Positions 1-64,000 of a stretch of DNA of 64,000 bases are shown here, piece after piece. Position 1 is the stretch's first letter. Each line of letters starts with the position of its first letter. The notes below the pieces were generated by a model. The model saw only the letters and a list, made by a program, of their open reading frames with translations. It had not been told where the DNA came from and ran no database searches. A program made the position numbers and the translations under genes. The DNA comes from Christensenellaceae bacterium (GTDB taxonomy: Bacteria; Bacillota; Clostridia; Christensenellales; Christensenellaceae). The stretch spans positions 682,001 through 746,000 of the forward strand of contig AP025580.1 of assembly GCA_022846035.1 (NCBI GenBank), written 5' to 3'.

Positions 1-1
1 A

Positions 2-3000
2 GAGGGACTGGGCGAAGTACTGCAGGACATCTCCCCCATCACCGACTATTCTGAAAATCTCGTACTTGAATTTGTGGACTACAAAATTCTGGACACCCCC
101 AAGTATGACGTGGAAGAATGCAAAGAGCGGGACGTTAATTACGCCGCTCCGCTTAAGGTGCAGGTCCGCCTTTTAAATAAGGAAACGGGAGAAGTCAAGG
201 AGCAGGAAGTTTTCATGGGCGATTTCCCGCTGATGACGGAAAAGGGAACGTTCATTATCAACGGCGCGGAGCGCGTTATCGTTTCGCAGCTCGTGCGCAG
301 CCCCGGCGTTTATTACGGCGTGAGTAAGGACAAAACAGGAAAGGACCTTTTCAGTTCTACCGTAATCCCCAACAGGGGCGCGTGGCTGGAGTACGAGACG
401 GATTCCAACGATTGTATGTATATCCGCGTGGACAGGACAAGAAAGCTTCCCGTTACCGTTTTCCTGCGTGCGATGGGACTTTCGTCCGATACGGACCTAA
501 GAGACTATTTCGGCGACGACGAAAACGTCGAGGCAACGATCAAAAAGGATAATACCACGACGCAGGAAGAGGGGCTTTTGGAAATTTACAAGCGCCTGCG
601 TCCGGGCGAACCGCCGACGGTGGAGAGCGCGAATATGCTCATCGGGTCGCTGTTCTTTGACCCCAAGCGTTATGACCTCGCGCGCGTCGGGCGGTATAAA
701 TTCAATAAGAAACTTTCGATTGCGCAGCGTATCACAGACCAAGTAGCGGCTTCAAGCGTCATCAATGAGGATACGGGCGAGCTGCTTGTTTCCGCAGGCG
801 AGGCGATCAGCGCGAAAAAGGCGAAAGAGATCGAAAACGCGGGCGTGAACATGGTGGAGCTTTCCATCGGCGAAGACGTGGTGCGCGTGCACGGCAACCA
901 TTTTGTAGACGCGAAAGGCTACCTCGATTTTGATCCGGCGCAGGTCGGTATCAACGAGAAAGTATATTATCCGGCGCTTAAGGAAATCCTGGACGAGTGC
1001 GGCAAAGATAAGGCTCTTTTAAAGGAAAAACTGGCGGAAAGCATTTCCGTGCTTATCCCCAAGCATATTATCATTGACGATATGTTTGCTTCGGTGAGTT
1101 ATTTCTTAGGCCTCAAGCACGGAATCGGCGTGACGGACGACATCGACCACCTCGGCAACAGGCGTTTGCGCTCTGTGGGCGAGCTGCTGCAAAACCAGCT
1201 GCGCGTAGGCCTTACGCGCCTGGAAAGAGTGGTGCGCGAGAGGATGTCCATCCAGGACATGGACGTCGCGACGCCCTCCAACCTCATTAATATCCGTCCG
1301 GTGACGGCTTCCATCAAGGAGTTCTTCGGTTCCTCGCAGCTTTCGCAGTTCATGGACCAGACGAACCCGCTTGCCGAGCTGACGCACAAAAGAAGACTGT
1401 CGGCGCTGGGGCCGGGCGGCCTTAACCGTGACCGCGCGAGCTTTGACGTGCGCGACGTTCACCATTCGCATTACGGCCGTATGTGCCCGATCGAGACGCC
1501 TGAGGGACCGAACATCGGATTGATCGGTTCTCTTTCCACATACGCGCGTATCAATGAATATGGATTTATCGAAACACCTTTCCGTATCATCGACAAGAAA
1601 GCAGGCCGCGTTACGGAAAAGGTACAGTATATGACGGCGGACCAGGAAGAAGACCTGATCGTCGCGCAGGCCAACGAGCCTTTGGCCGACGACGGCGTGT
1701 TTGTAAACGAGCGCGTTATGTGCCGCGTACGCGACCAGATCGTCGAGGTTTCCAGAAACGAAGTGGACCTGATGGACGTTTCGCCCAAGCAGCTTGTATC
1801 TGTGGCGACGTCGCTCATTCCGTTCCTCGAAAACGACGACGCGAACCGCGCGCTGATGGGTTCTAACATGCAGAGGCAGGCGGTGCCGCTTTTGATCCCC
1901 GAATCTCCGGTGGTGGGAACGGGTATGGAATATAAGGCGGCTTACGACTCGGGCGTGCTCTCCATTTCCAAAAAGGCGGGCGTGGCCAAAACCGTAACCG
2001 CGGACAAGATCGTTGTCAGCAACGACGACGGCAGTGAGTCCGAATTCAACCTGATCAAATTCGCGCGTTCCAACCAGGGCACGTGCATCAACCAGCTGCC
2101 CATCGTGTATGAGGGGCAGAGAATAGAAGCGGGGCAGGTGCTGGCGGACGGCCCCTCGACAGACCACGGCGAACTGGGCCTCGGCAAAAACGTGCTCGTG
2201 GGCTTTATGACCTGGGAAGGCTACAACTACGAGGACGCGATGCTGCTGTCCGAGCGCCTTGTCAAGGACGACGTCTTTACTTCCATCCACGTGGAGGAAT
2301 ACGAGGCGGAAGCGCGCGACACGAAGCTGGGACCGGAAGAGATCACCCGCGACATCCCCAATGTGGGCGAGGACGCTTTAAAGGACCTCGACTCGCGCGG
2401 CATTGTGCGTATCGGCGCGGAAGTGCGGAGCGGAGATATCCTCGTCGGCAAGGTAACGCCCAAGGGCGAAACGGAGCTGACGGCGGAAGAACGGCTGCTG
2501 CGCGCGATCTTCGGTGAAAAGGCGCGCGAGGTACGCGATACGTCTCTTAGGGTGCCGCACGGCGAGGGCGGTGTGGTCGTGGACGTCAAAATCTTCACGC
2601 GCGAAAACAAGGATGAACTGACGGCGGGCGTCAACAAGCTCGTACGCGTATATATCGCACAGAAAAGAAAAATATCAGTGGGCGACAAAATGGCGGGGCG
2701 CCACGGGAACAAGGGCGTTATCTCGCGCATTCTCCCGATGGAGGACATGCCGTTCCTGCCGGACGGTACGCCTCTTGATATTGTGCTCAACCCCCTGGGC
2801 GTACCATCCCGTATGAACATCGGGCAGGTGCTGGAGGTACACCTCGGCATGGCGGCGCGCGCGATGGGCTACAAGGTAGCGACGCCGGTATTCGACGGCG
2901 CCAGCGAGGAAGATATTGAAGAACTGCTCGCCAAAAGCGGGCTTTCGCCGGACGGAAAAACGGTGCTTTATGACGGACGCAGCGGCGAGCCGTTTGAAAA

Positions 3001-3679
3001 CCGCGTAACCGTCGGTTATATGTATATTTTGAAGCTGCACCATCTGGTAGACGACAAAATCCACGCCAGATCGACAGGTCCTTACTCTCTGGTTACGCAG
3101 CAGCCACTGGGCGGTAAAGCGCAGTTCGGCGGACAGCGTTTCGGAGAGATGGAAGTTTGGGCCCTCGAGGCCTACGGCGCGGCGAACACCCTGCAGGAAA
3201 TCCTCACTGTGAAATCCGACGACGTGGTGGGACGTGTAAAAACGTACGAATCCATCGTCAAGGGCGAGAACATTCCGGAGCCGGGCGTGCCCGAATCGTT
3301 CAAGGTACTGATCAAGGAAATGCAGAGTCTGGGACTCGATATTAAGGTGCTTTCCGAGGACCGCGGCGAGATCGCGATCAAGGAAACGGACGAGGACGAC
3401 GGTATGATGATCGACATCAACATCGCCGGCAGCGAAGACCTGCCGGAGGGCGAGGGCGAATTCGACGCGGGCGATATGGTGATCGAGGACTTGGGCGATC
3501 TTTCCATCGACGAGCTCGACCTGCCCGACTTAGGGGAGCTTGAGGACGACGATATTGACTTTGACGACGATTTCGCGGACGACGTCATTCCGGACCTTGA
3601 CGACCTGGAAGAGGACATCGACCTGACGGAAGACCTCAATATCGATACGGACAGTCTGAAAGACGACGACATGGAGTAA
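2..3679 (+). CDS. rpoB: RNA polymerase beta subunit, 5'-truncated by window edge
   Basis: This is the beta subunit of DNA-dependent RNA polymerase. The frame is open from base 2, and the residues before the first in-frame GTG (base 74) already match RpoB, so the true start lies outside the window and about 1225 residues are visible. The fork and rifampicin-pocket segment [19 protein letters not shown], then [13 protein letters not shown], is intact, with the Asp, His and Ser that usually mutate to resistance in their sensitive state. The C-terminal motif [20 protein letters not shown] is present. After it comes an unusually long tail of about 100 residues rich in Asp and Glu. rpoC follows after 52 bases, as in all bacteria. 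Confidence 0.98.
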
Positions 3680-3731
3680 GCGGTTAAATTTAGTAAATTT
3701 TTTGATAGAGCAGAGAGGAGAGGAGTTACCC

Positions 3732-7301
<3,570 letters not shown>

Positions 7302-7329
7302 GGCGCAAAAAAGGATTATGGTGAAACTG

Positions 7330-7364
7330 CAGGCGGAGGGGGGATTGACCCTTTCGCCTGTTTT
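7330..7364 (+). terminator. Probable terminator after rpoC
   Basis: A 12-bp stem (7330-7341 with 7349-7360, two G-U pairs) with a 7-base loop is followed by TTTTG. It lies 29 bases behind rpoC. The short U tract suggests partial termination, with read-through into the next gene. Confidence 0.55.
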
Positions 7365-7387
7365 GTAAATGATGGGAGAAAGTTTGC

Positions 7388-8194
7388 ATGAGCGAAGATA
7401 AAAACATGAGCAGGGAGCAGCGCGAATACAGGAAAACGTGCGTGATCGCGGACAGCGATCTTTGCAACTGGCTGGACAGGAAGGGCTGTTATCACTGTTA
7501 TATCAGCACCTTAAAGAGCGACGAGGAAAAAAAGACGGCCATGGAGCGCTGGAAAACGACGCTTTCTTATGTTCCGGACAACTTTGATGACCTGCACATG
7601 AGCGAGGACTGCCAGTTTTGCAAGGGTACGCCGCAAAAAAAAGACGGATACGCTTCTTTCGAGATGGCGCATCCCGAGCCGTACTCGGCCAAAGGCATGT
7701 TTTTCGGCATTGGCAAAAAGGTGCGTACGCCCGTGGGATCGCTGGTGACGGTGCAGGCGGGGATTTGCGACGACTGCAAGAAAGCGTTCCGCAAGATGGA
7801 CTATTTGCACCTGGGAATCTTTTTCGCGTTTCTGATAGCGGCCTTTGTCCTGCTGCTGATCCCCGCTTTCGCGGAGCCGCTTGTAGGCCTGTTTCCGCTG
7901 CTGCCCGTCCTGTTTGTGGCGCTGATGGCGCTGGCGGGATATTTCCTTGGCAAGCAGCTGGGATTAAGCGCACTCAAAAAAGCGTCGAAGTCGGTGAAGA
8001 TCGACGTCGCGGAGATACCTCTGGTGCGGCAAATGCTGCAAAACGGCTGGTTCTTCTTCCAGACGAACAACGGAATGCCGAGGATATACTTTAAAAAGAC
8101 GAAGTCGTATCCTTACCTGCGCAAGCCGTGCGAGCAGGCCGAGGAAGAGGAAGAGGAAGAGGACGACCTGCCTCTTGACAACATGAATATTTGA
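7388..8194 (+). CDS. Unknown zinc-ribbon-like protein with two membrane segments
   Basis: A 268-residue protein that I do not recognise. It carries CxxC pairs at about residues 34-37 (CYHC), 75-78 (CQFC) and 126-129 (CDDC), suggesting one or two zinc ribbons. Two hydrophobic segments follow at about 142-160 and 165-187, then a cytoplasmic tail ending in a run of Glu and Asp. The ATG at 7388 is preceded by GGGAGA. It sits between rpoC and rplGB, where most Firmicutes have nothing, behind a weak terminator. A membrane-anchored protein with a metal-binding head is the limit of what can be said. Confidence 0.75.
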   Translation: MSEDKNMSREQREYRKTCVIADSDLCNWLDRKGCYHCYISTLKSDEEKKTAMERWKTTLSYVPDNFDDLHMSEDCQFCKGTPQKKDGYASFEMAHPEPYSAKGMFFGIGKKVRTPVGSLVTVQAGICDDCKKAFRKMDYLHLGIFFAFLIAAFVLLLIPAFAEPLVGLFPLLPVLFVALMALAGYFLGKQLGLSALKKASKSVKIDVAEIPLVRQMLQNGWFFFQTNNGMPRIYFKKTKSYPYLRKPCEQAEEEEEEEDDLPLDNMNI

Positions 8195-8244
8195 GTGGTA
8201 TTATATTTAGGCGCGCTTTTTGCGTTAAAAAGAGGTGTGCGTAA

Positions 8245-8493
8245 ATGTATGAAGAACTGAAAAACGCCGAAAACAAGGTGGTTGGCTTAAAACAACTGCT
8301 GCGCAGCTTGGAGGCTGAGGAGGTCTTGAGCGTGTATCTCGCGGACGACGCGGACGAGCATGTCAAGGAGCGGGTGCTCCAGGCGATCGGCGAAAAAGAA
8401 GTCCATATTGTGAATGTGGAAACGATGGAGGAGCTGGGCGAGGTGTGCGGTATCGACGTGCGCGCCGCCTGCGCGGCAATCATTGACAACTAA
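8245..8493 (+). CDS. rplGB: L7Ae-like ribosomal protein (YbxF/RplGB family)
   Basis: An 82-residue protein of the L7Ae/L30e RNA-binding family, which binds kink-turn RNA. Its position between rpoC and rpsL is that of Bacillus ybxF, and size and sequence fit: an N-terminal helix, then VLSVYLADDADEHVKERV and a C-terminal CGIDVRAACAA. The ATG at 8245 has AGAGGTG upstream. The exact role in the ribosome or in riboswitch binding is not settled for this family. Confidence 0.85.
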   Translation: MYEELKNAENKVVGLKQLLRSLEAEEVLSVYLADDADEHVKERVLQAIGEKEVHIVNVETMEELGEVCGIDVRAACAAIIDN

Positions 8494-8612
8494 TTCCCTT
8501 CAGGGTTGCGGGGAGTTTTGGCTATATTCTAACAGTTTCCGGCAAATGGTTGATGCGCAGCCGTTTGGGGAACAATACTAATTTTGATACGAAATGAAAG
8601 GAAGGTGCGTGT

Positions 8613-8987
8613 ATGCCTACCATCAACCAATTGGTTAAAAAAGGCAGAAAGTCTCAGATCTCGAAGTCTGACTCGCCTATTTTGAAGCAGTGTCCCCAGA
8701 AGAGGGGCGTATGCATGGCGGTCAGAACGATGACGCCTAAAAAACCGAACTCTGCTCTCCGTAAAATCGCAAGGGTACGCCTTGTCAACGGCATGGAGGG
8801 TACGGCTTATATTCCGGGAATCGGCCATAACCTGCAGGAGCACAGCGTTGTCCTGATCAGGGGCGGCAGGGTTAAGGACCTGCCGGGTGTTAGATACCAT
8901 ATCATTCGCGGCGCTCTTGATACGGCGGGCGTTGCCGACCGCAAGCAGGCGCGTTCGTGCTATGGCGCGAAAATGCCCAAGAAATAA
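8613..8987 (+). CDS. rpsL: 30S ribosomal protein S12
   Basis: S12 of the 30S decoding centre, 124 residues. The family signatures [11 protein letters not shown] and [12 protein letters not shown] are complete, with the lysines linked to streptomycin resistance in their usual state. The stretch [11 protein letters not shown] replaces the more common NGIEVTAYIPG. The start at 8613 has AAGGAAGGTG upstream. It is first of the rpsL-rpsG-fusA-tuf string. Confidence 0.98.
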
Positions 8988-9013
8988 GCTCGGGCTTGTT
9001 TTGAGCGGACTGA

Positions 9014-9520
<507 letters not shown>

Positions 9521-9554
9521 GCATATTTTAACAATCGTATGTAATGACGGGGAC

Positions 9555-9587
9555 GCGGTTTTAAAGGCAGTATGCTTTTAAAACCGC
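9555..9587 (+). terminator. Strong hairpin after rpsG, possible attenuator
   Basis: A perfect 11-bp inverted repeat (9555-9565 with 9577-9587) extends by three further pairs to a 14-bp stem with a 5-base loop. No U run follows, so it may act as an mRNA 3'-end stabiliser or attenuator rather than a classic terminator. Confidence 0.45.
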
Positions 9588-9599
9588 TAGTGCCGTTAA

Positions 9600-9821
9600 A
9601 CGGAGCATAAGGAACTTTCATGGAAAGTCCAGTGCGCTTTGCAGCGAGGCACACACGGCAGCGTGTACCTAAGCTTACAAGTGTAAAATGTGTGTGAATA
9701 AGCGGTAAATATACTGTGAAACCACACCATTGAAAGCTTGCGCGGGTGTATAATATACGCTGTATAAATGATGACCACAATAAGTTTGAAATAAGTTTTT
9801 ATCGAAAGGAAAGGAGATACA
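9600..9821 (+). promoter_or_regulatory. Structured leader and possible promoter before fusA
   Basis: The spacer between rpsG and fusA is 301 bases. Three small hairpins follow each other at 9611-9630, 9632-9652 and 9653-9666. Further on, a perfect TATAAT at 9749 could be a -10 box, but the nearest TTGAAA (9730) is only 13 bases upstream and the 17-base position has no -35 match, so the promoter is weakly supported. A clear AAAGGAAAGGAG ribosome site precedes fusA. Confidence 0.35.
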
Positions 9822-11900
9822 ATGTCTGGAAAATTTCCGCTTGAGAAAGTAAGAAACATTGGTATTATGGCGCATATCGACGCCGGTAAAACAACTGCCA
9901 CCGAACGTATTCTTTTTTATACGGGCAGGACATACAAGATTGGTGACACCCACGACGGAAACGCAGTCATGGACTGGATGGAACAGGAACAGGAAAGAGG
10001 CATCACCATTACTTCGGCTGCTACGACGACGCAGTGGGAAGGACATCAGATCAACATTATCGATACCCCTGGACACGTTGACTTTACGGTTGAGGTTGAG
10101 CGTTCGCTGCGCGTGCTGGACGGCGCTGTCGCGGTATTCTGCGCCAAAGGCGGCGTGGAGCCGCAGTCTGAAACGGTTTGGCGGCAGGCCGAGGGATATG
10201 GCGTTCCGCGTATGGCGTTCGTCAATAAAATGGACATCATGGGCGCGGACTTTTACAACGTTGTCGACATGATCAGGGAAAGACTGGGCGCGAACCCTGT
10301 TCCGCTTCAGCTCCCCATCGGCGTGGAAGACACGTTTAAGGGCGTCATAGACCTTGTGGAAATGAAAGCCATCGTGTATCCGGACGACGACCCGACGGGT
10401 ACGAAATTCTCTGTGGAAGAAATTCCGGCGGATATGAAAGAAATGGCGGACGAATACCGCGAAAAGCTGATCGAAGCAGTCGCGGACCAGGATGAGTCCA
10501 TCATGGAAAAATATTTCGCTGGCGAAGATATTTCCAAGGAAGAAATCATCAGCGTACTGCGCACCGGCACGATCGCGGGCGAGATCATCCCCGTGTGCTG
10601 CGGCAGCGCGTACAGAAACAAAGGCGTACAGCCTCTGCTCGACAAGATCGTTGAGCTCATGCCGTCGCCATTAGACGTTCCGGCGATCAAAGGGATAAAG
10701 CCGGGCACGGACGAAGAGATCGAGCGCGAGGCAGATGTGAACGGACCGTTCTCGGCGCTGGCGTTTAAGATCATGGCCGACCCGTTTGTCGGGAAACTCG
10801 CGTTCTTCCGCGTGTATTCCGGTAAACTGCGCAGTGGTTCTTATGTGCTCAACTCCACAAAGGGCAAGCGCGAGAGGATTGGGCGTATCCTGCGCATGCA
10901 CGCCAACCACCGCGAAGAAGTGGACGAGGTCGAAGCAGGCGATATTGCGGCGGCAGTCGGTTTCAAAGATGTCGGAACAGGCGATACGCTGTGTGACGAT
11001 AAGCAGCAGATTATCTTAGAGAATATGGTATTTCCGGATCCGGTTATCCAGGTCGCGATCGAGCCCAAGACCAAGGCTGGACAGGAGAAAATGTCCGTTG
11101 CCCTGCAAAAGCTTGCGGAAGAGGACCCGACGTTCCGCGCTTATACGGACGAGGAAACGGGGCAGACGATTATCGCGGGCATGGGCGAGCTACATCTGGA
11201 GATCATCGTAGACCGTATGCTGCGTGAGTTTAAGGTAGAAGCTTCGGTCGGCAAGCCGCAGGTTTCCTACCGCGAAACAATGACAAAGCCGGTCGACGTG
11301 GAGGGCAAGTATGTCCGCCAGTCGGGTGGTAAGGGCCAGTACGGCCATTGTAAGATCCATGTGGAGCCATTAGAGCCGGGCAGCGGTTATGTGTTCGAGA
11401 GCAAGATCGTCGGCGGCGCGATTCCCAAGGAATATATCCCGTCGATCGACGCGGGTATCCAGGAAGCGGCCAAGAGCGGCCTTATCGGCGGATTCGAGGT
11501 CATGGACTTCAAGGTTACGCTGCTTGACGGTTCGTACCACGAAGTCGACTCCTCTGAGATGGCGTTCAAGATCGCGGGTTCCATGGCGATCAAGGAAGCG
11601 TTCGCCAAGGGCGGCAGTATCCTTTTGGAGCCGATGATGAAAGTCGAAGTTGTTGTGCCGGAAGAATACCTCGGCGACGTTATGGGCAATGTGAACTCGC
11701 GCCGTGGGCGTATCGAGGGCACGGAAGCGCGCGGCGGCGGGCAGATTATCCGCGCGATGGTGCCCCTTTCCGAAATGTTCGGATACGCGACGGATCTTCG
11801 TTCCCGTACGCAGGGACGCGGTAACTTCACGATGCAGTTCGACCATTATGAACCGGTGCCCAAGAGCATGGTGGAGAAGATCACCGGCGAAAAGAAATAA
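9822..11900 (+). CDS. fusA: Elongation factor G
   Basis: EF-G, 692 residues, the GTPase that drives ribosome translocation. The G1 motif AHIDAGKTT, switch [12 protein letters not shown]3 DTPGHVDF and G4 NKMD are all present, followed by the domain II-V regions, including [20 protein letters not shown] in domain V. Length is normal. tuf follows after 71 bases. Confidence 0.98.
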
Positions 11901-11971
11901 CACAGTGACAGGCAAAGCCACTGAAAGAACGAAATAAAAAAACAGAGAAATTATTTAAGGAGAACAAAGCA

Positions 11972-13183
<1,212 letters not shown>

Positions 13184-13207
13184 GCTACGGCGCACAAAAG
13201 ACAAGCA

Positions 13208-13239
13208 AAAGAGCAGGCCTTATGGCCTGCTCTTTTTTT
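13208..13239 (+). terminator. Intrinsic terminator after tuf
   Basis: AAAGAGCAGGCC pairs with GGCCTGCTCTTT across a 4-base loop, then a T run. It closes the str cluster. Confidence 0.93.
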
Positions 13240-13316
13240 GCGCGCGCGGATATTACGGATTTGAAACAACTTTAACATTTTTCCCATAGGTAAGGGATTT
13301 TTAACGAAAATAGATA

Positions 13317-13344
13317 TTGCTTTCCCGTAAAATGCGTATATAAT
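13317..13344 (+). promoter_or_regulatory. Promoter of the c-di-GMP riboswitch transcript
   Basis: TTGCTT (13317-13322), a 16-base spacer and a perfect TATAAT (13339-13344). Initiation would fall near 13351, just ahead of the riboswitch. Confidence 0.7.
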
Positions 13345-13371
13345 AGGATATAGAAGCAGACCGTTGAACGG

Positions 13372-13460
13372 TTTGCAATGATATAGTTTAGCAAACCTGC
13401 CGAAAGGCAGGGACGCAAAGCCACGGATCTAAGCGTTTTCGTAGGATGGCCGGGTTGCAG
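13372..13460 (+). promoter_or_regulatory. Cyclic di-GMP class I riboswitch (GEMM-I)
   Basis: The aptamer core is clear: GCAAACC (13391), a GAAA-capped stem, GGGACGCAAAGCCACGG, a CTAAG/TAGGAT tetraloop-receptor segment, then GGCCGGGTTGC ending at 13458. GGGTTGC can pair either with the upstream GCAAACC or with GCAAC at 13481, which suggests a switch feeding the terminator at 13493. It controls the surface protein that follows. Whether c-di-GMP turns the gene on or off cannot be read with certainty. Confidence 0.92.
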
Positions 13461-13492
13461 ATGTTATGGCAGTATCATAGCGCAACAAAACC

Positions 13493-13517
13493 ATACCTGT
13501 GAACGCAGGTATTTTTT
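13493..13517 (+). terminator. Riboswitch terminator hairpin
   Basis: ATACCTG (13493-13499) pairs with CAGGTAT (13506-13512), followed by a T run. It lies between the riboswitch and the coding start and is the likely expression platform. Confidence 0.82.
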
Positions 13518-13588
13518 AATTACAGGGCTTATGGAGAGGGAAGCCTTTTGCCCAATAACGCAACCATTAGTCAATCAAAGGTGAAGAG

Positions 13589-16500
13589 ATGAAAAAGAAA
13601 CTAATCGCCGCCTTGCTCGCGGCAGGTCTGGTGCTGGGGATGTTCGGTATATCGAGCGCGCAGCCCGCAAACGATTTTACAAACGAAAGCATACAGGAGG
13701 ACCAGCAAACCGAGCCGGAGGAAAGCGCAATACCGCAACCGGCCCAGACGCCTGCGGAAACGGCTAGTCCGTCCGCGCCTGCACCCACGGAGCCGCCGGA
13801 GGAAAACGCGCCCGAAAAGGACGCGCAAGGGCCGCTGGAAGTTCCTATCGTACTGCCGCAGACGAGCGCGAGCGCGTCTTTGCCCGCGCAGACGGAGATG
13901 GAGCCGGAGATGGAGGAAAGCGCGGCAGACGCGCAGCAGCCCGAGGCTATGGCGCTAACGGCTGACGGCACGGCCCAGGTTGCCAGTGAGGAAGAACTGA
14001 AAAACGCGCTTGAAAGCGGCAGGAGCGCCGTGCTCACGCAGGATATTGCGCTGGCAGGGCCGGTAACGGTGCCCGCAGGCGCGAACGTGGAGCTGGATTT
14101 GGGCGGCCGCGCCATTACGGCCTCCATTGCCAATCCTTTGGTAAACGAGGGAACCATGACCGTGCGCGATTCCGTAGGCGGCGCTACGGTCAGCGCGCCG
14201 CGCGGATGTATCCGCAACGTCGGTACCCTGTCGGTAAACGGTGGGCATTATATCACAACCGATAAAACGGGAGGCAGCGCGCTTTTTAACGGCGGCGGCG
14301 CGACGATGACAGTTAAAAGCTGCGTGGTGGACGCGGCCTCTTTCGCCATTGGAAATGCGGGCATGTGCACGATTAACGGCGGGGAGCTGCATTCCACGTC
14401 TTCCAACGAGACGCCAAACTGGGCGTATTGTATCAAGAGCACGGGCGCGGACGCGCGGCTCATCATCAATGACGCGACGGTAACGGGGATCCAGGGCGGC
14501 GTCGCGGCGGTGCAGGGAACGGTCAGGATCAACGGCGGGAACTTTTCCACTGAGCAGGGGAATTCCCGTTCCTTTTACGCCTTGTATGTGGCGGGGGAAG
14601 ACGGCGAGGTGAACGGGGACGTTTACGGCGGAACCTTTTCCAGTCCCAGGCAGGCGGTATATATTGGCAACGATAATACGAACGGCGACGGCGGAATCAA
14701 CGCGAGCGCGTGCCTTAACATTCACGGAGGAACGTTTGAGGGAGGAAGCAGCGCGCTCTTTAAATCGCAAAATACAGGAACAGCCTTTATTTCGGGCGGC
14801 ACGTTTCGGGACGGCACGGGAGACTCGAATATTGCCGGTTATGTGATAGACGGCTACGAGGCGGTGCGCGGCGAGGACGGCAGCGTGTCCGTGGCGCGGC
14901 GGCCAATGCCTGTGCGCAACGAAAGGACGGGCGAGACGTATGAGACGCTGCAAAAGGCGGTAGGCAAGGCGCTTGCGGGAGATACGCTGCTGCTGGGCGA
15001 CGACGTTTATTTTGGCACGACGACGCAGACGGGTTATGACGAGGACGGAATCGGCTACGGAACGTACGGCTCGCTTAGCAAATCACTTATCATCCGAAGC
15101 GAGGGCGCGGCGCGCACGGTTACGGCGACGTCCATCATCACGGTGAACAACGGGGCGCAGGTGACATTGGAGAACGTGACGGTGGACGGCGAAAACAGGA
15201 TCGGGACGAGCGGGATCAATATACAGGGCAGCGCGACGCTTACGCTCAATGACGGCGCGGTGGTCAGGGGCTGCGCGACTTCCTCGGGACGAAGCGCGGT
15301 CGGCGTCGGTAGCGTGGGCGGCACGGGCGGCGCGGGGAAACTCGTGATGAACCAAGGCTCGCTGATCACGCAGAATGTGAACTCCGGCGTGTGGCTGGAA
15401 GCGGATGGAATATTGGAAATGAACGGCGGCGCCATCTCAGGAAACAACTGCCAGCCGACGGCGATGAGCAAGCAGGCGTACGGGGTTGTCATAAGCGGCG
15501 GAACAGCCGTGGTGAACGGCGGCGCTATCACCGGAAACGGCCAGATAGCAGGAGGCGGGAGCCTGATTGCGGGCGGCGGCGTATTGATGAACCAGGCAAA
15601 CAGTACGCTTACCGTCAATGGCGGTACGATTGCAAACAATACCAAAAACGGCAGTATTTATGTAACGGCGGCAGACTGCACGGTTAACCTTGACGACGCG
15701 AAAATCACAGGAAACAGCGTGAGCAGTTACGGCAGCGTGGGCGGTTCTTCCTCGGCGGCGAACTTTAAGGTCAACATATCAGGAACGACGCAGATCGCGG
15801 ATAACAAATATGCGGGCGCGGCGTGTAACCTGAAAATATCGGCCAATATGACGGTGGACATCACAGGGCTGGAAGCGGGCGCTAAGATCGGCGTCACGCC
15901 GCAAAGCAAGGCGGCGGGAAGCGAAGTGGCAAGCGCGGGCGACGCGCGGTCGGTAAGGCCCGAATGCTTTGTGCCTGACAGCGCGCTTAATGCAAGCGTG
16001 TCTTTGGTGCGCGTCGGAAACAAGCTGGCGACGGGTTACGCGACCACGCTCAGCGCGGCGGGGCTTTCAGAAAACCAGTTTGAGTATACGGGGAGCGCGC
16101 CTGCGCTCGCGCTGCGGGAGATGTCGGTTACGGCGGCAAACAATATGGCGGTGCAGGATCCGGCAATCGGGTTCGTATATTACGCGGACGATAGCAGCGC
16201 GGCGGGAAAGCAGCTTTCGCAAGCGCCAACGGCGGTAGGTGCCTATTGGGCGCGGCCGGTATATGACGGAGACGCCGCCAGCTTTTACGGCGCGGGAGCG
16301 GGAGCGGACGCATATCGTTACACGATCGTGACGCCGGTCGCGGCCGTGAGCCTGAATAAGGCGAATATTTCGCTGGAGATGAATACAAAAGGACAGCTCA
16401 GCGCGGCCGTATCGCCCGCGGACGCGTATGACAAGAGCATTGTATGGGCTTCTTCCGATGAATCGGTGGTGAAAGCGGATAAGGGGCTGCTTACGCCGGT

Positions 16501-17464
16501 GGCGCCGGGTACAGCGACGGTTACGGCAACCGCATATAACGGCAAGAGCGCGTCGTGCCTGGTGACAATAACAGCGCGGCCCGCGCCGGCGCTGCCGGAC
16601 ACGGAGGGCAAGACGCAGGTGGTGGTCGAACCGGAGATAAAGGGGAACACCGTGGATGACGGCGCTGTAAAGGACGCGCTTGCCAACGCGCAGCCGGATG
16701 AGGCGGTGGTAGTCAAGGTGGAAGTAAAAGACGCGGACGAGGTAAAGGACGTGCGGGTGAGCGCGGACGTGGTGGCCTTAGCGGCGAAGAGCGCGGCGGA
16801 GGGCACGGGCGCCAGGACTTTGGTTTTCACCCTGGTAGACGCGGACGGGAACATTATATCGGCAGTAACGCTCGATTTGTCAGGCGGCGCAGACCCTGAT
16901 AGGCTGGGGGATATTTATTTGGGACACACAAACGCGGTCGATCCGGCGCTCGGGGAGCAGGCCAGGGAAACGCTGCCGGAAGAAGCGGCGGTGCTTTTCA
17001 TCAACCTGACGCATGACGGGCAGTTCCCCTGTCCTGTCACGAGGATGGACAAGGTGGACGGAAGTTTCCGCGCGGGAGATACGGTATACCTGTACTGGGT
17101 CAGTCCGTCGGGCGCGCTCGCGGAAGAACAGGTCCTTACGGTGGATGAAAGCGGGTATATCACGTATACGATCACGCATGCCTCGCCGTACATGATTTCA
17201 AATATGCGCAGCGTGGTAAACCAAGGCGGCCAAGGCGGCCAAGGCGGCACGGAAACACCGGACGCGAACGGTCCGGACAAGGAGGACGCTGCCGTTACGG
17301 GCGGATCGGACGCAGGCGTGAAAGACGGTAATAAGACGACGAGCGCGCCGCAGACGGGAGATACGCGCGGCCTGTGGCCGTATGCATGGCTGGCTGCTCT
17401 GGCGGCTGGCGCAATCGCGGCGTGGGCGGGCGCTTGTCGCGGGCGCAGGAAAGAGGAACGATAA
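13589..17464 (+). CDS. Large beta-helix surface protein with Big2 domain and sortase-like anchor
   Basis: A 1291-residue secreted protein under the c-di-GMP riboswitch. Residues 1-25 form a signal peptide ending ISSAQPA. A Pro/Glu/Ala-rich segment runs to about 115. A long series of NGG, GGTF and NGG-containing turns (about 125-830) is typical of a right-handed parallel beta-helix. A bacterial Ig-like (Big2) domain lies near 920-1000, recognisable by VSLNK, VWASSDESVV and GTATVTATA. The C-terminus has a Gly-rich linker, APQTGD, a hydrophobic helix and RGRRKEER, a sortase-type signal with Ala replacing Leu of LPXTG. Adhesion or matrix binding is the likely role, inferred from architecture and c-di-GMP control. 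Confidence 0.85.
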   Translation: MKKKLIAALLAAGLVLGMFGISSAQPANDFTNESIQEDQQTEPEESAIPQPAQTPAETASPSAPAPTEPPEENAPEKDAQGPLEVPIVLPQTSASASLPAQTEMEPEMEESAADAQQPEAMALTADGTAQVASEEELKNALESGRSAVLTQDIALAGPVTVPAGANVELDLGGRAITASIANPLVNEGTMTVRDSVGGATVSAPRGCIRNVGTLSVNGGHYITTDKTGGSALFNGGGATMTVKSCVVDAASFAIGNAGMCTINGGELHSTSSNETPNWAYCIKSTGADARLIINDATVTGIQGGVAAVQGTVRINGGNFSTEQGNSRSFYALYVAGEDGEVNGDVYGGTFSSPRQAVYIGNDNTNGDGGINASACLNIHGGTFEGGSSALFKSQNTGTAFISGGTFRDGTGDSNIAGYVIDGYEAVRGEDGSVSVARRPMPVRNERTGETYETLQKAVGKALAGDTLLLGDDVYFGTTTQTGYDEDGIGYGTYGSLSKSLIIRSEGAARTVTATSIITVNNGAQVTLENVTVDGENRIGTSGINIQGSATLTLNDGAVVRGCATSSGRSAVGVGSVGGTGGAGKLVMNQGSLITQNVNSGVWLEADGILEMNGGAISGNNCQPTAMSKQAYGVVISGGTAVVNGGAITGNGQIAGGGSLIAGGGVLMNQANSTLTVNGGTIANNTKNGSIYVTAADCTVNLDDAKITGNSVSSYGSVGGSSSAANFKVNISGTTQIADNKYAGAACNLKISANMTVDITGLEAGAKIGVTPQSKAAGSEVASAGDARSVRPECFVPDSALNASVSLVRVGNKLATGYATTLSAAGLSENQFEYTGSAPALALREMSVTAANNMAVQDPAIGFVYYADDSSAAGKQLSQAPTAVGAYWARPVYDGDAASFYGAGAGADAYRYTIVTPVAAVSLNKANISLEMNTKGQLSAAVSPADAYDKSIVWASSDESVVKADKGLLTPVAPGTATVTATAYNGKSASCLVTITARPAPALPDTEGKTQVVVEPEIKGNTVDDGAVKDALANAQPDEAVVVKVEVKDADEVKDVRVSADVVALAAKSAAEGTGARTLVFTLVDADGNIISAVTLDLSGGADPDRLGDIYLGHTNAVDPALGEQARETLPEEAAVLFINLTHDGQFPCPVTRMDKVDGSFRAGDTVYLYWVSPSGALAEEQVLTVDESGYITYTITHASPYMISNMRSVVNQGGQGGQGGTETPDANGPDKEDAAVTGGSDAGVKDGNKTTSAPQTGDTRGLWPYAWLAALAAGAIAAWAGACRGRRKEER

Positions 17465-17574
17465 CGGGCAAGGGGGAAAAAACAAAAGAATTTGTGAAGA
17501 AAGCCGCTGGGCGATTGCAGTTTTTGATAGAATATTGTACGATGTAAGGGAATCTAAAAAAGCAGGTAAGGCGA

Positions 17575-18522
17575 ATGGATAAACTGTATATCGTAGTTCC
17601 GTGTTATAACGAAGAAGCGGTGCTTTATGAGACGACAAAAAGGCTGACGGACAAGCTCACGCGTATGATCGGGGCGGGACTGGCGGCGCAAGACAGCCGT
17701 ATCATGTATGTAAACGACGGCTCCAAGGACAGAACATGGGAAATCATCGAGGAGCTGCACAGGGAAAATCCGTATGTGCTGGGCGTTAAGCTTTCCAGGA
17801 ATCGCGGACACCAGAACGCGCTTCTGGCGGGATTGATGACCGCCAAGGATATGTGCGACGTGACAATATCCATGGACGCGGACTTGCAGGACGACATTGA
17901 GGTGCTGGACGAGTTTATGCGCAAATACAAGGACGGCTGCGACATCGTATACGGCGTGCGCAGCAACCGCGATACGGATACGGGCTTTAAGCGCAACACG
18001 GCGCAGGCGTTCTACAAGATATTGAAATTCTTTGGCGTGGATTCCGTATACAACCACGCGGATTACCGGCTGATGTCAAAGCGCGCGCTCGAGGGCCTGA
18101 GCGAATTCGGCGAGGTCAACCTCTTTTTGCGCGGTATCGTGCCGCAGATCGGCTATAAGACAGCGACCGTGGAATATTCGCGCGGCGAGCGTTTCGCGGG
18201 GGAATCCAAGTATCCGCTTAAAAAGATGATCAGCTTTGCCTTTGACGGGATCACCTCCTTTTCCATCAAGCCCATCCGCATGATCACAGCCGTGGGGCTG
18301 GTTATTTTTGTAGTCAGCCTGGTGATGCTTATTTATTCGCTGGTCGTGAACGCGCTGGGGAATACGGCGACCGGCTGGACGAGCATGATTATGTCGATCT
18401 GGCTTTTGGGCGGCTTGCAGCTCCTTGCGATCGGTATCATCGGCGAATACGTCGGCAAGGCGTATATGGAGACGAAGAAGCGTCCGAAGTACATCATCGA
18501 GACGGTGCTCAAAGACGATTGA
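17575..18522 (+). CDS. Membrane glycosyltransferase, family 2 (polyprenyl-phosphate type)
   Basis: A 315-residue family 2 glycosyltransferase. It opens with VVPCYNEEAVL, has the nucleotide-sugar motif SMDADLQDD near residue 103, and ends with two membrane helices (about 237-260 and 270-293) and the basic tail METKKRPKYIIE. This is the layout of enzymes that load a sugar onto polyprenyl phosphate at the membrane. It lies 110 bases after the surface protein with no clear terminator between, so co-transcription and modification of surface polymers are possible. The sugar is unknown. Confidence 0.87.
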   Translation: MDKLYIVVPCYNEEAVLYETTKRLTDKLTRMIGAGLAAQDSRIMYVNDGSKDRTWEIIEELHRENPYVLGVKLSRNRGHQNALLAGLMTAKDMCDVTISMDADLQDDIEVLDEFMRKYKDGCDIVYGVRSNRDTDTGFKRNTAQAFYKILKFFGVDSVYNHADYRLMSKRALEGLSEFGEVNLFLRGIVPQIGYKTATVEYSRGERFAGESKYPLKKMISFAFDGITSFSIKPIRMITAVGLVIFVVSLVMLIYSLVVNALGNTATGWTSMIMSIWLLGGLQLLAIGIIGEYVGKAYMETKKRPKYIIETVLKDD

Positions 18523-18860
18523 ACGGCCGCGCAGGCCTGCGTTTATTCAGGCCGCATCCGTCATGTGATGCCGGCCTACTTGCTCAGACAGCCAACCTCG
18601 CTGCGCGATGTTAAACTCGCATACGTCCGGCATCACGATACCGGATGCTGTCGGCATGTGTCGGGCGTGATTGATCCGCAGCCGTGGCGGGATGTTTGCT
18701 TCCGACGTCTTTGCAAGCGCAGCGCGCAGACTCGGAATGCAAATAGCCACCTAAGGCTGCGGTAAGTTTCGTTTATGCAGAGCGCGCAGGACGGCGGCGA
18801 TAAGTGCAGGGGGTGAGGCGTGAAAGTATTCAAAAAACAGTCAGTGGAAAAGCCCCGAAA
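18523..18860. other. Gene-free spacer holding a dispersed repeat
   Basis: No credible gene is seen. The part at 18673-18766 is an inverted copy of a 94-bp repeat found again at 35240-35333. The segment near 18555 (CATCCGTCATGTGATGCC) resembles 29703-29720. Confidence 0.6.
18673..18766 (-). repeat. Dispersed 94-bp intergenic repeat R1, copy 1 (inverted)
   Basis: Its reverse complement matches 35240-35333 over 94 bases with five mismatches and no gaps by eye. Both copies lie between genes. A 19-base part (TGCGCGCTGCGCTTGCAAA) recurs at about 24490. Confidence 0.88.
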
Positions 18861-18864
18861 AACG

Positions 18865-18893
18865 TTGACAGGAGCGCGTTTTGATGGTATCAT
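18865..18893 (+). promoter_or_regulatory. Promoter of rpmG-secE-nusG
   Basis: TTGACA (18865-18870), a 17-base spacer and TATCAT (18888-18893), a near-consensus sigma-A promoter 75 bases before rpmG. Confidence 0.85.
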
Positions 18894-18968
18894 ATTAAAG
18901 TATCTTTGATAAAAGGCAGAGAGTGCCTTTTTTTAGATTGTTTAAAAACAAAACCGGAGGTTGCTATC

Positions 18969-19118
18969 ATGAGCGATAAGATTACGTTGGCTTGTACGGA
19001 ATGCAAACAGAGAAACTATGACACAACGAAAAATAAGAAAAACAATCCCGACAGGATTGAGCTTTCCAAGTACTGCAAATTCTGTAAAAAGCATACGGTG
19101 CACAAAGAAACGAAGTAA
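18969..19118 (+). CDS. rpmG: 50S ribosomal protein L33
   Basis: L33, 49 residues, starting [17 protein letters not shown] with a second Cys pair in YCKFCKKH, so this is the zinc-binding form. The ATG at 18969 is chosen because CGGAGG lies 8 bases upstream; an in-frame upstream extension has no family match. secE follows 22 bases later, the usual rpmG-secE-nusG order. Confidence 0.97.
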
Positions 19119-19140
19119 ATTTTTTTGAGGGGTTAAGGTA

Positions 19141-19413
19141 ATGGCAAAGACCAAGTTATTGGGCGAGGAACGGGAAAAGCACTTAAAAGAGCAGAAGAAG
19201 CTCGCCAAGAAAAAGAATAAAAAACAGAAACGCAGCCCAGGCAGATTCTTTAAGGACGTGTGGGGTGAAATCAAGAAAGTTACGTGGCCGTCCAAAAGCG
19301 ATCTTTTCAAGACGACGTTTGCCGTTATCATTTTCATTGTTATTTTCACCGTTATCGTCGGACTTATGGACTGGGGTCTTGGCACTGTGTTCCAGAACTT
19401 CTTCGTAAACTAG
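19141..19413 (+). CDS. secE: Preprotein translocase subunit SecE
   Basis: SecE, 90 residues, the single-helix clamp of the SecYEG channel. A very basic, Lys-rich N-terminus is followed by FFKDVWGEIKKVTWPSKSDL, the amphipathic helix of the family, then one membrane helix at about 61-83. It is 13 bases upstream of nusG, as is typical. Confidence 0.96.
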   Translation: MAKTKLLGEEREKHLKEQKKLAKKKNKKQKRSPGRFFKDVWGEIKKVTWPSKSDLFKTTFAVIIFIVIFTVIVGLMDWGLGTVFQNFFVN

Positions 19414-19426
19414 GAGCAACCGATTT

Positions 19427-20101
19427 ATGAATAAAGAGATCACTGAATCAGGGGACAAGCTCGAAAAGACCCCTGAGGATATGGATATAAATAACACGCA
19501 GGCAGAGGAAAAAGCGCCGGAGGCTTCAGGTGAATCCGTAAAACCGGAGAAAGACGAAAAGCCGAAGTTTTTGAAGCAGGAAAAAACGGATAAGCCGTAT
19601 TGGTATGTGGTTTATACGTATTCCGGTTATGAAAACAAGGTGATGGACAATCTTCTGAAAACTGTGGAAAACCATAACCTGCACGATACGATCATCGACG
19701 TTAAGGTGCCGATGGAAGAGTCTGTGGAGGTCAAGAACGGGAAGAAGCGCCATGTGACGCGCAAGATGTTCCCGGGATACGTTATGGTGAAGATGTTCCT
19801 GACGGACGAATCGTGGTATGTGGTGCGTAATACGCGCGGCGTTACCGGATTTGTCGGACCGTCCTCAAAGCCGATCCCGTTATCTGACGCGGAGGTGCGC
19901 TCCATGGGCATTGAAAACGTGCGTATCGAACTGGACGTGGAAGTGGGCAACAACGTAATCGTTACCTCGGGACCGCTCGAAAGCTTTGTGGGCGTGGTCG
20001 AGGAAGTCAACGCCGAGCGCCAGAAAGTGCGCGTGCTCGTCTCGATGTTCGGGCGCGATACTTCTGTGGAGCTCGACTTTGTACAGGTCAAGAGAATTTA
20101 A
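19427..20101 (+). CDS. nusG: Transcription antitermination factor NusG with acidic N-terminal extension
   Basis: NusG, 224 residues, binds RNA polymerase and modulates pausing and termination. The NGN domain begins at WYVVYTYSGYENKV (about residue 59) and includes the FPGYVMVKM core. The KOW domain is near the C-terminus (GPLESFVGVVEEV). About 55 residues rich in Glu, Lys and Asp precede the NGN domain, longer than in Bacillus NusG. It sits between secE and rplK. Confidence 0.96.
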   Translation: MNKEITESGDKLEKTPEDMDINNTQAEEKAPEASGESVKPEKDEKPKFLKQEKTDKPYWYVVYTYSGYENKVMDNLLKTVENHNLHDTIIDVKVPMEESVEVKNGKKRHVTRKMFPGYVMVKMFLTDESWYVVRNTRGVTGFVGPSSKPIPLSDAEVRSMGIENVRIELDVEVGNNVIVTSGPLESFVGVVEEVNAERQKVRVLVSMFGRDTSVELDFVQVKRI

Positions 20102-20148
20102 TGATACATTATACGCTCTGCCTTGCTACGGTCGTCAGGAATAAATCG

Positions 20149-20310
20149 GTTTTGTGAGCCGGAAGGCGAGACAAAACAACTGTTAGCAAAGGGGGAACGC
20201 GGGGGAAACGCAGTTGCCGCCCGCGAAGAGAGCAAAGCGAACGCAAGTTATTAAGTGGGAGAACGCTATCCTAGTTCGTTTTACCACATATTTATAAGAA
20301 AGAAGGATAA
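20149..20310 (+). promoter_or_regulatory. Structured leader before rplK
   Basis: The 214 bases between nusG and rplK hold a clear hairpin, GTTTTGT (20149-20155) with ACAAAAC (20171-20177) and an inner GCC/GGC stem. Further on is a possible CGCGGG/CCCGCG pairing. This is where ribosomal-protein autoregulation would act on rplK-rplA, but I cannot match it to a named leader class. Confidence 0.35.
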
Positions 20311-20315
20311 AGACA

Positions 20316-20741
20316 ATGGCAAAGAAAATTGCAGGGTATATCAAATTGCAGATACCCGCAGGAAAAGCAACGCCAGCGCCGCCTGTCGGACCGGCACTCG
20401 GCCAGCACGGCGTAAACATCATGGACTTCACAAAGGCGTTCAACGAAAAAACCGCGCAGCAGGCCGGACTGATTATTCCGGTCGTGATCACTGTGTACGC
20501 GGACCGCTCTTTCAGCTTTATCACCAAGACGCCTCCGGCGGCAGTGCTGATCAAAAAAGCCTGCAAGATCGAGAAAGCTTCCGGCGTGCCCAACAAGCAG
20601 AAAGTCGCTAAGATCACGCGCGCGCAGCTCGAAGAGATCGCAACGCTCAAGATGCCCGACTTAAACGCAGCGTCCCTTGACGCGGCTGTCAGCATGATTG
20701 CAGGTACTGCAAGAAGCATGGGCGTAGAAGTGGAGGGCTAA
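20316..20741 (+). CDS. rplK: 50S ribosomal protein L11
   Basis: L11, 141 residues, of the GTPase-associated centre. It begins [20 protein letters not shown], has [17 protein letters not shown] with the prolines targeted by thiostrepton-class drugs, and ends [12 protein letters not shown]. Ribosome site AGAAGGA. It is 3 bases upstream of rplA. Confidence 0.98.
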
Positions 20742-20744
20742 GCG

Positions 20745-21437
20745 ATGAAAAGAGGAAAGAAATACTTAGAGAGCGTAGCTAGTTTTGATAAAATGACGCT
20801 GTTTGATCCGGAAGAAGGGGTCAAGATCTGCAAGCAGACCGCGAAAGCGAACTTTGACGAGACGATCGAGCTTTCCGTGAAGCTGGGCGTTGACCCGCGT
20901 CACGCGGACCAGCAGGTTCGCGGCGCGGTCGTACTGCCGCACGGTACGGGTAAATCCGTTAAGGTGCTCGTGCTTGCCAAGGGCGACAAGGCGAAAGAAG
21001 CGCAGGAAGCAGGCGCGGATTTCGTCGGTGCTGAGGAAATGATCGAAAAGATCCAGAAAGAAAGCTGGTTTGATTATGACGTCATCGTCGCGACGCCCGA
21101 CATGATGGGCGCGATCGGGCGAATCGGTAAGGTGCTCGGACCCAAGGGCCTCATGCCGAACCCGAAATCCGGTACGGTGACGATGGACATCGCAAAGGCG
21201 ATTGCAGACATCAAGGCCGGTAAAGTGGAGTACCGCGTCGACAAGACGGCGATCATCCACGTTCCGATCGGCAAGAAGAGCTTTGACGAACAGAAGCTCG
21301 GCGAAAACCTGAAGACGATCATGGACGCAATCGTAAAGGCAAAGCCGTCGGCGGCAAAGGGAACCTACTTAAAGAGCGTGGTAATCGCTTCGACGATGGG
21401 ACCGGGCGTAAAGCTCAACCCGCTGCGCTTCATCTGA
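20745..21437 (+). CDS. rplA: 50S ribosomal protein L1
   Basis: L1, 230 residues, of the ribosome L1 stalk. It contains [30 protein letters not shown] and the C-terminal [11 protein letters not shown]. It is translationally coupled to rplK. Unlike the common arrangement, rplJ-rplL do not follow; two terminators do. Confidence 0.98.
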
Positions 21438-21450
21438 CATACAGGCAATC

Positions 21451-21486
21451 AAAAGACAGCCAGGCAAAAGCCGGCTGTCTTTTTTT
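21451..21486 (+). terminator. Terminator after rplA
   Basis: GACAGCC (21455-21461) pairs with GGCTGTC (21473-21479) and runs into T7. It closes rpmG-secE-nusG-rplK-rplA. Confidence 0.9.
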
Positions 21487-21500
21487 GCGCGTTTGCCGCG

Positions 21501-21542
21501 AAAACGGCCTGTACTATAAATAATAGTACAGGCCGTTTTTTA
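21501..21542. terminator. Bidirectional terminator between convergent genes
   Basis: A perfect 17-bp stem (21501-21517 with 21523-21539) with a 5-base loop, A-rich on the left and T-rich on the right. It can serve rplA on the + strand and the membrane gene ending at 21557 on the - strand. Confidence 0.92.
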
Positions 21543-21556
21543 TGGATGGGAAAAGA

Positions 21557-23182
21557 TCAGTCCAAGCAATGGGCGCTTTGTATCTTTTCGATATTCGCGG
21601 TAAGAGCGCCATGCGCGGCGAGGGCCTCTTTTGCGGCGAGCCGCCCCGTGTTGAAATAGCGCCAGCCGTCCGCCACGTCCACATCGCGCATGATACGGCT
21701 CAAATACCATGCCTGCATAGCCGCGGACGAATCCTTATACAGCAGGATACGGCCGTCTCCGAGGTAGCGGTGTTCCCGCGTATCTGCGGCGGCGCGCCCG
21801 TAGTTGTCCTCGGAAATGATTTCCGTTTCAAAACAGGCAGGGTCGAGCATATCGATATAGTAAGGCAGGGCGTCCGGTCCCAGCGTGGTAAGATAGGTGA
21901 CGTCGGTATTGGCGCCCTGGTTTTTGACGTTTTCACGGGCGATGAAAGCGTCGACATTGAAGAAAGTCATGACGATGTAACAACCAAGGAAGCAGAAGAA
22001 AGCGCACTTTTTGAGGCCTGTACGCCCGCGCCACAGACTGGCGATGGAAAATAGCAAAAAGGCAAACAGGGCCACCATAAAGAACTGGGTATACAGGCGA
22101 AGCTGTGAAAAGCCGAAAGACTGTTCGTAAAGAGCCATGCGCGAGAAAGACGACAGAAGCAGTACGAGCGTACACGCGAGCAGCAGCGTCATCAGGACAC
22201 GGCGGGCGCTGTTGGCGGCAGGGGAACACGGCGCGCCGAAGCGGAGCAGCAGGAATACCAGCGTGATCACGATAACAGCCGCCGCCAAAAGCTGCCAGAA
22301 ACCGCCGCGCGCGTATTCGGCATAGGTGAGGCCGTCCGGCACGTTACCGGAAAACAGGCAGGCAAACTGGATGGCGCAAAAGGGCAGCAGTACGGCGGCC
22401 AGCGCGCCCAGCAAAAAGAAAGACGCGGTGAGGTTGAAGCAGGCGGGCTGTTTTGGCGGGGAAGCCGGACTTTGTTCATAGGGGGCCACAGGCGGGATAT
22501 ACGCGGCCTTGCGGCGCGGTTTTACGGCAAGCGCCCAAAAGAGTCCGGAGCCGAGGGTAAACAGCAGCAGCGCAGCGGCGGTGTTGCCCAAAATATCGTT
22601 CCACTGAAGACCGCCGAACGCTTTGCGGAAAATCCGCTCAAAAACCGCGTCGCCGGACATCAGCAGGGGGATCACGGCGAGCAGCACGGGGATGGTTACG
22701 GCAAGGCCGATGAGGACGCCCGAAAAACGGCTTTTGCCGCCGTTTTTGTACTGCGTGAACGCGCCTTTCGCGCCGCCGAAAGAAAAGGAGAACCAGAAAG
22801 TGAGGGAATCGCCGATGAAAGCTATGGAATAAGGCTCATACAGCGTTTTTTTCATGCACAGCATGGCCTGCTCGCCCACCAGCAGGATGATGAGGAGCGC
22901 GCTCACCGTGAGCAGCAGGGGATTGCTGATGAGCACAAACGGTATACACAGCAAAATGACGAGCGCAAGGTGCGTCAGCGTCGATTTTAGGCCGGATACA
23001 AAGCGTTTGCCCAGCGCGAGGCTAAGGGCAAGATAGAATACGGCCAGATAGAGCGGCACGTTTAAGCCAAGCGGGATGAGCTTGAATACATTATCGTACA
23101 GCAAAATACAAAAGGAGAGGGCCGGCAGCAGGCTCGCGAGCGCCATGCGCGGCGTGGATATTTTGTTTGGTTCCGCAATCAT
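21557..23182 (-). CDS. DUF4173/DUF4153-like polytopic membrane protein
   Basis: A 541-residue membrane protein with about ten hydrophobic segments. The start at 23182 (MIAEPNKIS) is chosen because GGAGG lies 8 bases upstream; an upstream in-frame start lacks a ribosome site. YKNGGKSRFSGVLIGL in the middle and FNVDAFIARENVKNQGANTD near the end are, from memory, hallmarks of the DUF4173/DUF4153 family, whose function is unknown. It lies downstream of the DUF2975/Xre pair on the same strand. Confidence 0.8.
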   Translation of the reverse strand: MIAEPNKISTPRMALASLLPALSFCILLYDNVFKLIPLGLNVPLYLAVFYLALSLALGKRFVSGLKSTLTHLALVILLCIPFVLISNPLLLTVSALLIILLVGEQAMLCMKKTLYEPYSIAFIGDSLTFWFSFSFGGAKGAFTQYKNGGKSRFSGVLIGLAVTIPVLLAVIPLLMSGDAVFERIFRKAFGGLQWNDILGNTAAALLLFTLGSGLFWALAVKPRRKAAYIPPVAPYEQSPASPPKQPACFNLTASFFLLGALAAVLLPFCAIQFACLFSGNVPDGLTYAEYARGGFWQLLAAAVIVITLVFLLLRFGAPCSPAANSARRVLMTLLLACTLVLLLSSFSRMALYEQSFGFSQLRLYTQFFMVALFAFLLFSIASLWRGRTGLKKCAFFCFLGCYIVMTFFNVDAFIARENVKNQGANTDVTYLTTLGPDALPYYIDMLDPACFETEIISEDNYGRAAADTREHRYLGDGRILLYKDSSAAMQAWYLSRIMRDVDVADGWRYFNTGRLAAKEALAAHGALTANIEKIQSAHCLD

Positions 23183-23264
23183 AAAAAAAACCTCCGTTTT
23201 TGGGTAAAACAAACCAGCCGCAGCGCGCAAAAGCGGCGGGACAGGCAGGTTATGGATTTACCGT

Positions 23265-23477
23265 TTATTCGTTTTCAGGAATATACTCCAAAAGGTCGGC
23301 AGGCTGGCAGTCAAGCACCCTGCACAGGGCATTGAGCGTCGAGAAGCGCACCGCCTTACATTTGTTGTTTTTGAGGATGGACAAATTGGCAAGCGAGATA
23401 TTCACCTGTTCCGCAAGCTCATTTAAGCTGATCTTGCGCTTTGCCATCATGACGTCAAGATTTACCAGTATCGCCAT
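23265..23477 (-). CDS. Small Xre-family regulator paired with DUF2975 protein
   Basis: A 70-residue protein made almost only of a Cro/CI-type helix-turn-helix (LNELAEQVNISLANLSILK), ending LDCQPADLLEYIPENE as in the YozG-like group. It starts 9 bases after the DUF2975 gene stops. This pair is common in Firmicutes; the regulator probably controls the neighbouring membrane genes, though no operator is evident. Confidence 0.88.
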   Translation of the reverse strand: MAILVNLDVMMAKRKISLNELAEQVNISLANLSILKNNKCKAVRFSTLNALCRVLDCQPADLLEYIPENE

Positions 23478-23486
23478 TACGCCACC

Positions 23487-23921
23487 TCAGACCGTAAGGT
23501 CGATCTCTTCGCGGTACTCCGCCGCGCGCTCAATAAGGCAGGCAAGGACGCGGGCGCACAGCACCCCCAAAAGCAGCAGCGCGATACACAGCAGCTTGGA
23601 GACGGACGGTTTAAAGCAGGTAATGAAGATAAAGTCCACAAGCAGCAGGGCAAGGGCAACGGACAGGCGTTTTAAGGTCACGACATTGCGCCTGATAAAC
23701 GGATTGCCGTTGCGTACGCTTAAGATCAGCTTGCGCAGCTCGTACAAAAACCACAGGGCAAGCGCGCCCGCCGTATAGAAGAAAATAAAACTTTGCGCGA
23801 CATAAACGTCGGCCATGTACTTTGACAAAAACGGCGTGGCCGCGAACAGGGCGATGATAACCGCCATGCATATGATGATAGCGCCGTTTAATATTTTTGC
23901 AGCAGTTTGTCCGTGTTTCAT
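23487..23921 (-). CDS. DUF2975-type membrane protein
   Basis: A 144-residue protein with four predicted membrane helices, the size and layout of DUF2975 proteins that precede a small Xre regulator. It begins MKHGQTAAKILNGAI and has GGAGG upstream. Its role is unknown; the pairing suggests a membrane partner for the regulator. Confidence 0.8.
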   Translation of the reverse strand: MKHGQTAAKILNGAIIICMAVIIALFAATPFLSKYMADVYVAQSFIFFYTAGALALWFLYELRKLILSVRNGNPFIRRNVVTLKRLSVALALLLVDFIFITCFKPSVSKLLCIALLLLGVLCARVLACLIERAAEYREEIDLTV

Positions 23922-24045
23922 AACAGCCTCCGGTTTTTATATTATCATGGCAAGTATAAACCGGATTTTATTATATGTCAACAAAAATTTATTGATAAAC
24001 GATAAAATATATGCGGCGCGCCCAGCCGATTTTTTTTCTGAACAA

Positions 24046-24077
24046 ACAAAAACCCGCTCCCTTGCGAGCGGAGCGGG
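24046..24077 (-). terminator. Terminator of the small membrane gene
   Basis: On the - strand CCCGCTCC, a 9-base loop and GGAGCGGG are followed by a T run. It lies 24 bases behind the gene ending at 24102. Confidence 0.9.
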
Positions 24078-24101
24078 CATTGAGGCCGAGGTATGGAGCC
24101 C

Positions 24102-24374
24102 TTAGTGTATGGCGGCGGCGATGAGCCCTAAAGGAATTAAGATGAACGAGAAGATCACGCCCAGGATCGCCAGCACGATACATACCACGCCGATCGCTTT
24201 ACCGGCGCGCGCGTTCTTGTCTTTGGGGTCGACCTTGATAATTTTGCTGCCCGTCGCAACGGCGACGATCGCCAGCACAAAGCCGATAAACGAGAGAAAT
24301 CCGACATGAAGCGTCGGGATCCATGCGAGAATATCGCAGATGAGCGCGGCAAGGCCTAGTAACAATGAAACCAT
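24102..24374 (-). CDS. Small membrane protein (DUF4190-like)
   Basis: A 90-residue hydrophobic protein with three membrane segments (about 3-19, 25-43 and 61-85) and the cytoplasmic loop VDPKDKNARAGKAIG between the second and third. The pattern resembles small DUF4190-type proteins. The ATG at 24374 has GGAGGTACC-like bases upstream and its own terminator follows, so it is probably monocistronic. Function unknown. Confidence 0.72.
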   Translation of the reverse strand: MVSLLLGLAALICDILAWIPTLHVGFLSFIGFVLAIVAVATGSKIIKVDPKDKNARAGKAIGVVCIVLAILGVIFSFILIPLGLIAAAIH

Positions 24375-24645
24375 AAGAGGTACCTCCGTCGTATTATTTC
24401 CCCGTATAGATAAACCGCTCGGAGCGTTTGAAACAGGGAAGATGCGTTGTAGTATACCGCCAATTGGAATGGCAATTCGGCTTTAGAACCTGCGCGCTGC
24501 GCTTGCAAAAGCGCCTAAACCGAATTTCGCATTCCGCTTGCCGGAGCAGGCAAGCTCGATACGCTGATACAAAGCGCGCCCAGTCCGGCGGAGCTGCGCC
24601 GGTGTTTGCAGGAGTGAGTTTTTGCGAAGCAAAATCCGAGCGCGC
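24375..24645. other. Gene-free spacer with dispersed repeats
   Basis: No gene is seen. It contains TGCGCGCTGCGCTTGCAAA (about 24490), shared with repeat R1, and repeat R3 at 24583-24642. Confidence 0.55.
24583..24642 (+). repeat. Dispersed repeat R3, copy 1
   Basis: TCCGGCGGAG, a variable stretch, then a conserved GAGTTTTTGC/GCAAAATCCGAGCG core that folds as TTTTGC-GAA-GCAAAA. The same order of elements occurs at 29744-29804. Confidence 0.72.
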
Positions 24646-25173
24646 CTAATGTTTCGCCTTAGCGCACACGCTTTCGTAGTCGAACATTTCGTCCATCTCA
24701 AGGATCTCGTTGACCATCAGCGCGCGGATGTAGTCGCTGTCACGTGAAATGGAATGGATATAATAGCCGTTTTTTAAATAAAACGCGACCGTGGAGCGCA
24801 TTTTTGACGCGGTGTGCAGCGTGATGGCGCGCACGCCCAGTGGCAGGCATTCGATACGCACCTTTTCTAAAAGCAGGCCGCCGATACCTAAATTCTGCGC
24901 CTCCGGATCGATGGAAAAACGGCTTAAATAGGCGATTCCCTCCGTTAAGATCTCAAAACGCACGCTGCCCACCATTTCGCCGTCGATACGGGCGACGTAC
25001 ACGTTTTTGTTTTTGATGTCGGAAACAACGTCGCCGATCGTCTCGTACAGCGCGGCAACGCTCTCGCGCTTGCGGATTTCGTTGGCGTACAGGTCAAACG
25101 CGCGCTTGGTGATTTCCAATACCTCGGGCGCATCGCTTTCCGCCGCTTTGACAAGGGTGATTTGATCCATCAT
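24646..25173 (-). CDS. GNAT-family N-acetyltransferase
   Basis: A 175-residue acetyltransferase. The acetyl-CoA loop is clear in FSIDPEAQNLGIGGLLLEKV (Q-x-x-G-x-G), preceded by the strand IAYLSRF and followed by AFYLKNGYY. It starts 14 bases after carB stops, on the same strand, so it is the last gene of the arginine string. The substrate cannot be read from sequence. Because a single-GNAT protein can serve as N-acetylglutamate synthase in some bacteria, an ArgA-like role is possible but unproven. Confidence 0.82.
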   Translation of the reverse strand: MMDQITLVKAAESDAPEVLEITKRAFDLYANEIRKRESVAALYETIGDVVSDIKNKNVYVARIDGEMVGSVRFEILTEGIAYLSRFSIDPEAQNLGIGGLLLEKVRIECLPLGVRAITLHTASKMRSTVAFYLKNGYYIHSISRDSDYIRALMVNEILEMDEMFDYESVCAKAKH

Positions 25174-25187
25174 CAGCCGCGCCCTCC

Positions 25188-28382
<3,195 letters not shown>

Positions 28383-28474
28383 TTCATACATACTCCTTAC
28401 TTGTGGCGCTCGCGTAGCAATCGGGCGCGTATAAACTTTTTATAAAAAACAGGCAACGGATTGCCTGTTTACGA

Positions 28475-29665
28475 TCAAATCAATGCGGCTGTGAGAGCGT
28501 CTATCAAATCGTCGGTATCCGTCTTTTCAATCACGAATGGGGGAACGAAGCGAAGCGTGTTGCCGCCCGCCGTGCCGATGACAAATCCCTCTTTTAAAAG
28601 CTTTAGCTGTATATCACGCGCGTGATACGCTTCGCTTAATTGCGCGCCCAGCATGAGGCCGCAGCCGCGCACATCCAAAATGGACTGCGGAAGCTGCCGC
28701 TTAAGGGCGGCAAGTTTTCCTTGAAAATAGGAACCAGTCTGCGCGATATGGGCAAGCATTGTATCGTCGATTTTCCCTGTTACATAAAGACCGGCCGCGC
28801 ACGCGAGCGGGTTGCCGCCGAACGTGGAGCCGTGGTCGCCTGCTAAAAACGCCGCCGCGAGCTTTTCGCTGGCGAGGCACGCGCCGATGGGCACGCCGTT
28901 TCCGAGAGCCTTTGCAAGCGTGGTGATGTCTGCTTTGATCCCGTAATGCTCCTGCGCCAAAAATTTGCCCGTGCGCCCCATGCCCGTTTGTACCTCGTCG
29001 ATGATGAGGGGAACGCCGTGCTCGTCACACAAGGCGCGCACAGCCGCGACAAACGCCCGATCTAAGGGGAACACGCCGCTCTCGCCCTGTATTACTTCGA
29101 GTATTACACCGCAAATATCCCCTGATATAGCGGCTTTCGCGGCGTCTGTATCGTTTGCGCCGATATAAGTAAAATCATAGGGCATCGGGCGAAAAGGCGC
29201 ATGGAATTTTTCCTGTCCGGTCGCGCTGAGCGTGAATAGCGTCCGTCCGTGAAAGCTCTGCTTTAGGGCCACGAAACGGTCTGACGCGCTTCCTTTTTCA
29301 TAGGTATATTTTTTGGCAAGCTTTAAGGCGCATTCGTTTGCCTCCGCGCCGCTATTGCCGAAAAACACCCGCGCGTAGCCCGTTTTTTCGCACAGCATTT
29401 GCGCCAGGCGGGCCTGCGGTTCGTTGTAAAAATAATTGCACGTATGGATCAGCGAATCTATCTGCTCTTTTAAAACGTCTTTGAACCCCTCGTCGGAATA
29501 ACCGAGGCAGTTTACGGCGATACCGGCGAGAAAATCCAAATATTCCCTGCCGTTTTCATCATAGAGCTTCGCGCCCTTGCCGTGCGTGAATACGGCGGGC
29601 AAACGCTCGCCGAACACTTCCATATAATACTGACTGTCCAGTTGTTTTAATTCTTCGTAGTTCAT
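28475..29665 (-). CDS. argD: Acetylornithine aminotransferase
   Basis: ArgD, 396 residues, a class III PLP transaminase converting N-acetylglutamate semialdehyde to N-acetylornithine. IIDEVQTGMGRTGKF and the PLP lysine motif TLAKALGNGVPIG are present, with FGNSGAEANE for phosphate binding. The ATG at 29665 has AGGAGA 5 bases upstream. It lies between argB and carB; the 215-base gap behind argB holds a repeat, so it may have its own promoter. Confidence 0.95.
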   Translation of the reverse strand: MNYEELKQLDSQYYMEVFGERLPAVFTHGKGAKLYDENGREYLDFLAGIAVNCLGYSDEGFKDVLKEQIDSLIHTCNYFYNEPQARLAQMLCEKTGYARVFFGNSGAEANECALKLAKKYTYEKGSASDRFVALKQSFHGRTLFTLSATGQEKFHAPFRPMPYDFTYIGANDTDAAKAAISGDICGVILEVIQGESGVFPLDRAFVAAVRALCDEHGVPLIIDEVQTGMGRTGKFLAQEHYGIKADITTLAKALGNGVPIGACLASEKLAAAFLAGDHGSTFGGNPLACAAGLYVTGKIDDTMLAHIAQTGSYFQGKLAALKRQLPQSILDVRGCGLMLGAQLSEAYHARDIQLKLLKEGFVIGTAGGNTLRFVPPFVIEKTDTDDLIDALTAALI

Positions 29666-29704
29666 GGTTCTCCTGATTATATATTGCAAGTACATAGACC
29701 ACAT

Positions 29705-29880
29705 CCGCCATGTGATGCCATTCGCTTGTTATGTGCGCGCTCGATCCGGCGGAGTGACATTGGCGCATGCAAGAGCGAGTTTTTGCAGAGCAAAATCCGA
29801 GCGGTTTGCATGTCGACCGGAACGACCGGCGGGAACGTATGCTTGTAGGGAACAAAGCGCGCGGCCTTGGAATACAAGCG
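29705..29880. repeat. Spacer with dispersed repeat R3, copy 2
   Basis: At 29744-29804 TCCGGCGGAG is followed by GCGAGTTTTTGCAGAGC and AAAATCCGAGCG, matching 24583-24642 in order and sequence. No gene is seen. Confidence 0.7.
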
Positions 29881-30759
29881 TTACCCGGTCACCATCGTGC
29901 CGATACCGGAATCGGTAAAGATTTCCAGTATGATCGGATGGGGGATCGTGCCGTTTAAGATATGCGCGCGCTTGACGCCGTGCTCGATAGCCGACAGGCA
30001 CCCGTTTACCTTGGGCAGCATGCCGCCCGTGATCTTCCCGTCCTCGATCATATTAAGTATATCCGTTTTGGACGCTACATACAAGAGCGATTCGGGATCA
30101 TTTTCGTTGGTGCGGATACCGTCCGTATCCGTCAGGAAAATAAGCTTTTCCGCTTCCAGCGCCGTCGCGATCTCGCCCGCCACCGTATCGGCGTTGATGT
30201 TGTAGCTTTCACCAGCGTCACCCGTACCCACAGGGGCGATGACAGGAATATACTGGTCGTGCGCGAGCGTTTTTAAAAGCGTGGTATTGATGGACGTGAT
30301 TTTGCCGACGTTGCCCAGGTCCACGCCGTTTTTCGGCGGCGCCTTGACCGCTTTTAAGATGTTGCCGTCGATTCCGCAAAGGCCGATAGCGGAGGCGCCC
30401 ATGCCGTTCAGCTTGGCGACGATTTCTTTGTTGATCTTGCCTGTCAGCACCATTTGCACGACCTCCATCGTCGCGTCGTCGGTGACGCGCAGGCCGTCGA
30501 TGAATTTCGGCTCGATTTTCAGCGCCTTGAGCATGTTGTTGATGTCCGGTCCGCCGCCGTGCACTAAAATCGGGTTCATGCCCACGAATTTTAAAAGGGT
30601 AACGTCTTCGAGTATTTTCTGCGTGAGGTCCTCGTTGAGCATGGCCGCGCCGCCGTACTTGATGACGATCGTTTTGCCGAACAGGCGCTGGATGTAGGGC
30701 AGGGCCTCGATGAGCATGTTGGCCCTGTTTAAATATTGTTCCATTTTTATATCTTCCAT
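29881..30759 (-). CDS. argB: N-acetylglutamate kinase
   Basis: ArgB, 292 residues, phosphorylates N-acetylglutamate. It has KTIVIKYGGAAM for ATP, PILVHGGGPDIN for the substrate and the C-terminal GKITGGMLPKV. The start at 30759 is 6 bases from AAGGAG; an upstream TTG reading would include that site. An N-terminal helix of about 20 residues before the kinase core is the mark of arginine-sensitive NAGK forms, so feedback inhibition by arginine is likely. Confidence 0.96.
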   Translation of the reverse strand: MEDIKMEQYLNRANMLIEALPYIQRLFGKTIVIKYGGAAMLNEDLTQKILEDVTLLKFVGMNPILVHGGGPDINNMLKALKIEPKFIDGLRVTDDATMEVVQMVLTGKINKEIVAKLNGMGASAIGLCGIDGNILKAVKAPPKNGVDLGNVGKITSINTTLLKTLAHDQYIPVIAPVGTGDAGESYNINADTVAGEIATALEAEKLIFLTDTDGIRTNENDPESLLYVASKTDILNMIEDGKITGGMLPKVNGCLSAIEHGVKRAHILNGTIPHPIILEIFTDSGIGTMVTG

Positions 30760-30779
30760 TTTGTTCTCCTTAATTAACA

Positions 30780-30864
30780 ATGCTGAATCTATGAGGTACG
30801 CGCGTCGCTGGCGGTAAGCTTTGTGCCGTAAGGCGATATGAAGCGGCGGGAGCGGCGAGAGCGA
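30780..30864. other. argB-argC spacer with repeat-like GC-rich sequence
   Basis: No gene is seen; argJ, often found here, is absent. GCCGTAAGGCGATATG (about 30825) recurs at about 35549 inside the repeat-rich spacer before proS. Confidence 0.5.
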
Positions 30865-31905
30865 CTATAAGTACCAGGCCACTTGCGGCAGGCCGGTTGT
30901 CTCGTCTAAACCGTTCATGATGTTGAAGTTCTGGATCGCCTGTCCGGCCGCGCCTTTGATGAGGTTATCCGTGCACGAAACGACGATAATGCGGCCCGTG
31001 CGGGGCGAAAAATCATAACCGATCATGCAGTTGTTGGAGCCGACCACATATTTCAGCTCCGGCAGCTTGCCGCAGGGCAGCACGTGTGTAAAGGGCTTAT
31101 CCCCATAGGCATCCGCATAGGCCTGCGCAACGGACGCTTCGTCAGCGCCCTCGGAAAGCTCCGCGTAGCTGGTGGCAAGAATGCCGCGCTTTACGGGAAG
31201 CAGGTGGGGCGTGAACAGCAATTTGATCTGATTGCCGGAAAGCTTTGAAAGCTGTTCCTCGATTTCTGACGTATGGCGGTGGTTCACTGCCGAATAGGCC
31301 TTGAAATTATCCGCCGTCTCGCAATAGGAAAAGGCGAGGGATTCCTTTCTGCCCGCGCCCGTCACGCCGGATTTGGCGTCGATGACGATACCGTCCGTTT
31401 TGACGAGCCCGTTTTTTAAGAGCGGCGCGAGCGCGAGGATACTCGTCGTCGTATAACAGCCGGGGTTTGCGGTGAAGCTTGTTTTTGCGATTTCATCCTT
31501 ATAATATTCGCTCAGGCCGTATACCGCCCGCGCGTTTTCTTCCTTTGCCGTATGCGGCAGGCCGTACCACTTTTCATAAATATCCGTATCGTCGTAGCGG
31601 AAGTCGCCGGATAAGTCGATCACCTTAAGGCCCGCAGATAAAAGAGCGGGCGCGGCGGCAAGAGACTGTCCGTGCGGCAAGCATAAAAATGCATAATCTG
31701 AATGAGCGGCGATAACATCCAGGTCAAGGTCGCGAAGCGCGAGCGTTTTGGCGGGGATAAAATTCGCGTAGATGTCGCCAAGCGTTTTGCCCGCGAAGCT
31801 TTTGGATACCGCTACCGTGATATTGACGTGGGGATGCTGCCCTAAGAGGCGTATTAATTCCGCGCCCACATATCCGGTTGCGCCGATAATGCTTACATTT
31901 ATCAT
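30865..31905 (-). CDS. argC: N-acetyl-gamma-glutamyl-phosphate reductase
   Basis: ArgC, 346 residues, NADPH-dependent reduction of acetylglutamyl phosphate. It opens MINVSIIGATGYVGAELIRL (Rossmann loop) and has the catalytic cysteine in ANPGCYTTTS. The start at 31905 is preceded by AAGGAG about 10 bases upstream. It is the first gene of the - strand arginine cluster, directly under an ArgR-type promoter. Confidence 0.96.
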   Translation of the reverse strand: MINVSIIGATGYVGAELIRLLGQHPHVNITVAVSKSFAGKTLGDIYANFIPAKTLALRDLDLDVIAAHSDYAFLCLPHGQSLAAAPALLSAGLKVIDLSGDFRYDDTDIYEKWYGLPHTAKEENARAVYGLSEYYKDEIAKTSFTANPGCYTTTSILALAPLLKNGLVKTDGIVIDAKSGVTGAGRKESLAFSYCETADNFKAYSAVNHRHTSEIEEQLSKLSGNQIKLLFTPHLLPVKRGILATSYAELSEGADEASVAQAYADAYGDKPFTHVLPCGKLPELKYVVGSNNCMIGYDFSPRTGRIIVVSCTDNLIKGAAGQAIQNFNIMNGLDETTGLPQVAWYL

Positions 31906-31932
31906 GATTTTTATGCTCCTTTTTTTCGATTC

Positions 31933-31967
31933 TACATAATTATACATTACGATGAATAATTATGCAA
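31933..31967 (-). promoter_or_regulatory. argC promoter with two overlapping ARG boxes
   Basis: On the - strand TTGCAT (31967-31962), a 17-base spacer and a perfect TATAAT (31944-31939). Two ARG-box-like palindromes overlap it: TGCATAATTATTCAT over the -35 and ATGTATAATTATGTA over the -10. They are 19 bases apart, as expected for an ArgR/AhrC hexamer, so arginine should repress the operon. Confidence 0.88.
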
Positions 31968-32010
31968 CAGGAAACTTCAAAGATACGAAAGTTTTTTGGG
32001 CGAAAGGACA

Positions 32011-32039
32011 TTGTATTCGCTTAGGGGATATGGTATAGT
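32011..32039 (+). promoter_or_regulatory. Promoter of the cobalamin riboswitch transcript
   Basis: TTGTAT (32011-32016), 17 bases and TATAGT (32034-32039), about 20 bases before the riboswitch. Confidence 0.68.
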
Positions 32040-32059
32040 AACAAAAACAGTACTCTGTT

Positions 32060-32210
32060 TATGGTGCCGGATAAAACCGGATAATAGGGAAAGCGTATGC
32101 CGCTGCAGCCCACCGCTGCCGTGTGGCGGAGCGCCCGCGCAAGCATGCCACTGGCCGAAAGCCGGGAAGGCGCGCGGGATGTGATGAAGCCAAGCCGGAA
32201 GACCTGCCAT
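32060..32210 (+). promoter_or_regulatory. Cobalamin (adenosylcobalamin-type) riboswitch
   Basis: The conserved core is complete: GGTGCCGG, ATAGGGAAAGC, GCAGCCC-CCGC, GCCACTGG, AAGCCGGGAAGGC, GATGAAGCCAAGCCGG and the terminal AGACCTGCC. It is followed by a terminator at 32255 and the B12-type importer, which it should switch off when cobalamin is plentiful. Confidence 0.95.
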
Positions 32211-32254
32211 AAATAACAGTTTTTTTCTTCGGCGGGGAGGATAAAAGCGCGTTT

Positions 32255-32287
32255 TGCCTTTTTGCGGTTGCCGAAAAGGCATTTTTT
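32255..32287 (+). terminator. Riboswitch terminator before the importer
   Basis: TGCCTTTT (32255-32262) pairs with AAAAGGCA (32274-32281) and is followed by six T. It forms the expression platform of the cobalamin riboswitch. Confidence 0.9.
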
Positions 32288-32322
32288 ATTGCCATGGAAA
32301 GACAGAAAGGAAAAGGAAAAAC

Positions 32323-33297
32323 ATGAACAAAAAAATACTCTCTTTACTCATTTGTATCGTGATGGCGGTCGCTGTTTTCGCGGGGTGCGCGTCCGGCGGG
32401 CCGCAGGAATCGCCTGTGGAAAGTCCGGCGGCAACGCAGGAAGAATCGGCTGTACCGTCCGGACCGGCGGAGCAGGCTTCGGAGCCCGCTTCTTCCGCGG
32501 GCGGGGTGTTTACGGACCTTTCGGGAAACGAGGTTTCCATTGAGAAAGCGGACAAGATCGTCTCCTTAACGCCGGCGGGCACGGAGATCGTATGCGCGGT
32601 CGGCGCGGCAGATAGGCTCGTAGGCATCGACGCTTCATCCAATTATCCGGAGATCACCAAAAGTATCGAGGTCGTGGGAGATTTCAACGGTCCGGATGTA
32701 GAAAAGGTCGCGGCGTTGGAGCCGGACGTCGTGCTCGCAGGAACGGGACTCCAGCAGGACGCGGTCGATAAGCTGAAAAGCCTTGGTATACCGGTGGCGG
32801 TCGTGGAAGCGACGACCTTTGACGAGATTCCGCAGTCCATCAAGCTGGTCGGCGCTATCGTGGGCATGGAAGACGTGGCGCAGCAGGTAGTGGATGAGAT
32901 CGACGCGGCGGTAAAAGACGTGCAGGAAAATAAGCCGAAAGAAGAAAAGACCGTATATTACGCGATGAGCTATGGCGACATGGGCAACTGGACGAGCGGC
33001 CCCGGCAGTTTTATCAATACAATAATCGAGCTCGCCGGCGGCAAGTGCGTAACGGACGGCCAGGCCGCGCCGTGGATCGAATATCCGGTGGAAGACCTGG
33101 TGGCGGCGAATCCGGATATTATCCTTATGGATTCCAGCATGGGCAGCACAGGAGATATTGCGCGCTCGCAGGGGTATGAGGACTTGGACGCGGTCAATGA
33201 AGGCAGGGTATACGGCGTGGACGCGGATATTTTCACGCGGCCCGGCCCGCGTATCGCGGACGCGCTGAAAGCGGTCAGCGAAATTCTGAACGATTAG
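32323..33297 (+). CDS. btuF: Cobalamin-type ABC importer, substrate-binding lipoprotein
   Basis: A 324-residue lipoprotein. The signal peptide ends in the lipobox FAGC (Cys about residue 22), followed by a Ser/Pro/Glu-rich linker and a class III binding fold (KIVSLTPAGTEIVCAVGAADRLVGI, then EPDVVLAGTG). The ATG at 32323 is used; a longer reading would start inside the riboswitch terminator. The gene is under a cobalamin riboswitch and followed by permease and ATPase, so cobalamin or a corrinoid is the likely substrate rather than iron-siderophore, which the same family also binds. Confidence 0.9.
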   Translation: MNKKILSLLICIVMAVAVFAGCASGGPQESPVESPAATQEESAVPSGPAEQASEPASSAGGVFTDLSGNEVSIEKADKIVSLTPAGTEIVCAVGAADRLVGIDASSNYPEITKSIEVVGDFNGPDVEKVAALEPDVVLAGTGLQQDAVDKLKSLGIPVAVVEATTFDEIPQSIKLVGAIVGMEDVAQQVVDEIDAAVKDVQENKPKEEKTVYYAMSYGDMGNWTSGPGSFINTIIELAGGKCVTDGQAAPWIEYPVEDLVAANPDIILMDSSMGSTGDIARSQGYEDLDAVNEGRVYGVDADIFTRPGPRIADALKAVSEILND

Positions 33298-33347
33298 GCA
33301 CGCGCGGCGCGGCATAGCCGCGAACATCCATTTGACAGGTCGAGAAT

Positions 33348-34355
33348 ATGGCAAAACGGCACATAAAATTCAGGCTGCTTTTAACGGCGCTCATCTTAGG
33401 CGGCATCGCCGCCTTTGTGTGCGCCTTTTTTGTGGGCAGCTCGGGCCTTTCGGTTGCGGAATTCGGAGACGTCCTCGCAGGGCGGGCAACAAAAGCAGTG
33501 TATAATATTTTTATCAACATCCGTTTGCCGCGCGCTCTCGGCGCGTTTTTGGTCGGCGCGGCGCTCGCGGTTTCGGGCTGCTGTTTGCAGGGGGTGTTCA
33601 AAAACCCGATGGCGGATTCCTTTGTGCTGGGCGTTTCTTCCGGCGCGGCGCTGGGGGCGACCGTCGCCATGACGTTTTTTCAGGCGGCGACGGTGCTGGG
33701 CGCGGGGACGATCGCCGTTTTCAGCTTTTTGGGCGCGCTGGCAGCCGTTTTCGTTGTATATAATATTTCGCGCATACGCGGCAAGGTTTCCACCTTTTCC
33801 CTGCTGCTGTCCGGCTTTTCCATGAGTGCGATGTTTTCGGCGGTGATTTACCTGATCATGCTTTTAAACCGCGACAAGATGGAAAACGTCGTCATGTGGA
33901 ACATGGGCAGCCTGGCAAGTATGTCGTGGGAAAAGATTTATATTGCGCTGCCCGCGATCCTTGTATGCTCCACGCTGCTGATGTACTATGCGAAACCTTT
34001 GAATATTATGCTCAACGGGGACGAGGTTTCGCGCAGCCTGGGCGTGGATACGCATAAGACGCGCAGGAATATGCTGATATTAACATCGCTGCTGTCCGCA
34101 GTCGCGGTTTCGGTAAGCGGGATTATCGGCTTTGTGGGGCTGATGGTGCCGCACCTTTTGCGTATGGTCTGCGGACCGGACAACAAAAAACTCCTGCCGC
34201 TCTGCTTTGTGGGCGGGGGCGCTTATCTGCTCGTGTGTGACATCATCGCGCGCGTCATACTAAGCGGACAGGAGATGCCGGTGGGAATCGTTACTTCCAT
34301 ACTGGGCGTGCCCTTTTTCATTTTCCTGCTGCGGCACGGAAGAAAGGGGGTGTAG
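33348..34355 (+). CDS. btuC: Cobalamin-type ABC importer, permease (FecCD family)
   Basis: A 335-residue permease with about ten membrane helices. The family features RLPRALGAFLVGAALAVSGC and GIIGFVGLMVPHLLRM, the coupling segment that touches the ATPase, are present. It lies 50 bases after the binding protein and 4 before the ATPase. The B12 assignment rests on the riboswitch. Confidence 0.9.
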   Translation: MAKRHIKFRLLLTALILGGIAAFVCAFFVGSSGLSVAEFGDVLAGRATKAVYNIFINIRLPRALGAFLVGAALAVSGCCLQGVFKNPMADSFVLGVSSGAALGATVAMTFFQAATVLGAGTIAVFSFLGALAAVFVVYNISRIRGKVSTFSLLLSGFSMSAMFSAVIYLIMLLNRDKMENVVMWNMGSLASMSWEKIYIALPAILVCSTLLMYYAKPLNIMLNGDEVSRSLGVDTHKTRRNMLILTSLLSAVAVSVSGIIGFVGLMVPHLLRMVCGPDNKKLLPLCFVGGGAYLLVCDIIARVILSGQEMPVGIVTSILGVPFFIFLLRHGRKGV

Positions 34356-34359
34356 GCGT

Positions 34360-35130
34360 ATGGGCATTGAAATTAATGATTTGGACCTGAGCATCGACGA
34401 TACGCCCATCCTGCACGGTATTTCGCTGACGCTTACGTCGGGGATGGCCGGCATAATCGGTCCTAACGGCGCGGGAAAGACGACGCTTTTGCGCGCTATT
34501 TCCGGCTACTTAAAGCCGGAGCGGGGAACCGTGCGGTTAGACGGGGAGAACGTACAGTCGCTGAGCGCGAAAGAGCTGGCGCGAAAAATGGCGCTGGTGC
34601 CGCAAAGTTACGCGCTGGAATACGATTTTACCGTGCTTCAGACCGTGCTCATGGGGCGAAATCCGCACAAAAAGACGTTTGAGGGCGATACGCCGCAGGA
34701 TATTGCCCTGGCGCGCGAGTGCATCGCCAAAACGGGTATTGGACATCTGGAAAACCGCAGCGTGACCGGACTTTCGGGCGGGGAGTGGCAGAGAATGATT
34801 ATCGCGCGGGCGCTGTGCCAGCAATCGAGCACCTTGCTTTTGGACGAGCCGGTATCCAGCCTCGACATCAAGCATCAGGTGGGAATCCTATCGCTAGTGA
34901 GGGAGCTGACCGGAAAACAGGGTATGCTGTGCGCGGCCGTGCTGCACGACCTAAACCTCGCGCGGCATTACTGCGACCAGATCGTGCTGATGAAAAAAGG
35001 ACGGGTAGTCGCCTGTGGAAAGGCGCGCGACATTCTTGTAAAGGATATACTCGAGGACGTATACGATACGAAAATCCGCATGGTGGACGCGGGCGGCGGC
35101 GACGTTTATATTTTGCCGGAGATGGAGTAG
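34360..35130 (+). CDS. btuD: Cobalamin-type ABC importer, ATP-binding protein
   Basis: A 256-residue ABC ATPase. The Walker A motif GPNGAGKTTL is near residue 32, the signature LSGGEWQRMIIARAL near 139, Walker B LLLDEPVSSLD near 159 and the switch histidine in AVLHDLNLARHY. It follows the permease after 4 bases with an AAGGGGG ribosome site. It is the end of the B12 import operon. Confidence 0.92.
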   Translation: MGIEINDLDLSIDDTPILHGISLTLTSGMAGIIGPNGAGKTTLLRAISGYLKPERGTVRLDGENVQSLSAKELARKMALVPQSYALEYDFTVLQTVLMGRNPHKKTFEGDTPQDIALARECIAKTGIGHLENRSVTGLSGGEWQRMIIARALCQQSSTLLLDEPVSSLDIKHQVGILSLVRELTGKQGMLCAAVLHDLNLARHYCDQIVLMKKGRVVACGKARDILVKDILEDVYDTKIRMVDAGGGDVYILPEME

Positions 35131-35172
35131 GGCAAGCGGCACTATCGTGAGCAGCGGCGAGGGCGGAATAAC

Positions 35173-35222
35173 GGGGTCCCCGCGCAGCTCGAACGGAACG
35201 AAGCGCAGTGAGCTTCGTGGGG
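35173..35222 (+). repeat. Direct repeat R4, copy 1
   Basis: A 35-base stretch beginning CTCGAACGGAACGAAGCGCA (35188-35222) is repeated exactly at 35480-35514, with similar G/C flanks. The core CGAAGC-GCAGTGA-GCTTCG can form a hairpin. Confidence 0.85.
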
Positions 35223-35239
35223 CGACAGACGACGAAAAG

Positions 35240-35333
35240 CTTACCGCAGCCTTAGGCGGGTATTTGTATTCCGAGTCTGCGCGCTGCGCTTGCAAAGACG
35301 TCGGAAACAAACATCCCGCCACGACTGCGGATC
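35240..35333 (+). repeat. Dispersed 94-bp intergenic repeat R1, copy 2
   Basis: It matches the reverse complement of 18673-18766 with five mismatches in 94 bases. Confidence 0.88.
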
Positions 35334-35464
35334 GAGCGATACACCACATACTGGCGGCAGTCAGCCGTTGCTCGTGATAGCGTTTCTGACGAACGCGGCT
35401 ATGGCATGCGGACAAAATAGCGCCGTAGGGCGGTTCGGAACGAAAAGGGCGACAAGAAGAAAAA

Positions 35465-35514
35465 GGGGCCCCCGCGGAACTCGAACGGAACGAAGCGCAG
35501 TGAGCTTCGTGGGG
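35465..35514 (+). repeat. Direct repeat R4, copy 2
   Basis: Second copy of the repeat at 35173-35222, 292 bases downstream in the same orientation. Confidence 0.85.
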
Positions 35515-35591
35515 AAGAGGAGCGAGCGCACGAGTAGCGGAATAGCGCCGTAAGGCGATATGGAGAGGCGAGGGCGACGAGCGACGAGCCC

Positions 35592-35620
35592 TTGCATATC
35601 GCGCGGCGCAATGATAAAAT
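35592..35620 (+). promoter_or_regulatory. proS promoter
   Basis: TTGCAT (35592-35597), 17 bases and TAAAAT (35615-35620), 38 bases before the start codon. Confidence 0.65.
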
Positions 35621-35657
35621 AATATGGTTACGATATTTTATTCAAAGGAGCTTTGCA

Positions 35658-37103
35658 ATGGGTAAACAAAACGATGGATTCGTCGCGCATATCACACCGC
35701 AAAAAGAGGATTTTTCGCGCTGGTATACGGACGTAATCAAGATGGCGGATATGGTCGATTATTCCGAAGTCAAGGGCTGCATGGTCATCAAGCAGTACGG
35801 CTACGGGATCTGGGAGCTGATACAGCAGCAGATGGACGAACGCTTCAAGGCGACCGGACACAAAAACGCGTATTTCCCGTTGCTCATTCCAAAGCATTTA
35901 CTGGAAAAAGAAGCGGAGCACGTCGAGGGATTCGCGCCTGAGGTGGCGTGGGTCACCAAAGGCGGCATGGAGGAATTGGCGGAGCCGCTTTGTATCCGCC
36001 CGACGTCTGAGACGATCATTTGCTCGATGTATTCCAAATGGGTGCAGAGCTACCGCGACCTGCCGGTGCTTTTAAACCAGTGGTGCAACGTGCTGCGCTG
36101 GGAAAAGAGCACGCGCCCGTTTTTGCGCACGTCTGAATTTTTGTGGCAGGAGGGGCACACGGTGCATGCCACGCAGGAGGAAGCGGAGGCGGAGACAGAG
36201 AAGATGCTCGGCGTATACCGCGAGTTCATGGAAAACGTGCTGGCGATTCCGGTGATCGCGGGGCGCAAGAGCGAAAAGGAAAAGTTTGCGGGCGCGGACC
36301 ATACGTACACCGTGGAAGCGATGATGCAAGACGGCAAGGCGCTTCAGATGGGCACGTCGCATAATTTGGGACAGAATTTTGCCAAAGGGTTCGACATCCG
36401 GTTTTTGGATAAGGACGGGCAGTTAAAATATGCTTATCAAACCTCGTGGGGCACTTCCACGCGCATGATCGGCGGGCTGATTATGGTGCACGGCGACGAA
36501 CGCGGACTGAAATTACCGCCGCGCGTAGCGCCTATCCAGTGCGTGATCGTGCCTGTCGCGGCGCACAAGGAGGGCGTAATGGAAAAAGCTGAAGAGCTGG
36601 CGGCGCGGCTTAAGGAGGCGGGTATCCGCACAGAGCTTGACGACCGCGACCAAAGCCCGGGCTGGAAGTTTAACGAGTGGGAACTGAAAGGCGTGCCCGT
36701 GCGTCTCGAGATCGGGCCGCGGGATTTAGAAGCGGGTAAATGCATGCTCGCGCGCAGAGACACGTACGAAAAAGAGGCGTATCCCCTGGAGAATATCGCG
36801 CTTACGGTGGAAGAGCTGCTTCAAAAGATACAGGTAAACATGCTGGAGACGGCGCGCAAATACCGCGAGGAACACACATTTGACGCGAGAAACTGGGAAG
36901 AGTTCATCGAAGGCGTGGAAACGGGGCACGGTTTTGTACGCGCGATGTGGTGCGGGCAGACGGAGTGCGAGGAAGCGATCAAGGAAAAGACGGGTATCAC
37001 CACGCGCTGCATGCCGTTCGACGGGCAGAAAAACTTAGGCGAAGTATGCGTACACTGCGGCAAACCCGCGAAGCAGATGATGTATTTCGCGAAATCCTAT
37101 TGA
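35658..37103 (+). CDS. proS: Prolyl-tRNA synthetase (short, archaeal/eukaryotic-like type)
   Basis: ProRS, 481 residues, charges tRNA-Pro. It is the short form without the editing insertion, with a C-terminal zinc-type domain (CGQTECEEAIKEKTG, then CVHCGKPA) ending in an aromatic residue. Class II motifs are LCIRPTSETII, FLRTSEFLWQEGHT and GGLIMVHGDERG. The ATG at 35658 has AAAGGAG 8 bases upstream; an in-frame upstream start is not supported. Confidence 0.97.
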   Translation: MGKQNDGFVAHITPQKEDFSRWYTDVIKMADMVDYSEVKGCMVIKQYGYGIWELIQQQMDERFKATGHKNAYFPLLIPKHLLEKEAEHVEGFAPEVAWVTKGGMEELAEPLCIRPTSETIICSMYSKWVQSYRDLPVLLNQWCNVLRWEKSTRPFLRTSEFLWQEGHTVHATQEEAEAETEKMLGVYREFMENVLAIPVIAGRKSEKEKFAGADHTYTVEAMMQDGKALQMGTSHNLGQNFAKGFDIRFLDKDGQLKYAYQTSWGTSTRMIGGLIMVHGDERGLKLPPRVAPIQCVIVPVAAHKEGVMEKAEELAARLKEAGIRTELDDRDQSPGWKFNEWELKGVPVRLEIGPRDLEAGKCMLARRDTYEKEAYPLENIALTVEELLQKIQVNMLETARKYREEHTFDARNWEEFIEGVETGHGFVRAMWCGQTECEEAIKEKTGITTRCMPFDGQKNLGEVCVHCGKPAKQMMYFAKSY

Positions 37104-37113
37104 GGAGGCTGTT

Positions 37114-37506
37114 ATGGCGGAGGTTCGGTACTTTTCAAAATCGGGCAATACGAAGATGATCGCCGAGGCGATCGCGGTGGCGGCGGGCGTAGGAGCAAAG
37201 GACATCGGCGAGCCTGTCAAAGCAGGAACAGACATCCTTTTTTTGGGCGGGGCGGTGTACGCGTTCCATATCGCGGGCAAGCTGAAGAAGTTTATTAAGA
37301 CGCTTCCGCCGCAGCTGAGCGGCAAGGTCGCCGTGTTCAGTACGGCCGGAAACCCGTCCGGCGCTTCGCACCTGATCAAAAAGCAGCTTATGAAACGCGG
37401 AATTACGCCTATTGAGCGGGAGTTCCACTGCGTGGGCGGTCTGGCATCGGACGAGACGGTGCAAAAACAGGCGGCGGATTTTGCGCGGGATATACTGGGG
37501 AAGTAG
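37114..37506 (+). CDS. Flavodoxin-like protein
   Basis: A 130-residue flavodoxin-fold protein. The FMN phosphate loop is YFSKSGNTKMIAEAI at the N-terminus, and a second flavin loop is likely at FLGGAVYAFHIAGKL. It lies 10 bases after proS with a GAGGAGG site inside the end of proS, so the two are co-transcribed. The electron partner is not indicated. Confidence 0.88.
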   Translation: MAEVRYFSKSGNTKMIAEAIAVAAGVGAKDIGEPVKAGTDILFLGGAVYAFHIAGKLKKFIKTLPPQLSGKVAVFSTAGNPSGASHLIKKQLMKRGITPIEREFHCVGGLASDETVQKQAADFARDILGK

Positions 37507-37528
37507 GCGGGCGAAGCGGCGCGTATCC

Positions 37529-37584
37529 ATGTCCTCAAAAGTCCGGAAGATGTCCTCAAAAGTCTGTCCTGGGCGTGGTATGAT
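37529..37584 (+). promoter_or_regulatory. Shared control region of gene A1: two direct repeats and extended -10
   Basis: ATGTCCTCAAAAGTC occurs at 37529-37543 and again at 37550-37564, 21 bases apart (two helical turns). Fourteen bases later stands TGGTATGAT, an extended -10 (TATGAT at 37579) without a -35 match. The same layout precedes A2, A3 and A4, pointing to activator-dependent transcription. Confidence 0.78.
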
Positions 37585-37605
37585 GGGATTGTAGAAAAAT
37601 ATGTG

Positions 37606-37633
37606 AAAGAGCACAGAAACGTGCTCTTTTTTT
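37606..37633 (+). terminator. Leader terminator of gene A1
   Basis: AAAGAGCAC, a 6-base loop and GTGCTCT run into a T tract, about 15 bases after the predicted transcript start and 25 bases before the A1 start codon. Stem conserved, loop variable among the four copies. Confidence 0.82.
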
Positions 37634-37658
37634 ATGCAGAAAAAAGGGGGAAATCAAA

Positions 37659-39611
37659 ATGATGAACAATCAGTCAAAGGACGCGGACAGCAAGGCGCGG
37701 GCCCGCGCGGAACAACGCAGGAAAGAAGAGGAACGCCGGAGGAAAGCGGAAGAAGAGCGGCGCAGGCGGGAAGCGGAGCGTAAGGCGGAGGAGGAACGGC
37801 GCAGGCGGGAAGCGGAGCGTAAGGCGGAGGCGCAGCGGCGCGCTCGGGAGGAAGAACGCAAGCGGAAAGAGGAGCAAGCGCGGCAGGAGGCGCTGGAAGC
37901 GGCCCAAAGCGGCTGGCAGCCGCCGCAGGCACAAAACCGGGAGCAGGCGCGGACAGGCACAAAGCCGCCCGCCTCCCAATTGGAGCAATGGCAGCCGAAT
38001 ACCATACGTAAAGCCACGGAAAAAGACGCCCCGCAGTCGGCCCAAAGCGGTTGGCAGCCGAATACCATACGTAAAATTAGCGAAGAAGCTATGGAAAAAC
38101 AGCAGCCGAAAGAGGCGGAGACGCGGATGGCGGGCAAAGCAAAGCCGCAGGCTAGCCCATACACGAGGACGCTGATGGATAATGTGCTCGCGCATGAGGG
38201 GAATACGGACGACCCGTTTTTAATGGAACTGAACAGCGATAGCTGGGAGCGGGAATACAAGGACGGCAGGACAAAGGCGTTCAAGGACGCGGTAGAGCGG
38301 TTGGCGGACCAGCTTATGACGGGCAAAACAAAGCCGGAGGAAGCGGTTCCCGCCCGTGAGGAAAGAGAAACGGCCGTTACAAGCGGAGACCTGGCGGACC
38401 CGTTTTTGCAGGGGCTGTTTGGGGAGCAGGAACTGAAAGATGAGTTTGTGAAAGGGCAGCTTAAACAGTTCGCGCCCGCGCTGGAGAAGCGGATAGCACA
38501 GCTGCGGGAGAAAGTGAGCGGGCAGACGGAGGAGGAGCAAAAAGATACGGCGTATGGAACGAATATGGTGTATACTATGAATAAAGATGACGCGTGGCCC
38601 ACGCGGGAGGAGCTGATAACGGGCAGGACGGAGATCGATCCACGGATGGCGGGGAACGTCAGGCAGGAAATTCCGTCAAGGTTTGACGTTGGTTCGGCGG
38701 GGAATATCATGCAGCCGATGTCGGCGCAGGTGAGCAATCCGCCGCAGGGGAACGATAAAACTTCGACGGAGGCGGCGCAGTTTGGGTGGCAGCCGCCGCA
38801 GCAGGAGAGCGCGGAAGACAAAACCTCGACGGAGGGCGCGCAGTTTGGATGGCAGCCGCCGCAGCAGGAGAACGCGGAAGACAAAACCTCGACGGAGGGC
38901 GCGCAGTTCGGATGGCAGGCGCCGCAGCAAGGGAACGCGGAAACGCAGATTGTGGAGCATACATCTACTGGCGAGGAAAAAGAAACAAAGGTATCTGATA
39001 CAAAAGGAATTGGAGAGATCTCCACACAGGATATCCTTAACAAATATAACCCTTATCCAAAAGCGATGGCACCGCTGGTTATGCCGAAAGGGAATGCGGA
39101 TAATGATCCTAAAAATACTTTAGATAATAAAGCAAAAGTGGTCGGAGTTCTTGACAGGATTTTAGGTGATGACCGCCAAGGGAATCAAATCAAAGATATA
39201 ATCAGAGATGGAAATCTTAGTGGTGACCTTGCAAATGTACAGGTAATTGATATTAAAGAGTTTTCGATAAATGACAAAGAAGCACGGGAGCTGCAACAAG
39301 CTGAAGATAAACAAAGAGATGCTTTGCATGCGATCGGAACCGCTGGATTTGATGTCCTTACATATGGGATAGGCGGGAGAATAGTCGAGGGTGCTAAATG
39401 GGTATCGTCCGTTATACCTATGCTTGTCGAAAATACGATGAAAACAGAAGAAGCAACAGGCGGAGATTATATTGAGGCGACGGTCATGGTCGACGGAATA
39501 AAAAATGACAACGGAGTTACTATAGTTCCGCCGCAATATATTACATTTAGAATATGTATGAATGACCTGAATAATCAGACACTCAATTATATTATCACGA
39601 GGGATGTATAA
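37659..39611 (+). CDS. A1: constant-N/variable-C phage-region protein (candidate polymorphic toxin)
   Basis: A 650-residue protein without signal peptide. Residues 1-20 (MMNNQSKDADSKARARAEQ) are shared by A1-A4. An Arg/Glu/Lys-rich coiled coil runs to about 82. Modules with SGWQPPQ or WQPNTIRK follow, then a conserved middle (LADPFLQGLFGEQELKDEF; AYGTNMVYTM; ITGRTEIDPRMAGN) and three 21-residue repeats of DKTSTE-AQFGWQPPQQ at about 366-428. After ETQIV (about 433) the protein changes to an AT-richer, unrelated C-terminus with a Gly-rich hydrophobic stretch (about 560-590) and a beta-rich end. I do not recognise this C-terminus. A three-helix membrane protein follows 11 bases later. A toxin role is inference from architecture. 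Confidence 0.8.
   Translation: MMNNQSKDADSKARARAEQRRKEEERRRKAEEERRRREAERKAEEERRRREAERKAEAQRRAREEERKRKEEQARQEALEAAQSGWQPPQAQNREQARTGTKPPASQLEQWQPNTIRKATEKDAPQSAQSGWQPNTIRKISEEAMEKQQPKEAETRMAGKAKPQASPYTRTLMDNVLAHEGNTDDPFLMELNSDSWEREYKDGRTKAFKDAVERLADQLMTGKTKPEEAVPAREERETAVTSGDLADPFLQGLFGEQELKDEFVKGQLKQFAPALEKRIAQLREKVSGQTEEEQKDTAYGTNMVYTMNKDDAWPTREELITGRTEIDPRMAGNVRQEIPSRFDVGSAGNIMQPMSAQVSNPPQGNDKTSTEAAQFGWQPPQQESAEDKTSTEGAQFGWQPPQQENAEDKTSTEGAQFGWQAPQQGNAETQIVEHTSTGEEKETKVSDTKGIGEISTQDILNKYNPYPKAMAPLVMPKGNADNDPKNTLDNKAKVVGVLDRILGDDRQGNQIKDIIRDGNLSGDLANVQVIDIKEFSINDKEARELQQAEDKQRDALHAIGTAGFDVLTYGIGGRIVEGAKWVSSVIPMLVENTMKTEEATGGDYIEATVMVDGIKNDNGVTIVPPQYITFRICMNDLNNQTLNYIITRDV
38754..38942 (+). 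repeat. Three 63-bp in-frame repeats in A1
   Basis: Each codes for DKTSTE-(A/G)AQFGWQ(P/A)PQQ-x-(S/N)AE, 21 residues. The same unit occurs three times in A3 and about once in A2 and A4. Confidence 0.88.
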
Positions 39612-39622
39612 AGGAGTAATAT

Positions 39623-40072
39623 ATGAAACATGATAAGCTGACTTTTTGGGAATTTACTTTCTTGGGATTGTTAGAATGGAATTACTTTGAAAGTAAGGGT
39701 GATCGCAAATTTTCTTGCAAAAACATCGATAGGGTACGAACGCTCGCTAAGGGTATGGACTATATCATTATAATATGCATGAGCGCGATTTTAATTGCCT
39801 TGCAAGTAAACGGTGTTTCAGAAATGCTGTTTGGCAGTATGACAAATTTCAAGACGGTGGGGACGTTGTTTTTGGCAGCAAATTTAACGACGGTCGTTTT
39901 TTATGGACGTATATTGATATCGTATTTTCCTTATCGGGCAGGAGTATTCATTACTATCCCGAGAGATGAAGAATTGTCCTTAAAAGCTAAACGGCAAAAA
40001 ATAGTGCTGAGTATACTAAACTGGATTCCGATTATTCTTTGGGTATGGATTCTACTTGCAGTGAGCATCTGA
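39623..40072 (+). CDS. Three-helix membrane protein following A1 (candidate immunity protein)
   Basis: A 149-residue protein not matched to a family. Membrane segments lie at about 47-66, 78-100 and 127-148; both tails are polar. AAAGGAG precedes the ATG and A1 ends 11 bases upstream, so the two are co-translated. Its AT-rich composition matches the C-terminal part of A1, not its N-terminal part, suggesting the two moved together. Partner or immunity function for A1 is inferred from position. Confidence 0.68.
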   Translation: MKHDKLTFWEFTFLGLLEWNYFESKGDRKFSCKNIDRVRTLAKGMDYIIIICMSAILIALQVNGVSEMLFGSMTNFKTVGTLFLAANLTTVVFYGRILISYFPYRAGVFITIPRDEELSLKAKRQKIVLSILNWIPIILWVWILLAVSI

Positions 40073-40217
40073 TATTTCCCGTCCCATGTCCGTAAAAAAC
40101 CATAGGGGTAAGGTGAATGGAACGCCTCCATCGCAGCCAAAGCCTGAAGGAACGATTTCCAGCGAAACGATAATAAAATATACAACGGGATATTAATCAA
40201 TTAAAGGAGTAACGGCG

Positions 40218-41027
40218 ATGAAAAGGGAAACGCGCGAGGGGCTTATCATAGCGGGATCGGTCATAGGGGGGATCGCGGCGGCGATCGTTGTACTGGTGGT
40301 GTTGAGCGGCATGGGCGTGATCGAATTTTTGCGTCCGAACCTGATCTTTGATACCTATAAGGGAAAGCCGGTCTACCAGGAACTGGGCGCCGAGGAAGAC
40401 AGCAGATGGGCGGACATCGTGATCGACGGGGAATTGTATACGCACCGGAACCAAACGCCGTGGCGGGCAAAAGCGGTAGGGGAAATCATCGGCTATGGCA
40501 ACTATATGGGGGGCGCTACGCTGCGCGCCTTAAGGGATGATCCGAACAGGGATTATTTGCAGTTGGATACGCAGTGGGGAACAGGGATATACAGCGAGCT
40601 TTACCGCCGCGCCTCGATTGATCCGCCGGAGGTAACGGCGGAGACAATAAGTAAAGTACAGTTCTATGATGGAAAAACGATGTTCCCGAGCGAATTTACG
40701 GAAGAATTACGCAGCGGCCGCGAAGTGACATACGAGACGACGGACAAGGCGGCGATCGCGGCGTTTCTTGAAGAAACCGCCGATCCAGAACGCGAAATTA
40801 ACGCGCAAGAGGCTGGAGAATATGCGGTCGGTATGTTGGTTTTTTTGAGCGACGAATATCCTATGTTGGAATATTTTATTCGTGTTACGCAGGCAAGCGA
40901 TGGGACGTATAGCGTAGGAGGATTGTTTGCGGCGGAGGATGAGGAAGGAAAGACAAAAATACATGTGAATGGAGTGATGGAAATATCTCCGGAGGTCATC
41001 GAGCCGTTGCTTGGACGGCAGGAGTAA
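40218..41027 (+). CDS. Single-pass membrane protein, first of a tandem paralogous pair
   Basis: A 269-residue protein with a short basic N-terminus, one membrane helix at about 10-30 and a long extracytoplasmic part. Residues 1-147 are almost identical to those of the next gene, including FDTYKGKPVYQELGAEEDSR and WRAKAVGEIIGYGNYMGG. From about 148 to 250 the two differ, and they agree again at the end (SPxxxEPLLGRQE). AAAGGAG upstream. I do not recognise the family. It lies behind A1 and its membrane partner. Confidence 0.72.
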   Translation: MKRETREGLIIAGSVIGGIAAAIVVLVVLSGMGVIEFLRPNLIFDTYKGKPVYQELGAEEDSRWADIVIDGELYTHRNQTPWRAKAVGEIIGYGNYMGGATLRALRDDPNRDYLQLDTQWGTGIYSELYRRASIDPPEVTAETISKVQFYDGKTMFPSEFTEELRSGREVTYETTDKAAIAAFLEETADPEREINAQEAGEYAVGMLVFLSDEYPMLEYFIRVTQASDGTYSVGGLFAAEDEEGKTKIHVNGVMEISPEVIEPLLGRQE

Positions 41028-41033
41028 ACAGCG

Positions 41034-41831
41034 ATGAAAAGGGAAACGCGCAGGGGGCTTATCATAGCGGGATCGGTCATAGGGGGGATCGCGGCGGCGA
41101 TCGTTGTGCTGGTGGTGTTGAGCGGCATGGGCGTGATCGAGTTTTTGCGTCCGAACCTGATCTTTGATACCTATAAGGGAAAGCCGGTCTACCAGGAACT
41201 GGGCGCCGAGGAGGACAGCAGATGGTCGGACATCGTGATCGACGGGGAACTGTATACGCACCGGAACCAAACGCCGTGGCGGGCAAAAGCGGTAGGGGAA
41301 ATCATCGGCTATGGCAACTATATGGGGGGCGCTACGCTGCGCGCCTTAAGGGACGATCCGAACAGGGACTTTTTGCAGTTGGATACGCAGTGGGGAACAG
41401 GGATATACAGCGAGCTTTACCGCCGCGCCTCGATCGATTCGCCGCCGGTGGATGAGCAAACGGTGGATGAGATCAGATTTTATCAAGGTGAGGACGATTA
41501 TGAGGATACATTTAAAGAGAAAACTGAGATGCGGCTTTTGGGTTTAACGCGCGACAAAGCAGAGATCAAGCAAGTGATTGATGAAATGAAAATGCGGGAT
41601 GGTGTCGATCCATTAGGCGCGGGGCCCAGCGAATATTTGGGAATATTGCAATTTTTAAGTGATGAGTATCCGATGCTGGAGTGTTCATTTACCGTATGGT
41701 ACGGTAGCACAAATGAATATGAACTTTTAAATGCGGTTGAAGATGATGGAGCAAGATTTATCCAGAATCCTTATAACATTGTAAGAGTATCACCCAAAAT
41801 ATTGGAGCCGCTGCTTGGACGGCAGGAGTAA
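41034..41831 (+). CDS. Single-pass membrane protein, second of the tandem pair
   Basis: A 265-residue paralogue of the preceding gene, starting 6 bases after it. The first 147 residues differ at only a few positions (for example Glu7 to Arg), then the sequence switches to a different, AT-richer stretch, ending ILEPLLGRQE. The nearly identical 5' halves indicate recent duplication or gene conversion with exchange of the downstream part. A third copy is cut off after nine codons at 41837. Confidence 0.72.
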   Translation: MKRETRRGLIIAGSVIGGIAAAIVVLVVLSGMGVIEFLRPNLIFDTYKGKPVYQELGAEEDSRWSDIVIDGELYTHRNQTPWRAKAVGEIIGYGNYMGGATLRALRDDPNRDFLQLDTQWGTGIYSELYRRASIDSPPVDEQTVDEIRFYQGEDDYEDTFKEKTEMRLLGLTRDKAEIKQVIDEMKMRDGVDPLGAGPSEYLGILQFLSDEYPMLECSFTVWYGSTNEYELLNAVEDDGARFIQNPYNIVRVSPKILEPLLGRQE

Positions 41832-41836
41832 CAGCG

Positions 41837-41913
41837 ATGAAAAGGGAAACGCGCGAGGGGCTTAGGCAGGAGGATAAAGCAAAAGGCACGTGAGCTTCAA
41901 CCAGTCGTGGTAT
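41837..41913 (+). pseudogene. Truncated third copy of the paralogous gene, joined to a 49-bp repeat
   Basis: ATGAAAAGGGAAACGCGCGA and the bases to 41864 repeat the start of the two preceding genes. At about 41865 the sequence jumps to GGCAGGAGGATAAAGC...GTGGTAT, which recurs with two mismatches at 48811-48859 before the lipoprotein gene. The reading frame closes soon after, so this is a recombination scar. Confidence 0.8.
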
Positions 41914-41938
41914 CCAAGTGGATTGAGCAGAAAAAATG

Positions 41939-41983
41939 AAAACAGCCGATTCTGTATTTTTGTATGGAATTGACTGTTTTTTT
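41939..41983 (+). terminator. Terminator before eno
   Basis: AAAACAG-CGATTC pairs with GAATTG-CTGTTTT (one mismatch, one G-U pair, 14-base loop) and ends in seven T. It separates the A1 cassette from eno. Confidence 0.75.
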
Positions 41984-42019
41984 GCGCCTGTTTTTGGGTA
42001 TGAATGGAGCAGAGAATGA

Positions 42020-43315
<1,296 letters not shown>

Positions 43316-43330
43316 TAATTAGCAGGCAAT

Positions 43331-43365
43331 AAAAAAGGACTGGGCCTTTGCTCAGTCCTCTTTTT
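43331..43365. terminator. Bidirectional terminator between eno and the phage repressor
   Basis: AAAAAAGGACTG pairs with CAGTCCTCTTTTT around GGCCTTTGCT. T runs on both strands suit convergent genes; the repressor stop codon lies inside it. Confidence 0.85.
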
Positions 43366-43702
43366 GTTCCTTGCCATGCTCGCGCTTGTATTTGCGCCTG
43401 GCGTAGATGGCGACGATCTCGTCGATCTCGGCGCGCTCGTCCTCGCTTAAATCGGAATATCCGACCGGAGAGGACAGGCCTACTGTCATTTGATCCACGG
43501 GATACGGTACGTCGATACGCCCCAAAAGGTAATCGACAGACACGTCAAAATAATCGGCCACCTTATCCAGCTTATCGCCGGAGGGAGAGCTTGCGTCCCA
43601 CTTGCGTATCGTTCCCTGGCCAAACCCCAATTCACGCTCGAGGGCCGCGAAATTGGTTTTGTTCTTCCGGCACAGTTGACGGATGCGTTCCGTAAGTTCC
43701 AT
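43352..43702 (-). CDS. Xre-family phage repressor (CI-like)
   Basis: A 116-residue protein with an N-terminal helix-turn-helix (NFAALERELGFGQGTIRKW, then DKLDKVADYFDVSVDYLLGR) and a Glu/Lys-rich tail. It is transcribed away from the phage genes, separated from them by 191 bases with several operator-like sites. This is the standard place of a lysogeny repressor. The start is ATG at 43702 with AAGGTG upstream. Confidence 0.88.
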   Translation of the reverse strand: MELTERIRQLCRKNKTNFAALERELGFGQGTIRKWDASSPSGDKLDKVADYFDVSVDYLLGRIDVPYPVDQMTVGLSSPVGYSDLSEDERAEIDEIVAIYARRKYKREHGKEQKED

Positions 43703-43725
43703 TTTTTTGGCTCACCTTACTAGAT

Positions 43726-43863
43726 GGCAAATTTTCCAAAAATAAAGATTGACAAAAGGAATATTTACCATTATAATGAGCATTGAGAGGAAAATATACC
43801 ATTTACCCCATTAAAATAAACGATATTCCAAACAATACTTGTTTCAATAATAGAATATTTTCC
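43726..43863. promoter_or_regulatory. Phage repressor operators and early promoter
   Basis: A perfect promoter, TTGACA (43749-43754), 17 bases, TATAAT (43772-43777), drives the + strand genes. Similar palindromic sites surround it: GGCAAATTTTCC (43726), GGAATATTTACC (43758, inside the promoter spacer), GGAAAATATACC (43789), and GAATATTTTCC (43853, reverse orientation). CGATATTCC at 43821 may be a half site. Binding of the Xre repressor would block the early promoter. Confidence 0.8.
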
Positions 43864-43893
43864 TCTCCATGTCAATAGAAAGAAGGGAAAAAT

Positions 43894-44097
43894 GTGATTA
43901 CTACGCTATATTTTAAGAATGGGCGGTTTGGCTTTATCAGGAAGCATACCGAGCTTGAACGCCTGATCGGCGAGGTCAGGGAACTGGCGCACGATTACCG
44001 GCTGCAAAGCGTGGAAGTCCGGATCGCCACCGACGGGGAGCAGAGCGGAGCGCCGCCAGTGGCGGAAAGAGCGGCGGTAAGGGAGGACGAGAGATGA
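43894..44097 (+). CDS. Small early phage-region protein
   Basis: A 67-residue protein of unknown function, the first gene under the operator-controlled promoter. It starts with GTG at 43894 (AGAAGGG upstream); the overlapping ATG at 43892 meets a stop at once. Basic N-terminal half (FKNGRFGFIRKHTELERL), acidic end. It overlaps the next gene by ATGA. Confidence 0.6.
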   Translation: MITTLYFKNGRFGFIRKHTELERLIGEVRELAHDYRLQSVEVRIATDGEQSGAPPVAERAAVREDER

Positions 44098-44261
44098 TTC
44101 GGGAAATAGCTGACGCGCCGTATATCGCGCGGGCGATGGGTACGGGCAACAATACGATGTGGCGGGAGCGGGAAGAGGCGGCAGGTGACCGTCCTTTGAC
44201 GCTGCGGCAAAAAGCGATGGAAAAGGGAGTAAGGCGGCATGGCGCGAAAACGAATGATTGA
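44094..44261 (+). CDS. Small phage-region protein, 55 residues
   Basis: An open frame of 55 codons coupled to the preceding gene by an ATGA overlap and overlapping the start of the next gene by 23 bases. It begins MIREIADAPYIARAMGTG. No family recognised. The tight coupling on both sides is the main support. Confidence 0.5.
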   Translation: MIREIADAPYIARAMGTGNNTMWREREEAAGDRPLTLRQKAMEKGVRRHGAKTND

Positions 44262-44940
44262 CCCGGGGATCTGGCAGAGCGAGGATTTCGCCAAGCTGTC
44301 CACGCTTTCCAAGCTTGTGTTCATCGGATTGTTTTCCAACGCGGACGACGAGGGGCGCGGGCGGGCAAACACACTGTATTTGAAATCGATATTATTTCCT
44401 TATGACGAAAAATTAAGGGCGGCCGACATGGAAAAGACGCTGGAGGAGATAGCTTCACACATGTCCGTCACCTTTTATACGCATGACGAAAAGGAATATT
44501 ATGTGCTCGAAAGCTGGAAAAGCTTCCAGACGATCAACAAGCCCACGGCTTCCAAAATCCCGCTGCCGGACGGCTACCGTAGTACTGCGGTAGGGCTACC
44601 GCCTAATCAGAAAAGAGAAGAAAAGAAAGAAACAGAAGAGAAGAAAGAGCTCGCGCGCCCTTCCCTTGAGCAGATACGGGAATACTGCGCACAGCGCAAA
44701 AACAAGGTGGACGCGCAGCAGTTTTACGATTTTTACGAATCTAAGGGCTGGATGATCGGCAAGGCGAGGATGCGCGACTGGAAAGCGTCGGTGCGCACGT
44801 GGGAACGGCGTATGGAGACGGGCAAAAAAGAGGATAAGCACGCGTTTGCGCAGAGGGAGTATACCGAGGAACAGCGTTTGAGGCGGGAGGCGGAAAGCTA
44901 TGCGGAGCTGGAGAGGCTGTACGGCGGCAAAAACAAATGA
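44239..44940 (+). CDS. Phage replication protein (replisome organiser-like)
   Basis: A 233-residue protein. The N-terminal half resembles the winged-helix domain of phage replication initiators (MIDPGIWQSEDFAKLSTLSK, LFSNADDEGRG). A charged linker of about 20 residues follows, then SLEQIREYCAQRKNKVDAQQ and FYESKGWMIGKARMRDWKAS, a C-terminal helical domain common in phage DnaD-like proteins. It probably loads the host helicase on phage DNA. GGGAGTAAGG upstream. Confidence 0.78.
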   Translation: MARKRMIDPGIWQSEDFAKLSTLSKLVFIGLFSNADDEGRGRANTLYLKSILFPYDEKLRAADMEKTLEEIASHMSVTFYTHDEKEYYVLESWKSFQTINKPTASKIPLPDGYRSTAVGLPPNQKREEKKETEEKKELARPSLEQIREYCAQRKNKVDAQQFYDFYESKGWMIGKARMRDWKASVRTWERRMETGKKEDKHAFAQREYTEEQRLRREAESYAELERLYGGKNK

Positions 44941-44960
44941 CCCCCGGCCGGCTTTTGACT

Positions 44961-45041
44961 GGCAAGGGGTCAGCGTTGGTAGAACATCGGCTCTACCTCC
45001 TGTATATGATTATCCCGCATCTTGGGATGTGGGGTCTTGCC
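44961..45041 (+). ncRNA. Cloverleaf-like, tRNA-resembling element of unknown function
   Basis: GGCAAGG (44961-44967) can pair with TCTTGCC (45035-45041), enclosing GGTAGA-N8-TCTACC (44978-44997) and ATCCC-N7-GGGAT (45012-45028). The part GTTGGTAGAACATCGGCT resembles a tRNA D-arm, but the T-loop lacks TTCGA and spacing is wrong for a working tRNA. It lies between the replication gene and the 3D-domain gene. Confidence 0.35.
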
Positions 45042-45072
45042 TATAGAATAAACGCTCTGGGGGATGTTAAAC

Positions 45073-45675
45073 ATGAAAAGTATGAAAAAAATAGTTTGTA
45101 TGGGCGCGGCTTTACTGATAGCCTGCGCGGGGGGCACGGCGCAGGCGGATACGCTGGATACGGAGGCTGTCACGGAACTGCGGATTGCCAAAACGGACTG
45201 CGCGTACGCGGTGCGGCCGATGGGAGAACTGGAGGAAGAAGTAAAGGCCGGCGACACGGTGTACGTGGTCCGCGCCGAACAGATCGAGGGCTATGCGGGC
45301 ATGACGGAATATGTGCTGTGTAACACGGATGGCGGGCTGCGGTGGCTGTGGAGCGGCTTTACCGGCTACGAAGACGGCGGGGAAAAAACGTCCGGCGGAA
45401 CGCGAAACAGCGATGTCTTTACCATCACAACCTACTGCCCGTGCGCGGTATGCAACAGTGCTTACAGCGGTACAGCGACGGGCACGCAAGTAACGCCCGG
45501 GCGAACCGTCGCAGTCGATCCGGCGGTGATCCCACTGGGAACGCGTCTTTATATTGACGGCGTGGGCTGGCGCGTGGCCGAGGATACGGGCGGCGCGGTC
45601 AAGGGGTATATCATTGATCTCGCGGTTTCGGAACATAGTGAATTCGATAAATTCAGCGCGCGGGTATGGTGGTAA
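45073..45675 (+). CDS. Secreted 3D-domain (Asp-box) protein
   Basis: A 200-residue protein with a signal peptide (KKIVCMGAALLIACAGGTAQA). The C-terminal half is a 3D domain: TTYCPCAVCN, SGTATGTQVTPGRTVAVDP, IPLGTRLYIDG, AEDTGGAVKGYIIDLAV. The three Asp residues form the active site of this double-psi barrel, related to lytic transglycosylases (MltA, RpfB, YabE). ATG 45073 is preferred over 45064, which is too close to GGGGG. Peptidoglycan cleavage is likely; a role in phage release is inferred from context. Confidence 0.85.
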   Translation: MKSMKKIVCMGAALLIACAGGTAQADTLDTEAVTELRIAKTDCAYAVRPMGELEEEVKAGDTVYVVRAEQIEGYAGMTEYVLCNTDGGLRWLWSGFTGYEDGGEKTSGGTRNSDVFTITTYCPCAVCNSAYSGTATGTQVTPGRTVAVDPAVIPLGTRLYIDGVGWRVAEDTGGAVKGYIIDLAVSEHSEFDKFSARVWW

Positions 45676-45679
45676 AAAA

Positions 45680-45705
45680 AAGCGCCCCTGGCTTAAGAGG
45701 CGCTT
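45680..45705 (+). terminator. Weak hairpin after the 3D-domain gene
   Basis: AAGCGCC pairs with GGCGCTT across 12 bases. It lies just after the stop codon but lacks a good T run. Confidence 0.4.
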
Positions 45706-45840
45706 CCTATAAGGAAGAAAATGAAAAAGAAAAATTTATATTGCTTATGGTTTTACTATACAGGACTTATATGAATAAATAATGTTAAATAAATGAAGAA
45801 ATTGTTAACAATCGTAACAATTATGTAAGGTGGGTTAAAA

Positions 45841-46284
45841 ATGCAGGCGATAGAACGGGAACTATACAGATACGGCGATTTAAAGGAGCAGGCGGGGGAG
45901 CTTGAGGAAGAGGTCAGGGAGCTGGCGGCCAAAAAGATCGAATTGGTGGACAGCATGCTGCGCGCGCCCATGATGGACAGCGTACGGGTACAGGGGGGAA
46001 CGCCGAGCGATCCGGTGTACGACGTGGTGGAAAAGCTGGTGGACGTATACGACGCGCAGATCAGGGAAAAGCTTGGGCGGATCGAGCAGCTTTATACGGA
46101 ATACGGGCGCATGAAAGAACGCCTCGACGCGGCGGGGATGAATGAATATGAGCGGCGGTATATAAAACGGCGGTATGTGGACAGAATCGCGCACGGCAAG
46201 GTGGCGGCGGAAATCGGCTATTGCGAGCGGCAGCTTACGCGCGTGCGAGCGTCGGCTTTAAAGAAACTGGCGGCGGTGCTGTGA
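45841..46284 (+). CDS. ArpU-like phage late transcription regulator
   Basis: A 147-residue protein: a long N-terminal coiled coil (about 1-35), a middle helical part, and a C-terminal region-4-like helix-turn-helix (NEYERRYIKRRYVDRIAHGK, VAAEIGYCERQLTRVRASAL). This is the layout of ArpU/DUF1492-type activators of phage late genes. Its stop codon overlaps the first direct repeat of the A2 control region, so it is the best candidate to act on those repeats. AAGGTGGG upstream. Confidence 0.78.
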   Translation: MQAIERELYRYGDLKEQAGELEEEVRELAAKKIELVDSMLRAPMMDSVRVQGGTPSDPVYDVVEKLVDVYDAQIREKLGRIEQLYTEYGRMKERLDAAGMNEYERRYIKRRYVDRIAHGKVAAEIGYCERQLTRVRASALKKLAAVL

Positions 46285-46339
46285 TGTCCTCAAAAGTCCG
46301 GAAGATGTCCTCAAAAGTCTGACCTGGGCGTGGTATGAT
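46284..46339 (+). promoter_or_regulatory. Shared control region of gene A2
   Basis: Direct repeats ATGTCCTCAAAAGTC at 46284-46298 and 46305-46319, then TGGTATGAT with TATGAT at 46334-46339. Same spacing as for A1, A3 and A4. It begins inside the stop codon of the ArpU-like gene. Confidence 0.78.
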
Positions 46340-46360
46340 GGGATTGTAGAAAAATATGTA

Positions 46361-46388
46361 AAAGAGCACAGGGATGTGCTCTTTTTTT
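46361..46388 (+). terminator. Leader terminator of gene A2
   Basis: AAAGAGCAC, loop AGGGAT, GTGCTCT and a T tract, between promoter and start codon. Confidence 0.82.
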
Positions 46389-46413
46389 ACGCGGAAAAAA
46401 GGGGGAAATCAAA

Positions 46414-48285
46414 ATGATGAACAATCAGTCAAAGGACGCGGACAGCAAGGCGCGGGCCCGCGCGGAGCAAAGCGCGCGGCGCGAGCGCGAGGCGGAACGC
46501 CGGAGGAAAGCGGAAGAAGAGCGGCGCAGGCGGGAAGCGGAGCGTAAGGCAGAGGCGCAGCGGCGCGCTCGGGAGGAAGAACGCAAGCGGAAAGAGGAGC
46601 AAGCGCGGCAGGAGGCGCTGGAAGCGGCCCAAAGCGGCTGGCAGCCGCCGCAGGTACAAAACCGGGAGCAGGCGCGGACAGGCACGCTCACGGACGCGGC
46701 GGCGAAGCTAGACGGTTTGATCGAGGGGATCAGAAACAGCGCGCGGGCAGGCACAAAGCCGCCCGCCTCCCAGTCGGAGCAATGGCAGCCGAATACCATA
46801 CGTAAAGCCACGGAAAAAGACGCCCCGCAGTCTTACGCGGAGGCGGTGTACGGCGGGGCAAAGGCGCAGCCGAAAGAGGCGGAGACGCGGATGGCGGGCC
46901 AGCTTATGGCGGGCAAAGCAAAGGCGCAGGCTGGGCCATACACGAGGACGCTGATGGACAATGTGCTCGCGCATGAGGGGGATACGGACGACCCGTTTTT
47001 AATGGAACTGAACAGCGAAAGCTGGGAGCAGGAATACAAGGACGACAGGACAAAGGCGTTCAAGGACGCGGTAGAGCGGTTGGCGGACCAGCTTATGACG
47101 GGCAAAGCAAAGCCGGAGGAAGCGGTTCCCGCCCGTGAGAAAAGAGAAACGACCGTTACAAGCGGAGACCTGGCGGACCCGTTTTTGCAGGGGCTGTTTG
47201 GGGAGCAGGAACTGAAAGATGAGTTTGTGAAAGGGCAGCTTAAACAGTTCGCGCCCGCGCTGGAGAGGCGGATAGCACAGCTGCGGGAGAAAGTGAGCGG
47301 AAACAAGGTGAGCGGACAGACGGAGGAGGAGCGGCAAAAAGATACGGCATATGGGACGAATATGGTGTATACTATGAAGAAAGACGAGGCGTGGCCCACG
47401 CGGGAGGAGCTGATAACGGGCAGGACGGAGATCGACCCGCGAATGGCGGGAAATATCATGCAGCCGATGTCGGCGGGGGCAAGCAATCCACCGCAGGAGA
47501 ACGCGAACGACAAAACCTCAACGGAGGCCGCGCAGTTTGGGTGGCAGGCGCCGCAGCAGGGGAACGCGGAAACGCAGATTGTCTTAAGTGAGGAGCCTGC
47601 CGCTTCTGGTATTAGTAGGGATGAGAGCAATCATTTTACGGCAGGTGGCTTAGGTGTAATTGTGGGAATGAAATATGACGAGCAGACAGGTATGATTTAT
47701 CATTCAAAAGGAGCGGGACTTCAAAAACATGTAGGATATGGAGATTTTCTTGATTATGCTGCAACTCTTCTGTTTGACTTGAAAAATCCTAAATCAGAAG
47801 CGACTTATGTTGATGAAAACGGACAGGAGAGGAACGTGGTGCACCGCGTCTGGATGGGAGATTATACGGGCGGCTCACTCATGAAACCTTTGCCTTATAG
47901 AATTGCAAAGGAGATGGGACAGGAATTTTCTGGATATTACGGCGGAGAAAGCAGTATTCTGTTTTCTTCACCAGAGGATGGATGGGACTGGTATCAACAA
48001 GAAGATGCATTTGAACAAAGTATTACAGTAAAAGACAAAGAGGGAAATGAGATCGTTCATTTTGATTCTGCGGAAATGTATGCGGATAAAACGTCGGATT
48101 GGGTCTATGCATGCAAGGAATCAGAACATTGGCCGGCTTATATCGAAGGGACGATCCGTGGGGATAATCAAGCGGCGCTGGAAGCGCTTGCGGGAGTGCA
48201 GTCAGAGGGAGGAATCGTTTATGGCAGAGTGGTACAGGGAAAGGACGGAATGTACTATTTGACATGGAGTTATACAATATCATGA
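46414..48285 (+). CDS. A2: constant-N/variable-C phage-region protein (candidate polymorphic toxin)
   Basis: A 623-residue member of the A family. N-terminus as in A1 with a shorter coiled coil, then modules LDGLIEGIRNSARAG, YAEAVYGGAKAQ and YTRTLMDNVLAHEGDTDDPF, the middle LADPFLQGLFGEQEL to ITGRTEIDPRMAGN, and one GWQAPQQ repeat. After ETQIV (about residue 390) it diverges abruptly from A1 into an AT-richer C-terminus: GMIYHSKGAGLQKHVGYGDF, VVHRVWMGDYTGGS and a Trp-rich end. The order of motifs loosely recalls DUF4474, which is only a suggestion. A membrane protein gene follows 27 bases later. Confidence 0.8.
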   Translation: MMNNQSKDADSKARARAEQSARREREAERRRKAEEERRRREAERKAEAQRRAREEERKRKEEQARQEALEAAQSGWQPPQVQNREQARTGTLTDAAAKLDGLIEGIRNSARAGTKPPASQSEQWQPNTIRKATEKDAPQSYAEAVYGGAKAQPKEAETRMAGQLMAGKAKAQAGPYTRTLMDNVLAHEGDTDDPFLMELNSESWEQEYKDDRTKAFKDAVERLADQLMTGKAKPEEAVPAREKRETTVTSGDLADPFLQGLFGEQELKDEFVKGQLKQFAPALERRIAQLREKVSGNKVSGQTEEERQKDTAYGTNMVYTMKKDEAWPTREELITGRTEIDPRMAGNIMQPMSAGASNPPQENANDKTSTEAAQFGWQAPQQGNAETQIVLSEEPAASGISRDESNHFTAGGLGVIVGMKYDEQTGMIYHSKGAGLQKHVGYGDFLDYAATLLFDLKNPKSEATYVDENGQERNVVHRVWMGDYTGGSLMKPLPYRIAKEMGQEFSGYYGGESSILFSSPEDGWDWYQQEDAFEQSITVKDKEGNEIVHFDSAEMYADKTSDWVYACKESEHWPAYIEGTIRGDNQAALEALAGVQSEGGIVYGRVVQGKDGMYYLTWSYTIS

Positions 48286-48312
48286 AATTGTATGGGGGGA
48301 GATAAGGTAGAG

Positions 48313-48786
48313 ATGCAAAAAACAAGAATCAGGACATTGCCCGGATGGGTAAAACAACTGGGGATATGGCTTCCGCTGATAGGAATACCCGTTTGTCTTT
48401 TTTCAGGTATACATATGTTTCATCCGCTGTTTTGGGGAATACTCATTGTATCATTTGCGGTGAGCATAATCTATGAGATCCGCAATGACGCATTGACAAA
48501 ATTGCAAAAAAGATTTGTTGCTGTGAAATTAATCGCAATTTGGAATCTGGTTGCGGGGTGGTATATTGGAATACTGGGACATATGGATAGACTGGCGGGC
48601 AGTATTTTCTTCGCGTCCGTTTGCGCAATATCCGTTGTATTGTGCCTCGTTTACCTGGCCAATCTTTCCAAAAAAACGGATGGCAGGGCTGCGGCAGTGG
48701 TGACGTGCTTGACCATAGCGGTTTTACTTCTTTACGGTGTGATTATGTCTCTTATCTCAGCATGGGGAAACGGTTCTTTGCATTGA
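48313..48786 (+). CDS. Polytopic membrane protein following A2 (candidate immunity protein)
   Basis: A 157-residue protein with about five membrane helices and short loops. The ATG at 48313 is preferred (GATAAGG 5 bases upstream); the ATG at 48292 would place the ribosome site inside the gene. No family recognised. AT-rich like the C-terminus of A2. Role inferred only from its place directly behind A2. Confidence 0.65.
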   Translation: MQKTRIRTLPGWVKQLGIWLPLIGIPVCLFSGIHMFHPLFWGILIVSFAVSIIYEIRNDALTKLQKRFVAVKLIAIWNLVAGWYIGILGHMDRLAGSIFFASVCAISVVLCLVYLANLSKKTDGRAAAVVTCLTIAVLLLYGVIMSLISAWGNGSLH

Positions 48787-48810
48787 TTTAACTTTTCTTT
48801 GGAATTTGCA

Positions 48811-48859
48811 GGCAGGAGGATAAAGCAAAAGGCGCGTGAGCTTCAACCAGCCGTGGTAT
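48811..48859 (+). repeat. 49-bp repeat before the lipoprotein gene
   Basis: GGCAGGAGGATAAAGCAAAA and the bases to GTGGTAT match 41865-41913 with two mismatches. At both places it marks a junction between unrelated genes. Confidence 0.82.
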
Positions 48860-48876
48860 ATGGGAGGAAAGAAAAA

Positions 48877-49578
48877 ATGAACGGACGAAAGAAGATTTTA
48901 GCGGTGGCTGTATGCGCCGCGCTGTGCGTGGGTCTTGCGGGCTGTACGCTCATCGAAAGCGCGGTGGGCATCGCGGAGGGAACGAAAAAGCTGCTTACGC
49001 CCAAGAGCGGCGAGAAAGAATATATCTACGACGAGAATCTGAAAGTACTCGGTCTTGACGAATTCTACATCTATGAGGACGGGAAACCCGTCCTCACGGT
49101 GGAGGAGTTGGGCGGACAAGATTTTGATACAGATAATCCATATTCGGAATATTACGGGGAACGCTTCGAGGGACAGCCGTACGACCTGCGGGGACACACG
49201 CTGGAAAGCAAGCGCGGGATCGGCAAGGGAAGTACGATGGAAGAGGTGGTTGAGGCATACGATGGATACGCGTTTGCGTGGCGCTCTTTTGAGCATGGCG
49301 TAATTGACATTTTCGATTTGAGTATCGAACAGATCGCGGAAATGGTGACAGAAGTTCCGCAGGATGAAGAAGCTGCGTTTTATGCGGATATTTACATCAC
49401 GAAAGATGGACAGAAGTTGACAACAGCCGGATTCAGAAACTACTTGGAGAACGACATCCATGTAAATGGGCAGTATGTAGTGAACCATATGGACGAGTAT
49501 TTTGAGCAGGCGTGGAGCCTGCGGTTCGGTGTGAATAATGGAGTTATCACAGGCATTGCAATCTGGGATCGAATGTGA
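48877..49578 (+). CDS. Lipoprotein behind the A2 cassette
   Basis: A 233-residue lipoprotein. The signal MNGRKKILAVAVCAALCVGL ends in the lipobox LAGC. The mature part is acidic and rich in Tyr, with LGLDEFYIYEDGKPVLTVEE and a C-terminal beta-rich segment. The start at 48877 has GGGAGGA upstream. The family is not recognised. A 43-bp piece of its 5' end is repeated just downstream at 49614, showing it belonged to a duplicated set. Confidence 0.78.
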   Translation: MNGRKKILAVAVCAALCVGLAGCTLIESAVGIAEGTKKLLTPKSGEKEYIYDENLKVLGLDEFYIYEDGKPVLTVEELGGQDFDTDNPYSEYYGERFEGQPYDLRGHTLESKRGIGKGSTMEEVVEAYDGYAFAWRSFEHGVIDIFDLSIEQIAEMVTEVPQDEEAAFYADIYITKDGQKLTTAGFRNYLENDIHVNGQYVVNHMDEYFEQAWSLRFGVNNGVITGIAIWDRM

Positions 49579-49613
49579 CGGCAGAGGATAAGGCAGGCGG
49601 GGGGAACGGCATG

Positions 49614-49656
49614 TGAACGGACGAAAGAAGATTTTAGCGGTGGCTGTATGCGCCGC
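49614..49656 (+). pseudogene. 43-bp 5' fragment of a second lipoprotein gene
   Basis: TGAACGGACGAAAGAAGATT and the following bases to 49656 are identical to 48878-48920, the start of the lipoprotein gene. It then fuses to CGTTAATTTATTAA, the upstream flank of the small membrane peptide. A deletion scar. Confidence 0.85.
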
Positions 49657-49684
49657 CGTTAATTTATTAAGGCTGTGAGGGAAA

Positions 49685-49792
49685 ATGAAAGAGAATTCAG
49701 ACTGTAATATAGGAAAAACTGTTTTTTATACGTGGCTCTTTTTTGTATTGACCGCAGGTTTTATTGTTATGGGCCTGTGTATCTTTCTTTAA
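49685..49792 (+). CDS. Small single-helix membrane peptide, copy 1
   Basis: A 35-residue open frame, MKENSDCNIGKTVFYTWLFF at the start, then a membrane helix ending MGLCIFL. GTGAGGGAA lies upstream. A second copy at 60913 codes for the same length with five substitutions, and the upstream 20 bases are also shared. Conservation of frame and length between copies supports a real gene. Function unknown. Confidence 0.6.
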   Translation: MKENSDCNIGKTVFYTWLFFVLTAGFIVMGLCIFL

Positions 49793-49875
49793 GACATGAG
49801 ATAAACTCCCGTTTCAAACACCGCCGAAAGGTTTAAATTGAGAATATAAGCAAAGCAAATAAGGAGGCGTTTAAA

Positions 49876-50022
49876 ATGGCAGAAAAAACAGAACCTGGCG
49901 AATTCGTAGACGAAGAAGCAGTGGTGCTTACGGAGCCGGACGACGAAAAGGAATTTTTGGATAACGGCGTGTCGGTGTCGTTTGACCGTTTCGACGACAA
50001 CGAAGAAGACAGCGACAAATAA
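49876..50022 (+). CDS. Small acidic phage protein, copy 1
   Basis: A 48-residue very acidic protein starting MAEKTEPGEFVDEEAVVLTE and ending NEEDSDK. AAGGAGG is 8 bases upstream. It lies directly before terS in both copies of the duplicated block. No family recognised; small acidic proteins in this place may be packaging accessories, but that is a guess. Confidence 0.7.
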   Translation: MAEKTEPGEFVDEEAVVLTEPDDEKEFLDNGVSVSFDRFDDNEEDSDK

Positions 50023-50043
50023 GAAAGACATTATCAATAGCGG

Positions 50044-50070
50044 GCCGCCCGTAAGGGCGGTCTTTTGTTT
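50044..50070 (+). terminator. Hairpin and T-rich tract before terS, copy 1
   Basis: CCGCCC-GTAA-GGGCGG followed by TCTTTTGTTT, 27 bases before the terS start codon. Confidence 0.72.
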
Positions 50071-50096
50071 GCAAAAAAATAGAAAGGAGTAAAAAT

Positions 50097-50531
50097 ATGA
50101 CGGACAGGCAAAAGAGGTTTTGCACGGAGTATTTAAAGGATCTGAACGCGACACGGGCGGCGATCCGCGCGGGGTACGCGCCCAAATACGCGGGCAGAAG
50201 CGCGTCTCATACCATGAAGAACGAAGAAGTGCGCGCGGAGTTAAGGCGCGCCCTTGACACGGTGAACGAAAAAAATATCGCGCGCTCGGAGGACGTCCTT
50301 GCATACTTCACCAAGCTGATGCGCGGCGAAATCTATGAGGAAAAGATCGTGATCAACGAGGAAACGGGCGAGGAGACCGTGCTGCGCCAGCCGGTCAAAG
50401 TTTCTGAACGTACGAAAGCGGCGGAGCATCTTGCCAAGTATCACAGGATTCTGACGGACAAGGCCGATCTTTCGGGCGGCGTAGACATCCGCGTGGAGCT
50501 TTGCGGCGAGATCAAGGAGTGGTCGAAATGA
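50097..50531 (+). CDS. terS: Terminase small subunit, copy 1
   Basis: A 144-residue phage DNA-recognition subunit. The N-terminal DNA-binding domain is typical: MTDRQKRFCTEYLKDLNATR, AAIRAGYAPKYAGRSASHTM. A coiled-coil central part and VSERTKAAEHLAKYHRILTD follow. AAAGGAG upstream. It overlaps terL by ATGA. It differs from copy 2 by two residues (Ile-Asn against Val-Asp in the EKIV segment). Confidence 0.93.
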   Translation: MTDRQKRFCTEYLKDLNATRAAIRAGYAPKYAGRSASHTMKNEEVRAELRRALDTVNEKNIARSEDVLAYFTKLMRGEIYEEKIVINEETGEETVLRQPVKVSERTKAAEHLAKYHRILTDKADLSGGVDIRVELCGEIKEWSK

Positions 50532-51862
50532 TTTTGAAGATACAAAAACCATATCCCAAGCAGGTGCGGTTTTTTGAGAGCAGGACGCGCTATACCGCGT
50601 ACGGCGGCGCGCGCGGGGGCGGGAAAAGCTGGGCGGCACGTACCAAAGCCGTATTGCTCGCGCTCAATTACGCGGGTTTGCAGATATTGCTTTTGCGGCG
50701 CACGCTTCCGGAACTGCGGGAAAACCACGTTAACTTCCTGCAAAAGCAGCTCGCGGACGCGGCGCACTACAAGGAGACGACCAAGGAGTTTTTGTTCCCG
50801 AACGGCAGCCGGTTAAAGCTCGGCTACTGCGATAATGAACGCGATGTACTGCAATACCAGGGGCAGGCGTACGACGTGATCTTCATGGAGGAAGCGACGC
50901 AGTTCACGGAATTCCAGTTCCAGACGCTGACCGAATCCAGCCGCGCGTCGGGGATGTGCAAGCAGCCGTTTGAGCCGCGCATGTATTTCACGTGCAACCC
51001 GGGCGGCGTGGGACATACGTGGGTCAAGCGGCTGTTCATCGACAGGCTGTACCGTGGCAGCGAACGGCCGGAGGATTATACGTTCATCCAGTCGCTTGTT
51101 TACGAGAACAAATTTTTGATGGAGCACTCGCCGGAGTATGTGCGTACGCTGGAAAACCTGCCTGAGGAACGTAAAAAGGCTATGCTGTATGGCGACTGGG
51201 ACGTATTTGACGGGCAGTATTTTTCAGAGTTTAAGCGGGATGTCCACGTGATACGGCCCTTTGCGGTCCCCGCGCACTGGCGGCGGTATGTGGCGATGGA
51301 TTATGGCCTCGATATGCTGGCGTGCTACTGGATCGCGCTTAGCGAACAGGAGGACGCTTACGTATACAAGGAACTTTACGAGAGCAACCTTGTGGTGACG
51401 GAGGCGGCGAAACGGATCACGGAGATGACGACGGAGCAGGTGTATGCGTATTATGCGCCGCCCGATCTTTGGAACAGGCATTCCGACACAGGAAAAAGCA
51501 CGGCGGAGATATTCTGTGACTGCGGCATTATGCTGGTAAAGGCACAGAATGATCGCGTGCAGGGCTGGTACAACCTGCATGAATGGCTGCGGCCGTATGA
51601 GGACGAACAGGGTATACGGAAAGCGCACCTGCGGATTTTTGACAATTGCCGCAACCTGATACGCACGCTGCCCGCGCTGCAATATGACGAAAAGAACCCC
51701 AACGACTGCGCGCGCGAGCCGCACGAGCTGACGCACGCGCCGGACGCGATCCGTTATTTTATCGCCGGACGGCCGCTTCCGGCGGAGCCGCCGGCGCGGG
51801 AAAAGCAACGCCGTACGGCCTTTGACGACCAGGTGGATAGTTTCATTGCTTTCGGCAGATAG
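50528..51862 (+). CDS. terL: Terminase large subunit, copy 1
   Basis: A 444-residue packaging ATPase/nuclease. Walker A is GGARGGGKSWAARTK near residue 25, Walker B VIFMEEATQF near 118, the coupling motif FTCNPGG near 155, and the nuclease domain begins at MDYGLDMLACYWIAL (Asp of the RNase H fold). The start at 50528 overlaps the terS stop; a longer reading is not supported. It differs from copy 2 at six positions, four of them clustered near residues 328-342. Confidence 0.95.
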   Translation: MILKIQKPYPKQVRFFESRTRYTAYGGARGGGKSWAARTKAVLLALNYAGLQILLLRRTLPELRENHVNFLQKQLADAAHYKETTKEFLFPNGSRLKLGYCDNERDVLQYQGQAYDVIFMEEATQFTEFQFQTLTESSRASGMCKQPFEPRMYFTCNPGGVGHTWVKRLFIDRLYRGSERPEDYTFIQSLVYENKFLMEHSPEYVRTLENLPEERKKAMLYGDWDVFDGQYFSEFKRDVHVIRPFAVPAHWRRYVAMDYGLDMLACYWIALSEQEDAYVYKELYESNLVVTEAAKRITEMTTEQVYAYYAPPDLWNRHSDTGKSTAEIFCDCGIMLVKAQNDRVQGWYNLHEWLRPYEDEQGIRKAHLRIFDNCRNLIRTLPALQYDEKNPNDCAREPHELTHAPDAIRYFIAGRPLPAEPPAREKQRRTAFDDQVDSFIAFGR

Positions 51863-51878
51863 GGCGCGTATCCATGCC

Positions 51879-51934
51879 ATGTCCTCAAAAGTCCGGAAGA
51901 TGTCCTCAAAAGTCTGACCTGGGCGTGGTATGAT
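51879..51934 (+). promoter_or_regulatory. Shared control region of gene A3
   Basis: Direct repeats at 51879-51893 and 51900-51914, TATGAT at 51929-51934, located 16 bases after terL stops. Confidence 0.78.
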
Positions 51935-51955
51935 GGGATTGTAGAAAAATATGTA

Positions 51956-51984
51956 AAAGAGCACAAGGGCGTGCTCTTTTTTTT
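51956..51984 (+). terminator. Leader terminator of gene A3
   Basis: AAAGAGCAC, loop AAGGGC, GTGCTCT and a T tract. Confidence 0.82.
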
Positions 51985-52009
51985 ACGCGGAAAAAAGGGG
52001 GAAATCAAA

Positions 52010-53641
52010 ATGATGAACAATCAGTCAAAGGACGCGGACAGCAAGGCGCGGGCCCGCGCGGAGCAAAGCGCGCAGCGCGAGCGCGAGGCGGCGCAGCGCA
52101 GGAAAGAAGAGGAACGCCGGAGGAAAGCGGAAGAAGAACGGCGCGCTCGGGAGGAAGAACGCAAGCGGAAAGAGGAGCAAGCGCGGCAGGAGGCGCTGGA
52201 AGCGGCCCAAAGCGGCTGGCAGCCGCCGCAGGTACAAAACCGGGAGCAGGCGCGGCCAGGCACGCTCACGGACGCGACGGCGAAGCTGAACGGTTTGATC
52301 GAGGGGATCAGGAACAGCGCGCGGGCAGACACAAAGCCGCCCGCCTCCCAGTCGGAGCAATGGCAGCCGAATACCATACGTAAAATTAGCGAAGAAGCTA
52401 TGGAAAAACAGCAGCCGAAAGAGGCGGAGACGCGGATGGCGGGGCAGCTTAAACAGTTCGCGCCCGCGCTGGAGAGGCGGATAGCACAGCTGCGGGACAA
52501 GGTGAGCGGGCAGACGGAGGAGGAGCAGCAAAAAGATACGGCGTATGGCACGAATATGGTGTATACTATGAATAAAGACGACGCGTGGCCCACGCGGGAG
52601 GAGCTGATAACGGGCAGGACGGAGATCGATCCACGGATGGCGGGGAACGTCAGGCAGGAAATTCCGGCAAGGTTTAACGTTGGTTCGGCTGGGAATATCA
52701 TGCAGCCGATGTCGGCGCAGGTGAGTCCGCAGCAGGGGAACGATAAAACTTCAACGGAGGCGGCGCAGTTTGGGTGGCAGGCGCCGCAGCAGGGGAACGC
52801 GGAGGACAAAACCTCGACGGAGGCCGCGCAGTTCGGGTGGCAGCCGCCGCAGCAGAAGAACGCGGAGGACAAAACCTCGACGGAGGCCGCGCGGTTTGGA
52901 TGGCAAGCGCAGGGTGCGAAAACGGCTGGCGGGAGCGACCTTGATCTCGGGATGGGACCGATCACGCAGGAGAAAGCGGACGAGGTGCGGGCGGCAGGCG
53001 CGCAAACCCTAACGCCGGAAGAAACGGGGATAAGGGACTGGCTGGAAGCGAATCCGGATGCTGTTTTACCAAACGGGATTAATGCGGAGACATTAAAGGA
53101 ATTTGAAAAATTTTTACCGGACAAGGGAACAGAGATGATTACTGTGCCGTCTAAAGATGGAGCAGACTTTCCCGACTTTACAGATAAGTTGACAAAATAT
53201 CTCGAGGAGATTGTTGAAGAATGCAGGACCGCAAAAGACGAACAGGGAGTATTGGCTTTAGCTGACTGGATCAACAAAGTAAGACCAGAGGGTGTATGGG
53301 ATCCCAAAAGTAATACAAAGCAAATTCGGGAGGTATTGGGATATAGTGAAAATGAAAAATTGCCGGATCGTTTTTATTTTAATGGACGATTGATGAATTT
53401 GGAAGAGATTGGTAATTTGATGTATGGTGTATCCGGATCGGCGATTGGCTTTTCGCCCGAGGCGCTGTTGATGGGTAGCCAGGCGGTGCAGGGATTGGTA
53501 GATTTTGGACGTAATTTCAATAATCCTGTTTTTGGTGATGAGTATTTAGAACGTTTGGAAGAGCAAAAAAGAAATGAACAAAAGGATCAAGATGTAATTC
53601 GGCGAGGAATGGACTATTATGAAAAACACTTCGAAAAATGA
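52010..53641 (+). CDS. A3: constant-N/variable-C phage-region protein, Ntox44-like C-terminus
   Basis: A 543-residue A-family protein. The start is ATG 52010, equivalent to the other copies. It lacks the YTRTLMDNVLAHEG module, passing directly from EAETRMAG to QLKQFAPALERRIAQLR. Three DKTSTE-AQFGWQ repeats follow. The C-terminus (from about 315) includes LADWINKVRPEGVWDPKS, LPDRFYFNGRLMNLEEIGNL and GVSGSAIGFSPEALLMGSQA, an order of motifs that from memory recalls the polymorphic toxin family Ntox44. A4 has the related pattern YFRVGDKVMSPEELGNYSLG. The gene overlaps the next by 23 bases. Toxin activity is inferred. Confidence 0.82.
   Translation: MMNNQSKDADSKARARAEQSAQREREAAQRRKEEERRRKAEEERRAREEERKRKEEQARQEALEAAQSGWQPPQVQNREQARPGTLTDATAKLNGLIEGIRNSARADTKPPASQSEQWQPNTIRKISEEAMEKQQPKEAETRMAGQLKQFAPALERRIAQLRDKVSGQTEEEQQKDTAYGTNMVYTMNKDDAWPTREELITGRTEIDPRMAGNVRQEIPARFNVGSAGNIMQPMSAQVSPQQGNDKTSTEAAQFGWQAPQQGNAEDKTSTEAAQFGWQPPQQKNAEDKTSTEAARFGWQAQGAKTAGGSDLDLGMGPITQEKADEVRAAGAQTLTPEETGIRDWLEANPDAVLPNGINAETLKEFEKFLPDKGTEMITVPSKDGADFPDFTDKLTKYLEEIVEECRTAKDEQGVLALADWINKVRPEGVWDPKSNTKQIREVLGYSENEKLPDRFYFNGRLMNLEEIGNLMYGVSGSAIGFSPEALLMGSQAVQGLVDFGRNFNNPVFGDEYLERLEEQKRNEQKDQDVIRRGMDYYEKHFEK
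52742..52911 (+). repeat. In-frame 63-bp repeats in A3
   Basis: Three units of DKTSTE-AAQFGWQ(A/P)PQQ-x-NAE, the last incomplete. Confidence 0.85.
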
Positions 53642-54212
53642 GGAAAAGTGGACAGTCAGTTTGGATGTGAAAATTTTTTATATCATACTGATTGTGATCG
53701 CCCTCGTTTTCGTGGGGATGTTTGCCTGCGCGAGAATACAGCCAAAACAGGAATTGAAAAGGGCGCATGAGATCGTCGAGAAAGAAAAGGAAACCTTGCT
53801 TGACTTAAGCGACCGGCTGCTTAAGAGCGGTGTGGGCGATTACAATGTGGAAAACAGCGAAGGCTATTATGTAATGAAGTCGGCGGGGATTGAGCCGTTG
53901 GAAATAAAATATCACGGAAAGTGGTATACCTTTTTCGGAGATGACGCAAAGGATCAGAGAGACTATGCAGAAAAACTTTTACCGGAGTTGGAGCGGCTTT
54001 ATCGAACCTATGGCATAACAGGGGTAACGATCGAAAAAGGGTTTTTGACGTTCGATCTGGGCTTAAGCCCCGTACTGCATTCGTCGTGCTTTTATCTGCC
54101 GGAGGATTTGATGTATACAGAAGCAAGCAAGCGGGAACTGGAGTTTCGGGGATATGATAATATTGTAGAGGAAATCGCGCAGGGATGGTATCTGCTGGCT
54201 TATCCGGAATAA
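53619..54212 (+). CDS. Membrane-anchored protein overlapping A3 (candidate immunity protein)
   Basis: A 197-residue protein with one membrane helix at about 17-38 and a long extracytoplasmic domain (about 40-197) starting with a Glu/Lys-rich helix. Its start lies inside the last codons of A3 (23-base overlap), the tightest coupling of the four A-partner pairs. No family recognised. The topology would place a protective domain outside the membrane. Immunity to A3 is inferred. Confidence 0.7.
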   Translation: MKNTSKNEEKWTVSLDVKIFYIILIVIALVFVGMFACARIQPKQELKRAHEIVEKEKETLLDLSDRLLKSGVGDYNVENSEGYYVMKSAGIEPLEIKYHGKWYTFFGDDAKDQRDYAEKLLPELERLYRTYGITGVTIEKGFLTFDLGLSPVLHSSCFYLPEDLMYTEASKRELEFRGYDNIVEEIAQGWYLLAYPE

Positions 54213-54220
54213 TGAGGAAT

Positions 54221-54901
54221 TTAGCTAAACAATATGGTGTTTTCGCGAATCACGCGGCTTAGGGGTTGGCTGATGAAATATCGGTAGTAACTATCGCTAA
54301 ATGCTTTGTAACCAAAATACGCGAATAAAAGTTCCGGTAGCATAGAAGTTAGGTTTTTGACAATGAAAAGCGAAATATTTTGCGGGGTAGCCTCCGGCAG
54401 ACCTACAGACAGGTTGGCGAGAATCAAAACGATCATCACAACGGAAGAAGCAATTCTGAAAAGGGCATACGCGACTGCTACCCATCTGGCAAAAGGAATG
54501 TTTTGCCCGCGTACTGTGCGAAAAGTGAGTAAAATAGTCAGCAAAAGGATTGCCAGCATTGCAAGCAGCAAAAAAACAAGAGCAATATCCGACGACGTAT
54601 GCGTGAAAGAAAGGCCGGACGACAACATGAATAAAAGATAATATACAATCAGCAAATAAAACGAGATAGTAAAAAATATAACGCGGTATTTGCGCAACAA
54701 GAGCAAAGCAACACACAAAAATGCAATCGGGGAGATGGTTGTTAAACTAGTGCCGACCGAATCGACCCAATTGCCAATAAGACAGAGCATGGTTACGATA
54801 ACGATAGCGACAAATATGACCCAAATAAATGCAATCCATAAAACGACGCGGGAAATCCGCATGGCGTTATATTCCCTAAAAGGGATCGTAATTTTGCTCA
54901 C
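54221..54901 (-). CDS. Polytopic membrane protein of unknown function
   Basis: A 226-residue protein with about six membrane helices, on the strand opposite to its neighbours. The start is taken as GTG at 54901, which has AAGAGG 8 bases upstream; an in-frame ATG further up would overlap the promoter and the divergent gene. AT-rich. No family recognised. Confidence 0.6.
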   Translation of the reverse strand: MSKITIPFREYNAMRISRVVLWIAFIWVIFVAIVIVTMLCLIGNWVDSVGTSLTTISPIAFLCVALLLLRKYRVIFFTISFYLLIVYYLLFMLSSGLSFTHTSSDIALVFLLLAMLAILLLTILLTFRTVRGQNIPFARWVAVAYALFRIASSVVMIVLILANLSVGLPEATPQNISLFIVKNLTSMLPELLFAYFGYKAFSDSYYRYFISQPLSRVIRENTILFS

Positions 54902-54919
54902 GGCGCTCACCTCTTGTGT

Positions 54920-54949
54920 AGTATAGCACGAAGTGGGGATGACAAACAA
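54920..54949 (-). promoter_or_regulatory. Promoter of the - strand membrane gene
   Basis: On the - strand TTGTTT (54949-54944), 18 bases and TATACT (54925-54920), 19 bases before the GTG start. Confidence 0.6.
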
Positions 54950-55034
54950 GCGTATGGTTAACGATCCGAAATATAGGAACAGTAGAAAGGAACACACTAT
55001 GAAATAGGGATGGGAATGGAGGAGAAGAGTAGCG

Positions 55035-55757
55035 ATGATAACATGGGCAAAGAAAAACCGGATACTGGTTTTGAAAATCGCGGCGGTAGTGGCGTACTTC
55101 ATTTTCGCGGCATATGGTATGATTAGTTACAGCGTTTTGCCAGACTTCGAATCGCTAAGTGGCATGGAAAATTTTATACAAGGAATCGTGGTGATCAGCC
55201 TTATGCTGTATCTTTTCACATGGCTTTATAAGTGGGTAGTGAGGGAGAAGCTGCGGGGGTGGCATGTGCAAAGCGTTTTGATCGTAGTATGTGGCCTGGG
55301 CATACGGGTGCTGATGGACGCTGCATATGTGTTCCATTATCCGATGGGTTCAGACGCCTTTGGAACAATGATGTTATATCATGGCTATATAAGCTGGATC
55401 GCGTTACTGGCAATCATGTTACTGGCGTTTTTTATACTGGATAGGCGCATGGGAAGCTTTGGCAAAACGTCCATGCAAAAGGGGATCAGCATTGCGCTGC
55501 TTGTACTGCTCATATACTTTACCATCTTTATTATTGTGACGATACAGAGTAATACACCGATGGAGCCGGTGAGGCTGGACGACGTTATTGCTTTACTTGG
55601 CGCCTTTACGGGTGGCGTACCCCAATGGGAGTTGAGCACAGCTATAGAAAAATGCGTCGTGGTCTGGAATTTGCTGTTCTTCTTCCTGCTTTGGATCAAC
55701 ACAAAACCAGCGAAGCATAAACTCCCGTTTCAAACACCGCCGAAAGGTTTAAATTGA
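55035..55757 (+). CDS. Six-helix membrane protein ending inside the duplicated block
   Basis: A 240-residue protein with six predicted membrane helices. The last 13 residues (KLPFQTPPKGLN end) are coded by the first bases of duplicated block copy 2, so the natural 3' end was replaced when the block was joined. It begins MITWAKKNRILVLKIAAVVA; only a weak ribosome site is seen. No family recognised. Confidence 0.62.
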   Translation: MITWAKKNRILVLKIAAVVAYFIFAAYGMISYSVLPDFESLSGMENFIQGIVVISLMLYLFTWLYKWVVREKLRGWHVQSVLIVVCGLGIRVLMDAAYVFHYPMGSDAFGTMMLYHGYISWIALLAIMLLAFFILDRRMGSFGKTSMQKGISIALLVLLIYFTIFIIVTIQSNTPMEPVRLDDVIALLGAFTGGVPQWELSTAIEKCVVVWNLLFFFLLWINTKPAKHKLPFQTPPKGLN

Positions 55758-55791
55758 GAATATAAGCAAAGCAAATAAGGAGGCGTTTAAA

Positions 55792-55938
55792 ATGGCAGAA
55801 AAAACAGAACCTGGCGAATTCGTAGACGAAGAAGCAGTGGTGCTTACGGAGCCGGACGACGAAAAGGAATTTTTGGATAACGGCGTGTCGGTGTCGTTTG
55901 ACCGTTTCGACGACAACGAAGAAGACAGCGACAAATAG
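55792..55938 (+). CDS. Small acidic phage protein, copy 2
   Basis: Identical in its 48 residues to the copy at 49876, with TAG instead of TAA as stop owing to a one-base deletion at the end. Same AAGGAGG ribosome site. Confidence 0.7.
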   Translation: MAEKTEPGEFVDEEAVVLTEPDDEKEFLDNGVSVSFDRFDDNEEDSDK

Positions 55939-55958
55939 AAAGACATTATCAATAGCGG

Positions 55959-55985
55959 GCCGCCCGTAAGGGCGGTCTTTTGTTT
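55959..55985 (+). terminator. Hairpin and T-rich tract before terS, copy 2
   Basis: CCGCCC-GTAA-GGGCGG followed by TCTTTTGTTT, as in copy 1. Confidence 0.72.
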
Positions 55986-56011
55986 GCAAAAAAATAGAAA
56001 GGAGTAAAAAT

Positions 56012-56446
56012 ATGACGGACAGGCAAAAGAGGTTTTGCACGGAGTATTTAAAGGATCTGAACGCGACACGGGCGGCGATCCGCGCGGGGTACGCGCCCAA
56101 ATACGCGGGCAGAAGCGCGTCTCATACCATGAAGAACGAAGAAGTGCGCGCGGAGTTAAGGCGCGCCCTTGACACGGTGAACGAAAAGAATATCGCGCGC
56201 TCGGAGGACGTCCTTGCATACTTCACCAAGCTGATGCGCGGCGAAATCTATGAGGAAAAGATCGTGGTCGACGAGGAAACGGGCGAGGAGACCGTGCTGC
56301 GCCAGCCGGTCAAAGTTTCTGAACGTACGAAAGCGGCGGAGCATCTTGCCAAGTATCACAGGATTCTGACGGACAAGGCCGATCTTTCGGGCGGCGTAGA
56401 CATCCGCGTGGAGCTTTGCGGCGAGATCAAGGAGTGGTCGAAATGA
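56012..56446 (+). CDS. terS: Terminase small subunit, copy 2
   Basis: A 144-residue second copy of the small subunit, complete and in frame, differing at two residues in the EKIVVDEETG segment. Overlaps terL by ATGA. Both copies look functional, which is unusual for a single prophage. Confidence 0.93.
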   Translation: MTDRQKRFCTEYLKDLNATRAAIRAGYAPKYAGRSASHTMKNEEVRAELRRALDTVNEKNIARSEDVLAYFTKLMRGEIYEEKIVVDEETGEETVLRQPVKVSERTKAAEHLAKYHRILTDKADLSGGVDIRVELCGEIKEWSK

Positions 56447-57777
56447 TTTTGAAGATACAAAAACCATATCCCAAGCAGGTGCGGTTTTTTGAGAGCAGGA
56501 CGCGCTATACCGCGTACGGCGGCGCGCGCGGGGGCGGGAAAAGCTGGGCGGCACGTACCAAAGCCGTATTGCTCGCGCTCAATTACGCGGGTTTGCAGAT
56601 ATTGCTTTTGCGGCGCACGCTTCCGGAACTGCGGGAAAACCACGTTAACTTCCTGCAAAAGCAGCTCGCGGACGCGGCGCACTACAAGGAGACGACCAAG
56701 GAGTTTTTGTTCCCGAACGGCAGCCGGTTAAAGCTCGGCTACTGCGATAATGAACGCGATGTACTGCAATACCAGGGGCAGGCGTACGACGTGATCTTCA
56801 TGGAGGAAGCGACGCAGTTCACGGAATTCCAGTTCCAGACGCTGACCGAATCCAGCCGCGCGTCAGGGATGTGCAAGCAGCCGTTTGAGCCGCGCATGTA
56901 TTTCACGTGCAACCCGGGCGGCGTGGGGCATACGTGGGTCAAGCGGCTGTTCATCGACAGGCTGTACCGTGGCAGTGAACGGCCGGAGGATTATACGTTC
57001 ATTCAGTCGCTTGTTTACGAGAACAAATTTTTGATGGAGCACTCGCCGGAGTATGTGCGTACGCTGGAAAACCTGCCTGAGGAACGTAAAAAGGCTATGC
57101 TGTATGGCGACTGGGACGTATTCGACGGGCAGTATTTTTCAGAGTTTAAGCGGGATGTCCACGTGATACGGCCCTTTGCGGTCCCCGCGCACTGGCGGCG
57201 GTATGTGGCGATGGATTATGGTCTTGATATGCTGGCGTGCTACTGGATCGCGCTTAGTGAACAGGAGGACGCTTACGTATACAAGGAACTTTACGAGAGC
57301 AACCTTGTGGTGACGGAGGCGGCGAAGCGGATCGCGGAGATGACGACGGAGCAGGTGTATGCGTATTATGCGCCGCCCGATCTTTGGAACAGGCATTCCG
57401 ACACAGGAAAAAGCACGGCGGAGATATTCAGCGAATGCGGTATCATGCTGGTGAAAGCGCAACTGGGCCGCGTGCAGGGATGGTACAACCTGCATGAATG
57501 GCTGCGGCCGTATGAGGACGAACAGGGCATACGGAAAGCGCACCTGCGGATTTTTGACAACTGCCGCAACCTGATACGCACGCTGCCCGCGCTGCAATAT
57601 GACGAAAAGAACCCCAACGATTGCGCGCGCGAGCCGCACGAGCTAACGCACGCGCCGGACGCGATCCGTTATTTTATCGCCGGACGGCCGCTTCCGGCGG
57701 ATCCGCCGGCGCGGGAAAAGCAACGCAGGACAGCCTTTGACGACCAGGTGGACAGTTTCATTGCTTTCGGCAGATAG
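56443..57777 (+). CDS. terL: Terminase large subunit, copy 2
   Basis: A 444-residue copy with intact Walker A (GGARGGGKSW), Walker B and nuclease residues. Differences from copy 1 are Thr to Ala in KRIAEMTTEQ, EIFSECGIMLVKAQLGR against EIFCDCGIMLVKAQNDR, and Asp for Glu in LPADPPAR. It is followed by the A4 control region, and is the copy nearer the portal gene. Confidence 0.95.
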   Translation: MILKIQKPYPKQVRFFESRTRYTAYGGARGGGKSWAARTKAVLLALNYAGLQILLLRRTLPELRENHVNFLQKQLADAAHYKETTKEFLFPNGSRLKLGYCDNERDVLQYQGQAYDVIFMEEATQFTEFQFQTLTESSRASGMCKQPFEPRMYFTCNPGGVGHTWVKRLFIDRLYRGSERPEDYTFIQSLVYENKFLMEHSPEYVRTLENLPEERKKAMLYGDWDVFDGQYFSEFKRDVHVIRPFAVPAHWRRYVAMDYGLDMLACYWIALSEQEDAYVYKELYESNLVVTEAAKRIAEMTTEQVYAYYAPPDLWNRHSDTGKSTAEIFSECGIMLVKAQLGRVQGWYNLHEWLRPYEDEQGIRKAHLRIFDNCRNLIRTLPALQYDEKNPNDCAREPHELTHAPDAIRYFIAGRPLPADPPAREKQRRTAFDDQVDSFIAFGR

Positions 57778-57793
57778 GGCGCGTATCCATGCC

Positions 57794-57849
57794 ATGTCCT
57801 CAAAAGTCCGGAAGATGTCCTCAAAAGTCTGTCCTGGGCGTGGTATGAT
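57794..57849 (+). promoter_or_regulatory. Shared control region of gene A4
   Basis: Direct repeats at 57794-57808 and 57815-57829, TATGAT at 57844-57849, 16 bases after terL stops. Confidence 0.78.
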
Positions 57850-57870
57850 GGGATTGTAGAAAAATATGTA

Positions 57871-57898
57871 AAAGAGCACAGGGGCGTGCTCTTTTTTT
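57871..57898 (+). terminator. Leader terminator of gene A4
   Basis: AAAGAGCAC, loop AGGGGC, GTGCTCT and a T tract. Confidence 0.82.
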
Positions 57899-57923
57899 AC
57901 GCGGAAAAAAGGGGGAAATCAAA

Positions 57924-59633
57924 ATGATGAACAATCAGTCAAAGGACGCGGACAGCAAGGCGCGGGCCCGCGCGGAGCAAAGCGCGCAGCGCGAGCGCGA
58001 GGCGGCGCAGCGCAGGAAAGAAGAGGAACGCCGGAGGAAAGCGGAAGAAGAACGGCGCGCTCGGGAGGAAGAACGCAAGAGACGCGAGGCAGAGCAGCGC
58101 AAGCGCAGGCCGAAAGAGGCGGAGACGCGGATGGCGGACCAGCAAAAACCGGAGGCTGGGCCATACACGAGGACGCTGATGGACAATGTGCTCGCGCATG
58201 AGGGGGATACGAACGACCCGTTTTTAATGGAGTTAAACCGCGATAGCTGGGAGCAGGAATACAGGGATGGCAGGACAAAGGCGCTGAGGGGTGCGGTAGA
58301 ACGGCTGGCGGACGATCTGATGGCGGGCAGAGCAAAGCCGGAGGAAGAGAGCGGCAAGCAGGGAAACTGGACGGCTAAAGACCTTGCGGACCCGTTCTTG
58401 CAGGGGCTGTTTGGGGAGCAGGAACTGAAAAATGAGTTTGTGAAAGGGCAGCTTAAACAGTTTGCGCCCGCGCTGGAGAGGCGAATAGCGCAGCTTCGGG
58501 ACAAGGTGAACGGACAGGCGGAGGAGCCGCAGCAAAAAGATACGGCGTATGGAACGAATATGGTGTATAATACGAATAAGAACGGCATACAGCAGGCGGA
58601 CGGTGGAATAAAAACGCTGTCCGGCGCATATAAAGATAATGAGGGGCAAAGCCTGATACAGCCGATGTCGGCGCAGGTGAGCGGTCCGCAGCAGGGGAAC
58701 GCGGAGGATAAAACCTCAACGGAGGCAGCGCAATTCGGATGGCAAACGCCGCAGCCAAATGCAGAGGACAAAGAGGCTTCGCTGGAGAATGCACAATTCG
58801 GACGGCAAACGCCGCAGGAAGGGGATGCGGAGGCAAGCAATACGCAGACTTATGCGGAGGCGGTGTATGGCGGAGCAAAGGCACAGGGCCAGCCGAAGCG
58901 AGGATATGGGGCAGCGCCAACGGAATTAAAACAGATGTATGATATTTTGGGCGATGGAGATACGGGATCAGGTATTTCATTTGATAACATTGAAAAATCG
59001 TTTGGAAAAGATATACATTTCGAGATGGACGATTATGGAAAGGTGATTGGAGACTATCGGGAAGCATTCGAAAACAGAATAAATGAACAGTATCCAGACA
59101 TTAGCCCAAAAGATAAAGAGATTTTGCTTGAAGGAACTTTGTTGCTGCTTAAGGCAGAATTTGGAAAGCAAAACGCCGATCCTGAAAAAATTATTGACGT
59201 AACCGATCAATATCGGCAGATGGTTACGAATAGCCTGAATAATCCATTCTGGCAAAGGGAGATGCTGGGAGTTTTTGGAGATAAGGGGGTATATTACCTA
59301 AAGGACGAACCGAAAGCAATTCAGAAGCTGTGTGGGGATCAGATTCCTGAGGAAATTATGGACGAAGCGCTCAGAATTGGCGGTGAAAAGGGCGTCAATT
59401 ATCTGATGCAACAGGGATATGGATATTTCCGCGTAGGCGATAAAGTCATGAGTCCGGAAGAATTGGGTAATTATTCCTTGGGCGTGATTGCGACGGGGCA
59501 TGGGCATTCGAGAGCAGAAGGCTATGAGGCGGCAAACATGGATAGATGGAGGATGGCTGGTTCGGAGTATGGCGAGCTATATGACAAATATTACCAGACG
59601 ATGGGTATGAACGATTTGCAGAAATGGCAATAG
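57924..59633 (+). CDS. A4: constant-N/variable-C phage-region protein (candidate polymorphic toxin)
   Basis: A 569-residue A-family protein. The first 50 or so residues match A3. The coiled coil then passes into RRPKEAETRMADQQKPEAG and the modules YTRTLMDNVLAHEGDTNDPF and LADPFLQGLFGEQELKNEF. The middle is diverged (NTNKNGIQQADGG), with about two degenerate GWQ/GRQ repeats and YAEAVYGGAKAQ. The AT-rich C-terminus (from about 330) ends GYGYFRVGDKVMSPEELGNY, a His-rich GHGHS and ELYDKYYQTMGMND. Two fragments of homologous C-termini lie downstream at 60172 and 60473. The next gene starts before or just after its end. Confidence 0.8.
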   Translation: MMNNQSKDADSKARARAEQSAQREREAAQRRKEEERRRKAEEERRAREEERKRREAEQRKRRPKEAETRMADQQKPEAGPYTRTLMDNVLAHEGDTNDPFLMELNRDSWEQEYRDGRTKALRGAVERLADDLMAGRAKPEEESGKQGNWTAKDLADPFLQGLFGEQELKNEFVKGQLKQFAPALERRIAQLRDKVNGQAEEPQQKDTAYGTNMVYNTNKNGIQQADGGIKTLSGAYKDNEGQSLIQPMSAQVSGPQQGNAEDKTSTEAAQFGWQTPQPNAEDKEASLENAQFGRQTPQEGDAEASNTQTYAEAVYGGAKAQGQPKRGYGAAPTELKQMYDILGDGDTGSGISFDNIEKSFGKDIHFEMDDYGKVIGDYREAFENRINEQYPDISPKDKEILLEGTLLLLKAEFGKQNADPEKIIDVTDQYRQMVTNSLNNPFWQREMLGVFGDKGVYYLKDEPKAIQKLCGDQIPEEIMDEALRIGGEKGVNYLMQQGYGYFRVGDKVMSPEELGNYSLGVIATGHGHSRAEGYEAANMDRWRMAGSEYGELYDKYYQTMGMNDLQKWQ

Positions 59634-59665
59634 AAGTTAAATTGTACCGGGAAAAGAGGATGAGA

Positions 59666-60169
59666 ATGAACGGACAAAAAATGAGACCATCAAAAAAACG
59701 GATACTAGTTTGGTCGATTGTGTATGTGGCTGTATTGATTTGCTGGATTGTGATTGATTATAACTATCATGATTTTTATGACTATCCCAACATAAAATGG
59801 TATCCGAGAACAGTTTTATGCCGTGTAGCGGAAGGTGCGGCGTTCCTGATGACGGTGTGGCTGCTTGTGTTGTATTACAGGTTTTTCAAACAAGACAGGT
59901 TGGAATTTTTAAAACCAATGTGTGTAGCGCTATTAATATTTGCACCGTTATTCCATGTGTTTGCAGGATCCTTTTTTTCATCATCCTCTCCCGCTTCCAT
60001 AGATAGGACATGGATATTTGTGATAGAGTGGCTGCTTGGAGTAAGCGTGGTTGTACTGTCTGTAATTTATCTTGTTAAAAGCAGGAAGCAGGGCAGAAAG
60101 AAAATATTCATGGCGGTATGCCTGGTGCTGGGAATCATCTGGACCCTGCTAGGCATGATACAAGCGTAA
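59666..60169 (+). CDS. Five-helix membrane protein following A4 (candidate immunity protein)
   Basis: A 167-residue protein with five predicted membrane helices, starting MNGQKMRPSKKRILVW. ATG 59666 has AAAAGAGG 6 bases upstream; an ATG at 59624 inside A4 is in frame but lacks a ribosome site. No family recognised. Its stop codon abuts a C-terminal fragment of another A protein. Confidence 0.66.
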   Translation: MNGQKMRPSKKRILVWSIVYVAVLICWIVIDYNYHDFYDYPNIKWYPRTVLCRVAEGAAFLMTVWLLVLYYRFFKQDRLEFLKPMCVALLIFAPLFHVFAGSFFSSSSPASIDRTWIFVIEWLLGVSVVVLSVIYLVKSRKQGRKKIFMAVCLVLGIIWTLLGMIQA

Positions 60170-60171
60170 AT

Positions 60172-60420
60172 ACATTGGGCGTGATTGCGACCGCAAAAGG
60201 GCATACCCGTAGTGAAGGCTATCTTGCTGCGAATACAGATCAAGGACTTATGACTTTCAAAAAATGGGTAGACAATATTATTAAGAATAAGAATTGGGCA
60301 TGGCCTGATACGAATCCTGGCGAGCTTTATGACAAGTATTATCAGACAATGGGTATGAACGATTCTGCCTTTTTGGATCGCAGGCCGGTCATACCGAATA
60401 TGAACAGCGATAAATTATGA
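60172..60420 (+). pseudogene. Orphan A-type C-terminal fragment 1
   Basis: Reading from 60172, LGVIATAKGHTRSEGYLAAN and ELYDKYYQTMGMND match the last part of A4 (LGVIATGHGHSRAEGYEAAN, ELYDKYYQTMGMND), with a different stretch of about 30 residues between them. No start codon, ribosome site or N-terminal part; the joint follows the stop codon of the A4 partner gene. The 17 bases TTGGGCGTGATTGCGAC are identical to A4. Confidence 0.82.
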
Positions 60421-60472
60421 TAGAGGAACAGGATATGAAAGATAAGAAAGACAGAGAATATGGATTTGGGAT

Positions 60473-60889
60473 ATGCTTTCTGAAGCAGGCGGTAACAAAG
60501 TTGGAAGCCTTAATTTGAAGAATAATCCTGAAGCAATTGAAAAAATGTGTGGCGGACAAATTCCACAGAATATTATCGAATACGCAAAGAAGTTAGGCGG
60601 TGAAGAAGGAGTTGCATATTTGCAAAGTGAAGGATATGGATATTTTAGGGTTGGAAATAGGGTAATGAATGCTGAAGAATTGGGGAATTATACGTTAGGA
60701 CTTTTGGCGGAGCAAAAAGGATATTCGCCAAATTTGGTATATTCTGCTGCAACAATTGATAATGTCAAGAACAGAATGTTCTCCCAGAATGAAGGTTTAT
60801 CTGCTCTATTGCCTGAAAATCATGTTACAGCAACGGAAATGTACGATAAGTATTTCCAACGGATGGGTGTGGAAGATGCGCACCGTTAA
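60473..60889 (+). pseudogene. Orphan A-type C-terminal fragment 2
   Basis: An open frame of 138 codons homologous to the last 115 residues of A4: LNLKNNPEAIEKMCGGQIPQ, GYGYFRVGNRVMNAEELGNY and MYDKYFQRMGVED align with A4 in order. It lacks the constant N-terminus. Just before it, a start-like ATGAAAGATAAGAAAGAC (60435) in another frame looks like the beginning of a partner gene cut by the joint. This could be a silent reserve of C-terminal sequence or simply decay. Confidence 0.8.
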
Positions 60890-60912
60890 TTTATTAAGAC
60901 TGTGAGGGAAAA

Positions 60913-61020
60913 ATGAAAGAAAATCCAGACTGTAATATAGGAAAAACTGCTTCTTATACGTGGCTCTTTTTTGCATTGATAGCAGGGTTTATTGTTATGG
61001 GCCTGTGTATCTTTCTTTAA
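60913..61020 (+). CDS. Small single-helix membrane peptide, copy 2
   Basis: A 35-residue frame, MKENPDCNIGKTASYTWLFF and one membrane helix ending MGLCIFL, a paralogue of 49685. The upstream flank CGTTAATTTATTAA-x-GCTGTGAGGGAAA-like sequence is shared. Function unknown. Confidence 0.6.
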   Translation: MKENPDCNIGKTASYTWLFFALIAGFIVMGLCIFL

Positions 61021-61125
61021 AACATGAGATAAACTACCGTTTCAAAAGGTAAATGATGGAATACGTCGATCAAAAAATAGCGGAAGACACATCGAGAATT
61101 TTGATTAGGGATTGAGGGGGAAAAT

Positions 61126-61611
61126 ATGTCAAGGCACACAAAGATACTCTGGATTGTAGTACCAATTATTGTATGTATCGGCACGTTAGGGATGTTCCGA
61201 CTCGTTTTATCGCCGCGAAATTTTTCTGATTTGGCATTTGAAAGCAGGATGCTCAGCCAGGCGGAGGAATACGGGGTCATCGATATGGGCAAAATAACCG
61301 ATTTTGATTGGGACACTATGTATTATTCATGGAATGGGTACCTGGGGGAAGACGCGGTTGCAGAATACGCAGAGGATCCGCAGCATTTGCTTCGGCAAAC
61401 GGCTCATGAAATATATAATCATCTTTTGTTCCTGAAGGACGGTATATTGGTCAGGCAGGTGATTATTGACGGTACCATTAAGTTGCCGATTGAACCATAT
61501 CTAAATGACCGCGACGAGGATGGAGCTATCAAGGATGCAAAGTTTTTAAGGGAGGATGCAGTGTTTTTGGCGGAGTGCCAGCGGGGAAGGGTTACGCTGA
61601 GGCATGAATGA
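61126..61611 (+). CDS. Single-pass membrane protein near A4 (candidate partner)
   Basis: A 161-residue protein with one N-terminal membrane helix (about 8-28) and an extracytoplasmic domain rich in Asp, Glu and Tyr. GAGGGGGA upstream of the ATG. AT-rich; no family recognised. The topology resembles the A3 partner at 53619, so it may be the orphan partner of one of the C-terminal fragments upstream. Confidence 0.62.
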   Translation: MSRHTKILWIVVPIIVCIGTLGMFRLVLSPRNFSDLAFESRMLSQAEEYGVIDMGKITDFDWDTMYYSWNGYLGEDAVAEYAEDPQHLLRQTAHEIYNHLLFLKDGILVRQVIIDGTIKLPIEPYLNDRDEDGAIKDAKFLREDAVFLAECQRGRVTLRHE

Positions 61612-61654
61612 AAGAAGGCATAAGCAGTATTCCGTTGATGAAATGATACTATAC

Positions 61655-61680
61655 GACCGTTCAAAAGAACGGTCTTTTTT
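61655..61680 (+). terminator. Terminator directly upstream of the portal operon
   Basis: GACCGTTC-AAAA-GAACGGTC followed by six T, 22 bases before the next start codon. Confidence 0.9.
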
Positions 61681-61701
61681 ATGCAAAAAAAGAAAGGAAA
61701 G

Positions 61702-61926
61702 ATGGAAATGGAAATTGCAGGAGTGATCGTGGGAATGATTTTAGCGTTCTTTTCAGGCGCGTATGTGCGCAAGCCATTTGCGTGGCGGCGGAGCAGGCAG
61801 CAGCAGGGCGCGCTGCCGCAGGAAGAAACGCCGCGCTCAGGGCACAAGCGGGACAAGGTCGCGCAGCTCAATAACCTTTTGAGTTATACGGGCAGGGCGC
61901 AGGCGGAAGAAGATTTTGAGAACTAA
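61702..61926 (+). CDS. Small membrane protein upstream of portal
   Basis: A 74-residue protein with one N-terminal membrane helix (about 3-21) and a basic, Arg/Gln-rich tail. The ATG at 61702 is chosen because GAAAGGAAAG lies just upstream; an ATG at 61681 sits at the end of the terminator. It precedes the portal by 21 bases, so it belongs to the head operon. Function unknown. Confidence 0.62.
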   Translation: MEMEIAGVIVGMILAFFSGAYVRKPFAWRRSRQQQGALPQEETPRSGHKRDKVAQLNNLLSYTGRAQAEEDFEN

Positions 61927-61947
61927 ACACAGGGGGTTAAGGAAACT

Positions 61948-63945
61948 ATGAAAATCAGGAAAAAAGCGGACGAAATTTGGGCGGAATACCAGCGCGGGGT
62001 TTCATATAACACGGGGATCGGGCTTTACGACAACGTGGAGCGCAACAACAATTTTTATAACGACAAGCAATGGGAGGGCGTGAACGCGCCGGACCTGGAC
62101 AAGCCGGTGTTCAACTTTTTGAAACCCGTCGTCTCATATTACATCGCGATGCTTATATCAGACGACATCGCGGCGAACATCGAACTTGCGGGCGGCAGCG
62201 ACGCTCTGGAAAAATACGGTCGGGGAAAAACGACGATCAAAATGGCAAAACCGGCGGCGGACGGGGTACAGGATGTAGCGGGAAACGACACGGCACTCAT
62301 GCCGGAAATGGGAGTGGCGGAGGGCGCGGCGGCGCCTGTGCTCCCGGGGCTGCCGGGCGGCGGCGCCATGGACGAGACGCGCGAAATGAGTATGAACGCG
62401 ATGATACCCAAAATCCTTTCGCAGGAATTGGACAACATCATCGAGCGCACGAACATGAAATTCAAAAACCGCAAGATGATCCGCAACTGCGCGGTGGACG
62501 GCGACGGATGTTTTTATATCTGGTTCGATCCGGACGCGCCGACAGGCTTTGACTATAAAGGCGAAATCAAAATCGACCTCGTGGACAACACGAACGTGCT
62601 CTTTGGCAACCCGTCGGACGCGGAGGTACAGGAGCAGCCGTATATCCTTGTCGCTTACCGCTGCCTGACGGAGGAGGTACGCGACGAGGCGCGCGCCTGC
62701 GGGACGAATCCGGACGACATCACGCCGGACAACGAAAGCTATTATATGAATGCAAACAAGGACCATGAGAATGATTATACGACCGTCATCCTCAAAATGT
62801 GGAAAGAAAAAGGCAGCGTGCACACCATGAAATGCACGCGCGACGCCATCGTAAAGCGTGAGGCGGATACGGAATATAAGCTTTACCCGCTCGCCTACAT
62901 GAACTGGGAGAGCGTCAAAAACTGTTACCACGGCGTATCGCCCATCACAGGTAAGATACAGAACCAGATTTTCGTCAACAAGATATATGCGATGGCTATG
63001 CAAAACGTGCTCAACAACGCTTTTCCCAAGGTGATGTACGACCGGACGAAAGTACCCGCGTGGAACAACAAGGTCGGCGCGGCGGTAGCGGTGGCGGGCA
63101 ACCCCAACGACGCGATCTTTGCCAATTTCAAGGCGGGCGACATGAGCAGCGACGTGATGAATATGGCGGGGATGACGATCACGCAGACCAAGGAACTGAT
63201 GGGCGCGTCGGACGCGGCGCTGGGGAATGTGAAGCCGGACAATACGTCGGCGATCATCGCGGTGCAAAAAGCGTCAGGTATGCCGCTTGATATACAGAAA
63301 AAGGATTTCTACAATTTTGTGGAAAACTGTGTGCGGATATTTATCGAGATCATGCGCGTCAACTATGGTGTGCGCAAGGTGGCGGTGACGGACGCCGACG
63401 GGGAGAAGCTGCAGGGCGAATTTGATTTTTCGACGCTGGGGCGGTATGCGTTTAATCTGAACATTGACATCGGCGCGGGTTCTTACTGGTCGGAGCTTAT
63501 GCAGATACAAACGCTGGATAACCTGATGGCAAACAAGATTATCCCCGACGCGCTCACATATCTCGACGCGGTTCCCGAAGGATATATCAAGAATAAAAAC
63601 AAGATTATCGATAAGATCAAGGAACAGCAGGGCGGCGGAATGCCCGATATGGCCGCGATGGAAGCGGATATGGGCGGTATGCCCGGCGCGCCTGATATGG
63701 CGGCGGGAGAAATGCCGCCGGATATGGGTATGCCCGATGGCGAGGAACTGCCGCCTGAACTGACCGGCATGGACGCGCACGCGGGCATGACGGAAGAGGA
63801 AATGGCGGACATCGTATCCGAGCTTTTGAAAATGGATATTGAAGAGGACGAGGTATACGACGTGATCGAGGCGATGGACATACCGGACGAGGAGAAAGAA
63901 CAGATTCTGATGCTGTACGAGATGGCGGCGCAGGAAGCGAGGTAA
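61948..63945 (+). CDS. Phage portal protein
   Basis: A 665-residue protein of P22-like portal type. It begins with YDNVERNNNFYNDKQWEGV and DKPVFNFLKPVVSYYIAML, has the central PLAYMNWESVKNCYHGVSPI and GDMSSDVMNMAGMTITQT, and ends in a low-complexity Met/Pro/Gly/Asp-rich tail (about 565-625) and an acidic helix. The portal ring is the DNA entry channel of the capsid and docks the terminase. Its place after terS-terL (with A4 and scars between) fits head-gene order. Confidence 0.87.
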   Translation: MKIRKKADEIWAEYQRGVSYNTGIGLYDNVERNNNFYNDKQWEGVNAPDLDKPVFNFLKPVVSYYIAMLISDDIAANIELAGGSDALEKYGRGKTTIKMAKPAADGVQDVAGNDTALMPEMGVAEGAAAPVLPGLPGGGAMDETREMSMNAMIPKILSQELDNIIERTNMKFKNRKMIRNCAVDGDGCFYIWFDPDAPTGFDYKGEIKIDLVDNTNVLFGNPSDAEVQEQPYILVAYRCLTEEVRDEARACGTNPDDITPDNESYYMNANKDHENDYTTVILKMWKEKGSVHTMKCTRDAIVKREADTEYKLYPLAYMNWESVKNCYHGVSPITGKIQNQIFVNKIYAMAMQNVLNNAFPKVMYDRTKVPAWNNKVGAAVAVAGNPNDAIFANFKAGDMSSDVMNMAGMTITQTKELMGASDAALGNVKPDNTSAIIAVQKASGMPLDIQKKDFYNFVENCVRIFIEIMRVNYGVRKVAVTDADGEKLQGEFDFSTLGRYAFNLNIDIGAGSYWSELMQIQTLDNLMANKIIPDALTYLDAVPEGYIKNKNKIIDKIKEQQGGGMPDMAAMEADMGGMPGAPDMAAGEMPPDMGMPDGEELPPELTGMDAHAGMTEEEMADIVSELLKMDIEEDEVYDVIEAMDIPDEEKEQILMLYEMAAQEAR

Positions 63946-63960
63946 AGGAGACGGTGCAAA

Positions 63961-64000
63961 ATGGCATACAAATCAGGAGTGCAGACCAATACGGTTGGTG
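63961..64000 (+). CDS. Start of the next phage gene, cut by window end
   Basis: ATG at 63961 after AAAGGAG, reading MAYKSGVQTNTVG and running off the window. Too short to identify; a head scaffold, protease or capsid gene would be expected here. Confidence 0.55.
   Translation, partial: MAYKSGVQTNTVG

What the first reader, a model, noticed from the sequence alone, without database searches (positions are those of the whole stretch)
45841..46339. ArpU-like regulator gene ends inside its probable binding site
The TGA of the 147-residue ArpU/DUF1492-like gene overlaps the first base of the first direct repeat of the A2 promoter. This is the only late-activator candidate in the window and sits at the entry to the A/terminase region. 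Inference: it activates the four A promoters.
Basis: inference. Interest (0 to 1): 0.6.

Follow-up and report, generated by a model that had tools for sequence, protein, structure and literature searches.

The report
Phage late regulator and its promoters
A prophage gene ends inside the repeated DNA that its own protein most likely grips to switch on late phage genes and toxin-like cassettes, and each of these promoters runs at once into a likely stop signal that the transcribing enzyme must somehow pass.

Summary
The ArpU-like ORF is 45841-46284 and its TGA ends on the A that precedes TGTCCTCAAAAGTC (46285). The 35-bp double repeat occurs four times in the 2.77-Mb genome, each time before an A gene. 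A fifth, diverged site lies just outside the window before the capsid operon.

Half-site sequence covaries with the sigma-region-4-like recognition helix, not with other parts of the protein; a cruder first test was not significant. A sister genome (regulator 85% identical) carries three copies of one changed site.

So it is, within 110 nt, in 42 of 53 family promoters (2.7 expected); the phi11, TP901-1 and phi13 late leaders also have one. terS here sits about 34 nt behind a strong terminator. The regulator may therefore also be a Q-like antiterminator (untested). The A genes look like polymorphic toxins: A3 ends in Ntox44.

The parts
45841..46284 (+). ArpU-like late regulator gene, 147 aa: N-terminal helical hairpin, C-terminal sigma-region-4-like DNA-binding domain (about residues 88-147)
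46285..46319 (+). Probable regulator binding site of the A2 promoter: two 14-bp repeats 21 bp apart, i.e. GTC/GTCC elements every 10-11 bp
46331..46339 (+). Extended -10 of the A2 promoter, TGGTATGAT; no good -35
46362..46383 (+). Hairpin with T run directly after the A2 promoter (terminator-like, -12.4 kcal/mol by my scan; the consensus tool called only its - strand)
46414..48285 (+). A2 gene: constant N-terminal region, variable C-terminal region
37530..37564 (+). A1 site, identical 35 bp
37606..37629 (+). A1 leader hairpin
37659..39611 (+). A1 gene
51880..51914 (+). A3 site, identical 35 bp
51956..51979 (+). A3 leader hairpin
52010..53641 (+). A3 gene (start taken from the conserved MMNNQSKD; the listed ORF opens at 51971), C-terminal Ntox44 toxin domain
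57795..57829 (+). A4 site, identical 35 bp
57872..57893 (+). A4 leader hairpin
57924..59633 (+). A4 gene
50042..50063 (+). Strong terminator (-18.0 kcal/mol) directly before terS1; only about 34 nt to the ATG, no room for a promoter in between
50097..51862 (+). terS1 and terL1
55957..55978 (+). Same terminator before terS2 (tandem duplicate)
56012..57777 (+). terS2 and terL2, duplicates of the first pair
61655..61674 (+). Hairpin with T run before the portal-side gene at 61702; possibly the former late leader (a homologue of that gene follows the late leader hairpin in G001)

Best explanation
The 147-residue protein is the late-gene regulator of this prophage. Its sigma-region-4-like C-terminal domain binds helically phased half-sites (GTCC-type, every 10-11 bp) that begin at the end of its own gene and recur in front of the other A genes and of the capsid operon. 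There it compensates for the missing -35 at an extended -10 promoter, so that RNA polymerase starts late transcription. It thereby switches on four toxin-like A cassettes (the A2 unit presumably continuing into terminase) and, from a fifth site outside the window, the head, tail and lysis genes. Seen in sequence: sites, promoter layout, hairpins, predicted fold, helix/half-site covariation. Inferred: binding, activation, and the bypass of the leader terminators.
For: Exactly five sites in 118 kb: window coordinates 37530, 46285, 51880, 57795 and 68002, scores 117-122 against -24 for the next. The sites helped to build that matrix, so only the gap is informative. Fifth site before the major head protein, structural, tail and endolysin genes. 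Sister genome: 3 sites identical to one another, 5 of 35 bases different from ours. Family: of 94 loci, repeats at lag 10 in 30 (2.3 expected), lag 11 in 16 (2.1), lag 20 in 12 (1.9), lag 21 in 13 (2.5); at lags 10, 11 and 20 the two control regions gave 1 to 5 (1.9 to 2.7 expected). Promoter motif log-likelihood 382 against at most 86 in 10 shuffled sets, from a seed I made by eye. Covariation of half-site with recognition helix: partial r 0.178, 0 of 5000 permutations; with the N-terminus -0.011; the peak lies on the recognition helix. Fold: sigma region 4, Z 9.0, 60 residues, 1.2 A. Known relatives share the layout in part: phi11 and TP901-1 have 11-bp repeats, phi13 has 18-bp repeats. In phi13, deleting the repeats or mutating ltr abolished promoter activity (PMC13123087, abstract and passages).
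Against: Curated ArpU, RinA and DUF1492 models score below their cut-offs. The first, cruder covariation test was not significant (partial r 0.055, 211 of 2000; 0.075, 125 of 2000); the second measure was chosen after it. Identity of the four sites can come from cassette duplication. 41 of 94 loci lack a promoter motif score of 8 or more; L008 and L009 lack the layout. Foldseek gave no match at E 0.001, and Z near 9 is not high for helical models by the tool's own note. A control inside the gene also showed lag 21 (8 against 1.4), probably coiled-coil heptads. The whole protein is not basic (pI 6.6), unlike the 'small basic' late regulators described in PMC13123087; its C-terminus is (pI 10.2). 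No experiment exists here.
Confidence: 0.85

Rival explanations
1. The protein is a pure initiation activator. The leader hairpin is a weak or non-functional terminator, or a 5' mRNA stabiliser, and late RNA polymerase passes it unaided.
For: Direct repeats near the -35 position and no -35 element fit recruitment. Published phi13 work reads ltr as an activator (PMC13123087, passages). The consensus tool did not call a + strand terminator at 46360-46385; I think because the stem pairs with part of the T run.
Against: Hairpin plus T run follows the promoter within 110 nt in 42 of 53 loci against 2.7 expected. It is kept in the diverged fifth site and in the sister genome with changed stem sequence. 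A mere RNA stabiliser needs no T run.
Confidence: 0.35
2. The hairpin only insulates: it ends early-operon transcription (and antisense transcription, being near-symmetric), and its place after the promoter has no role for late RNA.
For: [quoted passage not shown] the - strand also scores as a terminator.
Against: No terminator was found between stop codon and promoter in 53 loci, 43 of which have a gap long enough to hold one, while 42 have one after the promoter. The fifth promoter already has a terminator upstream (-17.7 kcal/mol) and still carries one downstream. Late RNA must pass the hairpin in any case.
Confidence: 0.2
3. Another factor (host sigma or an unseen phage protein) recognises the repeats, and the ArpU-like gene is adjacent by operon order only.
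For: No direct binding data; two further PHROG 36 matches in this genome were not identified.
Against: Half-site similarity tracks the recognition helix of the adjacent regulator and not its other parts. A protein search finds no other homologue in this genome.
Confidence: 0.07
4. The repeats are only a by-product of A-cassette duplication and are not functional sites.
For: The four cassettes are homologous, and the terminase region is a tandem copy.
Against: The fifth site shares the layout but precedes an unrelated gene. Other phages have phased repeats at the same place.
Confidence: 0.03

Closest known systems
PHROG 36 and the ArpU/RinA/Ltr kind of phage late transcription regulators (phi11 RinA, TP901-1 Alt, phi13 Ltr)
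   Same: [quoted passage not shown] repeats at the 3' end of or just behind its gene; promoter upstream of packaging genes; terminator-like hairpin before the first late gene
   Different: Sequence below the curated ArpU, RinA and DUF1492 cut-offs; not basic as a whole; five scattered promoters in one prophage, four of them before toxin-like cassettes. phi13 repeats are 18 bp apart, and the TP901-1 hairpin is several hundred nt from its promoter, behind two tRNA genes
Sigma factor region 4 (-35-binding domain)
   Same: Same predicted fold over residues 88-147; sequence match to SigF/SigG region 4
   Different: No region 2 seen; site is a set of phased half-sites rather than a single -35
Lambda Q and P. 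aeruginosa AlpA (promoter-loaded antiterminators)
   Same: Positive regulator bound at the promoter, with intrinsic terminators right downstream; AlpA is reported to act as an antiterminator rather than an activator (PMC7969949, abstract and passages)
   Different: Antitermination is not shown here; the site lies upstream of the -10 as phased repeats, while the proposed AlpA site lies between -10 and -35
Phage-encoded polymorphic toxins (MuF-type and others)
   Same: Constant N-terminal and variable C-terminal parts; A3 ends in Ntox44; PMC5576092 seen only as a search listing with the start of its abstract
   Different: Each copy has its own late promoter; apart from Ntox44 in A3, the A proteins matched no Pfam or NCBIfam family above cut-off, and in PHROGs only a weak PHROG 1376 match in A4

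Membership tests
ArpU family, TIGR01637 | Whole-protein score at or above 43.1 bits | tested here: not met
   18.5 bits, E 0.0018
DUF1492, PF07374 | Score at or above 21.5 bits | tested here: not met
   13.8 bits, E 0.067
RinA family, TIGR01636 | Score at or above 31.9 bits | tested here: not met
   13.2 bits, E 0.076
PHROG 36 transcriptional regulator | Profile match over most of the protein | tested here: met
   E 4.2e-14, residues 1-145; PHROGs has no curated cut-off, and this profile also rings in host genomes such as B. subtilis
[quoted passage not shown]
   147 aa, after replication-initiation-like and 3D-domain genes, directly before the A2 promoter
Gram-positive phage late regulators (Ltr kind as described in PMC13123087) | Basic protein | tested here: not met
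   pI 6.64 for the whole protein, 10.16 for residues 88-147; so I say it works like these regulators, and file it only in PHROG 36
Gram-positive phage late regulators (Ltr kind as described in PMC13123087) | Repeats at the target promoter | tested here: met
   Five sites here; phased repeats in many family loci
Gram-positive phage late regulators (Ltr kind as described in PMC13123087) | Binding to the repeats and requirement for late transcription | not testable with these tools
   Only indirect support: covariation
Q-like antiterminators | Terminator between promoter and target genes | tested here: met
   All five sites, 42 of 53 family loci; termination itself not measured
Q-like antiterminators | Regulator lets RNA polymerase pass terminators | not testable with these tools
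   No transcription data
Q-like antiterminators | Fold of a known Q protein | tested here: inconclusive
   The listed matches are sigma-4 domains and unrelated long helices; no direct comparison with Q was made

The most novel reading that the evidence does not exclude
The ArpU/RinA/Ltr kind of Gram-positive phage late regulator, described as transcription activators, are promoter-loaded antiterminators (perhaps activators as well). A sigma-4 mimic docks on RNA polymerase at phased repeats and stays with it, so that it passes the terminator built into most late leaders of this kind, and in this prophage the further terminator before terS.
Probability: 0.35. Interest if true: 0.85.

Novelty: new variant of a known kind. 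Interest (0 to 1): 0.6.

Why it matters
Reporter work on late regulators need not separate more starts from fewer early stops. The phi13 reporter reached +50 (PMC13123087, passages), and by my count from the sequence that is about where its leader hairpin ends. If late leaders usually carry a terminator, one simple reporter or in vitro experiment decides between activation and antitermination for a large family. The recognition-helix/half-site pairs also give a start on a recognition code. The regulon here shows a prophage wiring four toxin-like cassettes into its late programme, each with its own promoter.

Tried and rejected
Direct homologue search in genome contigs found none (35 pattern stretches, none confirmed); tblastn against 50,697 phage records found none at E 0.01; the exact 35-bp site is absent from viral contigs and, at up to 3 mismatches, from the 17 other family genomes searched. 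A class-wide profile search with alignment A1 (165 of 391 genomes) returned mainly frames of about 240-300 residues matched only near their end, which I read as sigma factors; I used PHROG 36 instead, which also rings on such frames.

The first covariation test (9-nt window of the upstream 45 nt) was not significant. The second, on the best phased 8-mer, was; it was chosen after seeing the first, so a new set of phages should repeat it. It used 42 of 58 loci; 16 without a significant phased pair were dropped. The 58 are the loci of 94 with motif score of 7.5 or more (all 58 also pass the length filter of 110-230); the 94 come from 100, six near-duplicates dropped. The 100 were the 10 family-level homologues and 90 PHROG 36 matches: 30 given as loci by that call and 60 that I picked by hand from its list (mainly the stronger ones with a frame of regulator size); many more matches existed and some stronger ones with several stops in the aligned stretch were passed over.

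No Rfam family matched 20 loci that hold the four A leaders, the fifth leader and 15 relatives. A lambda-like pause element was considered for the conserved TATnRT and A-rich stretch after the -10; the spacing differs from lambda as I recall it, so it is left open. An apparent tmRNA beside L013 and L122 was not confirmed by ARAGORN. I first took the hairpin at 61655 as one more terminator without a promoter; a TGATACTAT, which could be an extended -10, lies just before it, so I rest that argument on terS only.

Paper searches on these regulators and antitermination showed none that proposes it among the papers listed: 20 of 448, 20 of 54, 8 of 8, 20 of 24, 20 of 46, 6 of 6, titles and abstract starts only. 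Only open-licence PMC papers are held; the 2013 superfamily paper (10.1093/nar/gkt508) is not and I know it only through PMC13123087.

Full report
What is there. The ORF 45841-46284 codes for 147 aa, and its TGA (46282-46284) ends on the base before TGTCCTCAAAAGTC (46285-46298); the second copy is at 46306-46319. The 35-bp pair is found four times in the 2,768,446-base genome, with no match of the reversed control pattern, each time in the window and before an A gene: 37530, 46285, 51880, 57795. A looser pattern adds a fifth place at genome 750002, i.e. window coordinate 68002, outside the window. A matrix made from these five sites and three of a sister genome finds just the five in 118 kb, both strands, the next best falling from about 117 to -24 (the sites trained the matrix).

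Layout of each site. Repeats with GTC/GTCC elements every 10-11 bp; 14 bp; TATGAT preceded by TGG (an extended -10; no -35); a conserved stretch ending in AAAAAT; a hairpin that starts 21-24 nt after the -10 at our five sites (20 in the sister genome) with a T run; a Shine-Dalgarno sequence; the gene. The fifth site has the same layout with different sequence and a different gene behind it: a 74-residue protein with paired cysteines, then genes that include the major head protein (PHROG 422, E 2.8e-44), a structural protein, a tail protein and an endolysin. So the fifth site looks like the classical late promoter of the structural genes, and the four A sites are further members of the same regulon.

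Sister genome. G005, of the same genus, has a regulator 85% identical. Its three sites are identical to one another and differ from ours in 5 of 35 bases; one follows its regulator gene. Gene conversion among cassettes could also homogenise the sites.

The protein. PHROG 36 (transcriptional regulator) E 4.2e-14; TIGR01637 ArpU 18.5 bits with cut-off 43.1; PF07374 13.8 with cut-off 21.5; TIGR01636 RinA 13.2 with cut-off 31.9. AlphaFold model, mean pLDDT 86.6: two long helices (2-40, 58-97) and three short ones. Residues 88-147 superpose on sigma region 4 (SigD -35 domain, Z 9.0, 1.2 A over 60 residues); the first half matches coiled coils and other long helices of unrelated proteins. Foldseek alone gave no E below 0.001. 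pI 6.6 for the whole, 10.2 for residues 88-147.

Family test. I took 100 regulator loci (10 family-level relatives, 90 PHROG 36 matches from the class sample) and dropped 6 near-duplicates. In the 130 nt around the stop codon, direct repeats (at least 8 of 9 bases) occur at lag 10 in 30 of 94 (2.3 expected from dinucleotide shuffles), lag 11 in 16 (2.1), lag 20 in 12 (1.9) and lag 21 in 13 (2.5); next come lag 9 with 7 (2.1), lag 22 with 6 (2.7) and lag 33 with 6 (1.6). In the downstream control no lag exceeds 6 (2.6 expected); in the in-gene control lag 21 has 8 (1.4; 21 nt are seven codons, a coiled-coil heptad), lag 12 has 6 (2.2) and lag 30 has 5 (2.1), the rest at most 4. An expectation-maximisation motif started from a seed made by eye, TRTGnTAtAATggTATnRTgAAAAA, has log-likelihood 382 against a mean of 73 and a maximum of 86 in 10 mononucleotide-shuffled sets; 53 of 94 loci score 8 or more.

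Recognition. If the repeats are read by the regulator, its recognition helix should predict the half-site. A first test with a crude DNA similarity was not significant. With the half-site defined as the best phased 8-mer (42 of 58 loci), similarity of half-sites follows similarity of the recognition helix after removing the N-terminal and scaffold similarity (partial r 0.178, 0 of 5000 permutations; 0.171, 0 of 2000, on the 684 of 861 more distant pairs), while the N-terminus shows -0.011. Sliding an 11-residue window over the alignment, with whole-protein similarity removed, gives one clear peak, 0.194, on EEMGYSERTVY (0 of 300), and values between about -0.10 and 0.06 away from it; the S and R at the start of the helix show the largest difference. 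Examples: VSLRTVHRIH with TGGCACGG and VSMRTVHRLH with TTGGCACA; YSIRAVYKIH with AGTGCAGT and YSIRAIYKLH with TGCAGTAA; YSIQHIYRMH and YSLQHVFRLH with ATGAGAGT. I regard this as the best evidence that the protein reads its own 3' end, with the caution that the measure was chosen second.

The leader terminator. Of the 53 loci with a good promoter motif, 42 have a hairpin with T run (my own scan) within 110 nt after it; 2.7 are expected from shuffles. Controls: 4 of 53 at 400 nt downstream of the stop, 4 of 27 at 700, 0 of 53 inside the gene. Between stop codon and promoter none was found in 53, of which 43 have a gap long enough to hold one. 36 of 42 have an RBS-preceded ORF on the same strand within 400 nt behind the hairpin, 17 of 42 within 31 nt, which leaves little room for another promoter. 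Three experimentally studied late leaders have a hairpin too: phi11 rinA-terS (-13.2 kcal/mol, about 80 nt after the -10), phi13 ltr (-12.1, about 40 nt) and TP901-1 alt-terS (-12.0, but several hundred nt from the promoter, just before terS and behind two tRNA genes). Their repeats are 11 bp apart in phi11 and TP901-1 but 18 bp in phi13.

Here the fifth promoter even has a terminator upstream (-17.7 kcal/mol for the folded stretch; 67957-67981) and one downstream, so ending the previous operon is a poor reason for the second. terS1 and terS2 follow a -18.0 kcal/mol terminator by about 34 nt, so terminase must be transcribed through it from upstream. Another hairpin (61655-61674) precedes the portal-side gene at 61702; a homologue of that gene (48% over 67 aa, E 1e-16) directly follows the regulator's leader hairpin in G001 (L007). 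So this may be the former late leader, parted from the regulator by the A and terminase genes; a TGATACTAT before it could be a remaining -10. The consensus tool called only the minus strand of the A2 hairpin, I think because it lets the stem take up part of the T run; its strength in vivo is unknown.

How it most likely works. Shown in sequence: sites, layout, predicted fold, covariation, hairpins. Inferred: the protein binds the phased half-sites through its sigma-4-like domain, takes the role of the missing -35 contact, and starts late transcription at the extended -10. Then either the polymerase passes the hairpin unaided, or the regulator helps it. For the second reading there is a precedent: AlpA of P. 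aeruginosa is reported to act as an antiterminator rather than an activator; it recognises sites in the promoter, binds polymerase and lets it bypass intrinsic terminators positioned downstream (PMC7969949, abstract and passages). A sigma-4 mimic would be expected to dock on the beta flap beside the RNA exit channel (recalled knowledge, not tested), a plausible place for such an effect. I give 0.35 to this.

Against antitermination: phi13 P23 reporter data are read as activation (PMC13123087, abstract, passages and section 24). That reporter extends to +50, which by my count on the sequence falls at about the end of the hairpin, so it does not decide. Separate promoters for A3, A4 and the capsid genes would be unnecessary if polymerase modified at A2 passed every terminator.

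The A genes. Their N-terminal regions are alike and their C-terminal regions differ; A3 ends in Ntox44, a bacterial toxin domain (E 7.7e-19). They look like polymorphic toxins whose cassettes each carry the late promoter. The A2 cassette lies between regulator and terminase, A3 and A4 each behind a terL copy (tandem duplication, spacing 5915). The A1 site lies 8.8 kb upstream of the A2 site, with an enolase-like gene (recognised by eye) in between; G005 has a site about 9.1 kb upstream of its regulator's site, and contig L048, with the same regulator, has an enolase-like gene upstream of it.

Verdict. The regulator and its sites are a new case of a known kind; the frequent leader terminator is what deserves follow-up. 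I found no paper proposing antitermination for these regulators among those listed by six searches (counts under Tried and rejected).

Noticed in passing
50022-51880 and 55937-57795: terS-terL and the following A promoter are tandemly duplicated (spacing about 5.9 kb; repeat blocks of 300 and 221 nt reported as 100% identical), so the prophage has two terminase gene pairs.
   Followed up: partly
37659-39611, 46414-48285, 52010-53641, 57924-59633: Four A proteins with constant N-terminal and variable C-terminal regions; A3 carries Ntox44 (PF15607, E 7.7e-19); small genes behind them may be immunity genes.
   Followed up: partly
L015 51-3278 (window coordinates 64051-67278): 1075-aa protein before the fifth promoter; its C-terminus has a sub-threshold match to PBECR1 nuclease (12 bits, cut-off 27.6), followed by a 134-aa gene.
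   Followed up: no
42035-43315 and 37530: An enolase-like gene lies between the A1 cassette and the phage repressor-like gene; the sister genome also has a site about 9 kb upstream of its regulator's site, so one toxin-like cassette sits outside the usual phage gene order.
   Followed up: no
61655-61926: Hairpin plus small gene before the portal gene; the small gene is homologous to the one directly behind the late leader hairpin in G001 (L007), hinting that A and terminase genes were inserted into an older leader.
   Followed up: partly
promoter motif after the -10, e.g. 46340-46354: A TATnRT and an A-rich stretch right after the -10 are conserved across distant late promoters; role unknown (pausing?).
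   Followed up: partly
L154 2135-2209 and 2289-2376: TP901-1 has two ARAGORN-predicted tRNA genes in the late leader between the alt promoter and terS.
   Followed up: no
L008 (G003), downstream of the ArpU-like gene: A basic, coiled-coil A-like ORF follows the regulator directly, without the repeats or promoter motif.
   Followed up: no
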